The notes under the pieces: generated by a model
Database searches by the model: none
What the model was told of the DNA's origin: nothing
The model's input: the letters and a program-made list of their open reading frames with translations, nothing else
Shown here: piece by piece, positions 1 to 64,000 of the stretch
How the letters are laid out: the number at the start of each line of letters is the position of its first letter
How positions within the stretch are numbered: the first letter of the stretch is position 1
Program-made: the position numbers and the translations under genes
NCBI GenBank assembly: GCA_016875395.1
Contig: VGRF01000019.1
Span: forward strand, 1-64,000
Direction of reading: 5' to 3'
DNA: 64,000 nt
Source of the DNA: Deltaproteobacteria bacterium
Lineage (GTDB): Bacteria > Myxococcota_A > UBA9160 > UBA6930

Positions 1-648
1 GCGTTCGCCGCGCGCGGGCTCCCGCGCGTCGAGCGCGCGGAGGCGGCTGCTCAGCCCGGCGCCTGGCTGGCAGGCGCGCAGACCGTCGCGCGCACGCCGG
101 CGCTGCGCGTGCCTGTGGGCCTGACCACCGCGATCGGCGTGTTCTTCATGGGACCGTTCATCGTGGGCTTCCCGATCATCGTGCGCGACTTCTACCAAGG
201 CGGTGCCGCCGAGCTCGGCTGGATCCTCGCGACCTTCCCGCTCGGCACGATCCTCGGCTCGCTGGCGATTCGCCTGCGCGGCGGCATCGCGCGCAAGGGC
301 CGCGCGATGCTGCTCGCGATGACGAACGGCGCGCTCAACCTCGCGCTGCTCTCGGTCGGGCTGCCGTACTGGGGATTCCTGCTGTGCGCGCTCGCCTGGG
401 GCACCGGCGGCGCCGTCTTCATCAATTCGAGCCGCGCGCTCGTGCAGCAGACCGCGCAGCCCGACCAGCGAGGACGGGTGCTCGCCGTCTACCAGCTCGG
501 ATTCGTCGGCAGCGGCCCGCTCGGCATGGCGCTCACCGGCTTTCTCGTCGACGCGTTCGATCCGCTCACCGCACTGCGCATCTGTGCGGCGTGCATGGCG
601 GTCGTGATCGCGTGCGTCGCGACGCTGTCGAGCGCGCGAAAGCTCTGA
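1..648 (+). CDS. MFS transporter, C-terminal part (5' end outside window)
   Basis: The reading frame is open from the first base and ends at a TGA at 646-648, so only the last 215 codons are visible. Hydrophobic stretches fit five or six helices, as in the second half of a 12-helix major facilitator. A short basic loop (RLRGGIARKGR) separates two helices, as is usual on the cytoplasmic side. The glycine-rich late helices (GFVGSGPLGMALTGFLVD) resemble the EntS/MFS_3 exporter group. The substrate cannot be told. It converges on the alcohol dehydrogenase gene, 45 bp away. The family call is firm; the role as exporter is an inference. Confidence 0.85.
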   Translation, partial: AFAARGLPRVERAEAAAQPGAWLAGAQTVARTPALRVPVGLTTAIGVFFMGPFIVGFPIIVRDFYQGGAAELGWILATFPLGTILGSLAIRLRGGIARKGRAMLLAMTNGALNLALLSVGLPYWGFLLCALAWGTGGAVFINSSRALVQQTAQPDQRGRVLAVYQLGFVGSGPLGMALTGFLVDAFDPLTALRICAACMAVVIACVATLSSARKL

Positions 649-693
649 CGCCGACGTTTGGGGCCCGGCACGGACCCTCTGACGCGCCGCGCG

Positions 694-1923
694 TCAGGCT
701 TTGCTCCGGAAGTCGAAGAGGATTTTCACCGCGCCGCTCTCGCCTTGCGCGTGCGCCGCGGCGAAAGCCTCGCGGTACTGCGCGAGGCGGAAGCGGTGCG
801 TGAGGAGCGGCGTCACGTCGAGGCCGCGCTGCACGAGCTCGAAGTACCACCGCATCGCGTGCTGGCGGCGTCCGCCGATCGTCTCGAAGCCGAACGCGTT
901 CGAGCCGACCAGCGCGAGCTCCTTGAAGTAGAGCGGCGTCCACTCGAAGCGACGCGGCGTCTCGACGCCCGTGACCGAGATGCGCCCGCGGCTGCGCGTG
1001 ACGCGCACGCCCACCTCGAGCGTGGCCGGCAAGCCGACCGTGTCGTACACGACGTCCACGCCCCCTAACAACATGGGCAGGCCGCGCCACGGCGCCACTT
1101 CCTCGGCGGCCGTCTCCGCCGCGATCGCCGCGACGATCTCGTGTGCCGGATCGTGCGCGAGCACGCGCACGGCGCCGAGCTTCTCCGCGAGCGCGCGCTG
1201 ATGCGCGAAGCGCGCGACCGCGAGCACGCGCACGCTGGGATGCAGCGCGCGCAGCGCCGCGATCGCGCACAGCCCGAGCGTCCCGCAGCCGTAGACGAGC
1301 GCAGTGCCGCCGACCGGCGGTGGGCTGTGCAGAATCGAGTGCAGCGAGACGGAGAACGGATCCGCGAGCACGGCCTGCTCGTCACTCACCGAGTCCGGCA
1401 CGGCGATGCACTGAGAGGCGTGCGCGGGCACGAGCGGGGCAAAGCCACCCGTGGCCGCGCGCGAGTTGCCGTGATGAATGCCCGGCGGCAGCGCACCCTG
1501 GCGAAACGACGTGCACTGCGCGAGCTCACCGCGCTCGCACCACGCGCAGAGCGGGAGCCCGCGCGTCGCGCAGGAGAGCCACGGGTTCAGCACCACGCGC
1601 GTGCCGGGCGCGATCTCCGCGCGAGGTCCGGCGCGCTCGACCGTGGCGACGACCTCGTGCCCTAACACCTGGGGGAACGAGATCATGCCCGTCATCGGGT
1701 TGTCGAAAGCCCCGTTCAGGAACACCTGCTTCGCATCGCTGCCGCAGATGCCCGTGAGCCGCGTGCGCAGCACCACCCAGTCGTCCGCCAGCGGCTGCGG
1801 CTCCGCGATCTCGCGCAAGCGAAGCGGAGCGAGCGGCCCGGTGAAGGCGCGAGGCGTGAGCGCCGCGAGCAGCTTCGTCGCGAGGATGCGCGGCAGCGCG
1901 TTCTCGAACACGAGGGCCTGCAT
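694..1923 (-). CDS. Zinc-dependent alcohol dehydrogenase (MDR family)
   Basis: A 409-residue medium-chain dehydrogenase/reductase, expected to oxidise an alcohol with NAD(P). The catalytic zinc site is seen as GICGSD (Cys60) and GHE (His89-Glu90). A structural zinc lobe has Cys118, Cys126, Cys129 and Cys137. The Rossmann motif GCGTLG follows. The start is the ATG at 1923. The protein is somewhat longer than the usual 340-380 residues, with a long N-terminal lead before the first zinc ligand. It lies upstream of nothing on its strand within the window and converges with the MFS gene. Substrate unknown; quinone-oxidoreductase-like members look similar but lack the structural zinc cysteines. Confidence 0.88.
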   Translation of the reverse strand: MQALVFENALPRILATKLLAALTPRAFTGPLAPLRLREIAEPQPLADDWVVLRTRLTGICGSDAKQVFLNGAFDNPMTGMISFPQVLGHEVVATVERAGPRAEIAPGTRVVLNPWLSCATRGLPLCAWCERGELAQCTSFRQGALPPGIHHGNSRAATGGFAPLVPAHASQCIAVPDSVSDEQAVLADPFSVSLHSILHSPPPVGGTALVYGCGTLGLCAIAALRALHPSVRVLAVARFAHQRALAEKLGAVRVLAHDPAHEIVAAIAAETAAEEVAPWRGLPMLLGGVDVVYDTVGLPATLEVGVRVTRSRGRISVTGVETPRRFEWTPLYFKELALVGSNAFGFETIGGRRQHAMRWYFELVQRGLDVTPLLTHRFRLAQYREAFAAAHAQGESGAVKILFDFRSKA

Positions 1924-1954
1924 GCGCGGAGCTTACGCCGCTCGCGCGCGGCGG

Positions 1955-1997
1955 CCGAAAAGACGAGAGGCGGGAGCCCGTGAGGGCCCCCGCCTCT
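1955..1997 (-). terminator. Rho-independent terminator of the TonB-receptor gene
   Basis: A 9-bp stem (AGAGGCGGG at 1966-1974 with CCCGCCTCT at 1989-1997) is extended by GCCC/GGGC around a 4-base GTGA loop, with one A/C mismatch. Read on the minus strand, the hairpin is followed by CGTCTTTTCGG. It sits just past the stop codon of the receptor gene (2015) and before the alcohol dehydrogenase start, so it should insulate the two. Confidence 0.75.
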
Positions 1998-2014
1998 GTC
2001 GGGTCGCGATCGGA

Positions 2015-4462
2015 CTAGATCTCGATCCCGAACTCGACTCCGAGGTATCGCGGCGCGCCCCAGTTCTGGAAGCCGCCGGCCCCGAGGAAGAGGATCAGGT
2101 CGATGTACTTCTCGTTTGCCAGGTTCTTCCCGACGAACGCGGCTCGGACCTCTCGCTCACCCCAATTCCACGTGTAGGCGAGGTTGGTCTCGAACATGTC
2201 GTACTTCGACTGGAAGAGCGGCGTCCCTCCGAACGCTCCGAGCACGTACTCGTCGGTCCGCTTCCAGCGCACGTCCGCCGATGCGCGGCCCGGGCCGAGG
2301 TCCAGCCCGTACGACAAGCCGAGCGTCCACGCGAACTTCGGTTGCCGGAACAGCTCGAAGCCCGACCGGCTGCACGGCTGCGGTCCCGCCGGGAAGCACG
2401 CCACGTCGATGGGCGGTCCGGGCGGCCGCGGGAAGTTCTGGTTGGTCGGGTCGGGAAGATCCTGCGGGTTCTGGAGCGAGTCGAGCAGCTCGCCCGCCTG
2501 ATAACCGAACGTGAAGTAGGTGCGCAGGTCCTCCGTGATGTTGAACGAGGTCTCCAGCTCTGCGCCGTACAGCTCGGTGGTGCCGTGGTTGAGGATCAAC
2601 GTGTTGGTGCCCGGCGGAGTCGGGATCGTGATGATCGAGCTGAACTGCGCTCCTTCCAGCTTGGTGAAGAAGCCGGCCACGTTGAACGTGAAGCGCCCGT
2701 CGAACAGCTCCGACTTGAAGCCGAGCTCGTGCGCCGTCGTGTCCTCGGGGTCGAACGGCGCGCGCAAGGGATCCGTCGCTCGCATGCTGAAACCACCGCT
2801 GCGGAAGCCCTCGGCGTAGCGGTAGTAGACCTGCATCGGCGTGTCGGAGGACAACAGCTCACCGACGTCGACGCGGGTGCTGGCTTCGAACACCACGTCG
2901 TCCCAGCTGTCGGACACGTCCGGCACGGTGATGAACGGCGAGCCTTCGGTCCCGGTGATGTCCGGGGCGAGCGGCGCGAAGCGCGAGCGGAAGTCCTTCT
3001 TCTCCTTGATCCAGCGCAGACCCGCGCTGACGTTCCACCACTCGAACACGTCGAAGCCGAGCGAGCCGAACACTCCGTAGGACTTCGTGTCCTGGCCCGA
3101 GGTCTGCACCGTGTAAGTGGGAGGGAACACGCAGATCTGGGTGCCCGGCACGGCGAGGCTTTCCGGGCCGTTCCGCCAGGTCGGCACGATCGCGGGGCAG
3201 AGGCCCGCCGCACCGAGGAACGGAAGGCCGACGCCGACCTGCAAGATGATCTCGCTCTTCTGCTGGAAGTCGATGTCTTCGTCGGTGAAGTAGAAGCCGG
3301 CCGCGTACTGGAGGCGGCCATCCATCAAGTCGCCCGCGAAGCGCAGCTCTTGCGAGAACACGTCGAAGAACTGATGACGCCGGGTGTGCAGGCGCGCGAA
3401 AGGCTCGTTCGGGTCGCTCAGGAGCGGATTCGCGGCGTTGAAGAAGCCGCCATCGAAGTCCTGAAGCACGAGGTCTCGGCTGTTCCAGTACGCCGAAATC
3501 GAGGTAAACGTGCCGAAGTCGGTCTCCCAGTTGATCTCGAGCGCCGGGAGCGAGAGGTCATAGAACTGCGCTTCCTTCGGGCTGCGGTCCGACCGATTGA
3601 TCCACGGATTGTCGCCGTCGGAAAGTGCGTCCTGCGGCGGAATGTCCCCGCGGTCGCGAATCCAGTCGTAGGACAGCGTTGCGGAGAAGTCCTCCGTCGG
3701 CTGGAACAGCAGCTTGAGCGCGACTGCGGTGTAGTCGAGACCACCGCGATCCTCGCCCGTAAAGCTGTTCCTCCAGAAGCCGTCCGACTTCTTGTAGGTG
3801 ACGCCTCCGCGTAGAGCGAGCGTCTCTTCGTTGAGCGGCACGTTGACCACGCCCTGGACGCCGTACTGATTCCCGTCGCCCTCACCGTCGTAGTTGCCGT
3901 AGTTCGCGGCGAAGCGAGCCTCGTACTCGCCGAGCTTCGGCTGGCCGCGCCGGATCACGATCGTGCCGGCGGAGGTGTTGCGGCCGAAGAGCACGGCCTG
4001 GGGGCCGCGATTCACGGTGATCTGCTCGATGTCGAACGTGTCGACGAGCTGACCGGTGTTCGACGGAAGGAAGACGCCATCGACCACAACGCCCACGTTC
4101 GAGGTTTGCGTCTTCTCGATGTCGGCGTAGCCGAGGCCGCGGATGTAGATCGCGCCCGCGGAGGGGCCCGCGATGTTGTTTCCGATGAACACGTTCGGGG
4201 CGAGCTGGTCGAAGTCGCGCAGCGTCGACGGCGCGATCGCCTTGATCGCTTCGCTGCCGAACGCGCTGACCGAGATCGGCACTTCCTGGATCGACTCCTC
4301 GCGCAGGCGCGAGGTCACGACGATCTCTTCGACTCCCTCTTGCTGAGGCGCCGGCGCCGCCTGCTCGGGTGCTGCCGGCGGCGCTGTTTCCTGAGCCGCT
4401 GCCGGGAGAGTGAGGCTCATCGCAATGCATGCGCCGAGGCATCGGAACTGTCGTCGTACCAC
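2015..4462 (-). CDS. TonB-dependent outer-membrane receptor
   Basis: About 815 residues. An N-terminal signal peptide ends near PAAAQ, followed by an Ala/Pro linker and a TonB-box-like EEIVVTSR around residue 46. A plug domain follows (QEVPISVSAFGSEAI, then IYIRGLGYADIEKTQ), then a long barrel rich in aromatic beta strands, ending in GVEFGIEI. It should import a bulky substrate across the outer membrane using TonB energy; the plug style resembles the large sphingomonad/steroid-degrader receptor group, so the ligand need not be iron. The GTG at 4462 follows GGGGGA at good distance; a TTG at 4474 would add four residues. A TonB/ExbBD set lies at 28-30 kb. Ligand unknown. Confidence 0.92.
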   Translation of the reverse strand: MVRRQFRCLGACIAMSLTLPAAAQETAPPAAPEQAAPAPQQEGVEEIVVTSRLREESIQEVPISVSAFGSEAIKAIAPSTLRDFDQLAPNVFIGNNIAGPSAGAIYIRGLGYADIEKTQTSNVGVVVDGVFLPSNTGQLVDTFDIEQITVNRGPQAVLFGRNTSAGTIVIRRGQPKLGEYEARFAANYGNYDGEGDGNQYGVQGVVNVPLNEETLALRGGVTYKKSDGFWRNSFTGEDRGGLDYTAVALKLLFQPTEDFSATLSYDWIRDRGDIPPQDALSDGDNPWINRSDRSPKEAQFYDLSLPALEINWETDFGTFTSISAYWNSRDLVLQDFDGGFFNAANPLLSDPNEPFARLHTRRHQFFDVFSQELRFAGDLMDGRLQYAAGFYFTDEDIDFQQKSEIILQVGVGLPFLGAAGLCPAIVPTWRNGPESLAVPGTQICVFPPTYTVQTSGQDTKSYGVFGSLGFDVFEWWNVSAGLRWIKEKKDFRSRFAPLAPDITGTEGSPFITVPDVSDSWDDVVFEASTRVDVGELLSSDTPMQVYYRYAEGFRSGGFSMRATDPLRAPFDPEDTTAHELGFKSELFDGRFTFNVAGFFTKLEGAQFSSIITIPTPPGTNTLILNHGTTELYGAELETSFNITEDLRTYFTFGYQAGELLDSLQNPQDLPDPTNQNFPRPPGPPIDVACFPAGPQPCSRSGFELFRQPKFAWTLGLSYGLDLGPGRASADVRWKRTDEYVLGAFGGTPLFQSKYDMFETNLAYTWNWGEREVRAAFVGKNLANEKYIDLILFLGAGGFQNWGAPRYLGVEFGIEI

Positions 4463-4601
4463 GAGGTCCCCCAATTGTTAGGCCCAGCCCGAGCGACCCT
4501 CCGCGGACCGCTCGCGCATCCAGGACTTTGCCGCCGACGCGGCTCACCCCGACTGGGCTGTCGCCGACACTACCACCGAGCCGGTACGATTTGAACACGT
4601 T

Positions 4602-4611
4602 TTCCGCGGAA
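4602..4611. promoter_or_regulatory. Palindrome TTCCGCGGAA upstream of the TonB-receptor gene
   Basis: The 210-bp gap between the M28-like gene and the receptor contains a perfect 10-base palindrome about 130 bp upstream of the receptor start. The surrounding bases (TTCAAAT, GTTTTCC) are more AT-rich than the rest of the gap. It could be an operator for receptor expression; this is a guess from position and symmetry only. Confidence 0.25.
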
Positions 4612-4684
4612 GAGTCGCGGTGTTGGGGACCGGGTTGCGAGACGCCGAGTCGCCCGCGTATCGCGAGAAACGGGCTGTCGCGGC

Positions 4685-5929
4685 TCAGCCAGCGAGCCGG
4701 CGGGCCACCTCGACGAGTGCCGCGCACGATCGCGCGGTCTTCTCGAGGTCGACGGCGTACGGCCATCGATCGTCGGGCGCGTGGAAGAACGGGTTCGTGC
4801 CGAGCACAGAGAGGTAGGGGCGGCTCGCGACCTCGCGTACCTCGCCGAGCGGCGGTGTCTCGGGGCCAACGATGCTGCCGAGCGGCTGCTCCACGCCGGC
4901 GAACGCCTCGCGCGCGAGCGCGGCCATCTCGTCGCTCGAGGCCTGCACCATCATCTCGCCCCGCGCCGCGGCGAAGTTGGCGCCGAGGTGAAGCCACGCC
5001 TGCGCACTCGCGAGGACGGGATGCGCGGCGAGCCACGCGTGCAGCCCGAGGTGCCCGAGCTCGTGCCCGCTCGACGCGACGAACACGACGTCGCGCCGCG
5101 GCGGCGCGTCGTAGAGGGCGCGCGCGATCTCGAGGAACGCCGCGAGCCCGCCGCCGCGCTCGCTCGCGCACGCCCACCAGCCGCTGCGCGGCGTCATCAC
5201 CACGAGCGGCGCTGCCTCGGCATCCGCGCCGCGGATGCGCGCCGTCACGTTGAGTGCGTACGCCGGCACGCGCTCCGCGAGCACCACCACGTGCGCCTGC
5301 GCTCCGGCGCGCGCGCCCTCCTCCACCGCGAACGTGTGTGAGCCCGCGAGCTGCACGACCGGCGTCGCGTCGGGGTTCGCAAAGCGCTCGGCGTTGATGA
5401 GCGCGAGATCTCCGTGCGCAGCGCCGCGCTCCGGCAGCACGAGGATCGCGCGGTGCACGCCTGCGATGCGCGCGCGCTCGAATCGCGCGAGCAAGTCGCC
5501 GCGCGGACTCGGTGCGAGGCGCGCGTAGGCGATCTCCGCGCTCGACCCGAGCGCGCCGAGCCGGCCGCGCACGCCTTCGGGCGGCGTGACGCCGCCGTCG
5601 AACGCGGGGAGCCCGTGGCGGCGCTGGCCACCGAACGCGACATCGGCCTTGTATGGATCGAAGCGCGCGACCTCGAAGCGTTCGAGGCGCGCTGCGAGCC
5701 CGCAGTCCGCGAGCGCGCGCACGAGCCAGCCCGCGCTCTTCTCGTCGACTCGCGTGGCGGTGCGGTGCTCGCCCTGCTGGTCGTACTCGGCGATGACCTC
5801 GGCGATGCGGTCCATGCGCGCGACGTGCGCGTCCGCGTCTTCGGCCCGCCCCGCACGCGCCCAGCCGAGGACGGACGATGCGAGCGCGCTGCCTAACAAC
5901 GCGCGGCGCGTGAGCGATGCGGCATACAC
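4685..5929 (-). CDS. Tat-exported M28-like peptidase homologue lacking usual zinc ligands
   Basis: 414 residues from a GTG at 5929, chosen because it opens on a twin-arginine signal (S-L-T-R-R-A-L-L-G, Arg8-Arg9) with an Ala-rich h-region and an AEDA cleavage-like site. The C-terminal half has the fold pattern of M28 aminopeptidases. The usual His-x-Asp-Ser is TPRSGWW (246-252), the Asp-Asn segment is ACASERGGG, and the usual Glu-Glu is Gly-His-Glu (His289-Glu290). Most canonical zinc ligands are therefore absent, so peptidase activity is doubtful; it may be a non-catalytic or differently metallated member. It is divergent from the next MFS gene, only 36 bp away. Confidence 0.8.
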   Translation of the reverse strand: MYAASLTRRALLGSALASSVLGWARAGRAEDADAHVARMDRIAEVIAEYDQQGEHRTATRVDEKSAGWLVRALADCGLAARLERFEVARFDPYKADVAFGGQRRHGLPAFDGGVTPPEGVRGRLGALGSSAEIAYARLAPSPRGDLLARFERARIAGVHRAILVLPERGAAHGDLALINAERFANPDATPVVQLAGSHTFAVEEGARAGAQAHVVVLAERVPAYALNVTARIRGADAEAAPLVVMTPRSGWWACASERGGGLAAFLEIARALYDAPPRRDVVFVASSGHELGHLGLHAWLAAHPVLASAQAWLHLGANFAAARGEMMVQASSDEMAALAREAFAGVEQPLGSIVGPETPPLGEVREVASRPYLSVLGTNPFFHAPDDRWPYAVDLEKTARSCAALVEVARRLAG

Positions 5930-5940
5930 TCGGCTCGCCG

Positions 5941-5961
5941 CCTCCTCGCGCGGCGAGGAGG
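5941..5961. promoter_or_regulatory. Inverted repeat carrying Shine-Dalgarno sequences for two divergent genes
   Basis: CCTCCTCGC (5941-5949) and GCGAGGAGG (5953-5961) form a perfect 9-bp inverted repeat with a 3-base loop. On the plus strand the right arm is the AGGAGG before the MFS ATG at 5966. On the minus strand the left arm gives AGGAGG 11 bases before the GTG at 5929. Each mRNA could fold this arm pair and hide its own ribosome-binding site. Confidence 0.6.
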
Positions 5962-5965
5962 CCCG

Positions 5966-7276
5966 ATGAGCGCGCCGGCTGAGCCCCAAGATCGCATCGA
6001 GCTTCGTCACTACGCGTTCCTCGCACTGTTGACGCTGCTCAACGTGGTGAACTTCGTCGACCGCCAAGCGCTGCCGAGCTTCGCGAACTTCATCAAGCCC
6101 GAGCTCGCGCTCTCGGACACGCAGTGGGGCCTGCTCACCGGCATCGCGTTCATCGTGTTCTACGCGACGATGGGCCTCTTCACCGGCGCGCTCGCCGACA
6201 TGTTCCATCGGCCGCGCCTGATCACGATCGGGCTCACGTTGTGGAGCCTGCTGACGGCGGCGACTGGATTCGCCACGGGCTTCTGGTCGCTCGCAGCGGC
6301 GCGCGCGCTGATCGGGGTCGGCGAGTCGGTGCTCACGCCCACCGCGATGTCGATCCTCTCGGACCGCTTCCCCGCCTCGCGCCTCGGCCTCGCCTCGGGC
6401 CTCTACTACATGGGCGTGCCGATCGGCAGCGGCGTGAGCTTGCTGGTCGCCGGCTACCTCGCGCCCGAGATGGGCTGGCGCGGCTGCTTCAAGCTGCTCG
6501 GCGTGATCGGCCTCGTGTTCGCCGCGGTGATGCTGTTCGTGCGCGAGACGCCGCGGAAGAAACCCGCGGGCGCCGCAGCGGCCGCGCCGCAGCACAGCCT
6601 CGCTGAGATCTCCGCGATCGTCGGCAGCGCGCTGCGCTCGTCGCCCGCGCTGCTCTGCACGATGGGCGGCGGCATCGCGTTCCATTTCATTCTGGGCGCC
6701 GCGGTCGTCGATCAGCTGTGGCTCGCGAACGAACGCGGCTTCGATCGCGCCTACATCGCGCAAATCTCGGGCTGGATCGCCGTCGCGGGCGGGATCACCG
6801 GCAACATCCTCGGCGGCATGGGCAGCGACTGGTTCCTGCGCCGCACCGGTCTCGGGCGCCCCACGTTCCTCGCGCTGCTGATCGTGCTGTTCGCGCCGCT
6901 CGCGTTCGCGTACCGCCTCGCAGACCCCGCCGGCCCGTGGTTCTGGCTGGGGATGATCCTCGGCAGCGTGCAGCTCGGGATGTTCTACGGCCCCACCTTC
7001 GCGAGCGTGCAGGAGCTCGTGCCGCCGAACGTGCGCGCCACCGTGGTCGGCCTCTACATCATGCTGCTCAACGTCGTCGGCCTCGGCATCGGCATCACCG
7101 GCTCCGGCGTGATGATCGACGCGCTGCGCGCGGAGGGCGCCGCCGATCCGTACACGCAGACTCTGGTCGCGTTCACCGCGCTCTCGCTGCTCGCGCTGCC
7201 GCTGTTCTGGTACGCCGGCCGCCGCTTCGTGCGCGATCGCGAGGCGCTCTACGCAAAGCTGGGTGCCGGCGCGTGA
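5966..7276 (+). CDS. MFS transporter, spinster-like
   Basis: 436 residues with about 12 hydrophobic helices. The N-terminal pattern (LLNVVNFVDRQALPSF, then LSDTQWGLLTG) is typical of the spinster-like group of major facilitators, which often sit among lipid or steroid catabolic genes. An amphipathic central loop (RETPRKKPAG) separates the two halves. ATG at 5966 is preceded by GAGGAGG. The gene is followed after about 95 bp by the OB-fold synthase/thiolase pair, so it may import or export a related acid, but the substrate is not shown by sequence. Confidence 0.9.
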   Translation: MSAPAEPQDRIELRHYAFLALLTLLNVVNFVDRQALPSFANFIKPELALSDTQWGLLTGIAFIVFYATMGLFTGALADMFHRPRLITIGLTLWSLLTAATGFATGFWSLAAARALIGVGESVLTPTAMSILSDRFPASRLGLASGLYYMGVPIGSGVSLLVAGYLAPEMGWRGCFKLLGVIGLVFAAVMLFVRETPRKKPAGAAAAAPQHSLAEISAIVGSALRSSPALLCTMGGGIAFHFILGAAVVDQLWLANERGFDRAYIAQISGWIAVAGGITGNILGGMGSDWFLRRTGLGRPTFLALLIVLFAPLAFAYRLADPAGPWFWLGMILGSVQLGMFYGPTFASVQELVPPNVRATVVGLYIMLLNVVGLGIGITGSGVMIDALRAEGAADPYTQTLVAFTALSLLALPLFWYAGRRFVRDREALYAKLGAGA

Positions 7277-7312
7277 GCGCGGGCTAGCGTCTTTTCCGTC
7301 CTCGATCTCGAA

Positions 7313-7362
7313 CCCGGCAAGCGAAGCGCGCAGCGAGGCGAAGTCTTCGGAGCCGAGCGGAG
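7313..7362. repeat. Copy of a dispersed intergenic GC-rich repeat
   Basis: The gap 7277-7371 contains a run that, on the minus strand, reads CTCGCTGCGCGCTTCGCTTGC. A close match occurs at about 13030-13060, and shorter related cores at 53170-53202 and 58160-58205, all between genes. Its function is unknown. Confidence 0.4.
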
Positions 7363-7371
7363 TCCACCAGC

Positions 7372-8757
7372 ATGGCCGGCATCGTGCGTTACGGCAGCTA
7401 CGTCCCCTTCTTCCGCCTGCAGCGCAAGGCGATCGGCGCGGGCAAGGGAGAGCGCGCCGTCGCGAGCTTCGACGAGGATGCCGTCTCGATGGCGGTCGAG
7501 GCCGCGCGCGAAGCGATGCGCGCGGCGCCGGCGGTGGACTCGCTGCTGTTCGCGACGACGAGCCCGCCCTATGCGGAGAAGCTGAACGGCACGACGATTC
7601 ACGCCGCACTTCAGCTCCCGAGCAAGGTGCGCTCGATCGATCTCGGCACGTCGTCGCGCATGGGCCTCGGCGCGCTGCTCACGGGCCTCGACCTCGCGGC
7701 CGCGGGCAAGCGCGCGCTCGTGTGCGCCAGCGACGTGGTGGTCGGCGCGCCCGGCGGCGGGCGCGAGAGCGCGAGCGGCGATGCGGCCGCGGCGTTCGTG
7801 ACCGGCCCCGACTCCGAGAGCGGCGCGGTGCTGATCGGCAGCGCCTCCGCGACGACCGAGATCCTCGACGTGTGGCGCCTCCCCGAGGACCGCTTCGCGA
7901 AGAGCTGGGAAGAGCGCTTCAGCGCCGACATGCTCGCGCCGCTCGTGGCGGACACCTGCGCGCGCGCCCTCGCCGACGCGAAGATCGCGCCCGCGGACCT
8001 GACCACGGTGATCGCGGACGCCGCGAACCCACGCGCGATCGCGAACCTCCCGAAGGGCCTCAAGCTGAAGCCCGAGCAGAGCGCGGACCTGCTCGGCGAG
8101 AACGTCGGCCGCACCGGCGTCGCGCACTCGCTGCTGACGCTCGCGCGCGCGCTCGACGCGGCGAAGCCCGGCGACCGCATCCTCGTGCTCTCGCTCGCCG
8201 ACGGCTGCGACGCCGCGGTGTTCGAGGTGACGAGCCGCATCGCGCAGGCGCGCCCGAAGCACACGGTCGACGCGTGGATCGCCTCGAAGCGAAACGACCT
8301 CGCGTACAACACCTATCTCAAGTGGCGCGGCATCCTGCCCTTCGAGCCGCCGCGTCGCCCCGATCCCGAGCGGCCCGCGGCGCCGCCGATGGCGCGCAGC
8401 CTCGGCTGGAAGCTCGGCTTCGTCGGCTCGCGCTGCGCCGACTGCGGCATGGGTCAGCTGCCGCCGCAGCGCGTCTGCCTCAAGTGCGGTGCCGTCGACC
8501 ACATGCGCGACGAAGACTTCGCCGAGAAGCGCTGCAAGATCGCGACCTACACGCTCGACTACCTCGCGTACTCGCTGAATCCGCCGACCGTGGCCGGGGT
8601 GATCGACTTCGAGGGCGGCGGACGCGTCACCTGCGAGGTCACCGATGTCGAGCCCGCGGCGGTGAAGATCGGCGACGAGCTCGAGATGACCTTCCGCCGG
8701 CTCTACACCGGCCAGGGCGTCCACAACTACTTCTGGAAGGCACGCCCGCGCCGCTAG
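7372..8757 (+). CDS. HMG-CoA synthase/KAS III-like protein fused to an OB-fold zinc-ribbon (DUF35) domain
   Basis: 461 residues. Residues about 1-330 follow the thiolase-like fold of 3-hydroxy-3-methylglutaryl-CoA synthase/KAS III. The rest is a DUF35 domain: a zinc ribbon (Cys355, Cys358, Cys369, Cys372) and an OB fold. In active condensing enzymes a Cys lies where this protein has DLGTSSRMG (Ser94-Ser95), so the condensing half probably does not form the acyl-enzyme. DUF35 proteins are known to bind thiolases and guide CoA substrates, both in archaeal thiolase/HMG-CoA synthase complexes and in actinobacterial sterol side-chain retro-aldolases. The thiolase gene follows by 34 bp, so a two-subunit complex is likely. 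The substrate is inferred only to be an acyl-CoA. Confidence 0.82.
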   Translation: MAGIVRYGSYVPFFRLQRKAIGAGKGERAVASFDEDAVSMAVEAAREAMRAAPAVDSLLFATTSPPYAEKLNGTTIHAALQLPSKVRSIDLGTSSRMGLGALLTGLDLAAAGKRALVCASDVVVGAPGGGRESASGDAAAAFVTGPDSESGAVLIGSASATTEILDVWRLPEDRFAKSWEERFSADMLAPLVADTCARALADAKIAPADLTTVIADAANPRAIANLPKGLKLKPEQSADLLGENVGRTGVAHSLLTLARALDAAKPGDRILVLSLADGCDAAVFEVTSRIAQARPKHTVDAWIASKRNDLAYNTYLKWRGILPFEPPRRPDPERPAAPPMARSLGWKLGFVGSRCADCGMGQLPPQRVCLKCGAVDHMRDEDFAEKRCKIATYTLDYLAYSLNPPTVAGVIDFEGGGRVTCEVTDVEPAAVKIGDELEMTFRRLYTGQGVHNYFWKARPRR

Positions 8758-8791
8758 CGCGCCGTAACAACTTCACTCCGAGGAGAACTCC

Positions 8792-9967
8792 ATGGCATCT
8801 CGTGGCATCTGCGATCGCGTCGCAATCGTCGGCATGGGCTGCACGTCGTTCGGCGAGCACTGGGACAAGGGCGCCGACGACATGCTGGTCGAGTCGACGC
8901 AGGAGTCGTTCAAGAGCGCGAACGTCTCGAAGGACCAGGTCGACGCGTACTGGCTCGGCACGATGGGCAGCGGCGTCTCCGGCCTCGTGCTGAGTGAGGC
9001 GATCAAGATCGACTACAAGCCCGTCACCCGCCTCGAGAACATGTGCGCGACCGGCAGCGAAGCGATCCGCAACGCGGCCTACGCGGTCGCGAGCGGCGCC
9101 TACGACCTCGTGATGGCGGTGGGCGTCGAGAAGCTGAAGGACTCGGGCTTCTCCGGACTCGTTACGGGCACCGTGCCGGACGACGGCACGCGCCCGAGCC
9201 TCACGGCGCCGGCGATGTTCTCGCTGCTCGCGCCGGCGTACGCCAAGAAGTACGGCGTCGACGAGGGCACGCTCAAGGACGTGATCTCGCGCATCGCGTG
9301 GAAGAACCACGTGAACGGCGCGAAGAACCCGAAGGCGCAGTTCAAGAAGGAAGTGCCGATCGAGACGATCAAGGCGAGCCCGAAAGTCGCGGGCATGTTC
9401 GGCGTGTTCGACTGCTCGGGCGTGAGCGACGGCTCCGCCGCCGCGATCCTCTGCCGCGCGGAAGACGCGCACAAGTACACGGACAAGCCGATCTTCATCA
9501 AGGCGCTCTCGTTCGCCGCGGGCCCGGCGGAGGGCAACTTCTCGCAGGACTACGACTTCACCACCTTCCAAGAGGTCGTCGCGAGCGCCAACGAGGCGTA
9601 CAAGCAGGCGGGCATCACCAACCCGCGCGAGCAGATCTCGATGGCGGAGGTGCACGACTGCTTCACCGCGACCGAGCTCGTGCTGATGGAAGACATGGGC
9701 TTCTCGCCGCGCGGCACCGCGTGGAAGGACGTGATGGCGGGCCGCTTCGACGGCAACGGCGCGCAGCCGGTGAACCCCGACGGCGGGCTCAAGAGCTTCG
9801 GCCACCCGATCGGCGCGAGCGGATTGCGCATGATGTACGAGATGTGGCTCCAGCTGCGCGGCGAGGCGGGCCCGCGCCAGATCAAGAGCCCGAAGTACGG
9901 CCTCACGCACAACCTCGGCGGCCAGCCGGGCCGCTGCGTGAGCTTCGTCTCGATCGTCGGCGTGTAG
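8792..9967 (+). CDS. SCP2-type thiolase (acetyl-CoA acetyltransferase-like)
   Basis: 391 residues. The nucleophile site is LENMCATGSEA (Cys85), and the histidine motif is GHPIGASG (His338). The C-terminal NLGGQPGRC replaces the classical Cys-x-Gly loop, as in SCP-x-like thiolases and sterol side-chain aldolases. ATG at 8792 has GAGGAG upstream. It is probably co-translated with the OB-fold protein 34 bp before it and should cleave or condense a CoA thioester with that partner. A classical beta-oxidation thiolase is less likely because the C-terminal Cys motif is altered. Confidence 0.87.
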   Translation: MASRGICDRVAIVGMGCTSFGEHWDKGADDMLVESTQESFKSANVSKDQVDAYWLGTMGSGVSGLVLSEAIKIDYKPVTRLENMCATGSEAIRNAAYAVASGAYDLVMAVGVEKLKDSGFSGLVTGTVPDDGTRPSLTAPAMFSLLAPAYAKKYGVDEGTLKDVISRIAWKNHVNGAKNPKAQFKKEVPIETIKASPKVAGMFGVFDCSGVSDGSAAAILCRAEDAHKYTDKPIFIKALSFAAGPAEGNFSQDYDFTTFQEVVASANEAYKQAGITNPREQISMAEVHDCFTATELVLMEDMGFSPRGTAWKDVMAGRFDGNGAQPVNPDGGLKSFGHPIGASGLRMMYEMWLQLRGEAGPRQIKSPKYGLTHNLGGQPGRCVSFVSIVGV

Positions 9968-10016
9968 TCCAGCACGTCGCGCTTTGGGCGACTCGGCAGA
10001 AAACCGAAGAGGCGGC

Positions 10017-11108
10017 GTGGATTCCCTTCCCCGCCGCCTCTTGCTTTCCGCGCTCGCCGTCGCCCTCTTCCTCGCGCTGCTCGAAGGCGCCGCGAGCTGG
10101 ACGTACGCGATCGCGAAGACGCGCGAGCAGCTCGCCGCGGGCAAGCGTCCCGAGCATCGCCACGCGCAGTACGACGCGACGCTCGGCTGGGTGAACACGC
10201 CGGGCGCATTCGTGCGCGATGCCTACGGCCCCGGCAAACACTTCACCGTGAACGCGCAGGGCTTTCGCGCGCGCGACGACTACACGCGCGAGGTGCCAGC
10301 CGGCCGCAAGCGCGTGCTGTTCGCGGTCGACTCGTTCACGATGGGCTTCGGCGTCGGCGACGACGACACCTACCCCGCGCAGATCGAGCGCCTCGAGCCG
10401 CGCATCCAGAGCGCGAACCTGGGAATGGGCGCGTACGGCGTCGACCAGGCTTGGCTGAGCTTGCGCAGCGAGCCCGCACGGATCGACAAGCACCTGATCG
10501 TGCTCGCCTTCATCGCGCACGACTTCCGGCGCATGGAGCTCGACTTCTACATGGCGCCGAAGCCGCGCCTCGCGCTGAAGGACGGCGCGCTGGAAATCGA
10601 GAACGCGCCCGTGCCCGAGCGCAGCGCGAAGGAAGACGCCCGCTTCGCCCTGCGCGAGTTCTTCACGTGGCTCGATCTCGGCAAGCTGTTCGGGCGCGCG
10701 GCGAGAGCGCTCGCGCCCGAGCGTCCCGACGCGGCGCCGAGCATCGACACCGACGACGCAGCCTTCCCGCCCCTCGCGCGCGCGATGTTCGCAGAGCTCG
10801 CCGCTCAGTCGGCGCGCGACGGCGTGCCCGTAGTGCTCGCCTTCATCCCCACGCGCGACGAGCTGCGCAGGGGCGAGCACGTGATTCGCGACTGGACGCA
10901 GCGCGAAGCGGCGAAGGCTTGGCTCGCGTCCTTCGATGCGACCTCCGCCTTCGCGCGCGCCGAAGACCTCGAAGCGCTCTACCTCGAAGACGGTCACCCC
11001 TCCGAAGTGGGCAACGCGCTCCTCGCCGCCGAGATGCTCCCCGTGCTGAGGGACGCGCTCGCCCTCGCTCCGCCCGAGCTTCCGCCGAGTCCTCCGGCCG
11101 CCGACTGA
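10017..11108 (+). CDS. SGNH-hydrolase-like membrane-anchored protein
   Basis: About 363 residues from the GTG at 10017, preceded by GAAGAGG; a TTG at 9984 would add 11 residues. An N-terminal hydrophobic helix (LLLSALAVALFLALLEG) anchors it in the inner membrane. The block FAVDSFTMGFGVGDDDTYP aligns with the GDS block of SGNH/GDSL hydrolases, with Val in place of Gly. LEDGHPSEVGN near the end supplies the Asp-x-x-His pair. Members of this type act on acylated sugars or lipids at the cell surface; the target here is unknown. It follows the thiolase by 49 bp and may be a separate unit. Confidence 0.68.
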   Translation: MDSLPRRLLLSALAVALFLALLEGAASWTYAIAKTREQLAAGKRPEHRHAQYDATLGWVNTPGAFVRDAYGPGKHFTVNAQGFRARDDYTREVPAGRKRVLFAVDSFTMGFGVGDDDTYPAQIERLEPRIQSANLGMGAYGVDQAWLSLRSEPARIDKHLIVLAFIAHDFRRMELDFYMAPKPRLALKDGALEIENAPVPERSAKEDARFALREFFTWLDLGKLFGRAARALAPERPDAAPSIDTDDAAFPPLARAMFAELAAQSARDGVPVVLAFIPTRDELRRGEHVIRDWTQREAAKAWLASFDATSAFARAEDLEALYLEDGHPSEVGNALLAAEMLPVLRDALALAPPELPPSPPAAD

Positions 11109-11154
11109 GCACGGGGCCAAAGGCAAGCGAAGTCGACGCGGTAGCGTCACGCGC

Positions 11155-11994
11155 ATGAGCGACACCGCGCGATTCGAGCTGCTCGCCTCCGGCTACGGCC
11201 TGATCGAAGGGCCCACCGTCGCGCCCGAAGGCGGGCTGTACTTCAGCGACGTGCTCGGCGGCGGCATCTTCCACCTCGCGGCGGGCGGCGCCGTAACGAC
11301 CGTGGTGCCGAAGCGGCGCGGCGTCGGCGGCATCGCGGCGCACGCGGACGGCGGCATCGTGTGCAGCGGGCGCGACCTCATCCACGTGAAGGACGGCGTC
11401 ACGCGCACGCTGTTCGCGATCGACGGCCTGCCCGGCTGGAACGACCTCTGCACCGATGCGCGCGGGCGCGTGTACGCCGGCGCGGTGCGCTTCCGCGTCT
11501 TCGATCGCGACGTGAAGGTCGTGCCCGGCGAGTGCTGGCGCATAGACGCCGCGGGCAAGGCGAGCCAGATCTACGACGACGTCATCCACGCCAACGGCAT
11601 CGCGGTATCGCCCGACGAACGCTGGCTCGCGCACTCCGACACGCGCGGCGCGCGCGTGATCGTGCACGCGCTGCGCGAGGACGGCTCGGTGGCAGAGCGC
11701 CGACACATTCCGGTGTCGGGCCACGCCGACGGCCTCGCCTTCGACGAGACCGGCGCGTTCTGGGTCGCCCTCGCCGGTGCGGGCCGCATCGACCGCTTCG
11801 CGCTCACGGGCGAGAAGCTCGGCTCGCTCGCGGTGCCCGCGCGCATGGTCACCAGCCTCTGCTTCGCGGGAAGCGATCTGCGCGACCTGATCGTGGTGAC
11901 CGCAGACAACACGCTCGAGCCCGCGGGCAAAGGCGCGCTGCTGCGCACGCGCGCGCCGGTCGCGGGCGCGAGGGTGCATCCGGCGCGGGTGTGA
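11155..11994 (+). CDS. SMP-30/gluconolactonase-like protein
   Basis: 279 residues forming a predicted six-bladed propeller. The metal-site motifs of SMP-30 lactonases are present: an early Glu (LIEGPTVAPEGG), a central Asn (HANGIAVSPDE) and an Asp (HADGLAFDETG). Such enzymes hydrolyse sugar or other lactones using one divalent cation. There is no signal peptide, so it should be cytoplasmic. ATG at 11155. A second member lies at 48128-48982. The lactone substrate is unknown. Confidence 0.85.
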   Translation: MSDTARFELLASGYGLIEGPTVAPEGGLYFSDVLGGGIFHLAAGGAVTTVVPKRRGVGGIAAHADGGIVCSGRDLIHVKDGVTRTLFAIDGLPGWNDLCTDARGRVYAGAVRFRVFDRDVKVVPGECWRIDAAGKASQIYDDVIHANGIAVSPDERWLAHSDTRGARVIVHALREDGSVAERRHIPVSGHADGLAFDETGAFWVALAGAGRIDRFALTGEKLGSLAVPARMVTSLCFAGSDLRDLIVVTADNTLEPAGKGALLRTRAPVAGARVHPARV

Positions 11995-12079
11995 TCCCGC
12001 ATCCCGTGACCCCCATCACCTCAAGTGCGGCCCCGCCTCTCCGATTCATAAGGACGCCACGGAGAGGGGTGCGGGGAAC

Positions 12080-12904
12080 GTGCAGTCGCGGATCGACGCC
12101 ATGCGGAACGACCGCAAGAGGCTGCTCGCGGAAGCGAACCGCGAGCTGCAGGAGGGCGACGAGCGCGCGGCGATCGTGCTCTATCGGCGCGTGCTGCTCG
12201 AGGAGCCGCGCAACGTCGCGGTCGCGCTGAAGGCGGCGCCGCTGCTCGCGCGTACCGCGACCGGGTTCGAGGCGTGGCAGCTGTTCCGCATGGCTTCGCA
12301 GGAGCTGATGCGCGCGCGCCGGCGCGAGGAGTGTCTCGCCGCGCTGAAGGAAGCCTGCCGCTGCGTGCCGCACGAGTTCGAAGCGTGGCGGCTGTGCAGT
12401 GAGCTCGAGCTGAAGCTCGGCCGCGAAGACGCCGCGTTCGCCACGCTGCTCGAAGGCCGCCGCGCGTTTCGCAGCGCGCCGTTCCGTCCGCAGGCGATCG
12501 CGCTGCTCGAGCGCGCGCGCCAGCTCGAGCCGTGGGACATCGAGATCGGCCTCGACCTCGCGCGGCTCTACGCACAGACCGACCAGAAGCACGCGGCGCT
12601 CGAGCTGCTCGAGCTGCTCTCGCTGCGCGCGGAAGGCGACGACGTGCGCCGCGTCGCCGCGCTGCGCTTCCGCATCACGCGCTCGCCGAGCGAGCTTTGG
12701 CGCTGGGCGTTCGCGTGGATCGCACCACCGGAGCGCCGCACGCGCGACGAGGCGCGGCCAGAGCTCGAGCTGGAGCTGCTCGATCCCGTTCTTCCCGCGG
12801 CGGTCGAGGGGCGCTCGCGGCCCGAGCCCACCCTGCCGCTCGTCGAAACCGTCACGGACGAAGACGATCCTGAGACCTGGCACCCGGACGAACGCGTGCA
12901 CTGA
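12080..12904 (+). CDS. TPR-like protein of unknown role
   Basis: 274 residues from a GTG at 12080. Most of the chain is Leu/Ala-rich helical repeat (LLAEANRELQEGDERAAIVLYRR and following), suggesting tetratricopeptide-like helical pairs. The last 40 residues are acidic and low-complexity. No signal peptide or catalytic motif is visible. It is alone on its strand and converges on the sulfotransferase gene. A protein-binding scaffold is the only safe inference. Confidence 0.7.
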   Translation: MQSRIDAMRNDRKRLLAEANRELQEGDERAAIVLYRRVLLEEPRNVAVALKAAPLLARTATGFEAWQLFRMASQELMRARRREECLAALKEACRCVPHEFEAWRLCSELELKLGREDAAFATLLEGRRAFRSAPFRPQAIALLERARQLEPWDIEIGLDLARLYAQTDQKHAALELLELLSLRAEGDDVRRVAALRFRITRSPSELWRWAFAWIAPPERRTRDEARPELELELLDPVLPAAVEGRSRPEPTLPLVETVTDEDDPETWHPDERVH

Positions 12905-12919
12905 GGAGTGCATCGTGAT

Positions 12920-12939
12920 CCTCGGTTCTGGTACCGAGG
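12920..12939 (+). terminator. Hairpin after the TPR gene
   Basis: CCTCGGT (12920-12926) and ACCGAGG (12933-12939) form a 7-bp stem with a 6-base loop, 16 bases past the stop codon. No T-run follows, so this is at most a weak or Rho-assisted terminator. The rest of the 278-bp gap up to 13182 holds a dispersed GC-rich repeat and no gene. Confidence 0.35.
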
Positions 12940-13029
12940 GTCTCGGTTCGCCGACGCGCATCGATTCATCGAGGTCGGCTCAGACTTGGGAGCGCGTCGG
13001 CGAATCTTCCCCGTTTACTTCGCTCGCCT

Positions 13030-13075
13030 TCGGCTCGCTGCGTGCTTCGCTTGCGGCCTCGGCCGACCTGCTCGG
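13030..13075. repeat. Copy of a dispersed intergenic GC-rich repeat
   Basis: Bases 13048-13069 are identical to 53181-53202 over 22 positions (beginning CGCTTGCGGC and ending GGCCGACCT). The similarity continues on both sides with a few changes. Both copies lie between genes. Confidence 0.6.
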
Positions 13076-13182
13076 GTGGAGAGCTCGTCGTCGAGCGCGT
13101 TCTGGCGTCGGCTGGGGCGCGTCACCCATCGAGCTTCCACGGGCGCTCCCTCACTTCGCGAGGTCGGAGCGTCCTCGGCGCG

Positions 13183-14379
13183 CTATGCGGTGAGCCGGGG
13201 TTCGATGAAGCGTTTGCGGTAGGCGGCGAAGTCGCTTCGGATCTTTGCTTCGCTGAGGCCGAACTCTTCGAGCGTGTAGTCGTGCGGAGGGCGCTTGTCG
13301 CGGCGGTTGTCTTGGAGCCAGGTTGTCAGGGATTCGCGGGCGGCGGGTGTCATCGGGATGCCGAACTGTGCATAGATGCGCTCGACCACCGCGAGCGGCT
13401 CGCGCAGGGCGTCTTGGAACCAGACATCGGCGACTTGTTGGGGAGGAATCTTCTCGCGCGACGCGAGGCAACGATCGACCGCCCAGGCCATGCGCGCTTG
13501 CCACTGGCGGCCGATCTCGCGCTCGTCGAAGTCGTCGCTCGACATGCGCCAGAGCGAGCGGTTGAGCGAGGCGGCGCTCGGGATCGTCTGCACCGGATCG
13601 CGGTGGGTCTGCACGATCAGCGCGCCGGGGAAGACGCGCAGCAGCGTGTCGAGATAGCCGAGGTGCCCCGGCGTCTTCAGCACCCAGCGCTCGCGCAGCG
13701 CGCCGCGCTGGCGCTTCTGCCACTGAAGGAATTGCAGGAAGCGGCGCAGGCTCTCGTATGCGGGCGTCCAGTCCTGCCCGTCGAGCCACGCGCGATACGT
13801 CGGCACGTTCGTGAACGCCTCGGGCACGTGCGACAGGAACGAGTGCTCGAGCAGCATGATCTCTTCGTCGGGCGCCTGCGCGTCCCACGGATGGATCGAG
13901 GCCTGCTCGGGATCGGCGGCGAGAATGCCCGCGACCTCGGCTTCCGCGATTGCGATGCGCGGATCGGGGGCATCCCAGCGCGTGCCCGGCAGCGGTGCCG
14001 GGAAGCGCACCTCCCACCAGAGCGAGCCGTGATGCCGCGGATCGCTCGCGAGCAGGCGCTGCAGCATGGTCGTACCCGTGCGCGTCTGCCCCACGACGAC
14101 GATCGGCGCAGAGATCACTTCGCGCTCGACCTCGGGATTGCGGCGAATCCAGTCCTCGGTGCGCAGCCGTGTCATGAGGGACTCGAGCACGCGGCCGCGC
14201 AGCATCGCGATGCCCGTCGCGTTGAGCGGCGCCTCCTCGCGCAGCGAGCGCAGCAGCACGCGCAGCGGCTCACGGAACGCGGCGCTGCCGTAATCACTCA
14301 GCCCCGTGGCGCGCTCCGCTTCCGCGAGCAGCGCGCCCTCGTCGAAGGCGGCGCTCGCGGCTTCGCGCTCGATCGTCAC
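13183..14379 (-). CDS. Sulfotransferase family protein
   Basis: 398 residues. The PAPS-binding 5'-phosphosulfate loop is seen as VVVGQTRTGTTML, and the 3'-phosphate motif as LIVQTHRDPVQTIPS. The chain has the length and C-terminal layout (YTLEEFGLSEAKIRSDFAAY) of the bacterial sulfotransferase_3 group. The reaction would move sulfate from PAPS to a hydroxyl acceptor. The GTG start at 14379 overlaps the SDR stop as GTGA, so the two genes are translationally coupled. Coupling to a dehydrogenase hints at a shared hydroxylated lipid or sterol acceptor, which is an inference. Confidence 0.87.
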   Translation of the reverse strand: MTIEREAASAAFDEGALLAEAERATGLSDYGSAAFREPLRVLLRSLREEAPLNATGIAMLRGRVLESLMTRLRTEDWIRRNPEVEREVISAPIVVVGQTRTGTTMLQRLLASDPRHHGSLWWEVRFPAPLPGTRWDAPDPRIAIAEAEVAGILAADPEQASIHPWDAQAPDEEIMLLEHSFLSHVPEAFTNVPTYRAWLDGQDWTPAYESLRRFLQFLQWQKRQRGALRERWVLKTPGHLGYLDTLLRVFPGALIVQTHRDPVQTIPSAASLNRSLWRMSSDDFDEREIGRQWQARMAWAVDRCLASREKIPPQQVADVWFQDALREPLAVVERIYAQFGIPMTPAARESLTTWLQDNRRDKRPPHDYTLEEFGLSEAKIRSDFAAYRKRFIEPRLTA

Positions 14380-15197
14380 GACTGCGGCTCCCCGCTCTCG
14401 GCTCCGCTCGCCAGCTCCGCTCGGTAGCGCGCGAGGTCGGGATACGTCGTCGTCTCCCACGCGCCGTCGACGAACAAGTTCGAGCCCGAGATGTAGCCCG
14501 CGTCGTCGCTCGCGAGGAAGAGCGCGGCGCGCGCGATCTCGTCCGGCGTGCCCCAGCGCCGCATCGGGATGCGCTCCATGAACGCGCCCTCGAGCCCCGC
14601 GACATCGCGGAAGCCCGCCGTCGCCGGAGTGTCGGTGAGCCCAGGCGACACGGTGTTCACGCGGATCCCGTGGCGTGCGAGCTCGAGCGCGGCGTTGCGT
14701 CCGAGCATCTCGACGCCGGCCTTGGCGCTCGTGTAGGAGGCCATGCCCACCGCGGGCACGTGCGAGTTGAGCGAGGCGATGTTCACGATCGCGCCGCCGC
14801 GTCCGCTCGCGATCATGCGCCGCGCCTCGTGCTTCACCGAGAAGAACACGCCCTTGAGGCAAATGTCGAGCACGGTGTCCCAGTCGGCCTCGCTGAGATC
14901 CACGATCTCGCCGAACACGCCGAGGCCCGCGCAGTTGAAGCCGAGGTCGAGCGCGCCGAAGCGCGACACGGCCGCGTTCGCGAGCGCTTCGACCTGCGCC
15001 TCGACGCGCACGTCGCACACGACGCCGTGCGCGCTCGGGCCGAGCTCGGCGCACACGCGCGCGAGCGCAGCTCCGTTCACGTCGCCGAGCACGGCGCGCG
15101 CGCCTTCCGCAACGAGGCGACGCGAGATCGCGAGGCCGATGCCTGAGGCGCCGCCGGTCACCACCGCGACGCGGCCCTCGAACCTGCGTGTACTCAT
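14376..15197 (-). CDS. Short-chain dehydrogenase/reductase
   Basis: 273 residues. The N-terminal cofactor motif is VTGGASGIG, the NAG-like strand is FNCAGLG, and the catalytic pair is SYTSAKAGV (Tyr-x-x-x-Lys) with an upstream Ser in IASLNSH. It should oxidise or reduce an alcohol/ketone with NAD(P). The ATG start is at 15197. It is the first gene of a two-gene unit with the sulfotransferase. It is divergent from the heme-motif lipoprotein gene 94 bp away. Substrate unknown; the two other SDRs in the window are paralogues at family level only. Confidence 0.9.
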   Translation of the reverse strand: MSTRRFEGRVAVVTGGASGIGLAISRRLVAEGARAVLGDVNGAALARVCAELGPSAHGVVCDVRVEAQVEALANAAVSRFGALDLGFNCAGLGVFGEIVDLSEADWDTVLDICLKGVFFSVKHEARRMIASGRGGAIVNIASLNSHVPAVGMASYTSAKAGVEMLGRNAALELARHGIRVNTVSPGLTDTPATAGFRDVAGLEGAFMERIPMRRWGTPDEIARAALFLASDDAGYISGSNLFVDGAWETTTYPDLARYRAELASGAESGEPQS

Positions 15198-15291
15198 CTC
15201 GACTCCAGTTTGCGCGAGCGGCCCAAGATGGAGCAGCGCGAAGCCCGGCGCCTGCCATTGAACGAGCGCGCGGGCGAACTAGCGTGGCCTA

Positions 15292-17349
15292 ATGACAAAG
15301 CCCGCACGGCACCTCGCACTCGCCGTCTCGTTTCTGGCGCTCGCGTGCTCGCCCAGCGATGACACCACGATCGAGTCCGCCGCACGGTCCTCGAGCGACT
15401 TCATCGAAGGCCGCGTCACGTCCGGGGGCGGCTCGCCCGAAGCGGGCGTGTGGGTGATCGCCGAGACCGCCTCACTGCCGACGCCCTATCGCAAGATCGT
15501 CGTCACCGGCGACGACGGGCGCTTCGTGCTGCCCGAGCTTCCGGAAGCGCAGTATGAGGTTTGGGTGCGCGGCTACGGGCTCGCGGATTCCGCGAGGACG
15601 CCCGCCGCCCGCGGCGCGCAGCTCGAGCTGAATGCGACGCTCGCCGACAACGCGCAGCACGCCGCGGCGATTTATCCCGCGAGCTACTGGCTCTCGCTGA
15701 TCGACATCCCCCACGCCGACCCGCTCGCGTGGACGACGCAGTTCAAGCTCGGCTGCCAGCTCTGCCACCAAGTCGGCAGCGCGCCGACCCGTAACAAGAC
15801 TCGCGAGCTCTACGACGCGGGGCTACGCAAGGCGCGCGTGATGCATGCGACCGCGGACGCGCTGAACCGCCCGCAGCTGCTCGATGCGCTCGCGGCCTGG
15901 AGCGCGCGTACCCAGGCGGGCGAAGTGCCCGAGGCGCCGCCGCGGCCGAGCGGCGTCGAGCGCAACCTCGTGATCACGCAGTGGGCGTGGGGCGACGGCA
16001 CGACCTACGCGCACGACGAGATCGCGACGGACAAGCGCGACGTCACGGTGAATGCGAATGGTCCGATCTACGGCGTCGACATCGGCAACGACCACACGCT
16101 CATCCTCGATCCCACGCTGCACGTCGCTCTGCGCGAGAAGACGCCGACGCTCGGCGGCTTCTCCACGCCCTGGTGCGATCAGACCTACGTGCCGCTCGGC
16201 GCGAAGAGCGAGCCGGTCGCCGTGGGCTTCGGCTCGCTCGGCTGCCCGGCGGAAGGCGGCGTCAGCAGCATTCCCCACGGCTACGCGAACCCCGCGAACC
16301 CGCACAACCCGATGCTCGACGCCCAGGGCCGCGTGTGGCTCACGACGCAAGTGCGGCGCGAGCACGGCGACGACCTGCCCGCGTTCTGCAAGAAGTCGCC
16401 GGTGATCGCGAACAACTACCACCACCGCCAGCTCGGCGTGTTCGACCCGACGACGCGCGAGACCACGCTGATCGACACTTGTTATGGAACGCACCATCTC
16501 CAGTTCGACGCGAAGGGCGTGCTGTGGACCAGCGGCGACTCGTACGTGATCGGCTGGTTCGACCTCGCGAAGTGGGATCCCGCGAAGCCCGAGACGCTCG
16601 AAGCGGCGCAGGGCTGGAGCGAGGTCGTGATCGACAGCGACGGCGACGCGAAGCCCGACACGCCGCTCGTCGGCTTCAACTACGGCGTGATCCCGAACCC
16701 CACGGACGGCAGCGTGTGGACCGCACAACCCGGCCCGAACCCCGGCGAGGGCTTCGCCGATCGCGGGAGGCTCATCCGCTACGACCCGAGGGCGGATCGC
16801 CACGAAGCGTTCACGCCGCCCGCGCCGGGTGCGGGCCCGCGCGGCGTCGACGTGGACACGCAGGGCGTGATCTGGGCCGCGCTCGGCGGCACGGGCCACC
16901 TCGCGAAGTTCGAGCGCGCGAAGTGCAAGCAGACCTGGGGCCGTGGAGACCAATGCCCCGAGGGCTGGACGCTCTACCGCAGCCCGGGCCCGGTGATGCG
17001 CAGCGCGCCTGACAAGCCGACCGAGCTCGGCGCGGACTTCCACTACTACCTGTTCGTCGACCAGTTCGACACGCTCGGGCTCGGCAAGGACACCGTGATC
17101 CTCAACGGCACCGGCAGCGACTCGCTGCTCGCCTTCGATTCCAAGCGCGAGACGTGGACCGTGATCCGCGTGCCCTACCCGCTCAACACCTTCACGCGCG
17201 GCCTCGACGGCCGCATCGACGACGCGAGCGCGGGCTGGAAGGGCCGCGGCCTCTGGTTCACGAACGGCCTCGACCCGCTGCTGCACAGCGAGATCGCGCA
17301 GAGCTACGTGGGCAAGGTGCAGCTCAGGCCCGACCCGCTGGCGAGGTGA
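15292..17349 (+). CDS. Lipoprotein with carboxypeptidase-regulatory-like domain, CxxCH heme motif and Vgb-like propeller
   Basis: 685 residues. The signal peptide ends in a lipobox (FLALAC), so the mature protein should be lipid-anchored. Residues about 35-120 look like a carboxypeptidase regulatory-like beta sandwich (GRVTSGGGSPEAGVWVIAE). Cys155-Gln-Leu-Cys158-His159 is a c-type heme attachment motif in a short helical segment. The rest resembles the virginiamycin-B-lyase/streptogramin-lyase propeller, with repeated blocks such as GVIWAALGGTGHLAKF. Such proteins are reported in large families without known substrate. Heme attachment would put it in the periplasm and suggests a redox step. 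Activity unknown. Confidence 0.75.
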   Translation: MTKPARHLALAVSFLALACSPSDDTTIESAARSSSDFIEGRVTSGGGSPEAGVWVIAETASLPTPYRKIVVTGDDGRFVLPELPEAQYEVWVRGYGLADSARTPAARGAQLELNATLADNAQHAAAIYPASYWLSLIDIPHADPLAWTTQFKLGCQLCHQVGSAPTRNKTRELYDAGLRKARVMHATADALNRPQLLDALAAWSARTQAGEVPEAPPRPSGVERNLVITQWAWGDGTTYAHDEIATDKRDVTVNANGPIYGVDIGNDHTLILDPTLHVALREKTPTLGGFSTPWCDQTYVPLGAKSEPVAVGFGSLGCPAEGGVSSIPHGYANPANPHNPMLDAQGRVWLTTQVRREHGDDLPAFCKKSPVIANNYHHRQLGVFDPTTRETTLIDTCYGTHHLQFDAKGVLWTSGDSYVIGWFDLAKWDPAKPETLEAAQGWSEVVIDSDGDAKPDTPLVGFNYGVIPNPTDGSVWTAQPGPNPGEGFADRGRLIRYDPRADRHEAFTPPAPGAGPRGVDVDTQGVIWAALGGTGHLAKFERAKCKQTWGRGDQCPEGWTLYRSPGPVMRSAPDKPTELGADFHYYLFVDQFDTLGLGKDTVILNGTGSDSLLAFDSKRETWTVIRVPYPLNTFTRGLDGRIDDASAGWKGRGLWFTNGLDPLLHSEIAQSYVGKVQLRPDPLAR

Positions 17350-18222
17350 TCAGGCGTCGAGCTTCCGATAGCGCGGCTTCTTCCCGGTCGTTCCGTACGC
17401 GATGCCCGAGAGCTTGCGCAGCTTCCGGAAGCCCGCGCTGTGATCGACGAGGCGCGGGCCGGCAGCGGTTAGGCCGCCGTCGACCACGAGCAGGTGGCCG
17501 CTCACGAACACGCTGTCGTCGCTCGCGAGGAAGAGCGCAGCGCCGGCGATGTGCTCCGGCTGGCCGCGATCGGGCCACGGCTGGATCTCTGCGCGCCACT
17601 CGTCCGCGGCCTCCTCCTTCCCGCCGTGCATCAGCGGCGTGTAAATCACGCCGGGGCAGATCGCGTTCACGCGAATGCGGTGCTCCGCGAGCTCGAGCGA
17701 GGTCGACTGCGTGATGCTCGCGACCGCCGCCTTCGCCGCCGAGTACGCCTGCGCGCCGCCGCCGCCGGTGAGCGCTGCGACCGAGGCGGTGTTGATGATC
17801 GAGCCGCCGCGGCCCGCGGCGATCATCGCGCGCGCGGCGTGCTTGATGCCGAGGAACACCGAGCGCGTGTCGATCGCGAAGGTCTCGTCCCACGCGTCGA
17901 CTTCCGTCTCGGTGATCGGCCCGAACGCGCCGCCGACGCCCGCGTTGTTGAACATCACGTCGAGGCGCCCGAAATCCGCGAGCGCGAGATCGACGAGCCC
18001 CGCCACATCGCGCTCTTCCGCGACGTCCGCGCGCACGAAGCGGAGACGCTTCGCGTCGCCGCGCTCCGCGCGCGCGCTCGCGAGGGCTTCGCCCTTCGCG
18101 GCGTTCAGGTCCGCCGCGATCACGCACGCGCCCTCGTCGAGGAAGCGCTCGACGCTCGCGAGCCCCATTCCGCTCGCGCCGCCCGTCACGATCGCCACGC
18201 GCCCATCGAGTCGTCCGCTCAT
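17350..18222 (-). CDS. Short-chain dehydrogenase/reductase
   Basis: 290 residues. Motifs: VTGGASGMG for the dinucleotide, NNAGVGG, and the catalytic YSAAKAAV with Ser in NTASVAALTG. The last 35 residues are a basic tail (RKLRKLSGIAYGTTGKKPRYRKLDA) beyond the normal SDR core. ATG at 18222. It ends immediately after the heme-motif lipoprotein gene (stops adjacent, convergent) and lies downstream of another SDR on the same strand 34 bp away, so the two SDRs probably form one unit. Substrate unknown. Confidence 0.9.
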   Translation of the reverse strand: MSGRLDGRVAIVTGGASGMGLASVERFLDEGACVIAADLNAAKGEALASARAERGDAKRLRFVRADVAEERDVAGLVDLALADFGRLDVMFNNAGVGGAFGPITETEVDAWDETFAIDTRSVFLGIKHAARAMIAAGRGGSIINTASVAALTGGGGAQAYSAAKAAVASITQSTSLELAEHRIRVNAICPGVIYTPLMHGGKEEAADEWRAEIQPWPDRGQPEHIAGAALFLASDDSVFVSGHLLVVDGGLTAAGPRLVDHSAGFRKLRKLSGIAYGTTGKKPRYRKLDA

Positions 18223-18256
18223 GCCACTTCTCCCTGCGGAATTGCGTCTCGCGCGC

Positions 18257-19153
18257 TCAGCTCTTCAGCGCCTTCGCGATCAGCGCGCTCGCGTCCGGCA
18301 CCCCGCGCGGCACCGTGTAGCCGCGGTCGTCCGCCATGCGCGCGACGTACGCGGCGACATCTTCGATCGTCGCGGCGGGGTTGAAGAAGCCCTCGGTCTC
18401 GCCCACGAACACGCGCGCGTAGCGCCCTGCGCCGGCCGTCATCACTTCGCCCGCGAGTGCGCACGACTCGTGGCACAGGTACGCGACGAGCGGCGCGACT
18501 TTCTCGGGGCCCATGTGCGGACCGAGCTCACCCGTCAGGCCCGCGGTCATGCGCGTCGCGGCGTTCGGGCTCACCACGTTCGCCTTGATGTCGAACTTCG
18601 CGCCTTCGATCGAGAGCGTCCGCGCGAAGCCGACCAGGCCCATCTTCGCGGCCGAGTAGTTCGCCTGGCCGAAGTTCCCGTACGTGCCCGACGGCGAGGA
18701 CGTCATCACGATGCGGCCGTGGCCCTGCGCACGCATCTTCGCGTAGGCGGGCCGCGTCACGTTGAAGGCGCCGCGCAGGTGCGTGCCGTGCACGGTGTCC
18801 CACATCTCGTGGGTCATGTTGTGAAACGCCTTGTCGCGCAGGACGCCGGCGTTGTTGATCACGATGTCGACGCGCCCGAACGCTTCGAGCGCGTGCGCGA
18901 CGATCGCTTCACCGCCCTCCGCGCTCGCGACGCTGGTGGTGTCCGCGACCGCGATGCCGCGCGCCGCGCTGATCTCCTCCACCACGCTCTTTGCGGGCTC
19001 CGCGCTGCCGCCCGAGCCGTCGAGCTCGCCGCCGTTGTCGTTCACGAGCACGCTCGCGCCGCGCGCGGCGAGCAGCTTTGCGTACTCGCGGCCGAGCCCG
19101 CGCCCGCCGCCCGTCACGATCGCCACGCGTCCGTCGAATCGAAGCTGAGACAT
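18257..19153 (-). CDS. Short-chain dehydrogenase/reductase, peroxisomal-multifunctional-enzyme-like
   Basis: 298 residues. It has VTGGGRGLGREYA, VNDNGGELDGSG, INNAGVLRDKAF and the catalytic NYSAAKMGLVGFA. The DNGG block and the long loop after it are typical of the 3-hydroxyacyl-CoA dehydrogenase domain of MFE-2/HSD17B4-type proteins, so a role in beta-oxidation of branched or sterol-derived acyl-CoA is plausible. ATG at 19153 has ACGGAGG six bases upstream. First gene of a two-SDR unit; divergent from the DUF4124 gene 93 bp away. Confidence 0.88.
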   Translation of the reverse strand: MSQLRFDGRVAIVTGGGRGLGREYAKLLAARGASVLVNDNGGELDGSGGSAEPAKSVVEEISAARGIAVADTTSVASAEGGEAIVAHALEAFGRVDIVINNAGVLRDKAFHNMTHEMWDTVHGTHLRGAFNVTRPAYAKMRAQGHGRIVMTSSPSGTYGNFGQANYSAAKMGLVGFARTLSIEGAKFDIKANVVSPNAATRMTAGLTGELGPHMGPEKVAPLVAYLCHESCALAGEVMTAGAGRYARVFVGETEGFFNPAATIEDVAAYVARMADDRGYTVPRGVPDASALIAKALKS

Positions 19154-19246
19154 GCGCGCCTCCGTTGCGGACACGCTACCGCCGCGTGCACGTCGCGCGC
19201 TCAAGTGCGCCCCGCCAGCGGACGATTCGTCCGCGACGGGAGACGC

Positions 19247-20035
19247 ATGCGCATCGCCACGTTCGCCGCCTTGATCGCGCTCCATCTCGCGGCGCCCGCG
19301 TTCGCGGAAGGCGAGATCTACAAGTACACGGACGCGAAGGGCAGCGTGCGCTTCACGACGAAACTCGACGAAGTGCCGCCCGCGCAGCGCGCAGCCGCGC
19401 AGGCGAGCGCCGCCGCGCGCGTGAAGAAGTCGCAACCGGCGGCGCCGCCGGCGGCAGCCGCGAGCGACGCCAGCGCGGTCGACACGCACGGCGCCTCCGC
19501 GAACGGACGCGTTCGCTCCGCGTCGCAAACCCCGGACGGCATCGCCCTGATCCGCAACCGCCTGCTCAAGGGAACCGCGGCCAGCCACGGCATCGATCCG
19601 AAGCTGCCGGTTTGGGGCGTCCTGATGGAGGAAGGCCTCGAGGGTGGCCACTACTACACGCTCGTCGCGCTCGCAGACGGCTCGGGCAGCATCTACTTCA
19701 GCACCGGGGGCGGCGTGATCGGCGGCAAGAGCGTGCCCGCGATCAACGCGGCTGCGCGCCGGATGGTCGAGCGAGCGACGCGCGACATGCAGCCCTGCGG
19801 TGCTTCGGATCGCGCGTGCTTCGAACAGCGGCCCGTTCTCCAGCCCGAGAAGTTCTTCGGCCCCCCTGGCGGCTCGAACGTCCGCTTCTTGGTGCTCACG
19901 TCGCGCGGCGTCTACACACTGTCACCACGGAAGAACCTCACTTCCGAGGAGCTGGACGTCCTTGGCATCCCCCGCGGGGAAGCACCCCCTCGAATGCCTC
20001 AACGAGGGGGGGTTGGAGTCCGCGCAAAGCGATGA
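19247..20035 (+). CDS. DUF4124-containing exported protein
   Basis: 262 residues. A signal peptide ends near APAFA-EGE. It is followed by a DUF4124 block (GEIYKYTDAKGSVRFTTKLDEVP), an Ala-rich linker, and a mixed globular region with one Cys pair (PCGASDRACFEQR). The ATG at 19247 has GGGAG upstream. The function of DUF4124 proteins is not established; they are periplasmic or envelope-associated. The last 40 residues (Pro/Arg-rich) run up to the edge of the integrative element, so the natural C-terminus could have been altered by the insertion. Confidence 0.8.
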   Translation: MRIATFAALIALHLAAPAFAEGEIYKYTDAKGSVRFTTKLDEVPPAQRAAAQASAAARVKKSQPAAPPAAAASDASAVDTHGASANGRVRSASQTPDGIALIRNRLLKGTAASHGIDPKLPVWGVLMEEGLEGGHYYTLVALADGSGSIYFSTGGGVIGGKSVPAINAAARRMVERATRDMQPCGASDRACFEQRPVLQPEKFFGPPGGSNVRFLVLTSRGVYTLSPRKNLTSEELDVLGIPRGEAPPRMPQRGGVGVRAKR

Positions 20036-20074
20036 GCACGACGACCTCTTCGGGTTGACGAGGGGGGATTTGGC

Positions 20075-20368
20075 GTGAAGGGGTCGAGTGTTCAGCCGCC
20101 CCTCACGGGCCCCCACGGCAAAAGGGAGGCCCGCAAGTGCATCGACCTCTCGACCAGGTTGGGGCTCTCGTTCGCTGAGGCCGACGCGGCGCTGGGCGTC
20201 TCCGAACGACACCTCCGAAACTTGCGGCGTGAGCTTCCCGTCGCACAGCTGGGCGGAAAACTCGTCCTGCCGGTTGATTCGCTTCGCGAGTGGCTGCGGC
20301 GGCGCGCTGAGGAGGCGCAGTCGAAGACCGACGCCGCGGTGCGCGAGATTCTGGGCAGTATCGAATAA
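20075..20368 (+). CDS. Excisionase-like helix-turn-helix protein
   Basis: 97 residues from a GTG with GAGGGGGGA upstream. The core (LSFAEADAALGVSERHLRNLRRELPVAQLGGKLVLPVDSLREWLRRRAEE) matches the MerR-like winged helix of excisionases and DNA-binding helix-turn-helix_17 proteins: a helix-turn-helix, then a wing reading a marker 'lp.dsL..WL'. It should direct excision of the adjacent element or regulate its integrase. It is the first of three genes on one strand. The family call is by pattern only. Confidence 0.7.
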   Translation: MKGSSVQPPLTGPHGKREARKCIDLSTRLGLSFAEADAALGVSERHLRNLRRELPVAQLGGKLVLPVDSLREWLRRRAEEAQSKTDAAVREILGSIE

Positions 20369-20371
20369 ACA

Positions 20372-20614
20372 ATGCCGAATTATTCTACCTGGGATACGAT
20401 GAGCGCGATGGCAAAGAAACCGGCGCGGGGCGGGAGACGACCGGGCGCAGGTCGGCCACGCGAGGTCGGGGAGCCGTTCCGCCTGACAATCGACTACGAG
20501 CGCGCGGACATCGAAGCGCTGCGCAAGGTGGCAGAGTCCCGCGGAGCATCCGTTTCTAGCCTGATCCGCAGCATGGTGGCGAGCGCCGCGAAGCGCGCGC
20601 GCCGGAGGGGCTGA
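20372..20614 (+). CDS. Ribbon-helix-helix-like small protein
   Basis: 80 residues. A basic, Gly/Pro-rich N-terminus (ARGGRRPGAGRPREVG) resembles an AT-hook-like tail. It is followed by FRLTIDYERADIEALRKVAESRGASVSSLIRSMVAS, which has the strand-helix-helix form of CopG/Arc repressors. ATG at 20372 has no clear ribosome-binding site and lies 3 bp after the previous stop; ATG at 20399 is an alternative start. Likely a DNA-binding regulator of the element. A plain phage accessory protein cannot be excluded. Confidence 0.6.
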   Translation: MPNYSTWDTMSAMAKKPARGGRRPGAGRPREVGEPFRLTIDYERADIEALRKVAESRGASVSSLIRSMVASAAKRARRRG

Positions 20615-20616
20615 AC

Positions 20617-21909
20617 GTGGGAGCGAAGGTCCAGTGGTACAAGGATGCGTGGTGGGTGCGCGTTCACCACGGGGGCAAGCGCCGCGACAAGCGCGTCGGC
20701 GACACGGCCGCAGCCAAGCGCGAGGCCGAGGACATCGCGCGGAAGGTCAACGCTGCGATCGAACTCGGCGGATACGAGACGCTCGACCGAAGCGCGCCGA
20801 GCGGTGCCCTGCCCTGCGACGCGACGCTTCGGGAGTGGCTCGCGACCTACTCGCCGACGATGGCGCGCACGACGGAGAAGAGCTTCGCGTGGCTGATCGA
20901 GTCGCACCTCGCGCCGCACTTCAAGGCGCGCGACCTCCGCGACATGCGCGAGGACGATCTCTTGGTGTTCGCGCGCGCGAAGCTCGCCGAGGGACTCGCG
21001 ACGAAGAGCATCGCGAACGCGCTGGGGGTGCTCCGCAACTGCTGCAACGCGCTGATCGATCAACGCCGCCTCGATCGGAACCCTGTGCGCCGCGCGGGTC
21101 GGCTCATGCGAAAGATCGCGCGCCGCGAGTCAACCGAGGTCGAGCGCGTCGAGTATTGGACGGAGCGCGAGGCCGCTCTGCTTTTGCGCATCGCCAGCGA
21201 GACGGAGCCGCGCTTCGCGCCTGCCCTGCTCGTCGCTTTCTCGACCGGCTGCCGACGCGGCGAAGTGCTCGGGCTCCAGTGGAGCGGTGTGGACTTCGAC
21301 AACCGCCGCATCGCGGTCCGGCGCTCGGTCACGATGCGCGGGCTGACGACGCCGAAGAGCGGCAAAGCGCGCGAAGTCGTGATGAGCGACGCGCTCGCTT
21401 CGGCGCTCTTCGATCTCCGCGCCGAGCGGCACCGCGAATGCCTCGCGCGCGGTTGGCGTGAAATCCCGGCGTGGCTGTTCCCCTCGGTCAGCGGCTCGAC
21501 GTGGTGGGACGAGACAGCGCTCTCGCGAGCCTGGGAACGCGTCAGGCGGCGCGCGCAGGCCGAGGGCGTGCGACCGCTGCGCTTCCACGCGACGCGCCAC
21601 AGCTGGGCAACCTGGGCGCTTCGCGCGGGCAAGAGCGTTCGCTGGGTCGCGTCACAACTCGGTCACGCCGATCCCGCGTTCACGCTGCGCGTCTACGCGC
21701 ACGCGATGCGGAGCGAAGAGACCGATCTCGGCTTCCTCGACGAAATCCGAGCCCCGGAGCCGCGAAATCCGGCTCTCGACGGCTCCAGACGGCTCCAGCC
21801 GTTCGACGACGAGGACGCGCAGCTTCCTAAGTCCCTGATTCCATTGGTGGGCCGCCTGGGACTCGAACCCAGAACCAACGGGTTAAAAGCCCGCTGCTCT
21901 ACCGATTGA
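20617..21909 (+). CDS. Tyrosine recombinase (phage-type integrase)
   Basis: 430 residues. An N-terminal arm-type DNA-binding region (YKDAWWVRVHHGGKRRDKRVG) and a core-binding SAM-like domain (about 75-160) precede a complete catalytic domain. It has Arg in STGCRRGEVLGLQW, Lys in TPKSGKAREV, His-x-x-Arg in HATRHSWAT, His in LGHADPAFT and Tyr in VYAHAM. It should integrate and excise the element by strand exchange at a tRNA 3' end. The last 20 or so codons (from LVGRLGLEPRT to RCSTD) are the antisense of the tRNA-Lys gene, showing that the natural C-terminus is set by the integration site. Confidence 0.92.
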   Translation: MGAKVQWYKDAWWVRVHHGGKRRDKRVGDTAAAKREAEDIARKVNAAIELGGYETLDRSAPSGALPCDATLREWLATYSPTMARTTEKSFAWLIESHLAPHFKARDLRDMREDDLLVFARAKLAEGLATKSIANALGVLRNCCNALIDQRRLDRNPVRRAGRLMRKIARRESTEVERVEYWTEREAALLLRIASETEPRFAPALLVAFSTGCRRGEVLGLQWSGVDFDNRRIAVRRSVTMRGLTTPKSGKAREVVMSDALASALFDLRAERHRECLARGWREIPAWLFPSVSGSTWWDETALSRAWERVRRRAQAEGVRPLRFHATRHSWATWALRAGKSVRWVASQLGHADPAFTLRVYAHAMRSEETDLGFLDEIRAPEPRNPALDGSRRLQPFDDEDAQLPKSLIPLVGRLGLEPRTNGLKARCSTD

Positions 21910-21920
21910 GCTAACGGCCC
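21845..21920 (-). tRNA. tRNA-Lys (anticodon UUU)
   Basis: On the minus strand the 76 bases fold as a normal cloverleaf. The acceptor GGGCCGT pairs with GCGGCCC (one G-T pair); the D arm is GCTCAATCGGTAGAGC. The anticodon stem GCGGG/CCCGT holds the loop CTTTTAA (anticodon TTT), and the T arm is CTGGG-TTCGAGT-CCCAG. Discriminator A is followed by an encoded CCA. The integrase gene overlaps the 3' two thirds on the opposite strand. Confidence 0.97.
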
Positions 21921-22075
21921 GAAGGCGCGGGAAGTACCACCGGGGCCCCGGAGTGTCGACCGGCAATTGGCGCGCAGGCGCGGCGCAGCGTGCAACCAGG
22001 CGCCGCAAAACCGCACGCAAGCCGCCTGCCGCGCATGCCGACAAGACGGCAACGCTTCGGCGTCTCGGGCGAGGT

Positions 22076-23464
22076 GTGGCTTTGAACAAAACCTTCACGC
22101 AGTTCCTGCTGCAGAACGACCTTGCGTCGATGCAAGAGCTCGAGGAGGCCTCGCAGGCCACGGTCCTCTATGGCGGCCGGGTCGGCACCGCACTGATCGA
22201 GTTGGGCCTGCTCACGCCCGAGCAACTCGACTCTGCGCTCGCGAATCACCACGGCCTGCCCGAAATCCCCCGCGAGTGGCTGGAGCGTCCCGACGCGGGC
22301 GCGCGCGCGGCGCTGCACCTCGATCTCATCAAGCGCCACCGCGCGTTCCCGCTCAACTTCGAGAAGCGCTCGCTGCACGTCGGCATGGTGGACCCGCAGA
22401 ACGAGGCGGTGCTCGACGACCTCGCTTTCGCGAGCGGCTGCCTGATCGTCCCCTACGCGCTCGCCGAGTTCCGCTTCGTGCAACTGATGCAGCGCGTCTA
22501 CGGAATCGCGCCGTCGAATCGCTTCAAGAATTTGCTCGACGAGGGGAAGCGCGCGCGCGCGATGCGGGCGCGCGAGGAGCAGCGCGCCGTGGGGCGCGCC
22601 AGGCGAAAAGCCGAGGTGGAGGAGAACCTCGCGTTCGGGCCGCTCGCCGCGGACCTGTCTGCGCCCGCGGACGAATCCGCGTTCGTAGTCGCGAACCCGA
22701 CGCCACTCGCCGCTACGGCAAAGACGTCCGCGCCGGCGCCTCCGGTCGAGGCGACCGCGCCGTTCGCCGCGCAGCCGCCCGCTGCTCCGGCGGCCGCAGC
22801 GGCGCGCGCACCGGAGCCCGCGATCGAGATCGACGCGAAGCCACACGTCGCCGATCGGCGCGCGCCGCCGCCCACTCTCGAGCAGCTCGAGGCCACGGTG
22901 AAGGAATCGGGTGATCGCGCGGCGGTCATCGAGGCTGCGCTCGCGCTCGGCGCCCGCTTCGCGGAGGTCGTGGCCCTCTTCGTGGTCCGGGACGGCGTCG
23001 CCGCAGGGCTCGAGGGTGCCCGCGCAGGGACGCCGCTCGAGCTCGACGCGACGCTGATTCCGCTCGCGGGCGAGCACGCGCTGGCGAGTTGTTACGGCTC
23101 GCGCGAACCGCTCCGCACGAAGCCGGCCGCCGCGCTCGACAAGCTGCTCGCGAAGGCGCTGCGCTCGGGCGAAGCGACCGAGATCTGCGTGTTCCCCGTG
23201 CGCATCGGCGACCGCGTCGTGAACCTGCTCGTCGCGCAGCCACGCGAAGGCGCGCTCGCGGCGTCGGCATTCGCGGCGTTCAGTGTCCTCTCGACGCAGC
23301 TCGCCGACGCGTATGGGCGCCTGATCCGCGAGTCGAAGCAGAAGGCGATGGCGCCGGCGCCGGCTGCGACCGAGAAGCCGGCTCCTGCCCGGGCTCCGCA
23401 GACGAGAGCCTCGATCGGAGCGCTTCCGCTGCAGAAGCGCGTGGTGAAGGTGCCCGCGAAGTAG
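22076..23464 (+). CDS. GspE/PilB N-terminal-domain protein (MshEN-like)
   Basis: About 462 residues from the GTG at 22076. TTG at 22082 is better spaced from GGGCGAGG; an upstream GTG at 21953 would add a basic tail of doubtful reality. Residues about 8-110 match the T2SSE-N fold (FTQFLLQNDLASMQELEEA ... GRVGTALIELGLLTPEQLDSALA), which in pilus ATPases binds c-di-GMP or platform proteins. No ATPase domain follows. An Ala/Pro linker leads to a GAF-like C-terminal segment (ALGARFAEVVALFVVRDG). It may be a c-di-GMP or surface-signal sensor; the function is not known. The promoter of the divergent tRNA-Lys lies in the preceding gap. Confidence 0.7.
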   Translation: MALNKTFTQFLLQNDLASMQELEEASQATVLYGGRVGTALIELGLLTPEQLDSALANHHGLPEIPREWLERPDAGARAALHLDLIKRHRAFPLNFEKRSLHVGMVDPQNEAVLDDLAFASGCLIVPYALAEFRFVQLMQRVYGIAPSNRFKNLLDEGKRARAMRAREEQRAVGRARRKAEVEENLAFGPLAADLSAPADESAFVVANPTPLAATAKTSAPAPPVEATAPFAAQPPAAPAAAAARAPEPAIEIDAKPHVADRRAPPPTLEQLEATVKESGDRAAVIEAALALGARFAEVVALFVVRDGVAAGLEGARAGTPLELDATLIPLAGEHALASCYGSREPLRTKPAAALDKLLAKALRSGEATEICVFPVRIGDRVVNLLVAQPREGALAASAFAAFSVLSTQLADAYGRLIRESKQKAMAPAPAATEKPAPARAPQTRASIGALPLQKRVVKVPAK

Positions 23465-23511
23465 CGCGCCCCTTCCCGCGTGTACCGCCGAAGGGACGAA
23501 TCTTTCGCAGC

Positions 23512-26399
<2,888 letters not shown>

Positions 26400-26555
26400 G
26401 CGGGTCTCCTTCCGTCGCAAGCCGCCCGCAAAACCGAGGCTCAGGGGCCGGGAACCCGGCCAGCCTGGGGACGCGTGCCGCGCCCGGCTCGAAGAACGGC
26501 GCAGGATTGCCGCGACGGGGGGGCGGTGCAAGGCGCGCGAAGAATCGAGGGGCGT

Positions 26556-26600
26556 GGGTCTGACGCCGGATTGGCGATTCTCCGCGGGCGCGGGTCTGAC
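26556..26600. repeat. Direct repeat GGGTCTGAC in the serA-aroA gap
   Basis: The 9-base word occurs at 26556-26564 and 26592-26600, 36 bases apart, in the 235-bp divergent gap. Two copies near both start sites could be an operator or a degenerate small repeat; there is nothing else to support either. Confidence 0.3.
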
Positions 26601-26634
26601 CCTCGCTGCGCGCTTCCCTTACGTTGCCTCGCCC

Positions 26635-27927
26635 ATGTCCGCCGCCCTGCCCGACCCGCTGCCGATCCGCCCGCGCGGCCCGCTCGCGGCGACGGTGCGC
26701 CCGCCTGGCTCGCGCAGCCTCGCGAATCGCGCGCAGCTCGCGGCGGCCCTCGCGCGCGGCACGAGCGTCGTGCGCAACCTCACGCCGAGCGACGACGTGG
26801 ATGCGATGCGGCTCGGGCTCGAGGCGCTCGGCGTGCGCATGGAGCGCATCGGGGGTGCGGACGACTGGCGCATCCACGGTGTCGACGGGCGCTTCGCGCC
26901 GATCGCGAGCGCCATCGACGTGCGCGCGTCCGGCACCACCGCGCGCTTCCTCACTGCGGCGGCCACGCTCGCGAGTGCTCCGGTCATGCTCGACGGCACG
27001 AAGCGCATGCGCGAGCGCCCGATCGCGGATCTCGCCGCCGCGCTCGGCGCACTCGGGGCGCGCGTCGAGGTGCTCGGCGAGCGCGGCTGTCCCCCTGTGC
27101 GCGCAGGCGGCTCGCGCCTCGTCGGCGGCGAGGCGTTGCTCGACGTGCGGCGCAGCTCGAGCCAGTACGTGTCGGGGATCTTGCTTGCGGCGCCGTACGC
27201 GGAGCGCGATGTCACGCTGCGCCTCGCCGGGGACGAAGTCACCTCGCGCCCGTTCGTGGACATGACCCTCGCCGTGATGCGCGACTTCGGCGCCGACGTC
27301 GAATGGCGCGGCCCGGGCACATTGTTCGTGCGCGCGGGCCGCGGCTACCGCGCGCGCGAGTACTTCGTCGAGCCCGATGCGCAGGGCGCCGTCTACGGCT
27401 TCGCGGCCGCGGCGATCGTGGGCGGGCACGTGACGGTGGAGCACATTGCGCGCGACTCGACGCAGGGCGAGCTCGCCTTCCTCGGCGCGCTCGAAGCGAT
27501 GGGCTGCGCGGTCGAGCGCAGCGACCACGCGATCACGGTGCGCAGTGCGCCGAAGCTGCGCGGCATTCGCGTCGACGCCAACGCGTGGTCCGACTCGGCG
27601 CTCGCGCTCGCGGTCGTCGCGCTCTTCGCCGACGGCCCGACCGAGATCGTCAACGTGCCGAACCTGCGCATCAAAGAGACCGACCGCCTCGCCGCGCTCG
27701 AGCGCGAGCTCGCGAAGCTGGGCGCGCGCACGAGCACGGGCGCGGACTGGCTGCGCATCGAGCCGGGTCCAGCGCGCAGCGCCGAGATCGACACCTACGA
27801 CGACCACCGCATGGCGATGTCGTTCGCGCTCGCCGGCCTGCGCATCCCCGGCGTCGCGATCCGCGACCCCGGCTGCGTGAGCAAGACGTGGCCGGGGTTT
27901 TTTGAGGCGCTCGCGAGCTGGGCGTGA
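26635..27927 (+). CDS. aroA: 5-enolpyruvylshikimate-3-phosphate synthase
   Basis: 430 residues. Family blocks are present in order: PGSRSLANRA, ASGTTARFL, SSSQYVSGILLAAP, RPFVDMTLAVM, NLRIKETDRL, YDDHRMAMSFAL and SKTWPGFFEAL. It makes EPSP from shikimate-3-phosphate and PEP. The Lys of the standard PGSKS motif is Arg here, a conservative change at a residue normally near invariant. The normal GN before the GT loop is RA. Start ATG at 26635. Convergent with exbD across a long palindrome. Function is very likely, with possibly altered kinetics. Confidence 0.94.
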   Translation: MSAALPDPLPIRPRGPLAATVRPPGSRSLANRAQLAAALARGTSVVRNLTPSDDVDAMRLGLEALGVRMERIGGADDWRIHGVDGRFAPIASAIDVRASGTTARFLTAAATLASAPVMLDGTKRMRERPIADLAAALGALGARVEVLGERGCPPVRAGGSRLVGGEALLDVRRSSSQYVSGILLAAPYAERDVTLRLAGDEVTSRPFVDMTLAVMRDFGADVEWRGPGTLFVRAGRGYRAREYFVEPDAQGAVYGFAAAAIVGGHVTVEHIARDSTQGELAFLGALEAMGCAVERSDHAITVRSAPKLRGIRVDANAWSDSALALAVVALFADGPTEIVNVPNLRIKETDRLAALERELAKLGARTSTGADWLRIEPGPARSAEIDTYDDHRMAMSFALAGLRIPGVAIRDPGCVSKTWPGFFEALASWA

Positions 27928-27972
27928 GTGATTGCCCTCTGCTCAGCCTGCGCGCCGCCTGGGCACAGAACC

Positions 27973-28032
27973 GGGGACATTCCGAAAGCAAGTAAAGAAA
28001 CGCTCTGCTTTACTTTCTTGCGGAACGTCCCC
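27973..28032. repeat. Long imperfect palindrome between aroA and exbD
   Basis: Two 25-base arms (27973-27997 and 28008-28032) match at 22 of 25 positions around a 10-base loop. The core is AT-richer (AAGTAAAG, CTTTACTT) than the neighbourhood. The arms begin GGGGACATTCCG and end GAACGTCCCC. It sits between convergent genes, so it may act as a two-way terminator, but the form resembles a REP/MITE-type element of the type moved by IS200/Y1 transposases. Confidence 0.7.
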
Positions 28033-28058
28033 GTTCCTCTGGTGCGCACATTGCGGCG

Positions 28059-28490
28059 CTACTCGCCCCCGCCCTTCACCTTGATGGTCGCGAGCGCGAA
28101 GCCTTCGGCGCCGGCGATCTGGGCTTGGTCGAGCACGAACACGGCCTCGCCGTAGACGATCTCCTTGTCGCCGCGCAGGATCACGATCTTGTCCGTCGCC
28201 ACTTCGAGCGCGGCCTTGATCTTGTCTTGCAGCGCGTCGCGGGCGACTACGTCGCCGTCGACTTGAATCGTGCCGTCGGTCGAGATCGTGACGTTCACGG
28301 CCTTCGGCGGCGTCTTGCCTGCCTCCTGGGCCGAAGGCAGATCGACCTTCTTGCCCGTGTTCGCGATCACCGACGACGTGACCATGAAGATGATCAGCAG
28401 CACGAGGAACACGTCGGTCAGCGGCGTGATGTTGATCTCGGCGACGATTCCGCCGCCGCTCTCGTCATCGCCCGGAAGCTGAACCGCCAT
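28059..28490 (-). CDS. ExbD/TolR-type biopolymer transport protein
   Basis: 143 residues. The short N-terminal tail is followed by INITPLTDVFLVLLIIFMVTS, with the essential Asp (Asp26) at the head of the single membrane helix. A periplasmic domain (about 55-143) carries VAVTIS-like strands. It should form the proton channel with the ExbB-like protein encoded 26 bp upstream (overlapping). The C-terminal end is near a palindrome shared with aroA. TolR and ExbD cannot be separated by sequence alone; context with a TonB-like gene favours ExbD-type. Confidence 0.92.
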   Translation of the reverse strand: MAVQLPGDDESGGGIVAEINITPLTDVFLVLLIIFMVTSSVIANTGKKVDLPSAQEAGKTPPKAVNVTISTDGTIQVDGDVVARDALQDKIKAALEVATDKIVILRGDKEIVYGEAVFVLDQAQIAGAEGFALATIKVKGGGE

Positions 28491-29124
28491 GCGGCGCCTC
28501 CCCCGCTTCGAGCGTGAGCAGCGCCTGCACGAAGCGCTCGGTCGCCCGCGCGCTCGTGCCCGTGATCGCCGCGATGCGCGTGTTCAAGTAGTTGTAGAGA
28601 AGCAGCGCGATGATCGCGATCAACAGGCCGACCGCCGTAGCGATCAGCGCCTCCGAGATGCCTTCCGACACCACCGCGAAGCCGGCGTCGCCGCTCTCCG
28701 CGATCGCACCGAAGGCGCCGATGATGCCGATCACCGTGCCGAGCAGGCCGATGTACGGCGCGAGCGAGCCGATCGTGCCGACGAACCAGATGCCGCGCTT
28801 GAGGTCGGTCAGGAACTCCTGGCGCGCCGTCGCGAGCACGGTTTGGATGTCCTCGACGGCGAAGTTGCCCCAGCGCAGGCCCTCGGCGAATACCGTTGAC
28901 ATCGGCGTCGTCGAGGCTTCACACAGCGCGCGGGCGGCGGGCAGGTCTCGTTTCAGGAGGTGATCGACGACTTTGCGCGTGACGTCGCGCGTCGCCTGCT
29001 CCATCCCGCGAAACTTCCAGAGCCGCTCGAAGCTGATCGAGAACACGATCACTGACAGGATTCCGAGCGGGTACGTCACGTACCAGCCCAGCTGGAGCAG
29101 ATGCAAGAGCTCGGATGCGCTCAT
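28465..29124 (-). CDS. ExbB/TolQ/MotA-type proton channel
   Basis: 219 residues. Three hydrophobic segments: about 13-32 (YVTYPLGILSVIVFSISFE), 107-130 (APYIGLLGTVIGIIGAFGAI) and 150-175. The middle block LLGTVIGIIGAF is the signature of the MotA/TolQ/ExbB channel family. The ATG at 29124 has AGGAGTT upstream. Its 3' end overlaps exbD by 26 bp, so they are coupled. The partner TonB-like gene is divergent, 186 bp away. Confidence 0.93.
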   Translation of the reverse strand: MSASELLHLLQLGWYVTYPLGILSVIVFSISFERLWKFRGMEQATRDVTRKVVDHLLKRDLPAARALCEASTTPMSTVFAEGLRWGNFAVEDIQTVLATARQEFLTDLKRGIWFVGTIGSLAPYIGLLGTVIGIIGAFGAIAESGDAGFAVVSEGISEALIATAVGLLIAIIALLLYNYLNTRIAAITGTSARATERFVQALLTLEAGEAPHGGSASGR

Positions 29125-29191
29125 GCGGGACGTAACTCCTTGCTTCCAAGAACGTTGAAGGCGCGCAGTGGGTAACCGATGAGGCGTTTCG

Positions 29192-29220
29192 TTGACACCC
29201 CTGGAGGGCTCTCTTAGGTT
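29192..29220 (+). promoter_or_regulatory. Sigma-70-type promoter for the TonB-like gene
   Basis: TTGACA (29192-29197) is separated by 17 bases from TAGGTT (29215-29220). The -35 is perfect and the -10 partial. It points toward the TonB-like ATG at 29311. No equivalent was seen toward exbB, which may use a weaker site on the other strand. Confidence 0.5.
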
Positions 29221-29310
29221 GGCCCGACCGCGACGAAAACCCCTGCAAACGCGAATAGTTGCGACGTAACCCGAAGCCCGAGACGGGCCATTCCGAGGCG
29301 CGCGGACGAA

Positions 29311-30447
29311 ATGAGCGAACTGGCGATGCAGAGCGGCTTCGTGGTGCGCAGGCGCCACGCGGGGAAGCACGCCAAGCGCCACGTCCGTAACAACTCCGCG
29401 CTGGCCGCCGTCGCCGCGCCGGCGGGCGCATTCCCCGGCACCGCGATGCCCGAGCCCGCGGGCGCGCGCGAGCGCCTCGTCTCCAGCGGGCTCTCGATCC
29501 TGATGCACGGCCTCGGCGTCGCCCTGATTGCGCTGACCGCCTATCTCGCGCCCGACGAGATCAAGGAATCGATCATCGAGATCACGCGCATCGAGGATCT
29601 CCCGAGCAACGACTCCTCCGTCTCCCCGAAGCCGCGCGCGATCGCGGAGAGCACGGGCCAGTTCGCGCCCGCGCCGATGGCGCTGCAGGCGCACGTGATC
29701 AACCCCACCCTGATTCAGGCGCGCGCTGCGAACATCGCGGCGGCGCAGGCGATCCAGGTCGAGGCGATCACGGCCGTGGCGGCGCCGAAGCAGATCGTCC
29801 ACACCACCGCGCCCACGGTGGAAGCCGCGCGCACCTATCAGTCGATCGCGACCGTCACCGCTGCGCAGGTCGACACCAGCGCCGCGACCGCGCAGATCTC
29901 CGGCAACGTCTCGATCAACGCGCCGCAGGGCGTGGTCGTGGGTCCGCGGCAAGTCACCACTACGGGCGCCACGGTCGGCATCGGGGGGCCCACCGCGCTC
30001 GGCACGGGCTCCTCGGTGCGGGAAGGCATCGCCTCTGGGCGCGACGTCGTGGGCCACAAGACGGGCGAGCGAGCTTCGATGAGCACCGTCTACGGCAGCG
30101 GCGGCGGACGCGGCTTCGGCGGCGACGGCACGGGCTCGGGCGGCGGCGCCCAGCAGAAGTGCTCTCAGCGCCCGGAAGTCCAGAGCTACCTCGCGCGCGT
30201 GAAACAGCGCGTGCTCGCGCGCTGGAAGGGCGCCGGCGTCGGCGAAGTCGAGCTGGAGTTCGCGATCGATGCCGCCGGCACGGCGACGGGGATCAAGTTC
30301 GTGAACGCTCCGGACCCCACGCTGGGCGAAGGCATTGCCGAGGCGATGCGCGTTGCGTCGCCATTCGAGCCGATGACGAGCGCAGTGAGCGGCTGCCTCG
30401 CCGGCGACACGCTCTACGCAACGTTCACGCTGGCCCGCGAACGCTGA
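29311..30447 (+). CDS. TonB-like energy transducer (AgmX/PglI-type C-terminus)
   Basis: 378 residues. A cytoplasmic basic tail is followed by one membrane helix (about 58-79, SGLSILMHGLGVALIALTAY). A long Ala/Val/Thr-rich stretch (about 95-255) with low-complexity repeats comes next. A C-terminal domain from about residue 281 begins with Cys and has VKQRVLARWKGAGVGEVELEFAI and a second Cys near the end, the pattern of the AgmX/PglI/TonB-C family. It should span the periplasm and pass energy from ExbB/ExbD to an outer-membrane or surface partner. The 1088-residue loop protein follows after 7 bp, so the two are co-transcribed. Confidence 0.83.
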   Translation: MSELAMQSGFVVRRRHAGKHAKRHVRNNSALAAVAAPAGAFPGTAMPEPAGARERLVSSGLSILMHGLGVALIALTAYLAPDEIKESIIEITRIEDLPSNDSSVSPKPRAIAESTGQFAPAPMALQAHVINPTLIQARAANIAAAQAIQVEAITAVAAPKQIVHTTAPTVEAARTYQSIATVTAAQVDTSAATAQISGNVSINAPQGVVVGPRQVTTTGATVGIGGPTALGTGSSVREGIASGRDVVGHKTGERASMSTVYGSGGGRGFGGDGTGSGGGAQQKCSQRPEVQSYLARVKQRVLARWKGAGVGEVELEFAIDAAGTATGIKFVNAPDPTLGEGIAEAMRVASPFEPMTSAVSGCLAGDTLYATFTLARER

Positions 30448-30454
30448 GCCGCTC

Positions 30455-33400
30455 GTGCGCTCGCCCTGGTTCGCACTTGCGTTCGCGCTGCACGCCGCTG
30501 CGGCGTACGCGCAGGCGCCGGCCGCTGCACCGTGCCAGGTCTTTCAGAACCAGTCGTTCGACCCCGAAACGGAGGAGATCCTCCGCAACGAGTCCGACAC
30601 GAATTGCGACGGCAAGTTCGACGAGGTGATCTCGTACGAGAAGAACGAGCCGAAGCGCGCCGAGAAAGACCAGAACCACGACGGGAAGTTCGACACGTTT
30701 ATCGACTACGCGCCCGGTGGAGTCGTGCTCCGCCAGGAGCGCGACGCGGACTACGACGGCAAGCTCGACCAGTGGGTCGAGTTCACCAATAACAAGCCCG
30801 CGCTGCAGAAGGACGACAGCAACGGCGACGGCAAGCCCGACTCGGTGAAGACGTTCGTGAACGGCGAGCCCACCCTGCTCGAGCAGGATCGCGACTTCGA
30901 CGGCAAGAACGACTCGCGCACGGAGTTCACGAGCGGCGTACCGAGCCTCGTGCTCGACGACGAGAACGAGGATGGCCGGCCCGAGATTCGCGCCGAGTAC
31001 GAGCCGAACGGCGACAAGAAACGCGAGGAGCAGGACACGAACGGCGACGGCCGTTTCGACGTGCTGATCGAGTACGCCGCTGGCAAGCAAACGCGCATCA
31101 GCGAGGACAACGGCGGGAAGCCCGGCTTCGACGTGATCACCGAGTACGGCGCGGACGGGAAGATCACGTCGCGGCGCGCGGACTCGGACGACGACGGCTC
31201 GTTCGACGTGGTCTCGACTTATCAGGCGGGGGTCGAGCGCAAGCAGACGCGCGACACCGACCAGGACGGCGTGTTCGACTCGCTCAGCGAGTTCGACGGC
31301 GAGGGGCGGCCCACGCGCGAGGACTTCGATCCCGACGACGACGGCCGCGTCGACCTGCGCCGCGAGTCGAAGGACGGCGCGAAGTACGCGGAGCTCGCCG
31401 ACACGAATGCGGACGGCAAGTTCGATCTGACGACGCGCTTCGCGGCGGGCAAGAAGCTCGCCACGGAAGCGGATACGAACCACGACGGAAAACCCGACGT
31501 GTTCGTGGACTTCGCGGAAGACGCCCGCAAGCAGCAGCGCGAGGACCAGAATCACGACGGCAAGATCGACGCGATCTTCGACTACGAGATCGACGGCGAG
31601 TCGCTCACGCTCGACCGCCGCGACAGCGATCACGACGGCAGCTTCGACACCGTCGCGAAGTATCAGGCGGGCACGCTGCTCACGAAGACCGTCGACCAAG
31701 ACGACGACGGCAAGCCCGAGCGAAGCGAGCACTACATCGCCGGGCAGCTCGTGCGGCTCGAGCTCGACGAGAACGACGACGGGCGCACCGAGGCGTGGAG
31801 TCACTACGGGCTCGAGGGCAAGCTCGCGAAGCAGGAGCAAGACACGAACGGAGACGGTCGACCGGATACCTGGGTCGAGCTGTTCCCGAACGGCGCGATC
31901 GCGCGCGTGCTCCAGGATCGCGACTTCGACGGCAAGCCCGAGACGTGGCGCACGCAGGACGAGTCCGGCGCGACGACGCAGCTCGAAGAGGACAAGAACG
32001 CGGACGGCAAGCCCGATCGCGTGGTGAAGTTCGCGAACGGCGTGGCGGACTCGTTCGAGGAGGACACGACGTTCGACGGCAAGCCCGATGTCGCGGGGAG
32101 GCTCGCTGCCGATGGCAAGGTGCTCGAAGAGCGGCGCGTGACGGATGCCGGCGCGGTCAAAGTCTCGTTCGAGGGCGGACAGAAGGCCCGCGAGGAGCAG
32201 GACAAGAACGCGGACGGCAAGCCCGACGTGATCTCCACGTTCAAGAACGGCGCGCTCGCGCTGCAGGAGCAAGATGAAGACGCCGACGGCGTGATCGACA
32301 CGCGCCTCGCGTTCGAAGGCGGGAAGCGCGTGCGCCAAGAGCGCGACACGAATGGCGACGACCAGCTCGACGCGACGACGTACTACGACGCGAACGAACA
32401 GCCGCTGCGCGAAGAGCTCGACACGAACGCGGACGGCAAGGTCGACGTGCGGCGCTTCTACGAGGCCGGCGCGATCGCGCGCGAAGAGCAAGACGCGGAC
32501 AAGAACGGCAGCTTCGAGCTCACCACGTTCCTCGCGAGCGGCGCGCCGCAGCGCTCCGAGGCCGACGCGAACGGCGACGGCAAGCCCGACATCTTCGTCA
32601 CGTATGCGGGCGGCAAGCGCGCGGAGCAGCGCGAGGACACGAGCGGCGACGGCACGATCGATGCGGTGACGACGTTCGGCGCCGACGACAAGCCCGCGCA
32701 GATCGCCGAAGACACGGACGCGGACGGCCGGCTCGAGACCACGAGCTACTTCGTCGCCGGCGAGCTCGCGCGCACCGAGAAGGACCGCAACGGCGACGGG
32801 AAGCCCGACGTGCGCGTCGCTTATCAGGGCGGGAAGCCGAGCCTCACCGAGCAGGACGACGACTACAACGGCAGCTTCGAGAAGCGCGTCGCGTCGTCGA
32901 TAAAGGGCGAGCAAGAGCAGAGCGAGGACCGCAACGGCGACGGACAGCCCGATCTGCGCGTCGTGTTCGACGCCAAGGGCACGATTCTCAGGCAGGAAGA
33001 GGACCGCAACTTCGACGGGAAGCCCGACGTCGTCTCCGAGTTCTCGGGCGGCGTGCTGCGCCTCGTGCGCGAGGACTCGAAGGGCCGCGGCTGCTTCGAC
33101 GTGGAGCAGCGTCTCGCGAGCGACGGCAAGACGGTGGAGGAGCAGGCGATCGACGAGAACGGCGACTGCAAGCTCGACCTGTGGTCGCACTTCGAGAACG
33201 GCGCGCCGGTGTGGCAGGCGCAGGATCAGCGCGGCGGCGGGTTCGCGACCGTGCTCACACGCTTCGACGCGAGCGGCGCGCCCACCGTGCAAGAGCTCGT
33301 GAGCGAGGGCAAGCGCGCGCCCGACACGAAGATCTTCCTCGTGAACGGCGCGGTCGACGCGCAGTGCCTCGACAGCGACGGCAACCGCACGCTCGACGTG

Positions 33401-33721
33401 CGCTACCGCATCGCCGGCGGCGCGGTCGCCGAGGGCCTCGTCGACACGAACCGCGACGGCAAAGCGAACGCGCGCCAGATCTGGAGCGGCGGCGCCATCG
33501 CCCACGTCGAGGTCGACACGAACGGCGACGGGCGCGCCGACGTCGTGCAGTACTTCTCAGGGCAGAACGTGATTCGCCAGTGCGAGGACGCGCAGTTCGA
33601 CGGCTCGGTCGACCAGTGCTTCGAGGGCCAGAAGGTCGTGCCGGTCTCCGGCGTGAAGGACCTGAGCCGCGCACTCGGCTCGCTCAACTGCGGCGGCTTC
33701 GACGCGTTCTGGCGCCGCTAG
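30455..33721 (+). CDS. Giant exported protein with about 42 D-x-D/N-x-D-G calcium-loop-like repeats
   Basis: 1088 residues from a GTG at 30455. A signal peptide (ALAFALHAAAAYAQA) is followed by tandem units with a period of about 24-25 residues. Each has a loop such as DTNCDGKFD, DQNHDGKFD or DRDFDGKPE and a beta-like Tyr/Phe-x-x-G stretch after it. The loops match the D-x-D/N-x-D-G-x-x-D core of EF-hand, dockerin and thrombospondin type 3 calcium sites. The YxxG spacing also recalls MORN/YwqK-type repeats. Several loops near residues 895-1050 are degenerate and carry Cys. It is co-transcribed with the TonB-like gene. Its role is unknown; calcium binding at the cell surface is an inference. 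Confidence 0.8.
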   Translation: MRSPWFALAFALHAAAAYAQAPAAAPCQVFQNQSFDPETEEILRNESDTNCDGKFDEVISYEKNEPKRAEKDQNHDGKFDTFIDYAPGGVVLRQERDADYDGKLDQWVEFTNNKPALQKDDSNGDGKPDSVKTFVNGEPTLLEQDRDFDGKNDSRTEFTSGVPSLVLDDENEDGRPEIRAEYEPNGDKKREEQDTNGDGRFDVLIEYAAGKQTRISEDNGGKPGFDVITEYGADGKITSRRADSDDDGSFDVVSTYQAGVERKQTRDTDQDGVFDSLSEFDGEGRPTREDFDPDDDGRVDLRRESKDGAKYAELADTNADGKFDLTTRFAAGKKLATEADTNHDGKPDVFVDFAEDARKQQREDQNHDGKIDAIFDYEIDGESLTLDRRDSDHDGSFDTVAKYQAGTLLTKTVDQDDDGKPERSEHYIAGQLVRLELDENDDGRTEAWSHYGLEGKLAKQEQDTNGDGRPDTWVELFPNGAIARVLQDRDFDGKPETWRTQDESGATTQLEEDKNADGKPDRVVKFANGVADSFEEDTTFDGKPDVAGRLAADGKVLEERRVTDAGAVKVSFEGGQKAREEQDKNADGKPDVISTFKNGALALQEQDEDADGVIDTRLAFEGGKRVRQERDTNGDDQLDATTYYDANEQPLREELDTNADGKVDVRRFYEAGAIAREEQDADKNGSFELTTFLASGAPQRSEADANGDGKPDIFVTYAGGKRAEQREDTSGDGTIDAVTTFGADDKPAQIAEDTDADGRLETTSYFVAGELARTEKDRNGDGKPDVRVAYQGGKPSLTEQDDDYNGSFEKRVASSIKGEQEQSEDRNGDGQPDLRVVFDAKGTILRQEEDRNFDGKPDVVSEFSGGVLRLVREDSKGRGCFDVEQRLASDGKTVEEQAIDENGDCKLDLWSHFENGAPVWQAQDQRGGGFATVLTRFDASGAPTVQELVSEGKRAPDTKIFLVNGAVDAQCLDSDGNRTLDVRYRIAGGAVAEGLVDTNRDGKANARQIWSGGAIAHVEVDTNGDGRADVVQYFSGQNVIRQCEDAQFDGSVDQCFEGQKVVPVSGVKDLSRALGSLNCGGFDAFWRR
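30596..33613 (+). repeat. Tandem 72-75 bp coding repeat (about 42 units)
   Basis: Residues 48-1053 of the giant protein are made of units of 24-25 residues. At DNA level the words GACGGCAAG and CCCGAC recur at the same phase in most units. The best-kept units are 12-21 (31.4-32.1 kb); the last seven are degenerate. Confidence 0.75.
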
Positions 33722-33735
33722 CGAGCCCGCGGCAG

Positions 33736-33754
33736 GCACGCGCATCCCGCGTGC
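33736..33754 (+). terminator. Hairpin after the loop-protein gene
   Basis: GCACGCG (33736-33742) pairs with CGCGTGC (33748-33754) around a 5-base loop, 15 bases past the stop codon. There is no T-run, so the terminator role is tentative. Confidence 0.35.
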
Positions 33755-33855
33755 AGGCGCACCTCGGAATTTCGCGCGGATCCTGGTGATTTCGATCACG
33801 CGCTGGATTTGGGCGAGGCGTACGATCGACCAGCCTCCCCACCAGGGTTCCGTTG

Positions 33856-34230
33856 ATGCGCGCTGCGCTCCTGACCACAGCCGTCGTGCTTCTCGTGTTC
33901 GTCGCCTGGGCGAATCTGCGCGGATCTCTCGGGTCTGAGCGACGACCCGACCTCGCGACGTCGCAGTCCTCGGGCGAGCTGCCCGATGTCGCTGCGCCCC
34001 CGACGCGCGCCGCGGAGATTGCGTCACCGAGCCCCGAGGCCGTCTACGAACCGGCCACGGGCGCGCCGCCCGCCCGTCAGCACGTCGTCGCTGCGGGCGA
34101 GACGCTCGCCACGATCTCGCTCCGTCATTACGGCGACGAGACGCACGCGAACGCCATCTACGAAGCCAACCGCGACCAGATTCGCGATCCCGCGCAGCTG
34201 CACGAGGGGCAGACGCTGAGCCTGCCGTGA
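33856..34230 (+). CDS. Small LysM-domain membrane protein
   Basis: About 124 residues. An N-terminal hydrophobic helix (ALLTTAVVLLVFVAW) is followed by a Pro/Ala linker. A LysM domain (QHVVAAGETLATISLRHYGDETHANAIYEANRDQIRDPAQLHEGQTLSL, positions about 75-124) follows. LysM binds peptidoglycan. The ATG at 33856 is preceded by GGTTCCGTTG and lacks a clear ribosome-binding site. It follows the giant loop protein after 134 bp on the same strand and precedes the sigma-54 activator. A cell-wall role is likely. Confidence 0.85.
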   Translation: MRAALLTTAVVLLVFVAWANLRGSLGSERRPDLATSQSSGELPDVAAPPTRAAEIASPSPEAVYEPATGAPPARQHVVAAGETLATISLRHYGDETHANAIYEANRDQIRDPAQLHEGQTLSLP

Positions 34231-34362
34231 ACGCGCGGCGTCCTCGCGCGTGAACCGCCGTCGCTGACGAACCGCGCCGAATTGCGTCAAAGCGCGACCG
34301 CGCGCGAGCGGCCGCGGCGCACGCGAGCGGCCGTTCTCGCGACCGCTCGCGGCTTGCTGGGC

Positions 34363-34377
34363 GGCACACGCCTTGCT
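34363..34377 (+). promoter_or_regulatory. Sigma-54-type -24/-12 promoter
   Basis: GGCACA-CGCC-TTGCT has the GG and GC dinucleotides at the exact spacing of the consensus TGGCAC-N5-TTGC. It lies 28 bases before the GTG of a sigma-54-dependent activator. The ribosome-binding site GAAGGAG lies just after the expected start of transcription near 34388. Confidence 0.5.
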
Positions 34378-34404
34378 CCTCGCATCCGGCGAAGGAGTCC
34401 CGCC

Positions 34405-35631
34405 GTGCGACCGCAGTCGATTTTGTGGATCGGAGATCCCGCGGGCTTGCAGGCCAACCCTGCAGCCCAGTGCCCCGAGCTCGACCTCGTCTGGGCGCGC
34501 GACGCCAGCGACGCGCTCGCGCTGCCCCTCACGAGCTTCGCGTGCGTCGTGATGGATGCGGACGTGGGCAGCGACGCGCTCGCGGAACGGCTGCGCAGCC
34601 TCGGCGCGGCCGACGTGCTGCTCACGCACGATCCCGCGCGCTACCCGCGCCTCGCGGACCTCGCGCGCCGCCCTGCGAAGCCAGCGCTGCGCGGCGTCGT
34701 CGCCGCCAGCGAGGCGATGCAGCGCGTGCTCGCGCTCGTCGGACGCGCACAAGCCACGCACGCCACGGTCCTGCTCACCGGCGAGACCGGCACCGGCAAG
34801 GAGGTGATGGCGCGCGCGATTCACGCCGGCAGCGCGCGTTCGCGCGCCCCGTTCGTGGCGCTCAACTGCGCAGCGTTTCCGGAAGGGCTGCTCGAGAGCG
34901 AGCTGTTCGGCCATGCGCGAGGCGCGTTCACGGGGGCCGACCGCGCCAAGGAAGGGCTGTTCGTCGCGGCGGACGGCGGGACGCTCTTCCTCGACGAAGT
35001 GGGCGAGACCTCCCTGCCCTTCCAAGTGAAGTTGTTACGGGCGCTGCAGGAGCGCGAGGTTCGGCCGGTGGGCGGAACGCGCACGCAGCGCGTCGACGTG
35101 CGCGTGATCGCGGCGACGAACCGCGAGCTGCGGCGCGACATCGATCGCGGCGCGTTTCGCGCAGACCTGTACTACCGCCTCGCCGTGTTCCCGCTGCGCC
35201 TGCCGCCGCTGCGCGAGCGCCGCGCCGACATCGCGCCGCTCGCCACGCACTTCCTCGCCTCGCACGGCGAGCGCGAAGGCAAACGCGGCTGCGCGCTCGC
35301 AACGGACGCGCTCGCGCTGCTCGCCGCGCACACCTGGCCCGGCAACGTGCGCGAGCTCGAGAACGAGATGCTGCGCGCGCTCGCGCTCTCGGAGCCAGGC
35401 GAGGAGATTCCCGCGGCGCGGCTGTCGCAGCGCCTCGGCGAGCACGTCGATCTCGCGGAGGCGCTGCCCGCCGGCGGCGAGCCGCTGCGCGTCACTCTCG
35501 CGCGCGTGGAGACGCTCGTACTCCAGCGCAGCCTCGCGCGGCACAGCGGCCGCCGCGCGGAGACCGCGCGCGCGCTCGGCATCACGCGCGAAGGGCTGCA
35601 CAAGAAGCTGCGGCGACTCGGCATCGCCTGA
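34405..35631 (+). CDS. Sigma-54-dependent transcriptional activator
   Basis: 408 residues. An N-terminal receiver-like segment (about 1-100; CVVMDADV near the place of the phospho-Asp) is followed by a complete AAA+ domain. It has Walker A GETGTGKE (126-133), the sigma-54 contact loop GAFTGA (173-178), Walker [12 protein letters not shown] and a sensor region RDLYYRL-like. A C-terminal Fis-type helix-turn-helix ([21 protein letters not shown]) ends the chain. GTG start with GAAGGAG. The promoter upstream looks sigma-54 type, suggesting self-activation. The target genes are unknown; the neighbouring envelope genes are candidates. Confidence 0.93.
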
Positions 35632-35748
35632 CGGCAACACATCGCTTGCGCATCGCGTGCCCGCCGTCACCGCAGCGCGCTCGCTTTCTCGCGCGCTCGT
35701 GCGTGTCCTCACGATCGCCGCGGCGATGGCGCCCGAATCGATGCAGCG

Positions 35749-36510
35749 ATGGAAACGCGCACCCCCCTCCTCTCCGCCGCTCGCGCCGCAGGCATCGGCC
35801 TGCTGAGCGCGCTCCTCCTGCTCACGCCGGTGAACCTCGGCGCCGCGCCGCGCGATCACGTGATCGTGTGGATGCCGCCGGGCGGCACCGTCGGTGGCTA
35901 TCGCGTGCACGTCGGCCCGCAGCCATCGCTCTACGACCAGGTGCTCGACCTCGGCGTCGTGCCGATCGATCCCGACGGACTCGGCCGCGCCACGCTCACG
36001 CTCGACTCGTCGTTCGACTACTACGTGGCGCTGGTCGCGTACAACAGCGCCGGCGACTCGCCGAAGTCGAACGAGATCCGCGTCGCGAAGTCGATGTGCG
36101 ATCCCACGCAGTGCAGTGACAACGAGTCGTGCACCGCCGACGACTGCGGTCCGAACGGCTGCACCCACACTCCGGTTCCCGACGGCACTCACTGCAGCGC
36201 CGGCCCGAGCTCGGCAGGCATGTGCTCGGCTGGCCGCTGCCAGCCTGCGCAGTGCACGCAGGCCTCGCACTGCGACGACGGCAACGCGTGCAACGGCGCC
36301 GAGTCGTGCAGCGTGACGGGATCGTGCAGCGCCGGCACGCCACTCAGCTGCGGCGCGCCGAAGCAGTGCTCGATTCCGAGCTGCGATCCCGCGCGCGGCT
36401 GCATCGAGATCGCGCGCCCGGACGGCACGCTCTGCAACGACGGCCGCCGCAACACCACGGGCGACCGGTGCGTCGCCGGCGTGTGCCGCGGGAAGCGCAT
36501 CCGCCGCTGA
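35749..36510 (+). CDS. Secreted Cys-rich protein with fibronectin-III-like N-terminus
   Basis: 253 residues. A signal peptide (GLLSALLLLTPVNLGA) is followed by a beta-sandwich-like segment (VIVWMPPGGTVGGYRVHVG ... SFDYYVALVAYNSAGDS) resembling fibronectin type III. The C-terminal 140 residues have over 20 Cys in short spacings (CDPTQCSDNESC, HCDDGNACNGAESC), similar to disulfide-rich domains that many Myxococcota-type secreted proteins carry. It should be exported and heavily cross-linked. No enzymatic motif was found. Expressed after the sigma-54 activator on the same strand, 117 bp apart. Confidence 0.72.
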   Translation: METRTPLLSAARAAGIGLLSALLLLTPVNLGAAPRDHVIVWMPPGGTVGGYRVHVGPQPSLYDQVLDLGVVPIDPDGLGRATLTLDSSFDYYVALVAYNSAGDSPKSNEIRVAKSMCDPTQCSDNESCTADDCGPNGCTHTPVPDGTHCSAGPSSAGMCSAGRCQPAQCTQASHCDDGNACNGAESCSVTGSCSAGTPLSCGAPKQCSIPSCDPARGCIEIARPDGTLCNDGRRNTTGDRCVAGVCRGKRIRR

Positions 36511-36616
36511 CAGCCCACGCGCGCGCGCAGCCGCCAGCGAACCGCGCAGCGAGCCGCGGGCGAGCGAGGTCAAGGCGGTAGCGACGCTCGCTCGAATCCC
36601 TAAGGTGCCGCGCCTC

Positions 36617-38443
36617 ATGGCGGTCACCGACTCGATTGGCGCGCGCGCTCCGCGCACCGACCTGCGCAACGTCGCGATCATCGCGCACGTCGATCACGGC
36701 AAGACCACGCTCGTCGACGGCCTGTTCCGTTTCACCGGTGCGCTGCGTGCGAATCAGGCGATGCAAGAGCGCGCGATGGACTCGAACGACATCGAGCGCG
36801 AGCGCGGCATCACGATCCTCGCGAAGACCACCTCGATCGACTACGAGGGCGTGCACATCCACATCGTGGACACGCCGGGCCACTCGGATTTCGGCGGTGA
36901 GGTGGAGCGCGTGCTCGGCATGGTCGACAGCGTGCTGCTGCTGGTCGACGCGGTCGACGGCGTGATGCCGCAGACTCGCTTCGTGCTGCGCAAGGCGCTC
37001 GAGCACGGCCTGCGCCCGATCGTGGTCGTGAACAAGATCGATCGCCCCGAGTCGCGCGGCGACGCGATCGTCGACGAGGTGTTCGACCTGCTCGTCGAGC
37101 TCGGCGCGAACGACGTGCAGCTCGAGTTCCCCGTCGTGTTCTGCAGCGCGAAGCAGATGATCGCCGGCCTGAGTCTCGACGAGCCGATGAAGGATCTGCG
37201 GCCGCTGCTCGAGACGATCCTCGCGCACGCGCCGGCGCCGATGGTCGACCGCAAGGGACCGCTGCAGTTCCAGGCCGTGACGCTCGGCTACGACGAGTTC
37301 TTGGGGCGTCTCGTGATCGGCCGCGTGATCCGCGGCCGGCTCGCGCGCGGCGTGCCGGTCGTGCGCATCCCCGAGAAGGGCGCGCCCGAGCCGTTCCGCA
37401 TCACGAAGCTGTTCGGCACGAAGGGCCTCGATCGCGTCGAGCTCGACAGCGCCGAAGCGGGCGACATCGCGATCGTGGCGGGCATCGACGACGTGCAGAT
37501 CGGCGACACGGTCGCGGACCCGAGCGATCCGACGCCGCTGCCGCGCATCGCGATCGACCCGCCCACGATCCGCGTGAAGTTCTCGGTGAACACGTCGCCG
37601 TTCTCGGGACGCGAGGGCAAGTTCCTGACGAGCCGGCAGATCGGCGAGCGGCTCGAGCGCGAGGCGCTCACCAACGTCTCGATCAAGCTCGAGCCCACCG
37701 AATCGACCGAGACGTTCCAGGTCGCCGGCCGCGGCGAGCTGCAGATCGCGATCCTGATCGAGAACTTGCGCCGCGAGGGCTACGAGTTTTCCGTCTCGCG
37801 CCCGGAGATCATCCCGCGCGAAGTCGAAGGCGCGCTGTGCGAGCCGGTCGAGGACGTGATCGCCGAGGTGCCCGAGCAGTACGCGGGCGCGGTGATGGAA
37901 GGCCTCGCGGTGCGCAAGGGCCGCATGCTCGACATGGAGCCCCAGGGCAACCGCACCTGGCTGCACTTCGCGGTGCCGAGCCGCGGGCTGTTCGGCTACC
38001 GCGGACAATTCCTCACTGCGACGCGCGGTGAAGGCGTGCTGCATCGCACGATCCGCGGCTACGAGCCCTACGCGGGGCCGCTCGCCGGCCGGGGCGTCGG
38101 CGCGATCATCGCGAGCGAGGCGGGCAAGACGACGCCGTACGCGATGTTCCACATCCAGGAGCGCTCGACGCTGTTCGTGCATTCGGGCACGCCGGTGTAC
38201 GAGGGCCAGATCGTCGGCGAGAACGCGCGCGCGGGCGACCTCAACGTGAACATCGTGCGCGCGAAGAAGCTCACGAACATTCGCGCCGCGGGGAAAGACG
38301 AGAACACGATCGTGACGCCGCCGCGCCAGCTCACGATCGAGTCCGCGCTCGAGTGGATCGAGGAAGACGAGCTGCTCGAGGTGACGCCGCAGTCGCTGCG
38401 CCTGCGCAAGCGCGTGCTCGCGGCGAACATGCGCAAGCGCTGA
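36617..38443 (+). CDS. typA: Ribosome-associated translational GTPase TypA/BipA
   Basis: 608 residues, normal length. G1 HVDHGKTT, G2 around RGITI, G3 DTPGH, G4 NKID and G5-like CSAKQ are visible. They are followed by the TypA/BipA domain II and C-terminal elements ([47 protein letters not shown]). It assists ribosome assembly and stress-linked translation. The ATG at 36617 was chosen over a GTG-like frame 12 bases earlier. Transcribed alone; a GC-rich leader lies upstream. Confidence 0.97.
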
Positions 38444-38626
38444 GCCGGCGCGGGTCTCGCTCCTCGGCTCGCTGCTCGCGGGCTGCTCGAGGCGCCGTTC
38501 GGCCGCTGGCTCGGCTGACTCTCACGCGCGTGCAAGCCACACGCAAAAAACCTCTCAAGCCCGCGCGCCTGCTTCCGACAAGTCCTCCACGCGCCGCACT
38601 GCCGCTGCGCGCTGGAGGAAGCCGAG

Positions 38627-39016
38627 ATGCCCGCCGCACTGCGCCCGATCGACGAGCCCACCCTCACGCGCATGGTCCGCTACGCGCTCGCGACGGCGAT
38701 GGACGTGATCACGCTGCGGCCCGGCGCCCGCCCCCTCGTGAGCGGCCTCGGGCCCGATCGCGCACTGAACTTCCGCCAGCTCACCTGCGACGACACGCAC
38801 GCGGTCGCGGAGATCGTGCTCGCCGCCTCCAAAGTGCCGACGCGACGCGCGGCAGAAGCTGGCGACTCGGCGATCGAGCTCTTCCCGCTTTGGGAGATTC
38901 CGGGCAAGGCGCTCGTCGAGATGCACGTCGAGCGCGCGCCCGGCGGGCTCGCGCTGCGCCTCGAGCTGCTGCGCCCGCTCACCGACGCCTCGGAGATCGC
39001 ACTGCTCGAGGCGTAA
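38627..39016 (+). CDS. Conserved small protein, unknown function
   Basis: 129 residues from ATG with GGAGGAAG upstream. It has no signal peptide or motif of a known family that I recognise. Its composition is typical of the genome and the good ribosome-binding site and coding bias support a real gene. An internal acidic strand (LFPLWEIPGKALVEMHVE) suggests an alpha/beta fold. It is followed by a YciI-like gene 65 bp later. Confidence 0.65.
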   Translation: MPAALRPIDEPTLTRMVRYALATAMDVITLRPGARPLVSGLGPDRALNFRQLTCDDTHAVAEIVLAASKVPTRRAAEAGDSAIELFPLWEIPGKALVEMHVERAPGGLALRLELLRPLTDASEIALLEA

Positions 39017-39081
39017 CGAGCGGGGCGAAGCGTCCGAAGCCGAGCGAAGATCGCGCCTGCCAGTCGGTGGGAGGGAGCGCG

Positions 39082-39369
39082 ATGCCGCTGTTCGTGTGGA
39101 TCGGTCGTGACCGCGAAGGCTCCGCGGAGCAGCGCGCGAAGGTGCGCCCCGTTCACCTCGAGAGCCTCGGCGCGCACGCTGCCAAGATTCGCTTCGCGGG
39201 CCCGCTGCGCGACGAGCACGCCACGCCGCGCGGGAGCGTGATCGTGCTCGAAGCGGCGAACATCGCCGAGGCGCGCGCGATCGCGGCGAGCGACCCGTAC
39301 GCGCGCGAGGGCGTGTTCGCGAGCTGGGAAGTGTTCGAGACGACGCAGGTGTTCCCCGCGACGAGCTAG
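39082..39369 (+). CDS. YciI-like protein
   Basis: 95 residues. The pattern PLFVWIGRDREGSAEQRAKVRPVHLESLGAH and RGSVIVLEAANIAEARAIAASDPY fits the YCII domain, a dimeric ferredoxin-like fold with a conserved His and Asp. Members bind small molecules, and some are dehalogenase-like or isomerase-like. GAGGGAG precedes the ATG. Its stop codon shares the palindrome CTAG (39366-39369) with the stop of the convergent SRPBCC gene. Confidence 0.85.
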   Translation: MPLFVWIGRDREGSAEQRAKVRPVHLESLGAHAAKIRFAGPLRDEHATPRGSVIVLEAANIAEARAIAASDPYAREGVFASWEVFETTQVFPATS

Positions 39370-39995
39370 CTCTCGGGCGGCGCTTCCGGCGCAGCCGCGT
39401 CCGCCGCCGCCTCCGTGACCGCCGCTGCGGCCGCTGCCTCGGCGGCTTCGCGCGCGGCGCGCTCCGCGGCCCAGCGCGCTTCGACGACCTTCGTGAGATC
39501 CGCGAGGCCGCGCTCGAAGTCCGCGCCGACCATCGCGTCGACGTCCATGAACAGGCCGGCTGCCTTGGCCATGAAGTCGTTCTTGCCGGTCATCGCCCAG
39601 GTGACGTCGGTGCCGCCAGCCGCCGGCCCGAGCTCGAGCGTCACGTCGTTGGTCGCCTTCATCGGGGTCACGAACTCGAGGCGAATCGCGACGCGCGCGG
39701 GCGCGCTTTCGACGATCGTCATGCGCCCCTCGCCGACCTGCTCGTTGCCGATCCAGTGATAAGTCGCACCGACGCCGGAAGCAGGCCCCGAGTACTCGCG
39801 CTTCATCGCGGGGTCCATCTTCTCCCACGGCGACCAGGCGGCCCAGCGCCGGAAGTCGTCGATCTCCTCGAACACGATCTCGCTCGGCGCCGCGATCGTG
39901 GTGGAGCGCTCGATGCGAAACTCGCTCGGCCGCGTCGCGACGAACGCCGCGAAGCCGCCCACGACGAGAGTCAGCGCGAACAGCACGTTCTTCAT
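39366..39995 (-). CDS. SRPBCC (polyketide cyclase/START-like) membrane-anchored protein
   Basis: 209 residues. An N-terminal membrane helix (LFALTLVVGGFAAFVA) is followed by a START/SRPBCC fold: RIERSTTIAAPSEIVFEEIDDFRRWAAWSPWEKMDP, then the GPASGVGATYHWIGNEQVGEG and TDVTWAMTG strands. The Ala-rich acidic tail (after about 180) is low-complexity. It may bind a hydrophobic ligand. ATG at 39995. Upstream of it on the same strand is the dienelactone hydrolase, 19 bp away. Confidence 0.88.
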   Translation of the reverse strand: MKNVLFALTLVVGGFAAFVATRPSEFRIERSTTIAAPSEIVFEEIDDFRRWAAWSPWEKMDPAMKREYSGPASGVGATYHWIGNEQVGEGRMTIVESAPARVAIRLEFVTPMKATNDVTLELGPAAGGTDVTWAMTGKNDFMAKAAGLFMDVDAMVGADFERGLADLTKVVEARWAAERAAREAAEAAAAAAVTEAAADAAAPEAPPES

Positions 39996-40014
39996 GCGAA
40001 CCCCCTCGCGCGCC

Positions 40015-40701
40015 TCAGGAGAGCCCGGCACGCAGGAACGAGAGAATGCGACCCCAAGCGCGCTGCGCGGTGGCGGCGTCGTACTCGGCGGGCCGCGTGT
40101 CGTTGAGGAAGGCGTGGTCGACGCCGGCGAACACCGTGAAGTCCGTGCGCACGCCCGCGGCGCGCAGATCGGCCTCGAGTTGATGCGCGGTCTCCGGCGG
40201 AACGAACGCGTCGCGCTCGGCGAAGACACCCATGACCGCGGCGCGAATCTTCGTGAAGTCGATGCGCACGTTCGGATGCACGCCATAACAATCGACGACC
40301 GCCGAGATGCGCGGGCTGAGCGCCGCCGCGTAGAGCGCGAGCTGGCCGCCCATGCAGAAGCCGATCGCGGCGACCTTGCCGCCGTTCACGGCGTGATGGT
40401 TCACGAGCGCCGTGATCGCGCCCTCGAGGTCGCGCGCCGCACGCGGCAGCTCGAGGTCCATCATCAGGCGCCCGGCGACGTCGGGGTCCGCGGTCGACTC
40501 GCCGCGATACAGGTCCGGCGCGAGCGCCACGAAACCCTCGCGCGCGAGCCGATCGCACACCTCGCGAATGTGGTCGACGAGCCCCCACCACTCCTGCAGC
40601 ACGATCACGCCGGGACCATGGCCGCGGGCGGGCACGCTCAGGTAGCCGCGCGCGCGCTCCCCGTTGCTCGCGAACTCGATCTCGCTGCCTGCGAACGCCA
40701 T
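40015..40701 (-). CDS. Dienelactone hydrolase family protein
   Basis: 228 residues. Motifs of the family: VIVLQEWWGLVDHIREV, GFCMGGQLALYAAA (Cys nucleophile in GFCMGG), an acid near VFAERDAFVPPE and His in FAGVDHAFLND. It hydrolyses ester or lactone bonds; the true substrate is unknown. The ATG at 40701 has GAGGGGGA upstream; the GTG just before it is an alternative. Transcribed with the SRPBCC gene. Confidence 0.93.
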   Translation of the reverse strand: MAFAGSEIEFASNGERARGYLSVPARGHGPGVIVLQEWWGLVDHIREVCDRLAREGFVALAPDLYRGESTADPDVAGRLMMDLELPRAARDLEGAITALVNHHAVNGGKVAAIGFCMGGQLALYAAALSPRISAVVDCYGVHPNVRIDFTKIRAAVMGVFAERDAFVPPETAHQLEADLRAAGVRTDFTVFAGVDHAFLNDTRPAEYDAATAQRAWGRILSFLRAGLS

Positions 40702-40790
40702 CACTTCCCCCTCGCGGCGTCAGCCTACGCGAGCGCGAGTGATTAGGGTGCGGCGGCGGTCACATCCTTCGCGCGCAGAACACCGGCAGC

Positions 40791-41657
40791 TCAGTCGTCG
40801 CAGGGCGAGCCGGGGAAGCCGCAGCCCGCGCCCGGATCGGGGTCGTCGCAGATCTCGCAAACGGCCGTGCAGCCCGAGCCCGGGTCGTCGCAGCTGTCGC
40901 GGCCCGGCGGGTCGAACGGGTCGATGCCGGGACCACCGGGCGGCGGCGAGCTCACGGGCGGCACCACGCTCGGCACGCCCGCGACGTAGAACGGACAGGT
41001 CGCGCCGTCGCCGAGCGCGACGCTCGGTGCGCCGGCCAGCCCGCCGAGCACCGCGCTGCTGCCGTCCGCTGCGAAGCAGCTGCCGGCCGGCACGGTCTTC
41101 GCGCCGTCGCGCGCCATCACGACGATTGGCTCGTCGTGCGCGCAGACGCGCACCGCATCGCCGTCGCGCGTGATCTCCGCATCGCCGCGGCCGGTGCCCG
41201 CCGCGAGCTGCGGCGTGTAGAGCTGCACGCGCTGCGCGGCGGTGTCGCGCACGTCCACGACGCGCACCGCGCCGCGGTCGACGGCGACCTCGGGCGCAGG
41301 GCGCGCGGAGAGCTGCACCGCACTGTTCGCGCCGACCTGCACGATCGCGTCGTCGACGAGCATGCCGACGCTGCCGTCGGCCCCCGTCACGATCATGTCG
41401 CAGGCGCTCACGACGTCGTCACACGCGAGCGCGCGGGACGAGCCGTCGGGGCTCACGGCGCGCGCGTCGCCAGCCACACTCGCGACCGAGCCGACCGGGC
41501 CGCTCGGCACGCACTCCGTGCGCTCCGCAGCGCGAGGCTGCGGCGCCTCGCTCGTGTGCGCGCGCTTGATCGGACCCGCTCCGTCGGCAACGGCCGCGAA
41601 GGGCGCAACCGCGAGAAGCAGGCACAGCGCAGGGATTCGGCAGCTTCGGCTCAGCAT
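40791..41657 (-). CDS. FecR-like exported protein with Cys/Pro-rich tail
   Basis: 288 residues. Signal peptide (ALCLLLAVAPFAAVADG). The centre is a FecR-type beta domain (SVASVAGDARAVSPDGSSRALACDDVV ... VQLYTPQLAAGTGRGDAEI). The C-terminus is Pro/Gly/Asp/Cys-rich (DDPGSGCTAVCEICDDPDPGAGC). FecR domains bind other envelope proteins or sense signals; no sigma factor lies nearby. It is downstream of the TPR-barrel gene on the same strand (23 bp), so both should be expressed together. Confidence 0.78.
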   Translation of the reverse strand: MLSRSCRIPALCLLLAVAPFAAVADGAGPIKRAHTSEAPQPRAAERTECVPSGPVGSVASVAGDARAVSPDGSSRALACDDVVSACDMIVTGADGSVGMLVDDAIVQVGANSAVQLSARPAPEVAVDRGAVRVVDVRDTAAQRVQLYTPQLAAGTGRGDAEITRDGDAVRVCAHDEPIVVMARDGAKTVPAGSCFAADGSSAVLGGLAGAPSVALGDGATCPFYVAGVPSVVPPVSSPPPGGPGIDPFDPPGRDSCDDPGSGCTAVCEICDDPDPGAGCGFPGSPCDD

Positions 41658-41680
41658 GGCGGGTTTCTCCCGCCAGTGAG

Positions 41681-43237
41681 TTACCGCCCGAGCGAATAGG
41701 TTACGTAGAGCCCCGCGACGTGGCGGTCGTAGTCGAACACGTCGACGTTCGACCAGCGGTTCTGGTAGCGGTAGTGCGCCAGCACGGAGAAGCCGGCGCC
41801 GAGCTCGCGTTCGAGCTCGACGCGCGCGCGCCACGCGACATCCTCGCGGGGGTGGCTCTCATACAGGCCGCTGCCGGGTGGGTCCTGATAACTCGAGCGG
41901 TGTGCGAACGGCAGCCAGCCGACGCCGGCAACCGCGCGCGCCTCGATCCGAAGCGGCAGCATCGTCTCGCCGCCGAAGAACAGCTCGCCTCCCTGGTAGT
42001 CGTACTCGCGGCCTTCGGCGGCGAAGCCGAGATAGCTCGCGCCGAGGTACAGCTCGCTCTCCTTGCTGACGGGGAACGCATGCTGCGCGGTCAGCCCGTA
42101 GCCCCAGCCGTCGCGATCGCGGTAGTCGGAGTTGCCCGCGCCGGGCGCGCCGACGGGCGGCGTCAGCACCGGAAACTCGTAGTCGAGGCGCGCCACGCGC
42201 GCGCTGAACTGCGACCGCCCCGCGTCGCCCCAATTCTTGAAGAGCGTCGGCGTGAGCTGCTGGTCGAACAGAAACCCGTCGCCGTCGATCCAGGCGTAGC
42301 CCACGTCGTAGCGGAGGCGGAAGAGCGTGGTCTCGTCGATCCGGTAGTCGATCCACGGCGAGAGCGTCGGGTGGTGCTCGTCGAAATCGCCGAGATCGAA
42401 GTGCGCCGAGCCGTAATAAGTCCCGCTCAGACCGCCGGACCAGTCGCCGCGCCGGAACAGCTCCGCGCCCGCATGCGCCACCCACACTGCGCGTCCATCG
42501 CGCTCGTTCGAGATGTCGGTGTCGAGGTCGACGCCCTCGCCGCGCAGGACGACGTTGCTGTCCCACTCGGCGCCGACGCGCAGGAAGCCCCAGCGCGCGA
42601 GCGGCGCTGCGGCGACCCCTTTGCGCGCGGCCTCGGCCTGCTTCGCCCACTCGCTGCCGGGCGCGAGCGCGATCACGCGGTCGAACGAGGCGTTCGCGCG
42701 CGCGCGATCTTTCGCGGAGAGCCACGCGAGGCCGCTGTAGTACGCCGCCACGGGAGCCATCTCGCCGGGCGCGAGCTCGCGCGCGCGGTCGAAGGCGGCG
42801 CCGGCGCCGGCGTTGTCCGAGCCATCGAGCAACAACAACCCGCGGTAGAGGTGATACTCCGCGCGCTGCTGCGCGCTCGCGGGCATCGCGTCGAGCGCCT
42901 GACGCGCGCCCTGGCGGTCGCCCACCTGGTAGCGCGCGATCAGCAGCGGCAGCTGCGCGTCGGGCATGCCCGGCTGCGCGCGCTGCGCCTCGTCGAGCGC
43001 TGCGACGGCCTCCGCCCAGCGCTTGCCATCGATGTGGCACTGGCCGCGCAGCAGCGCCGCGCGCGCGCCCGTCGCGCCCGTCTGCGCCAGCAGCGCGAGC
43101 GCTTCGTTGCACTTCCCCGAACGCGCCAAAGTGCTCGCCCGCAGCAGATGCGCAGCTTGCTCGTCCGCGCGCACGGAACCCGTGAGCACGCACGTCGCAA
43201 GCAGCGCTGCTGCGATCCCCCCACCGGATCGCATCAT
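41681..43237 (-). CDS. TPR protein with C-terminal outer-membrane beta-barrel
   Basis: 518 residues. A signal peptide (GIAAALLATCVLTGSVRA) is followed by five or so TPR units (LLRASTLARSGKCNEALALLAQ; AEAVAALDEAQRAQPGMPDAQ; NASFDRVIALAPG). The C-terminal 290 residues have alternating aromatic beta strands (RVGAEWDSNVVLRGEG ... LSGTYYGSAHFDLGDFDEHHPTLSPWIDYR), typical of a surface barrel. It lies between a FecR-like gene and a PEP-CTERM gene (5-bp gap). Export or assembly of a surface polymer or protein is plausible. Confidence 0.83.
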   Translation of the reverse strand: MMRSGGGIAAALLATCVLTGSVRADEQAAHLLRASTLARSGKCNEALALLAQTGATGARAALLRGQCHIDGKRWAEAVAALDEAQRAQPGMPDAQLPLLIARYQVGDRQGARQALDAMPASAQQRAEYHLYRGLLLLDGSDNAGAGAAFDRARELAPGEMAPVAAYYSGLAWLSAKDRARANASFDRVIALAPGSEWAKQAEAARKGVAAAPLARWGFLRVGAEWDSNVVLRGEGVDLDTDISNERDGRAVWVAHAGAELFRRGDWSGGLSGTYYGSAHFDLGDFDEHHPTLSPWIDYRIDETTLFRLRYDVGYAWIDGDGFLFDQQLTPTLFKNWGDAGRSQFSARVARLDYEFPVLTPPVGAPGAGNSDYRDRDGWGYGLTAQHAFPVSKESELYLGASYLGFAAEGREYDYQGGELFFGGETMLPLRIEARAVAGVGWLPFAHRSSYQDPPGSGLYESHPREDVAWRARVELERELGAGFSVLAHYRYQNRWSNVDVFDYDRHVAGLYVTYSLGR

Positions 43238-43241
43238 CGCT

Positions 43242-43949
43242 TCACCTCTTCAGGCGTTTTCGCACCGCGAGCATCGTGCCGGAGAACGCGAGCAGAGAGA
43301 TCACAGCGGGTTCCGGAACCTGCGCGAGCTCCAGGAAGTTCACGCGGTATTGCGGGAACACGCAGAGCAGCGGGTTCGTCTGCACGACTTTCAGTGCCAT
43401 CGCCACGGCGTAGCTGATCGGAACATCGAAGCTGGCACCTTGAGCGAGATCACCGACGTAGTACGCGAGATACGTGACGTTGGGGAAACCCGTCGGGTGG
43501 ACGAGCGCCCAGTTCGGGTCCGTCGGATCGATCACGAGTCCGATCCGGCTGTTGTCGTTGTAGTGGGACGCGTTCGAATCGTTCGGATCGTGGCCCTGAA
43601 TCACGATCCAGAGATCCTGATAAGCGCGATCGACGGCCCGCACCGTCCAGGTGCTGTCGCCCGTGCTCGGGTTCGCCTTCGTCGCGCCCTGCACGCTATG
43701 GCCGGGAATCGGCGACGGCGTCGTGATCGTGACGCGCGGCGAGCCGGGCGACGGGTTCGAGAAGAACGTGCTGTCGACCAAGAACTCGATGCCTGCGCCC
43801 GAGGCCGCCCCGCTCGACGCCGCGTCGAAGCCGAATCCCCCGTTCGGTTGTAGCCACATTTGGATGGGTGCAGCGTTCGCCGGCAGCGCAGCGGCGAAGA
43901 GCAGCCCGGCGAAGGTCGCGGCTCCCGCAAATCGGCTCCGAATCGACAT
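43242..43949 (-). CDS. PEP-CTERM protein (exosortase substrate)
   Basis: 235 residues. Signal peptide ending ALPANA-AP. The C-terminus has VPEP, a hydrophobic helix (AVISLLAFSGTMLAV) and a basic end (RKRLKR), the PEP-CTERM sorting signal. The mature part is a beta-rich domain (GHDPNDSNASHYNDNSRIG). The protein should be processed by an exosortase; none is seen in the window. ATG at 43949 has GGGGGAA upstream. First gene of the PEP-CTERM/TPR-barrel/FecR unit. Confidence 0.87.
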   Translation of the reverse strand: MSIRSRFAGAATFAGLLFAAALPANAAPIQMWLQPNGGFGFDAASSGAASGAGIEFLVDSTFFSNPSPGSPRVTITTPSPIPGHSVQGATKANPSTGDSTWTVRAVDRAYQDLWIVIQGHDPNDSNASHYNDNSRIGLVIDPTDPNWALVHPTGFPNVTYLAYYVGDLAQGASFDVPISYAVAMALKVVQTNPLLCVFPQYRVNFLELAQVPEPAVISLLAFSGTMLAVRKRLKR

Positions 43950-44040
43950 CGGCGCAGTTCCCCCAGTCGGTTTCGAGATGAGTGGCCGCGGGCTTGCATT
44001 CGTGGCGGGCGGACTTGCGCTCCCCCCGGAATGCGAGTCC

Positions 44041-45762
44041 TCAGGTGCGGGTCGCCAGCACTCCCTCGAACGCAGCGCCCTCGGGAAAGCGCTTCAGGGC
44101 CGGGAAGTCCTGCGCGGGACCTGCGTGCGCGAGCGCCACTCGGCAGCTCGCCGCTCGTGCGGCGGCTTCGACCCGCTCGGCGAGCCGCCCCGCCGAGCGC
44201 CGGTCGTTCGTGGTCACGAGCAGGAACCCGCCTGGCCGCACTCGCGCGAGGCACGCCGCAACGAAGCCTTCGAGGCCCTGCCGCGCGCTCCAGAACTCGG
44301 CGCCCGCTGCGGCCGCCGTCGGCGGGTCGAGCACGATGCCGTCGAAGCGCTCGTCCGCCGCGAGCTCTGCGAGATACCGGCGCGCGTCGCGCTTCACGCT
44401 GCGGTGTCGCTCGAGCGGAAGCGCCGAGAGCCGCAGGTTCTCTTCGATCCGTGCGAGGTAAGGCGCCGACAGATCGACGCTCACGACCTCGGCCGCACCC
44501 GCCGCGAGCAGCGCCGCGCTGAAGGCGCCGGTGTGCGCGAACAAGTTCAGGTAGCGCCCGCTGGCGTGAACGAGCGCGGCCACACGCGCGCGATTCGCGC
44601 GCTGATCGGGGAAGAAGCCCACGCCCGGATGCGGACGCGCGGGCTCGGCGAGACCGCTCTCGATGCGGACGGCGAGCGCGCCCTCGTGCACCACGAGCGG
44701 CTCGGGCAACGCCGGCCCGGACAGCTGCCGCACGCACGTGAGCTCACCCGGCGGCTGCGGGCGCAGCTGCAACACGAGCACGGTGCTCGGCTCGTGGCCG
44801 AGCTCTTCGCGGAGCGCGCGGGCAAGCGCCGCGCTCGCCCGCTCCCAGAGCGGCAGCGCTGCGCGCCCCGCCACGAGCACGCGCAAGAGCGGACCGAAGC
44901 GATCCGCGAAGAGTCCCGGCAGCGCGTCCGCCTCGCCGTGCACGAGGCGCAGCGAGTCGCTGCTGCGCTCGGCGCGCAGCTTCTCGCGCCGAGCGAGCGC
45001 GCGCGCCACGCGCTCTTCGATCGATGCGGGCTTCGGCGCTGGCGCGCGTGACCGCGCCGCGTGCGGAGCTCCCGCATGCCACATGCGCGCGACGAGGTGC
45101 GGGCCACTCTCGATGCGCGCGAGCCCGAGCGAATCGCCCTCGCTCACGAGCTCGACGATGGCTCCCGGCGCGAAGCGGCCGTCGTCTTCGCTCTCGCGAT
45201 CGCGCGTGAGCCACGGATGCCCCTTTGCGAGCGCGCGCCGCGCCGCCTCGGAGATGCGCAGCTGCCCCTCGTTCGCGAACAGCGGCTCGCCCTCGCGCGC
45301 GAGCGAGCCGCCGTGGGCGAGGTCGCCGATCGCGGGCGACCCAGCCTGCGCGAGCCACGACAGGGCGCGCGTAGCGCCCTCGCCTTCACACTCGAAACGA
45401 ACGCGCGAGCGCTCGCCTCGCGCCTCGAGCACCTCGAACGACAAGCGCGAGCCGCCGCGCACAGGGACGACGCCCGACGGCCACGGCAACGCCGGCGCGT
45501 CGAGGTCGAAGGCCTCGCCCGTCGCGAGCGGCAGCGCGGCCTCGCTCCGATCGTCGAGCCAGAGTGCGCTCGCGGGTGGAATCTCCGCGTGGAGGTCGCG
45601 GATCGGCGCGCCCACCTGCCATTCGCTTCCTACGCCGCCGAGCCGCGCGAAATGGAGGCGGCCGTCGCGCAGCACCTTCTGCACGCCGTGCGCTGGCCGC
45701 ACGCGCTCGAGCACGTCGGATACGCGCAGGCGAGTACCGGGCGAGCGGAAGCGGAGCTGCAT
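44041..45762 (-). CDS. Class I rRNA methyltransferase (RlmI-like) with N-terminal degenerate RluA-like domain
   Basis: 573 residues. The C-terminal part (from about 168) has a PUA domain (RISEAARRALAKGHPWLT) and the SAM fold (YLNLFAHTGAFSAALLAAGA, VVSVDLS, and the DPPT motif), as in RlmI-type rRNA cytosine-5 methyltransferases. The N-terminal 165 residues resemble an S4-like segment (VQKVLRDGRLHF) plus the tail of an RluA pseudouridine synthase (TRALSWLAQAGSPAIGDLAHGG), but without the catalytic Asp block. Such a fusion is unusual. The ATG at 45762 is divergent from the nucleotidyltransferase, 63 bp away. Confidence 0.78.
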   Translation of the reverse strand: MQLRFRSPGTRLRVSDVLERVRPAHGVQKVLRDGRLHFARLGGVGSEWQVGAPIRDLHAEIPPASALWLDDRSEAALPLATGEAFDLDAPALPWPSGVVPVRGGSRLSFEVLEARGERSRVRFECEGEGATRALSWLAQAGSPAIGDLAHGGSLAREGEPLFANEGQLRISEAARRALAKGHPWLTRDRESEDDGRFAPGAIVELVSEGDSLGLARIESGPHLVARMWHAGAPHAARSRAPAPKPASIEERVARALARREKLRAERSSDSLRLVHGEADALPGLFADRFGPLLRVLVAGRAALPLWERASAALARALREELGHEPSTVLVLQLRPQPPGELTCVRQLSGPALPEPLVVHEGALAVRIESGLAEPARPHPGVGFFPDQRANRARVAALVHASGRYLNLFAHTGAFSAALLAAGAAEVVSVDLSAPYLARIEENLRLSALPLERHRSVKRDARRYLAELAADERFDGIVLDPPTAAAAGAEFWSARQGLEGFVAACLARVRPGGFLLVTTNDRRSAGRLAERVEAAARAASCRVALAHAGPAQDFPALKRFPEGAAFEGVLATRT

Positions 45763-45825
45763 CGCGGCACGATTGCGCCTGCGCTCGGCTCGCGCGAGGC
45801 GCGCGCGGCGGACACACTGCGCGCG

Positions 45826-47022
45826 ATGCAGATCGAAGCGCCGCCCGCCGTGCTCGCGCTGTGCGACGCGCTGCGCGCGCACGGGCACGAGGCCGTGCTC
45901 GTCGGCGGCGGCGTGCGCGACGCGCTGCTCGCGCGGCCAGTGCGCGACTGGGATGTCGCGACTTCGGCTCCCGTCGATGCGCTGCTCGCCCTCTTCCCGC
46001 GCGCGATTCCCGTCGGCGCGAGCGCGCGCCACGGCACGGCGCTGGTGCCGACGCCCGCCGGCCCCGTCGACGTGACGACCTACCGCGGCACCGATCTCGC
46101 GGCGGATCTCGCGCGCCGCGACTTCACCGTGAACGCGATGGCGTTCGACCCGCACGCGCAGCGGCTGATCGACCCGCACGGCGGGCGCGCGCACCTCGCC
46201 GCGCGGCAGCTGCGCGCGGTGGGCTCCGCCGCCGCGCGCTTCGAGGAAGACCCGCTGCGCGCGCTGCGCGCCGCGCGCCTGCTCGCCGAGCTCGGCCTCA
46301 CGCCCGACGCGGAGATCGAGGCGGCGATGCGCGCGAGCGTGCCATCGCTCGAGCGCGTTGCGCCCGAGCGCCTGCGCTCCGAGCTCACGCGTGCGCTCGT
46401 GGGCGCGCACGCGCGCGCGGCGTTCGAGTTGTTACGGAGGACCGGCATCGAGGCAGCGCTCGTGCCCGGCGCGCGCGACGACGCGCCCGCCGTGATCGGT
46501 GCGATGCCCGCCGACCTGACGCTGCGGCTCGCGGCGTGGCTGCGCGGCGCCGTCCGCGGGCGCGTGCTCGCCCGCCTGCGCTTCGGCCGCGCGAGCGCGC
46601 GCCGCATCGACCGGCTGCTCTCGCTGCACCCCCTCGACGCGGGCTTCGACGGCAGCGAGGCGAGCGCGCGCAAGATCCGGCAGCGCTGCGGCGACGCCGA
46701 GACCGTCGCGGCGCTGCTGGCGCTGCGCAGCGCCGAGTGCGCGATCGAGCAGAACGTGTGGTGGGACGCGAAGCTCGCCGCGCTGCGCGCCGGCTTCGCG
46801 GCGGCCGAGCGCGCGCCCTTCGGCCCCGCAGACCTCGCGCTGCGCGGCGACGAGGTGATGGCGGCGCTTGGCTGCGGCCCAGGCCCGCGCGTGGGCGCCG
46901 CGCTGAAGCACCTCGTCGCGCACGTCGTCGCCGACCCGAGCGCGAACACGCCCGAGCGGCTGCGGGAGCTGATCGCGGCGTGGCTGGAGGCGCCCGGCGG
47001 GCAACGCAACGCGGGTGTCTGA
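45826..47022 (+). CDS. Class II tRNA nucleotidyltransferase / poly(A) polymerase family
   Basis: 398 residues. Nucleotidyltransferase core: LVGGGVRDALLARPVRDWDVATSA (Asp41, Asp43 as metal ligands) and LARRDFTVNA (98-105), then the ERFEEDPLRALRAARL-type block. The C-terminal helical body is long. It could add CCA, CC or A to tRNA, or be a poly(A) polymerase; the family does not tell. A second member lies at 59742-61103, which makes a split of CC- and A-adding activities possible. Confidence 0.9.
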   Translation: MQIEAPPAVLALCDALRAHGHEAVLVGGGVRDALLARPVRDWDVATSAPVDALLALFPRAIPVGASARHGTALVPTPAGPVDVTTYRGTDLAADLARRDFTVNAMAFDPHAQRLIDPHGGRAHLAARQLRAVGSAAARFEEDPLRALRAARLLAELGLTPDAEIEAAMRASVPSLERVAPERLRSELTRALVGAHARAAFELLRRTGIEAALVPGARDDAPAVIGAMPADLTLRLAAWLRGAVRGRVLARLRFGRASARRIDRLLSLHPLDAGFDGSEASARKIRQRCGDAETVAALLALRSAECAIEQNVWWDAKLAALRAGFAAAERAPFGPADLALRGDEVMAALGCGPGPRVGAALKHLVAHVVADPSANTPERLRELIAAWLEAPGGQRNAGV

Positions 47023-47064
47023 CGCGGCCGCGGCGACGCGCGGCTCCGTTACCGTGCTCGCCCC

Positions 47065-47691
47065 ATGTCGCTCCGCGCCGCGCCCTGCACGCTCACTCTC
47101 GTTCGCCACGGCGAGACGCCCGCGAACATCTCCGGGCTCTGGCACGGCTCGCTCGACACGCAGCTGACTGCGCGCGGCGAGCGGCAGGCCGCGCGCGTCG
47201 GCCTGCACGTCGCGCGCACGCGCGGCGACGTGCGCGCGCTCTACGCGAGCACGCTCACGCGAGCGCGGCGCACGGCAGAGGCGATCGGGGCGCGCGTCGG
47301 CCTCGCGGTCGCGACCGAGGCGGCGCTCTGCGAGTACGACCTCGGCGCGTGGGAGGGCCGCAGCTACGCGGAGCTCGTGCGCGAGGAGAGGCTGTTCGAG
47401 CGCATGGCAAAGGAGCCCGACTGGCGCCCGGGCGGCGGCGAGTCGGCGCGCGCCGTCGCCGAGCGCCTCGCGGGCGCACTGCGCACGATCGCGGCGCGCC
47501 ACGCCGGCGAGCGCGTCGTGGTCGTCTCACACGGCGGCGCGCTCACGCTCGCGTTCGGCCTGCTGCTCGATGGCGACCCCGGCGTGTGGCGCCGCGTGAT
47601 GGACAACGCCGCCGTCAGCGAGCTCACGCTCCACCCGGAGCCGCGGCTTCACCGCTTCAACGAGGTGCACCACCTCGACGGCCTCGCATGA
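47065..47691 (+). CDS. Histidine phosphatase family protein
   Basis: 208 residues. The RHG motif (LVRHGETPANISG; His15) and the second catalytic His in VVSHGGALTL (His156) are present. Phosphoglycerate mutase-like fold; broad-specificity phosphatases, such as alpha-ribazole or fructose-bisphosphatases, are of this type. Substrate unknown. Its stop overlaps the next gene's ATG as ATGA, so the two are coupled. Confidence 0.92.
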   Translation: MSLRAAPCTLTLVRHGETPANISGLWHGSLDTQLTARGERQAARVGLHVARTRGDVRALYASTLTRARRTAEAIGARVGLAVATEAALCEYDLGAWEGRSYAELVREERLFERMAKEPDWRPGGGESARAVAERLAGALRTIAARHAGERVVVVSHGGALTLAFGLLLDGDPGVWRRVMDNAAVSELTLHPEPRLHRFNEVHHLDGLA

Positions 47692-48062
47692 GCGACCGCC
47701 CGAGCGGCCCCGAGCTGGAGGACGCGATCCTCGCCTTCGTGCGCGAGCGCGACTGGGTCACGTTCGCCGCGCTGCACAAGCACTTCGCGGGGGACGAGCG
47801 CCACGAAACGGAGATGGTGCTGCCCGGAAACCGCGTGATCTGGGCAGGGCTCACGCTCGACGTGATTCACGCCGTGCTCGCGCTGCTCGAGCAGGGCCGG
47901 CTAGCCTCGCTGCCAGGCTCGAAGGCGGCGTATCGCCGCGACGGTCGCGTGCTGAACCTGCCGATCGAGCGCCGCGCCGAGCCGCACGACGAGCCGCAGT
48001 GGTTTCCCGTGTTGTTACGGGCGATGGACGCCGTGCTCGCAGACGAACAGGAGCAGTCGTAA
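47688..48062 (+). CDS. Small conserved protein, unknown function
   Basis: 124 residues. It is acidic with a winged-helix-like pattern (ELEDAILAFVRERDWVTFAALHKHFAGD, then GLTLDVIHAVLALLEQGRLASLPGSKAAYRRDG). It may bind nucleic acid, but no family was recognised. Start ATG overlaps the phosphatase stop. The coupled position with the phosphatase suggests a related role. Confidence 0.7.
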   Translation: MSDRPSGPELEDAILAFVRERDWVTFAALHKHFAGDERHETEMVLPGNRVIWAGLTLDVIHAVLALLEQGRLASLPGSKAAYRRDGRVLNLPIERRAEPHDEPQWFPVLLRAMDAVLADEQEQS

Positions 48063-48127
48063 CCCGCTGCGCCTAGCGCCGCCTGCGCCTGGCGCGGCAT
48101 GCTGCGCGGCTCGCTGGGAGACGACGC

Positions 48128-48982
48128 GTGGCGCAGCTCGAACCGTGGCTCGACGGCTTTGCGTTCCTCGAGGGCCCGCGCTGGCACGAGGGGCGCCTGT
48201 GGTTCAGCGACATGCACGCGCGGCGCGTCTACGCGGCGAGCGAGGACGGCGCGGTGGAAGCGATCGCGCGCGTGCCCGAATGCCCGAGCGGCCTCGGCTG
48301 GCTGCCGGACGGGCGCCTGCTCGTGGTGTCGATGGAAGACCGCAAGCTGCTGCGCCGCGAAGCCGACGGCGCTCTCGTCACGCACGCCGACTTGTCAGGG
48401 ATCGCGTCCTACCACTGCAACGACATGGTGGTCGACGCCGCGGGCCGCGCGTATGTCGGCAACTTCGGCTTCGACATCCACACCGGCCAGAAGCCGAGCG
48501 CCGCGAAGCTCGCTCTCGTGCAGCCGGGCGGCGCCGCTTCCGTGGCGGCGACGGATCTGATGTTCCCGAACGGCGCGGTGATCACGCCGGATGGGGCCAC
48601 GCTGATCGTGGGCGAGTCGTTCGGGCGCCGGCTCACCGCGTTCGACCTCGACCCTTCCAGCGGCGCGCTCTCGAACCGCCGCGTGTGGGCTGCGCTCGAC
48701 GGCGGCGCGGTGCCCGACGGCATCTGCCTCGACGCCGAGGGCGCGATCTGGGTCGCGTCGCCGATGAGCCGCGAGTTCGTGCGCGTGCACGAAGGCGGCC
48801 GCGTCTCGCAACGCATCGCCTGCGGCGAGCGCATGGCGATCGCCTGCATGCTCGGCGGCGCCGATCGCCGCACGCTGTTCGCGCTGACCAGCGCCACGAT
48901 CGACCCCTACGAATGCCGCCGCCTGCGCAGCGCGCGCGTCGAACGCGTACGTGTCGACGCACCCGGCGCGGGGATGCCGTGA
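48128..48982 (+). CDS. SMP-30/gluconolactonase-like protein
   Basis: 284 residues from a GTG with GGGAGA upstream. The early metal Glu (FLEGPRWHEG), an Asn in FPNGAVITPDG and an Asp in PDGICLDAEGAIWVAS fit the propeller active site. It hydrolyses a lactone, substrate unknown. It is followed by an LLM oxidoreductase gene after 80 bp. It is one of two SMP-30 members in the window; the other is at 11155. Confidence 0.88.
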   Translation: MAQLEPWLDGFAFLEGPRWHEGRLWFSDMHARRVYAASEDGAVEAIARVPECPSGLGWLPDGRLLVVSMEDRKLLRREADGALVTHADLSGIASYHCNDMVVDAAGRAYVGNFGFDIHTGQKPSAAKLALVQPGGAASVAATDLMFPNGAVITPDGATLIVGESFGRRLTAFDLDPSSGALSNRRVWAALDGGAVPDGICLDAEGAIWVASPMSREFVRVHEGGRVSQRIACGERMAIACMLGGADRRTLFALTSATIDPYECRRLRSARVERVRVDAPGAGMP

Positions 48983-49062
48983 ACGCGCGTTCATCGAAGC
49001 GCCTCCGCCTCTCGCGCTGCTCGATTGATTAGGCTTGAACCCTACTCCCAGGAGCCCAACCC

Positions 49063-50073
49063 ATGAAGATCGACGCCGGCCTCAACGCCTCGGACCTCGC
49101 GCACGTTCCGGAGAAAGCGCGGCGCCTCGAGGCGCAGGGCTACGACGGCATCATCACCGCCGAGACCTCGCACGATCCGTTCTTTCCGTTGCTGCTCGCA
49201 GCCGAGCACACCACGCGGGCGGAGCTGATGACTTCGATCGCGGTCGCGTTCGCGCGCAGCCCGATGACGCTGGCGAACATCGGCCACGACTTGAACGCGT
49301 ACTCGAAGGGCCGCTTCATCCTCGGCCTCGGCTCGCAGATCGCGCCGCACATCACGAAGCGCTTCAGCATGCCGTGGTCGCACCCGGCGGCGCGCATGCG
49401 CGAGCTGATCCTCGCGATGCGCGCGATCTGGAAGTGCTGGCACGAGGGCGAAAAGCTGAACTTCCGCGGCGACTTCTACGCGCACACGCTGATGACGCCG
49501 ATGTTCACGCCCACCGACACGAAGTACGGCGCACCGAAGGTCTTCCTCGCCGCGGTCGGGCCGATGATGACCGAGGTCGCGGGCGAAGCGGCCGACGGCA
49601 TGATCATCCACGCCTTCACCACCGCGAAGTACGTGCAGGAAGAGACGATTCCCGCGATCGAGCGCGGGCTCGCGAAAGCGGGCAAGAAGCGCAGCGAGTT
49701 CCAGCTCGCCTACCCCGTCTTCGTCGTGACCGGCCTCGACGAGAAGAGCTGGGAGCAGTCCCGCACCGCGGTGACGAAGCAGATCGCGTTCTACGGCTCG
49801 ACCCCCGCGTATCGCCCCGTGCTCGAGAAGCACGGCTGGGGCGAGCTGCAGACCGAGCTGAACACGATGAGCAAGCGCGGCGAGTGGGACGAGATGGGCC
49901 GCCGCATCACGGACGACATTCTCGAGCAGTTCGCCGTCGTGGGCTCTCCGAACGAGATCCCGCCCCTGCTGAAGACGCGCTACGGCGGCTCGGTCGATCG
50001 CGTGATGGCGACCTTCACGTTCGCGTCCGATGACGCACGGCGCGCCGCACTGGAAGAGCTGCGCGCGAAATGA
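49063..50073 (+). CDS. LLM-class (F420-dependent) oxidoreductase
   Basis: 336 residues. The TIM-barrel of luciferase-like monooxygenases: QGYDGIITAETSHDPFFPL near the start, FILGLGSQIAPHITKRFSMPW, and GPMMTEVAGEAADGMIIH. The style matches the TIGR03617 F420-dependent class. CAGGAG precedes the ATG. Its stop overlaps the enoyl-CoA hydratase ATG (ATGA), so the two are co-expressed, which suggests oxidation of an acyl-CoA-related substrate. F420 use is an inference. Confidence 0.9.
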   Translation: MKIDAGLNASDLAHVPEKARRLEAQGYDGIITAETSHDPFFPLLLAAEHTTRAELMTSIAVAFARSPMTLANIGHDLNAYSKGRFILGLGSQIAPHITKRFSMPWSHPAARMRELILAMRAIWKCWHEGEKLNFRGDFYAHTLMTPMFTPTDTKYGAPKVFLAAVGPMMTEVAGEAADGMIIHAFTTAKYVQEETIPAIERGLAKAGKKRSEFQLAYPVFVVTGLDEKSWEQSRTAVTKQIAFYGSTPAYRPVLEKHGWGELQTELNTMSKRGEWDEMGRRITDDILEQFAVVGSPNEIPPLLKTRYGGSVDRVMATFTFASDDARRAALEELRAK

Positions 50074-50861
50074 CGCTGCCGAAGTACGAGACGCTCGAGC
50101 TCGCGCAGGAGCCGAACGGAATCCTGCGCGTGTGGCTGAGTCGTCCCGCGAAGCGCAACGCGCTGAACACGACCGCGCTCGACGAGATCGCGGATTGCTT
50201 CTCGCGCATCAACACCGAGTGGAACGTGCGCGTCGTGGTGCTCGGCGGGCGCGGCGCCTCGTTCTGCGCCGGCGCGGACCGCAAGGATCCGCCCGCGTCG
50301 GGGCGCACGCGGCGCTCCTCGGGCGCGACGGAGCGCGAGCGGCGCTGGGCGGGACAGATCGGGCGCCGCGCGTGCGCCGCGATCGCGGACTGCGAGGCGA
50401 TCACGATCGCGCGCGTCCACGGCCACGCGGTCGGCGGCGGCCTCGCGCTCGCGCTGTGCTGCGACTTCCGCGTCGCGGCGAGCGACACGGTGTTCCACGT
50501 TCCCGAGGTCGACCTCGGGCTCCCGTTGTTATGGGGCGCCACGCCGAAGCTGATCTACGAAGTCGGCGCCGCGCGCGCTCGCGAGATCATCCTCGCCTGC
50601 GATCGCTTCGACAGCGCGCAGGCCGAGCGCTGGAACGTGGTGCACCGAAACGTTGCGCCTGCGCAGCTCGATGCCGAGACGGCGAAGCTCGCGCAGCAAA
50701 TGGCCGCGAAGCCCGAGATCGCCGTGCACATGGCGAAGACCGCGCTGCGCGGGTACGCGCGCACCGCGAATCTCGGCGACGCGACCGAGGCCGACGTGGA
50801 TCTGATGCTCGCGGCATCGCGCGTCGGCGCCGCGCGCGACGCGTTCAGGATCCCGGACTAG
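50070..50861 (+). CDS. Enoyl-CoA hydratase/isomerase
   Basis: 263 residues. Crotonase fold: VVLGGRGASFCAGADRKD is the oxyanion-hole strand, HGHAVGGGLALALCCDFRVAASDTVFHVPEVDLGLP carries the second oxyanion and the Glu region. The catalytic Glu in the standard position is present as PEVDLG. A hydratase or isomerase of the catabolic type. Downstream of and overlapping the LLM oxidoreductase. The residues 76-90 insertion (PPASGRTRRSSGATERER) is longer than usual. Confidence 0.9.
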   Translation: MTLPKYETLELAQEPNGILRVWLSRPAKRNALNTTALDEIADCFSRINTEWNVRVVVLGGRGASFCAGADRKDPPASGRTRRSSGATERERRWAGQIGRRACAAIADCEAITIARVHGHAVGGGLALALCCDFRVAASDTVFHVPEVDLGLPLLWGATPKLIYEVGAARAREIILACDRFDSAQAERWNVVHRNVAPAQLDAETAKLAQQMAAKPEIAVHMAKTALRGYARTANLGDATEADVDLMLAASRVGAARDAFRIPD

Positions 50862-50917
50862 AACCCACCTCGCGTTCCTCTCGTCGCCGGGCGCGGTCCG
50901 GAATCCCGAGATCGGTT

Positions 50918-51640
50918 CTAGACGGAGCGAAGGCGAAACGCGACGAGCGTTGCGTAGTGCTCGAAGCCGAGCCGCCTCGCGATCGCGAGCGCGGGCGAGT
51001 TGGTGAGCAGCGTCTGGTAGAGCACGAGCGCGCCCTGCGAGAGCGCGTGCTCGCACATGGCGCTCACGACGCGCGTGCCGCATCCCGCGCCCCGCGAGCG
51101 CGGATGCGCGATCACGCAGGGATCGGAGACCGCCGCGGCTTGCGAACGCAGCTGCCCGAGCGCGCAGACCTTGGCACCGGCAAACGCGGCCCACGTGGGC
51201 GGGCGATCGGAGACGATCCCTGAGTGATCCCATTCGCCTGGCGCGGCGGCGTCACGCACGGTTTCGAGGGCGCCGCCTTCCTCCGGCGCCAGCTGGCGAA
51301 CGTCGTCCGAGCGCACGGGAGTGAAGCCTTCTGGCGCGAGCCAGCCCTGGTAGGAAGGACCGACGCTCCGTTCGGTAGCGGCTCCAAGCGCCAGCTCCAC
51401 GCAGCGCGCGGCGTCTCGCGCGCCTGTGTTCGCAGCACGGTCCCGGAGCCGCGCGATCCAGGCGGGAGCAGCAGAGATCACGCAGCTCTCGCCCCGCGTG
51501 AAGCACCAGACCCCGAGCCAGCTGCCGAGCGCGGCATGTGGCGTGACGACGATGCCGGGCCGCGAGAGATCGTCGGGAGCGACGCCGAGGAAGCGAGCCC
51601 AATGGGCGCCGACGCGCTCGGTCGCTCCGCGCTCACTCAC
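50918..51640 (-). CDS. GNAT-like acetyltransferase
   Basis: 240 residues from a GTG overlapping the wax-ester synthase stop as GTGA. The C-terminus has the CoA motif (HPRSRGAGCGTRVVSAMCEHALSQGALVLYQTLLTNSPALAIARRLGFEHYATL), while the N-terminal half is less conserved. It should move an acetyl group to an amine, target unknown. Coupled translation with the WS/DGAT gene is unusual and may hint at a role with lipid storage, which is not established. Confidence 0.8.
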   Translation of the reverse strand: MSERGATERVGAHWARFLGVAPDDLSRPGIVVTPHAALGSWLGVWCFTRGESCVISAAPAWIARLRDRAANTGARDAARCVELALGAATERSVGPSYQGWLAPEGFTPVRSDDVRQLAPEEGGALETVRDAAAPGEWDHSGIVSDRPPTWAAFAGAKVCALGQLRSQAAAVSDPCVIAHPRSRGAGCGTRVVSAMCEHALSQGALVLYQTLLTNSPALAIARRLGFEHYATLVAFRLRSV

Positions 51641-53049
51641 GCGACGCTCTTTTCCAGCTCCTCGAAGCTCGAGAGAATCGCGTCGGCGAACGCGGCGAGG
51701 CCGGGCACGAGGTGCGGATCGGCGATGCAGCCGAAGCTCAGCTGGCCCGCGTAGCTCGCGAGCGCGACGCCGAGGCCGACTCCCTCGGTCAGGTTCACGA
51801 CCGGGGCGAGCGCGTGGAGCTTCGCGCCTAACAAGCGGAGCGGCTCGCTCGGCCCCGGGATGTTCGTCACGACGAGATTGAACGGGCGGTTCTGCAGCGC
51901 GACCCGCGCGGCGGCGCCGACCAGCGCGCTCGTGGTGAGCTCGGCGACCTCGTCCAGCAGCTCGAGGCCCTCGACTTGGTGTGAGGCCTTCGCGCGCGCG
52001 CTCGCCTCGCGAATCGCGGCATAGCGCTCGCGCACGTCGGAGATGCCGACCGCGAGCTCGATCACGCAGATCGCGACGCGATTGCCGCCGTCGTCCGGGT
52101 CGCCTGCGCGCCGCCGGTTCACCGGCACGCTCGCGCGCAGCGTGACTCCCTCGACCTCGGCCCCCTCGGCGATCAGAAGTGAGCGGAGCGCGCCCGCGAC
52201 GCACGCGAGTGCGACCTCGTTGACCGTGCCCCCGAGCCCGGCGCGCAGCGCATCTACACGCGACATGGCGAGCGAGCGCCAAGCGAAGCCACGCAGCGGG
52301 CCGAGCGGCGCGTTGAACGGAGTCGTCGGCGCGGGCTCGAGCGCGGCAGACAACGTCTCGCCGAGCGTGGTCGCGCGCTCGACCGCGCGCGATGCGATGG
52401 ACTCCAGCTCCTCCCGGCTCTCGAGCCAGCGCGGCAGCTTGCGCAGTGCGCCCAGCCAGCGTTCCGCGCGGTGCCCGATCTCGCGCCGTAACAACTCGTC
52501 GCGATCCGGCGCCGGTCGCGGCGTCCACGGGGGAGGCTCCGCGATCTGCTCGCCCTTCGCGCTGACGAGCAGCCGCCCGAACCAGTCGAAGCCGCCGACG
52601 CCGTCGACCATGCAGTGGTGCACCTTCGCGAGCAGCGCGCAGCGCGTGCGCGTCACGCCCTCGATGAACCACAGCTCCCAGAGCGGCCGTTCGCGATCGA
52701 CCGGCTCGGCGACGAGCCGCCCCACGAGCTTCGCGAGCTCGCGCTCGCCGCCCGGCTTCGGCAGCGCCGTGTGAAGCACGTGCAGCGCAAGATCGAAGCT
52801 CGCGTCGTCGACCCACACGGGGTGACGATCGACCGGCGCGAACGCGAGGCGTTGACGCGTGCGCGGCACCGCGTGCAGGCGCGCCTCGATGCGCCGTCGA
52901 ATCAGCGCGAGATCGAGCGCGCCGTCCGCACCTCGCAGCGGCTTCGCATCCAGCCAACACAACACGGCGACGTGCTGCGGCGCGTTCGCTCCCTCGAGAT
53001 CGAGGAACAGGCGATCGCGCGCGCTGAGGCGTTCGGCGAAGGCGTTCAT
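51637..53049 (-). CDS. Wax ester synthase / diacylglycerol acyltransferase (WS/DGAT)
   Basis: 470 residues. The acyltransferase motif HHCMVDG (His144, His145, Asp149, Gly150) and the PLWELWFIEG block are intact. The C-terminal domain (NLVVTNIPGPSEPLRLLGAKL; SYAGQLSFGCIADPHLVP) is of normal type. It makes wax esters or triacylglycerol from acyl-CoA at the membrane. ATG at 53049. Coupled to a GNAT gene. Such enzymes are common in Actinobacteria and in marine proteobacteria. Confidence 0.96.
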   Translation of the reverse strand: MNAFAERLSARDRLFLDLEGANAPQHVAVLCWLDAKPLRGADGALDLALIRRRIEARLHAVPRTRQRLAFAPVDRHPVWVDDASFDLALHVLHTALPKPGGERELAKLVGRLVAEPVDRERPLWELWFIEGVTRTRCALLAKVHHCMVDGVGGFDWFGRLLVSAKGEQIAEPPPWTPRPAPDRDELLRREIGHRAERWLGALRKLPRWLESREELESIASRAVERATTLGETLSAALEPAPTTPFNAPLGPLRGFAWRSLAMSRVDALRAGLGGTVNEVALACVAGALRSLLIAEGAEVEGVTLRASVPVNRRRAGDPDDGGNRVAICVIELAVGISDVRERYAAIREASARAKASHQVEGLELLDEVAELTTSALVGAAARVALQNRPFNLVVTNIPGPSEPLRLLGAKLHALAPVVNLTEGVGLGVALASYAGQLSFGCIADPHLVPGLAAFADAILSSFEELEKSVA

Positions 53050-53169
53050 CTGCCCAGGGTAACTGCGTCAAGCGACAGCGAGCCGGACAAACGTCTCCGG
53101 CTATCTCGTGACCGCCTTCGCCGATCTTCCTTGTCGACTCCGCAAACGGCTCCGCAGACTCCGCCGTTT

Positions 53170-53215
53170 GCTGCGCGCTCCGCTTGCGGCCTCGGCCGAC
53201 CTACGCGGGTTGTCG
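53170..53215. repeat. Copy of a dispersed intergenic GC-rich repeat
   Basis: Bases 53181-53202 match 13048-13069 exactly. The flanks (CTGCGCGCTC on the left, CGCGGGT on the right) are also similar. The remaining 219-bp gap to 53268 holds nothing else recognised. Confidence 0.6.
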
Positions 53216-53268
53216 GTTCGACTTCGCGGTGGAGCTGGCGTGGAGAGGTACGCGTTGCTCCGCGGCAC

Positions 53269-53949
53269 TCAGAACAGCGCGCCCTGCTCGGCTTCGTCGA
53301 GGCAGCGGGCGTCGTCGTTGTGGACGTCGTTGACGCGGGTCGAGACGCGGCGGTGGGTCAGCTGCGCGCCGCGCGTCGCCGCGAGCTTCGCGAGCACGGC
53401 GTTGACGTCGCGCGCGCTCGGATCGAGCCACGCCTCGTAGCCCGGAGGATCGACGAGGATCGGCATGCGCTCGTGGAGCGCCCGAATGTTCGGCGTCGCG
53501 GCAGTGGTCACGATTGTTAGGGACTCGAGCGCGCCGCCTGCGGGGGTGCGCCAGCGCTCCCAGAGGCCAGCGAAGGCGAACAGCTCGCCTTGCGGCAGTG
53601 CGATGTGGTAGGGCTGGCGCTCGCCGCGGGCGCCGCGCCATTCGTAAAAGCCGTCGGCGGGAACGAGGCAGCGGCGGCGCTCGGCGGCTTCGCGGAACGC
53701 GGGGCGCTCCGTCAGCGTCTCGACGCGCGCGTTGATGTGCTTGGCGGCGTCGCCCGCGTGCTTCGCCCAGAACGGGACGAGGCCCCAGTGCAGCTGCACC
53801 GCCTCGCGCGTGCCGAGAGGCGCGCGGATCGCGAGCACGGGCTGCGTGGGCGCGACGTTGAAGCGCGGCACGAGTACCGGCGCGGCCTCGAGGCCGAAGT
53901 GCTCCGCGACCTCGGCCGCCGAGCGCGTGAGCGTGAAGCGTCCGCACAT
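53269..53949 (-). CDS. SOS response-associated peptidase (HMCES/YedK-like)
   Basis: 226 residues. MCGRFTLT places the catalytic Cys at position 2; the RFNVAPTQP block, ADGFYEWRG (Glu) and LHERMPILV (His) complete the active site. Such proteins cross-link to abasic sites in single-stranded DNA. No LexA box was looked for in detail. ATG at 53949. Confidence 0.95.
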   Translation of the reverse strand: MCGRFTLTRSAAEVAEHFGLEAAPVLVPRFNVAPTQPVLAIRAPLGTREAVQLHWGLVPFWAKHAGDAAKHINARVETLTERPAFREAAERRRCLVPADGFYEWRGARGERQPYHIALPQGELFAFAGLWERWRTPAGGALESLTIVTTAATPNIRALHERMPILVDPPGYEAWLDPSARDVNAVLAKLAATRGAQLTHRRVSTRVNDVHNDDARCLDEAEQGALF

Positions 53950-54196
53950 GCGCCCACGGTAGGCCGCTCGCGAAGCGAGCAGCGAGCGGAGTCACGCGGA
54001 AGCGTAACGTGCGTTCCGCGGCGACGGAAGCGCGCGACACAATTGCGTGTCGGCTGCGCGCGGCAACGCGCGTGCAGGACCCCGCGCGATCTCCACGCGC
54101 GGCCAAAGCTCCGGCGGCGCGCCGCCTCCGGGCGCACGCTTCTTGCACGAACGTGCCCGGGGGCGTGCGTCTCGCACGCCGGATGCGGGGGCATTC

Positions 54197-55432
54197 ATGC
54201 GAACTACGAGCGTGCTGATCTCCGTCGCGCTGGTCGGATTCGGCTGTGCGCAGAGCACACCCTGGAAGGACTACCGCGAGACGCCCGTGATCGAACGCGG
54301 CGCGTGCGCGACGGTGATCATGCCCGGCGAGCAGGCGCCGCTCGGCAGCGAGCCGAACTGCCCGAATGGCTACTCCTCGCTCGGCGGCGCCACGGTCTAC
54401 GACGAGAAGGACTACCAGCAACCGGGCTCGGGCAAGCGCGCGCTGAAGCGCGTGGCGCGCGTGCCCGCCGCCGTGCTCGGTGCGCCCGTCGCCGCCGGGG
54501 CTGCGGCTGCGAAGTCTGCGCGCGGCGCCTCGCAGTCCAGCTCGAGCCGCTCGGGCGGCATCGATCCGGCGCAGAGCACGCAGGATCAAGTCGAGCGGAT
54601 GCGTCGCGAGATCCTCGAGCGCGAGCGCATGGGCCGCGGCCAGGCGCCGCCTGCTCACGCCGCTGGACCCGCCCCGAACCCTGCGCCGCAGCAGGTCGCG
54701 GCGCGAGCGCCGCGCGCGGGCGGTGCGAGCATCGCGGACGAGCTCGCGGCGCTGCGCGGGGCGCGCGCATCCGTAACGACTCCAGCGCGCGACGGTGCGC
54801 CGGCCGAGCCCCTGAGGAGCGCCGCTGCGGTCTCGGCGCCGCCGATCGCGGACCGCGTCGCCGATCGCGATGGGGACGGCGCGCCGGATCACTGGATCTA
54901 TCGCGATGCGCAGGGTCGGCCCGAGCGCGAGCAGTACGACGAGAACGGCGACGCACGGCAGGATCGCACGGCGTGGCTCGACGCCGTGACGGGCCGCGAG
55001 ACGCGCGTCGAGGAAGACGCGAACCTCGACGGCCGCGTCGACACCTGGGTCGAGTACGTGGACGGCGCGCCCGCGCGCCAACGGCGCGACACGAATCACG
55101 ACGGCAGCGCGGACCAGTGGAGTTATTACGACCGCACGGGCAAGCTCGCGCGCCAGGAGCAGGACCTCGACGGCGACGGCTACCGCAACCGCGAGACGCT
55201 CTATCGCGAGGGCAAGCTCGCGAAGCAGCGCGACGACCGAGACGGCGACGGGCGCTTCGACCTCGTCACGACCTACGATGCCGAGGAGCGCATCGCGCGC
55301 CGCGACGAGGATCGCGACGGCGACGGCAAGATCGACGCGCGCTCCATCTACGAGAAGGGCAAACTCGTGAGGCGCGAAGTCGTGACGGAAGCGCTCGACG
55401 ACGGCGACGACCTCTCGCAGACGGAGTGGTGA
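54197..55432 (+). CDS. Lipoprotein with C-terminal D-x-D/N-x-D-G loops (paralogue of the 42-loop protein)
   Basis: 411 residues. The lipobox (ALVGFGC) gives a lipid-anchored mature chain. An N-terminal Cys-containing segment is followed by an Ala/Ser/Arg-rich linker (about 75-210). The C-terminal 190 residues hold seven loops: DRDGDGAPD, DENGDARQD, DANLDGRVD, DTNHDGSAD, DLDGDGYRN, DRDGDGRFD and DRDGDGKID. These are the same repeat type as in the 1088-residue protein at 30455. The CAP gene follows after 22 bp. Calcium binding is an inference. Confidence 0.8.
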   Translation: MRTTSVLISVALVGFGCAQSTPWKDYRETPVIERGACATVIMPGEQAPLGSEPNCPNGYSSLGGATVYDEKDYQQPGSGKRALKRVARVPAAVLGAPVAAGAAAAKSARGASQSSSSRSGGIDPAQSTQDQVERMRREILERERMGRGQAPPAHAAGPAPNPAPQQVAARAPRAGGASIADELAALRGARASVTTPARDGAPAEPLRSAAAVSAPPIADRVADRDGDGAPDHWIYRDAQGRPEREQYDENGDARQDRTAWLDAVTGRETRVEEDANLDGRVDTWVEYVDGAPARQRRDTNHDGSADQWSYYDRTGKLARQEQDLDGDGYRNRETLYREGKLAKQRDDRDGDGRFDLVTTYDAEERIARRDEDRDGDGKIDARSIYEKGKLVRREVVTEALDDGDDLSQTEW

Positions 55433-55454
55433 TGGCGCAGCGGAGACCGAGCTG

Positions 55455-55964
55455 ATGCCGCGCACGCCGCGCCACGCGTTCTGGATGCTGCTCGGCCTCT
55501 ACGCCTGGCTCGCGCTCGTCGGCCCGATCGGCGCGCGCTGGGCGTTCGCCGCAGACCCGCAGCTCGCACGCCTGGGGCAGCAGCTGCACGCCTCGGTCAA
55601 CGACTTCCGCGCCGAGCACCGCCTGATCCGCTTGGAACGGCGCCCAGACCTCGACGCCGTCGCGCGCGCCCACAGCGAAGACATGGTGAAGCGCGGCTTC
55701 TTCGCGCACGAGAACCCCGACGGCGATCAGTGGTGGAACCGGCTCGACCGCGCCGGCGTGCGCGACTTCACGCTCGCCGGCGAGAACGTCGCGCAAACCG
55801 ACGAGGCCGACCCTAACAACGCCGTCCTCACGGGCTGGCAGAACAGCCCCGCCCACCGCGAAAACCTCCTCGCCCGGCCCTTCAACTCGACCGGCATCGG
55901 CGTCGCCCGCGCCCCCGACGGCCGGCTCTTCTACACGCAGCTCTACGTGACGTTCCCGCGCTGA
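55455..55964 (+). CDS. CAP-domain (SCP/PR-1-like) exported protein
   Basis: 169 residues. A signal peptide or anchor (AWLALVGPIGARWAFA) is followed by the CAP core: HSEDMVKRGFFAHENPDG (His pair), GENVAQTDEAD and GWQNSPAHRENLLARPFNSTGIGVA. Secreted; members bind lipids, sterols or divalent metals. Co-transcribed with the loop lipoprotein. Confidence 0.93.
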   Translation: MPRTPRHAFWMLLGLYAWLALVGPIGARWAFAADPQLARLGQQLHASVNDFRAEHRLIRLERRPDLDAVARAHSEDMVKRGFFAHENPDGDQWWNRLDRAGVRDFTLAGENVAQTDEADPNNAVLTGWQNSPAHRENLLARPFNSTGIGVARAPDGRLFYTQLYVTFPR

Positions 55965-56009
55965 GCCGCGACTCGACGCTCTGTTCCTGCCCCGCCGCTA
56001 GATGCGCGA

Positions 56010-56234
56010 CTACACCAAGACCCAGAGCAGGAACGCCCCGGTCGCCGCACACACGATCCCCAGCGCCCGCAGCTCGATGCGATACACGCGCTCGTGGCCC
56101 TTCGCCCAGCCGGAGAATCCCTGCACGGCTCGGGCCCGCTGCTGCTGAATCGCCGGCGCCCGCACGAGCAGCGCGCCGCCGCCCAGGAACAGCGCGAACG
56201 CGAACAGCGCGATGATCGCCTCCGCGAGCGGCAC
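56010..56234 (-). CDS. Small two-helix membrane protein
   Basis: 74 residues from a GTG at 56234. Two hydrophobic segments (LAEAIIALFAFALFLGGGALL and ALGIVCAATGAFLLWVLV) flank a short basic loop with QQQRARAV. No family was recognised. It lies 4 bases downstream of the preceding gene's stop on the same strand, so the two are coupled. The exact start could be farther upstream. Confidence 0.6.
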   Translation of the reverse strand: MPLAEAIIALFAFALFLGGGALLVRAPAIQQQRARAVQGFSGWAKGHERVYRIELRALGIVCAATGAFLLWVLV

Positions 56235-56238
56235 GCGC

Positions 56239-57096
56239 TCAGAACCGCGCGCGCGTGTGGCGGTCGTCCCAATAGATCTCGACCTCGCGCGCATCGAGAT
56301 CGATGGTGGGAGGCAGCACGACATAGCCGAGCACCACTTCGCCCTCGCTCAGCTGCCCGAGACGCCCTTGCAGCACGCCGAGCTGGCGGTCGCTCGTCGC
56401 GTCGGGCTGATACGTGATGTGCTCCTGCACGAAGGTGAAGTTCGGCCAGAACTCCTGCGCGCGATTCGAGCGCGCGGCGAAGAGCAGGACTTGGGCCGAG
56501 AGCGCAGCACCGCGCGCGCCATGCGCGGCGGCCAGGCGCTCCTCGAACGCGCGCGAGCGGGCGAAGGCAACCCGCGAGACGCCCTCGCCGCCCGCGGTTT
56601 CGCGTTCGAAGCGCGCCGGTGCGCGTTCCTGCGAGAGCTCGACGATCGCGAACAGGTCGGCGAGATCCTGCTCGCCGAGGCCGAGCTGGAGCGGGCCGAC
56701 GTCGCGGCGCGGGGCCGCTTCCGCAGGCGCAACCGCCGCGCTCTGAAGCGCGGACGCCGCTGCGCCGGGGGCGGCACCCGAACCCCCGGCGGCTTGCCCG
56801 GCGCCCAGCTCGCGAACTTGGCGGGCCTGATCGACCACGTTGTACGGGTTGTTAGGGTCCTGCGCCTCGTTCCAGATCTGCCAGGTGTGCGGCTTCGGCA
56901 AGTACGACGGGCGCACCGGCGGCATCTCGCCGGGCTCGACCTGCTTCGCACGCGAGCACGGGATCTGCGACTCGTGCTGCACGATGAAGATCGAGCCGTC
57001 GTGACATACACCCGAGATCGACTCGGCATGGGCGGCGGCGCTCGCCGCGAGGGCGAGCCCGAGCGCGCGTAGAAGCTGGGGACCGGCGTTCCGCAT
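56239..57096 (-). CDS. Exported protein of unknown function
   Basis: 285 residues. A signal peptide (ALGLALAASAAAHAES) is followed by a short Cys-containing block (ISGVCHDGSIFIVQHESQIPCSRAKQ). A Pro/Ala linker leads to a helical region with Gln/Glu (DLADLFAIVELSQERAPARFE). The C-terminal strands are EVVLGYVVLPPTIDLDAREVEIYWDD. I do not recognise a family. Coupled with the small membrane protein, so an envelope role is likely. Confidence 0.68.
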   Translation of the reverse strand: MRNAGPQLLRALGLALAASAAAHAESISGVCHDGSIFIVQHESQIPCSRAKQVEPGEMPPVRPSYLPKPHTWQIWNEAQDPNNPYNVVDQARQVRELGAGQAAGGSGAAPGAAASALQSAAVAPAEAAPRRDVGPLQLGLGEQDLADLFAIVELSQERAPARFERETAGGEGVSRVAFARSRAFEERLAAAHGARGAALSAQVLLFAARSNRAQEFWPNFTFVQEHITYQPDATSDRQLGVLQGRLGQLSEGEVVLGYVVLPPTIDLDAREVEIYWDDRHTRARF

Positions 57097-57155
57097 GGGC
57101 AGCTTTTCCGGTTTGAACGCGGCTCAGTCTACTCGGAATTCGCGAGCAGAATCAA

Positions 57156-58064
57156 TCACTTCCGCGGCTCTTGCGAGCATTTCGCGGAGCTTCGGTGTTT
57201 GACTCGCGAGAGCGCGCGTTTGCGCGCGCAGTTGCCTCTTCGCGATGGCGCGCGAACTCGAGCAGCTCCGTCACCTCGCGCGGCCCGAGCCGCCGGACTC
57301 CGCCGAGTGGCAGGCGCGCGAGCAGCCCCCATGCGCTCTCTCACGAGTCGCACCACGCGGTGCCCAAGCGCGTCCATCGCGCGGCGAATCTCGCGCTTGC
57401 GCCCTTCGCGCAGCACGAGCACCAGCTCGGTCTCGTTGCGCGCTTCGTCGTACGTCGCGGGCGAAACGTGCGCGGGCCGCATCGGCCCGTCGTCGAGCTC
57501 GATGCCCGCGCGCAGCCGCGCGAGCCCTTCGCGCTCGAGCTTCCCGCGCACGCGCACGCGGTACTCCTTGTCGACCTCGCGCGAGGGATGGAGCAGCGCG
57601 TGCGCGAGCTCGCCGTCGTTGGTCATCAGCACGAGGCCTTCGCTGCCGACATCGAGGCGGCCGACGGGGAACAGGCGCGCGCTCCGCGCTTCGCGGGGCA
57701 TCAGGTCGTGCACCGTGCGCCGGTCGCCGCTGTGCGGATCGCTCAGCGTCGTGATCACGCCGGGCGGCTTGTTGAGCAGCCAGTACTCGCGCGCTTCCGC
57801 GCTCAGCGGGTTCCCGTCGACGAGCACGGCGTCGCGCACGAGGTCGGCACGGTCGCCGAGCCGCGCGATCCTTCCGTTCACGGTGACGCGCCCCGCGCTG
57901 ATCAGCTCCTCCGCCGCGCGCCGCGATGCGATGCCTGCCGCGGCGATCAGCTTCTGCAGACGCTCCGCGCTCGCCGTCTGCGGCTTCGCCTCGCGCGCTG
58001 CAGGCTTCGCTGCGTGCGGCGCAGCGCGCTTGCGTTCGTCGCCACGCCGGCGCGGCGGCTTCAT
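57156..58064 (-). CDS. Pseudouridine synthase, RsuA/RluB type, with apparent C-terminal frameshift
   Basis: 302 residues as read. A basic N-terminal tail is followed by an S4 domain (RLQKLIAAAGIASRRAAEELISAGRVTVNG). The synthase domain has GRLDVGSEGLVLMTNDGEL (catalytic Asp) and EGRKREIRRAMDALGHRVVRL. From the poly-C/G run at 57326-57330 the frame ends in Ala/Arg-rich residues unlike the family, while the +1 frame reads LLARLPLGGVRRLGPREVTELLEFA, the normal end. Either a genuine frameshift or a sequence error. It lies in a block with scpB upstream. Confidence 0.8.
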   Translation of the reverse strand: MKPPRRRGDERKRAAPHAAKPAAREAKPQTASAERLQKLIAAAGIASRRAAEELISAGRVTVNGRIARLGDRADLVRDAVLVDGNPLSAEAREYWLLNKPPGVITTLSDPHSGDRRTVHDLMPREARSARLFPVGRLDVGSEGLVLMTNDGELAHALLHPSREVDKEYRVRVRGKLEREGLARLRAGIELDDGPMRPAHVSPATYDEARNETELVLVLREGRKREIRRAMDALGHRVVRLVRERMGAARAPATRRSPAARAARGDGAARVRAPSRRGNCARKRALSRVKHRSSAKCSQEPRK

Positions 58065-58207
58065 CGCGAGAGCCGCGATTCAAGCCGTGCGCGCGACCAA
58101 CTCATCCCGAGGCCTCATGGGAGCCCGACGCCCCTGTTCGATCTTCTCGACCTCGCTCGGCTTCGCCTTGCTGCGCGCTTTGCTGCCGCGTGGGGCTTCG
58201 CTTGCGG

Positions 58208-58822
58208 TCAATGCAGCTCGCCCGGAGGCGGAGCGCTTTCGATGGCATCGGCGGTGTCGGCGTCGAGCGGCGTCACCGCGGCGGCGCTCTCCGGCGGCGG
58301 CAGCAGCTCCTCGACCTCGCGCAGCGTGGGCAGATCGTCGAGCTTGAGCAGGCCGAACACTTCGAGGAAGCGCTTGGTGGTCGCGTAGACGAGCGGACGG
58401 CCCGGCACTTCGCGATGGCCGGCGATGCGCACGAGCTTGCGGTCCACCAGCGACTTCAGCACGGGCCCCGCATCGACGCCGCGCACGTGCTCGACCTCGG
58501 CGCGCGTCACGGGCTGTCGGTACGCGATCACCGCGAGCGTCTCGAGCGCCGCGCGCGTCAGCCGCAGCGCACGCTCGCGGTGCAGCGCGCGCAGGTACGG
58601 TGCCACGCTCGCGCTCGTGCGCAGCTGGTAGCCGCCCGCGACCTCGCAGATCTCGAGCGCGCGGCCCTGCTCTTCGTACTCGCGCGTGAGCTCGGCGACG
58701 ATGCCGGCGACCTCGCTGGCTTCGAGGCCGGGCACGATCTCGGCGAGGCGCGCCGCGCTCACCGGCTCGCCGCCCGCCACGATCAGCGCCTCGACCAGCT
58801 GCTTCTGCTGCGCGCGTTCCAT
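58208..58822 (-). CDS. scpB: Segregation and condensation protein B
   Basis: 204 residues. Winged-helix pair: QLVEALIVAGGEPVSAARLAEIVPGL and TRAALETLAVIAYRQPVTRAEVEHVRGVDAGPVLKSLVDRKLVRIAGHREVPGRPLVYATTKRFLEVFGL. Partner of ScpA and SMC in chromosome condensation. The ATG at 58822 overlaps the scpA stop by one base (TGATG) with a GGAGGGG upstream, so the pair is coupled. Confidence 0.95.
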   Translation of the reverse strand: MERAQQKQLVEALIVAGGEPVSAARLAEIVPGLEASEVAGIVAELTREYEEQGRALEICEVAGGYQLRTSASVAPYLRALHRERALRLTRAALETLAVIAYRQPVTRAEVEHVRGVDAGPVLKSLVDRKLVRIAGHREVPGRPLVYATTKRFLEVFGLLKLDDLPTLREVEELLPPPESAAAVTPLDADTADAIESAPPPGELH

Positions 58823-59670
58823 CACAGCCCCTCCACGGCGCGCGGGTCTTCCGCAATGCGCCGCCGCCATTCGTCCGCACCTTCTTCCGAGCGCCGCAGC
58901 CGGATCGGCCCGGTGGGCACGCCGTCGTCTTCGCCCACGCCCTGATACACGCGCAGCGCCGCCACGCGCACCAGCTCGAGCAGCGCGAGAAAGGTCGCGA
59001 CGACGAGCGCACGCGAGGGCGGAGCGCCGCTCGGCGCCACGAACAGCTGCTCGAACTCGAGCGAGGCGTCGCTGCTCCCGACCTGATCCATGATCGAGAC
59101 CATGCGCTCGTAGACCGTCACCTGGTCGGCCTCGACCTCGTGCAGCCCCGGGCCCTGCGGCACGCGCGCGAGCACTTTGCGGAACGCGTCGAGCAGCGCA
59201 AGCAACGAGACCTCGATCTCGCGCTCGGCCTCGGGCGTAGGCGCAAGCTCGGCGGCCTGCGCCTTGAACACGTCGCGGCCCTCGCGCGGGAACTCGCCGA
59301 GCTTCTCCGCCGCTTCCTTGAAGCGCTCGTACTCGAGCAGGCGCGCCACCAGCTCTGCGCGCGGATCGGGGCCGTCCGACTCCTCACCGTCCTCGCTCGG
59401 CGGCAGGATCAGGCGCGACTTGATCCACGCGAGCGTCGCCGCCATCAGCAAGTACTCCCCAGCGACGTCGAGCTGGAGCTCTTGCATCAGGTTCAAGTAC
59501 TCGACGTACTGATCCGCGACGTCGGCCACCGAGAGCTCGGTGATGTCCATCTCGTTCTCGCGAATGAGATGGAGCAGCAGATCGAGCGGCCCCTCGAAGA
59601 GCGACAGCTTGATCGCGCACGTGGCGCTGGACGCGGACCCCACCGCGGCGGACGTACCCGATTCGTGCAT
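58822..59670 (-). CDS. scpA: Segregation and condensation protein A
   Basis: 282 residues. Core: IKLSLFEGPLDLLLHLIRENEMDITELSVADVADQYVEYL, then the AWIKSRLILP region and C-terminal helices (ALVVATFLALLELVRVAALRVYQ). Kleisin bridging the SMC heads. ATG at 59670. It follows the nucleotidyltransferase by 71 bp on the same strand. Confidence 0.96.
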   Translation of the reverse strand: MHESGTSAAVGSASSATCAIKLSLFEGPLDLLLHLIRENEMDITELSVADVADQYVEYLNLMQELQLDVAGEYLLMAATLAWIKSRLILPPSEDGEESDGPDPRAELVARLLEYERFKEAAEKLGEFPREGRDVFKAQAAELAPTPEAEREIEVSLLALLDAFRKVLARVPQGPGLHEVEADQVTVYERMVSIMDQVGSSDASLEFEQLFVAPSGAPPSRALVVATFLALLELVRVAALRVYQGVGEDDGVPTGPIRLRRSEEGADEWRRRIAEDPRAVEGL

Positions 59671-59741
59671 GCGAGCTCCGGGAGGCGACGAGACTGCGGA
59701 ACGGGGGGTGGGTCGCACCCTACCCGATCGCCCTCGCGCCG

Positions 59742-61103
59742 TCAGGGTTTCCGTCGGTGCCCTTTCGACTTAGCGCGCGTGCTCGCGGCGGCCCTGCGCG
59801 CGCCCGCCGCCACTTCGCGCGCGAGCAGCAGCGCTTCGCCGCGCGTCGTCACCTCGCGATCGAGCACGGCAGCGCGAATGCGCGCGATCGCGCGGCCGAC
59901 CTCCGGGCCCGCGAGCCCGAGCGCGACGAGATCGTCACCGCCGACGGGCAACGCGACGTGGCGGTCGACGCTCGCGTGCCGGTCGATGCGCGCGCGCAGC
60001 GGCGCCGGGGCCCATGCGCGCAGTGCGGCGAGCTCCTCCGGTGGAAGCGCCCGCAGCAGCGCATCGCTGGCGCCGCGCCCGCGAGCGCGCGAAAGGTCGC
60101 GCAGCGTGACTTCGCGCACGCGCGCGAAAGCCGCGATGCGCGTCGCGACGGCGCCGCGAATCGCGAGGCGCTCGAGCGCGCGGCGCGCGAGCGGCGGCTG
60201 CAGCGCGGCGAACCACACCATGAGGCCGATCACCCAGCCGCGCGGCGACGGCTCCGCACCGGTGTCAGCCGCGGCCGCGAGCCTGCGGAGCGCGGGCAGC
60301 GCCGACTTGGGCAAGCCGAGGCCCGGCTCGAGCGCGCCGAGTACGTGCCACGCCTCGAGCAGTGCCAGCGCGCGCGGCGAGTCGCCACCCGCGCGCGGCT
60401 CGTCGAACAGCTTCTCGAGCTCCGCAGCGAAGCGTTCCCCCGACACCGCGCCGAACGCGCCGCTGCGGAGCGCGTCGCGCAGCGCTGCGCGCGACTCGCG
60501 CGCGAGGCGAAGCTCGAAGCGCGCGGCGAGTCGCGCGGCGCGCAGCGCGCGCGTCGGGTCGTCGCGGAAGCTCGCCGCGTGAAACACACGCAGCTCGCCC
60601 GCGCGCAGGTCGGCCACGCCGCCACCGGGGTCGACGAGCGCCCTGCCCGCCGCCGGGTTCAGCGGGAGTGCGAGCGCGTTGAGGGTGAAGTCGCGGCGGC
60701 GGAGATCTTCCTCGAGCGTGCCGGGCTCGATGTCGGGCAGCGCGCCCGGCGCCGCGTAGGACTCGCGCCGCACCGTGGCGAGGTCGATCGACTCGCCGCC
60801 CGCGAGATCGATGCGCACCGTGCCGAAGCGTGCGTGCAGCGTCACGCGATCGCCCGCGAGCGCCGCCTCGTGCGCGAGCGCCGCGGTCTGTTCGCCCACC
60901 GCAGCGCCGCCCGGATTCGTCACGGTGAGGTCGGCGTCGCGCAGCGCGCGGCCGAGCATCAGATCGCGCACGGGGCCGCCCACGAGATAGAGCGCCAGCC
61001 CGCGCGTCTCCGCCGCGCGTGCGAGCCGCTCCGCGCGTACGCGCACGGCTTCCGGCAGCGCCGCGAGCGCAGTCTCCGCGCTTGCCGTGCGCAGCTCCCT
61101 CAC
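59742..61103 (-). CDS. Class II tRNA nucleotidyltransferase / CCA-adding family
   Basis: 453 residues from a GTG. LYLVGGPVRDLMLGRALRDADLTVTN has the metal Asp56 and Asp58; LRRRDFTLNA (136-140) and FRDDPTRALRAARL follow. The block ESYAAPGALPDIEPGTLEEDL is like the CC/A-adding group of Geobacter and Aquifex. The C-terminal helical part is long, and near the end (after 400) is Lys/Arg-rich. It overlaps the xerD stop as GTGA. Second of two such enzymes in the window; a split of CC- and A-addition is possible. Confidence 0.9.
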   Translation of the reverse strand: MRELRTASAETALAALPEAVRVRAERLARAAETRGLALYLVGGPVRDLMLGRALRDADLTVTNPGGAAVGEQTAALAHEAALAGDRVTLHARFGTVRIDLAGGESIDLATVRRESYAAPGALPDIEPGTLEEDLRRRDFTLNALALPLNPAAGRALVDPGGGVADLRAGELRVFHAASFRDDPTRALRAARLAARFELRLARESRAALRDALRSGAFGAVSGERFAAELEKLFDEPRAGGDSPRALALLEAWHVLGALEPGLGLPKSALPALRRLAAAADTGAEPSPRGWVIGLMVWFAALQPPLARRALERLAIRGAVATRIAAFARVREVTLRDLSRARGRGASDALLRALPPEELAALRAWAPAPLRARIDRHASVDRHVALPVGGDDLVALGLAGPEVGRAIARIRAAVLDREVTTRGEALLLAREVAAGARRAAASTRAKSKGHRRKP

Positions 61104-62017
61104 CGCCGCGCGCCCGCGCCACGCGGGTGGTGCGTCTCGACCAGCTCGCGCATGCGCCCGCGGCTCACGTGGGTGTAGATCTGCGTCGTCGCGAGGTCGG
61201 CGTGACCGAGCATCGTCTGCACCGCGCGCAGATCGGCCCCGCCTTCGAGCAAGTCCGTCGCGAAGGCGTGGCGCAGCACGTGGGGAGAGACGCGCTCCTT
61301 CGCGATGCCCGCGCGCGCGGCGAGCGTGCGCAGGCGCGCGAAGAAGTTCTGCCGCGTCATCGGCGCGCCGCGAGCCGTGAGGAACACCGCATCGCAGCGC
61401 TTCTTCCCCAACAGCTGCGGGCGCGCGTCGCGCAGGTAGACGCCCAGCGCATCGAGCGCCGGCTCGCTCGCGGGCACGAGGCGCTCCTTGCGCCCCTTGC
61501 CGAGCACGCGCAGCACGCCCGCGCGCCGATCGAGCGCAGCGAGCGGAAGCGCCACGAGCTCCGACACGCGCAAGCCCGAGCCGTACAGCACCTCCAGCAT
61601 CGCCCGGTCGCGCAGGCCCAGCGCGCCGTCGGGCGCGGCCGCCTCGATCAGCGCCGCGGTCTCGTCGGGCCGCAGCGTTCGCGGCAGCTGTCGCGGCAGA
61701 CGCGGCGACGCGACGCCATCGCTCGCGTCGCGCGCGCAGCGCCCCGTCGTCACGAGGTACTGCGCGAAGCGCCGCACCGAGACGAGCATGCGCGCGCGCG
61801 AGCGCGGCCCGAGGCCCTGCGCTTCGAGCGAGGCTAGAAAGCCCGTGACGTGCTCGCGCGCGAGCGCGCGTGGCGTCGTCACGGACTTCCGCGCGAGCAG
61901 CTCCGCGAAGCGCGCGAGATCGGCGCCATACGCCTCGATCGTCTTGGGTGCGAGCCCGCGCTCCACCGCGCAGTGACGCAGGAACGCGTCCGTCGCATTC
62001 GAGATCGCATCAGCCAT
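61100..62017 (-). CDS. xerD: Tyrosine recombinase XerD/XerC
   Basis: 305 residues, normal length without an arm domain. Catalytic residues: Arg in YGSGLRVSELVAL, Lys in LGKGRKERLVP, His-x-x-Arg in HVLRHAFATDLL, His in MLGHADLATTQIYTHV and Tyr in the same block. Resolves chromosome dimers at dif. Its start overlaps glnD by 8 bp; its stop overlaps the nucleotidyltransferase. XerD rather than XerC by similarity in style; this is not certain. Confidence 0.9.
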   Translation of the reverse strand: MADAISNATDAFLRHCAVERGLAPKTIEAYGADLARFAELLARKSVTTPRALAREHVTGFLASLEAQGLGPRSRARMLVSVRRFAQYLVTTGRCARDASDGVASPRLPRQLPRTLRPDETAALIEAAAPDGALGLRDRAMLEVLYGSGLRVSELVALPLAALDRRAGVLRVLGKGRKERLVPASEPALDALGVYLRDARPQLLGKKRCDAVFLTARGAPMTRQNFFARLRTLAARAGIAKERVSPHVLRHAFATDLLEGGADLRAVQTMLGHADLATTQIYTHVSRGRMRELVETHHPRGAGARR

Positions 62018-64000
62018 GCAGGTGCTGCGGCGCCGCCGCCGGGTCGCCGCCCACGACTGCGAGCAGGTCGCGACGCAGCCGCTCGATCCCGCGCTTGTTG
62101 AGCAGGCGCTTCTCGCGCGGAGTCTTCACGTAGAAGCTGTCCGCGGCTTGATCGAGCACGGTGGTCGCCTTCGACACGTAGATCTCGAGGTCGTGCGCGG
62201 TGATCGTGCGCGTCAAGTCGTAGAGCAGACCGAGGCGGTCGTCGGCATTGACGTCGATCACCGTGAAGAAGTCCGACACGTCGTTGCGCACCGACACGCT
62301 CGGCGGCGTGTGCGATGCGATGCGCTTCGCGCTGCCGGGTGGCCGCGCCTGCTTCGCGATCAGGTCGGCGACCGCGACCTCGCCGCGCAGCACGCGCGCC
62401 AGCGAGCTCTCGAAACGCTGCCAGCGCTCCTCGCGGACCTCGTCGTCGCCGGCTGGCGTGCCCACGCGGTAGACCTCGAGCGCGAGGCCGTTCTTCGTGG
62501 TGTAGACGTGCGAGCCGAGGATGTTGATCCCCGCCGCGGTGAGACAGCCCGCGACGTTGGCGTAGAGGCCGTGCGCGTCACGCGCGCAAACGATCAGCTC
62601 GCTGAAGCCCGCGCGCATGTCGCGCACGGTGCGCGTCACGGTGTGGCGCTCGGGATCGAACTTGAAGAGCGCCTGCGCGTGCCGCGCGATCTGCGGCGGC
62701 GTGTGCGAGACGAAGTAACGGCGAGGCATGCGCTCGAAGAACTCGTCGATGCGCGCCGCCGCAACGCCCTCCTCCGCGAGCTCCGCGCGCGCGCCCTCCA
62801 TGCGCTGCTCGATGCGCCCCTCGATCAGCCCGAGCGCGAGGTCTTGCCCCTCGCCGCCGGCTTCGAGGTACTCGGCGGTGCGCTCGAACAGCTCCCGCAA
62901 CAACTCCGCGCGCCACTCGGTCCACGCCGACTTCGAGCTGGCGCGCATGTCGGCGAACGTGGCGAGGTAGAGGTTGTGCAGGTTCTCGCGATCACCGCAC
63001 AGCCGCGCGAACTCGACGATCACCTTCGGATCCGACAGATCGCGGCGCTGCGCCACGTGCGACATCACGAGGTGGTGGCGAATGATGAAGTTCGCGCGCG
63101 CGGCGCGCTCCGCGGGCAGCCCGAGCCTCGCGAGGCACTTCTCGCCGAGCTCGGCGCCGATCGCGGAGTGATCGCCACCGAAGCCCTTGCCGATGTCGTG
63201 CAGCAGGCAGCCGAGATAGACCATCGGTAGGTCTTGGGTGGTGTGCACGAGCTCGCTGAGGTCCTCGACCAGGCTCGCGTACTTGCCCTGCCAGAGCCGG
63301 CGCAGCTCTTCGACGAGGAAGATCGAGTGCACGTCGACCGTGTACGTGTGGTAGACGACGTGCTGCCAGCGGCACACGATGTGGTCCCACTCGGGCAGGT
63401 AGCGCCCTAACAAGCCCACGTCGTTCATCGCCATCAGGCTGCGCATCACGCGCCTCGGCGCGGAGAGGATCTGCACGAGCAGGTCGGCCACCGCCGGATC
63501 GCGCTGGTAGGCCTCGTCCACGAGATGCAGGTGCTCGCGCAGCATGCGGCGCGCCGCGCGCGAGAGCGGCACGTCGTGCGCCTGCGCGACGGCGAAGGCG
63601 AGCAAGAGGCGCAGCGGCTTCTCGCGCAGCAGCGCTGCATGCGGGATCTCGAGCTGGCCGCCGGCGATCTGGAAGCCCTCCTCCACCGCGATCCCCGCCG
63701 CCCGCGGCTTCGGCCGCACGCGCGCGAGGCACTGCTCGATCACGATCTCGGAGTGGGTCTGAATCGCGCGCGCGCAGCGGTAGTACTCGCGCATGAAGCG
63801 CTCGACGGGCAGCTCGCCCGACATCAGGTCGCGCTCGAAACCGAGCTTGCCCGCAAGCTGCTCCTGCAGCTCGAAGCTCATCTGATCGCTTTTGCGCTTG
63901 GTCTGGAGGTGGAGCGCGTTGCGCACGCGCCACACGAAGCCGAGCGCGTGCTGGTACTCGCGCAGCTCCGCCTCGGTGAGGAAGCCGACGTACAGCAGAT
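62010..64000 (-). CDS. glnD: PII uridylyltransferase, C-terminal part
   Basis: Open to the end of the window; the N-terminal nucleotidyltransferase domain lies outside. Visible: the GFLTEAELREYQHALGFVWRVRNALH linker, an HD domain (LGCLLHDIGKGFGGDHSAIGAELGEK) that removes UMP from PII, and two ACT domains (ELIVCARDAHGLYANVAGCLTAAGINILG and FTVIDVNADDRLGLLYDLTRTITA) that sense glutamine. It controls nitrogen metabolism via PII. Downstream it overlaps xerD. Confidence 0.95.
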   Translation of the reverse strand, partial: LLYVGFLTEAELREYQHALGFVWRVRNALHLQTKRKSDQMSFELQEQLAGKLGFERDLMSGELPVERFMREYYRCARAIQTHSEIVIEQCLARVRPKPRAAGIAVEEGFQIAGGQLEIPHAALLREKPLRLLLAFAVAQAHDVPLSRAARRMLREHLHLVDEAYQRDPAVADLLVQILSAPRRVMRSLMAMNDVGLLGRYLPEWDHIVCRWQHVVYHTYTVDVHSIFLVEELRRLWQGKYASLVEDLSELVHTTQDLPMVYLGCLLHDIGKGFGGDHSAIGAELGEKCLARLGLPAERAARANFIIRHHLVMSHVAQRRDLSDPKVIVEFARLCGDRENLHNLYLATFADMRASSKSAWTEWRAELLRELFERTAEYLEAGGEGQDLALGLIEGRIEQRMEGARAELAEEGVAAARIDEFFERMPRRYFVSHTPPQIARHAQALFKFDPERHTVTRTVRDMRAGFSELIVCARDAHGLYANVAGCLTAAGINILGSHVYTTKNGLALEVYRVGTPAGDDEVREERWQRFESSLARVLRGEVAVADLIAKQARPPGSAKRIASHTPPSVSVRNDVSDFFTVIDVNADDRLGLLYDLTRTITAHDLEIYVSKATTVLDQAADSFYVKTPREKRLLNKRGIERLRRDLLAVVGGDPAAAPQHLHG

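Follow-up and report, generated by a model that had tools for sequence, protein, structure and literature searches.

Our data support that the genes for an ExbD-like and an ExbB-like stator subunit, a TonB/TolA-like transducer, and an exported protein of 42 loop repeats form a conserved and recurrently linked set. These genes lie in the window, the whole stretch of 64,000 nucleotides that was analyzed, which represents contig C19 of a genome of 4.51 Mb (96 contigs, 96% complete). We proposed, as a reading that we hold to be somewhat probable, that the set is a trans-envelope motor of the Ton/Tol type to which a dedicated partner, a calcium ribbon, has been added; the ribbon would link the transducer to outer-membrane parts.

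Organization of the Locus and Its Motor Genes

The earlier note had described exbD and exbB as divergent from a TonB-like gene that is closely followed by the loop gene, and both the coordinates and the strands were right. The exbD/tolR-like gene (28059..28490, minus strand, 143 aa; PF02472, 2.5e-28) and the exbB/tolQ-like gene (28465..29124, minus strand, 219 aa; PF01618, 4.7e-31) overlap by 26 bp. By direct reading, an intergenic region of 186 bp (29125..29310) separates exbB from the transducer gene (29311..30447, plus strand, 378 aa), and a gap of 7 bp lies between the transducer stop and the start of the loop gene (30455..33721, plus strand, 1088 aa). Both stator proteins scored above the Pfam cut-offs, as a MotA/TolQ/ExbB channel subunit and an ExbD/TolR subunit; their best NCBIfam matches were tolQ for ExbB (2.5e-32) and tolR for ExbD (7.1e-25), each under the cut-off of its model. 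The transmembrane segment of ExbD, 'PLTDVFLVLLIIFM', contains the Asp expected of ExbD/TolR, and this residue was conserved in every homolog with a captured motif region (TPLTD...LIIFM).

The transducer matched none of the Pfam or NCBIfam models, and its assignment came from alignment A2 (20 sequences), AlphaFold2, and Foldseek. The protein has a basic cytoplasmic N-terminus, a single transmembrane helix, a long low-complexity linker, and a TolA/TonB-type C-terminal domain. Its transmembrane segment carries an S-x3-H motif (S/A-x3-H in alignment A2), which we take to be that of TonB and TolA, and in which His66 was invariant; thus, both the membrane Asp of the stator and the transmembrane His of the transducer were present. 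Cys284 and Cys362 were also invariant in this alignment. AlphaFold2 placed the transmembrane helix at residues 52-79 and the C-terminal domain at 288-374 (pLDDT about 90 or higher for the most part), and predicted a confident alpha-beta-beta-alpha-beta order for the domain. The nearest solved structures to the predicted domain were the C-terminal domains of TolA (2.2e-4, TMt 0.80) and TonB (TMt 0.73 for that of Helicobacter pylori), so the predicted structure has the TolA/TonB fold without a Pfam sequence match. In the mechanism that we proposed, ExbB-ExbD would sit in the inner membrane as a stator powered by protons and would drive the transducer, the C-terminal domain of which would reach across the periplasm. 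Elsewhere in the same genome we found two other motor clusters, one of the TolQ-TolR-TolA-TolB type that includes a TPR protein (L210) and one TonB cluster of the DUF3450 type (L211), which makes the set of the window a third motor.

A LysM protein gene (33856..34230, plus strand; PF01476, 5.4e-7) and a gene for a sigma-54 activator with a Fis-type HTH (34405..35631, plus strand; PF00158, 7.8e-69) follow the loop gene, as the earlier note had observed. Both genes are real by their Pfam matches, but of 20 sampled loci of relatives, only 2 had a detected LysM gene next to the set, and roughly half had a sigma-54 activator downstream, at a variable distance; we therefore rejected both as members. 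Several other features of the region were observed. An imperfect palindrome (GGGGACATTCCGAAAGCAAGTAAAG facing a near copy; 27973-28032) with a fold z-score of -5.3 lies between aroA and exbD and appears REP-like. In many relatives, the aroA-exbD gap holds three ABC genes, and a GldA-like ATPase, a GldF-like permease, and an ABC_transp_aux (GldG-like) protein were encoded near exbD in about 13 of the 20 loci (e.g., L067, 2719-5903), across most sampled families of the order; they are absent from that place in the window. The gene between those for the sigma-54 activator and typA (35749-36510, plus strand) encodes an exported-looking protein that weakly matches fibronectin type III and is rich in Cys in its second half. 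Farther along, a second loop-repeat protein (54194-55432, plus strand) has about seven repeats of the same type and is a putative lipoprotein (lipobox VGFGC).

Conservation of the Linkage and the ExbB Lineages

The earlier note had suggested a search for the neighborhood in other genomes, and we found the four genes kept together in the sampled relatives, which presumably belong to the class UBA9160. Matches to the loop family were found in 58 of the 61 genomes searched and matches to the transducer in 53 of the 61. By comparison of coordinates, the transducer gene and a full loop gene were adjacent on one contig in 49 of these 53; the other four comprised three cases at contig ends and one weak match. 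The divergent arrangement of exbD-exbB and tonB-loop recurred throughout 20 larger stretches from relatives, in which genes were called with a composition-based caller that recovers known genes. The exceptions were a short contig without visible exbB and exbD (L084) and a tonB detected by the gene caller and not by tblastn (L078). At the scale of the phylum, in searches with P0002 and with the protein of L131, we saw the long loop protein (E 1e-30) only within its own class, in 47 of 284 genomes. Two other families of the phylum have short loop proteins (G362 and G568) that were not beside ExbB, which indicated that not every protein with this repeat is linked to a motor. The relatives are mostly incomplete metagenome-assembled genomes, so absences are uncertain and every argument from absence is limited.

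Within the class, one family (L105, L109, L204, L206, and L251) showed a rearranged form in which tonB-loop-loop2 faces exbD-exbB. In this family, the region upstream of exbB encodes a VWA protein, an OmpA lipoprotein of the YiaD type, and an M28 peptidase, and in L204 and L251 the VWA gene shares 4 bp with exbB. The loop2 protein has 8-9 repeats of the loop-protein type, a glycine zipper, and a coiled-coil-like stretch, and it is a lipoprotein by the lipobox of those copies with a complete start. In the genome of the window, loop2 lipoprotein, VWA, and OmpA-type genes are clustered on another contig (C2, about 93297-96770; L214, 2298-5771), unlinked to the locus of the window, and a loop2-VWA pair was conserved in many relatives. 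A further variant was seen in L205 (1505-4376; genome G475), where tonB-loop-loop2 is followed by a 649-aa protein of unknown type and a very weak ExbB-like gene in place of exbD-exbB.

The set was also found in Desulfobacterota, where 23 of 297 genomes had a match. In 20 of the 23, the loop gene had an exbB no more than about 3 kb away; the remaining three were a contig end, a short flank with no exbB, and a deletion remnant. The usual order there is loop-exbB-exbD-tonB (L131, L111, and others), and one genome has loop-loop2-tonB-exbB-exbD (L198). The loop proteins of this phylum are shorter, with about 6-21 loops, and their similarity to the long protein could partly reflect convergence of D-rich repeats. 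In two genomes (G062 and G358), the periplasmic part of ExbD is joined in frame to loop repeats (L143, 678-1508, and L153, 294-1100); this apparent fusion, which is probably the remnant of a deletion that removed exbB in one copy, was discounted as evidence.

The tree of 63 ExbB/TolQ proteins, some of them long-branched, placed the loop-linked ExbBs in three supported groups: the lineage of the window (19 rows, support 100/99), the rearranged family of its class (4 rows, 100/100), and Desulfobacterota (18 rows and one other, 100/98). A branch with support of 100/95 splits the group of the window from the other two. The ExbB of L198 was left out of the tree and resembles that of the window (189 bits). 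One group pairs homologous tonB and loop genes with different exbB and exbD genes. Since the loop-linked ExbBs fall in three separate lineages, the simplest reading would be that stators were swapped or recruited more than once while the loop protein and the transducer stayed linked.

These results bear on whether the four genes are mere neighbors, or co-regulated genes without a joint function, which we consider highly improbable. Across the order of the window, the housekeeping genes aroA, serA, and purA likewise remain near the locus, so that part of the linkage there is general synteny; however, the four genes stay together after rearrangement, and linkage kept across gene orders, genomic contexts, and ExbB lineages counts against mere neighborhood. 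Loss of the genes was informative as well. In genus g35, the loop protein was absent from six genomes, and in the three of these tested the transducer and a strong VWA match were also absent; this co-loss supports a single functional set. Two other genomes (G002 and G005) kept the loop protein and the transducer without a strong VWA match, which indicated that the VWA protein is not obligatory.

The Loop Protein and Its Proposed Role

By inspection, the loop protein has a signal peptide at about residues 1-20, repeats up to about residue 1062, and a conserved C-terminal CGxFxxFW. The count of 42 loops in an exported protein given in the earlier note was borne out: 37 strict loops of the DxDxDGxx[DE] type and 5 degenerate ones are spaced at 23-26 residues, compared with a mean of 4.15 such loops in shuffled sequence. 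The description of these repeats as EF-hand/TSP3-like held for the nine-residue loop motif but not for the fold. AlphaFold2 (18 sequences, mean pLDDT 87, pTM 0.37) predicted a single unbroken meander of about 84 strands in hairpins, each unit consisting of a strand, a two-residue turn, a strand, and a nine-residue loop; because the pTM is low, the overall curvature of the model is not fixed. The protein matched no Pfam EF-hand or TSP3 model at E 0.01, and with these hairpins predicted as all-beta, we rejected an EF-hand or TSP3 identity. Sequence searches of the PDB gave only weak lanmodulin-type loop matches, which we took as motif similarity, and PHROGs gave no match.

Comparison of 19 orthologs from the order of the window showed that 50 of the 71 invariant columns fall at loop positions 1, 5, 6, or 9. 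Whole-repeat gains or losses were absent from 13 of the 19 orthologs, and the remainder differed by multiples of about 24 residues. Orthologous repeats were no more similar than the best other repeats (0.437 vs. 0.441), so that positional orthology of single repeats is indecisive and the near-constancy of repeat number rests on indel counts. Together, the conserved ligand positions and the indel pattern suggest that both the metal-ligand positions and the length are constrained. From the loop motif, the protein would be expected to bind calcium.

We proposed that the partner of the transducer would be an exported ribbon of 42 beta-hairpins, with a loop that binds metal, probably calcium, closing each hairpin. 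The ribbon is most likely periplasmic and would join the transducer to outer-membrane parts, in the place that TolB-Pal holds in Tol-Pal. As a straight ribbon, 84 strands at about 4.8 Angstrom would extend to a calculated, not measured, length of about 40 nm; this is beyond the usual periplasm, and a ribbon inside the periplasm must therefore be shortened by coiling. Likely outer parts in some relatives would be the lipoprotein of 8-9 repeats, the YiaD-type OmpA lipoprotein, which should bind peptidoglycan, and the VWA protein; the separate location of the corresponding genes in the genome of the window counts against this proposal. We infer physical contact between the parts and transmission of force, as well as calcium binding and the periplasmic location, and we favored the ribbon as a force-bearing link to outer-membrane lipoproteins over an uptake helper or a surface structure. 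More tentatively, and with some doubt, the set might represent an undescribed class of trans-envelope machine, in which the motor would pull a calcium-stiffened ribbon of near-fixed length that spans the periplasm to repeat-bearing lipoproteins, with repeat number serving as a ruler.

An uptake role, in which ExbB-ExbD-TonB would be an ordinary Ton system and the ribbon would assist TonB-dependent uptake from the periplasm or the outer membrane (e.g., as a metal-binding store or a docking aid for a single receptor), was judged rather unlikely. The earlier note had remarked that TonB systems normally energize receptors. In Desulfobacterota, 11 of 22 loci have a TonB-dependent receptor next to the set, a context that suits a helper of uptake better than a machine like Tol; some of these loci also carry genes for DUF4198 and a tetrapyrrole methylase, which suggest uptake of metals or corrinoids. 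In the order of the window, no receptor was recognized at the 20 sampled loci. The genome of the window encodes 30 receptor plug domains, and some relatives have receptors without a DUF3450 match, two points in favor of an uptake role; yet the genome of the window also has its DUF3450-type TonB cluster. Moreover, three genomes (G026, G036, and G039) have the loop protein without a plug-domain match, and three g35 genomes have 7-8 plug matches without the loop protein, which indicated that presence of the loop protein does not track receptor number. In addition, TolA is as good a match to the C-terminal domain of the transducer as TonB, or a better one.

Still less probable, in our assessment, is that the ribbon crosses the outer membrane and belongs to an adhesin, a gliding structure, or some other surface apparatus that the motor moves or secretes. 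The closest curated family to the loop protein is Lsa25.6 of Leptospira (NCBIfam NF050087; 1.1e-34, under the cut-off), which has been reported as surface-localized (PMC7662565), and a Ton system is involved in the secretion of PopC in Myxococcus (PMC6434023). Against these points, only a Sec-type signal is visible, neither a surface anchor nor an outer-membrane secretion partner was seen at the locus, and the near-fixed repeat number is unlike that of many variable adhesins. The Gld-like ABC genes near exbD in most sampled families would likewise fit a surface apparatus, but they are missing from the equivalent place in the window, and to our knowledge bacteria that do not glide also have such ABC sets.

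Comparison with Known Systems

The suggestion that no system of this composition has been described agreed with our reading of the literature: among the open papers searched, none described a constant ribbon partner, and it was not mentioned in passages of a review of 5:2 rotary motors (PMC9389320). This suggests that the constant ribbon partner is an apparently new part added to motor families that are already known. The few partners of Ton/Tol-type motors known to us are TonB-dependent receptors, TolB-Pal, and gliding complexes, and a ribbon that accompanies several ExbB lineages, across two groups of bacteria, would broaden the presumed roles of these motors. The set comprises concrete, testable genes, and it would provide a functional setting for loop-repeat proteins that otherwise lack a name or are classed as adhesins.

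Among repeat proteins, the loop protein resembles Lsa25.6 in the kind of repeat, and a Desulfobacterales homolog also matched that model (3.5e-19). However, both scores were below the 150-bit cut-off of the model, which has 196 positions, and at 119.8 bits the loop protein of the window falls outside the family. Foldseek with the predicted ribbon gave local likeness to the hairpin meanders of Rhs/YD proteins, teneurin shells, and MORN-type (MORN/YwqK) repeats, with E down to 4e-21, whereas a global TM-score of about 0.1 against solved structures argues against a common overall shape with Rhs/YD or MORN proteins. We know of no DxDxDG loops as a feature of the MORN/YwqK and Rhs/YD families.

Among motors, the DUF3450-type TonB cluster (DUF3450, a long MotA/ExbB, ExbB, two ExbD, TonB, and TPR) is likewise a Ton-type motor with extra parts in the genome of the window, but it occupies a separate locus, has another ExbB lineage, and lacks a loop protein. 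The set shares with TonB-ExbB-ExbD and its receptors the motor, the S-x3-H motif in the transducer membrane segment, and, in Desulfobacterota, a receptor that is often adjacent; it differs in the order of the window, where the constant partner is a large repeat protein rather than a recognized receptor. The likeness to Tol-Pal extends to all three motor families, with TolQ and TolR as the best curated matches of ExbB and ExbD and TolA closest to the C-terminal domain of the transducer, and to an exported repeat protein encoded after the transducer, as TolB is after TolA. In contrast to the propeller of TolB, the partner in the window is a predicted beta-hairpin ribbon; neither a TolB propeller nor a Pal lipoprotein is encoded at the locus, and TolB belongs to the tolQ-tolR-tolA-tolB-type cluster that the genome has of its own at L210, whereas an OmpA lipoprotein accompanies the set in a related family.
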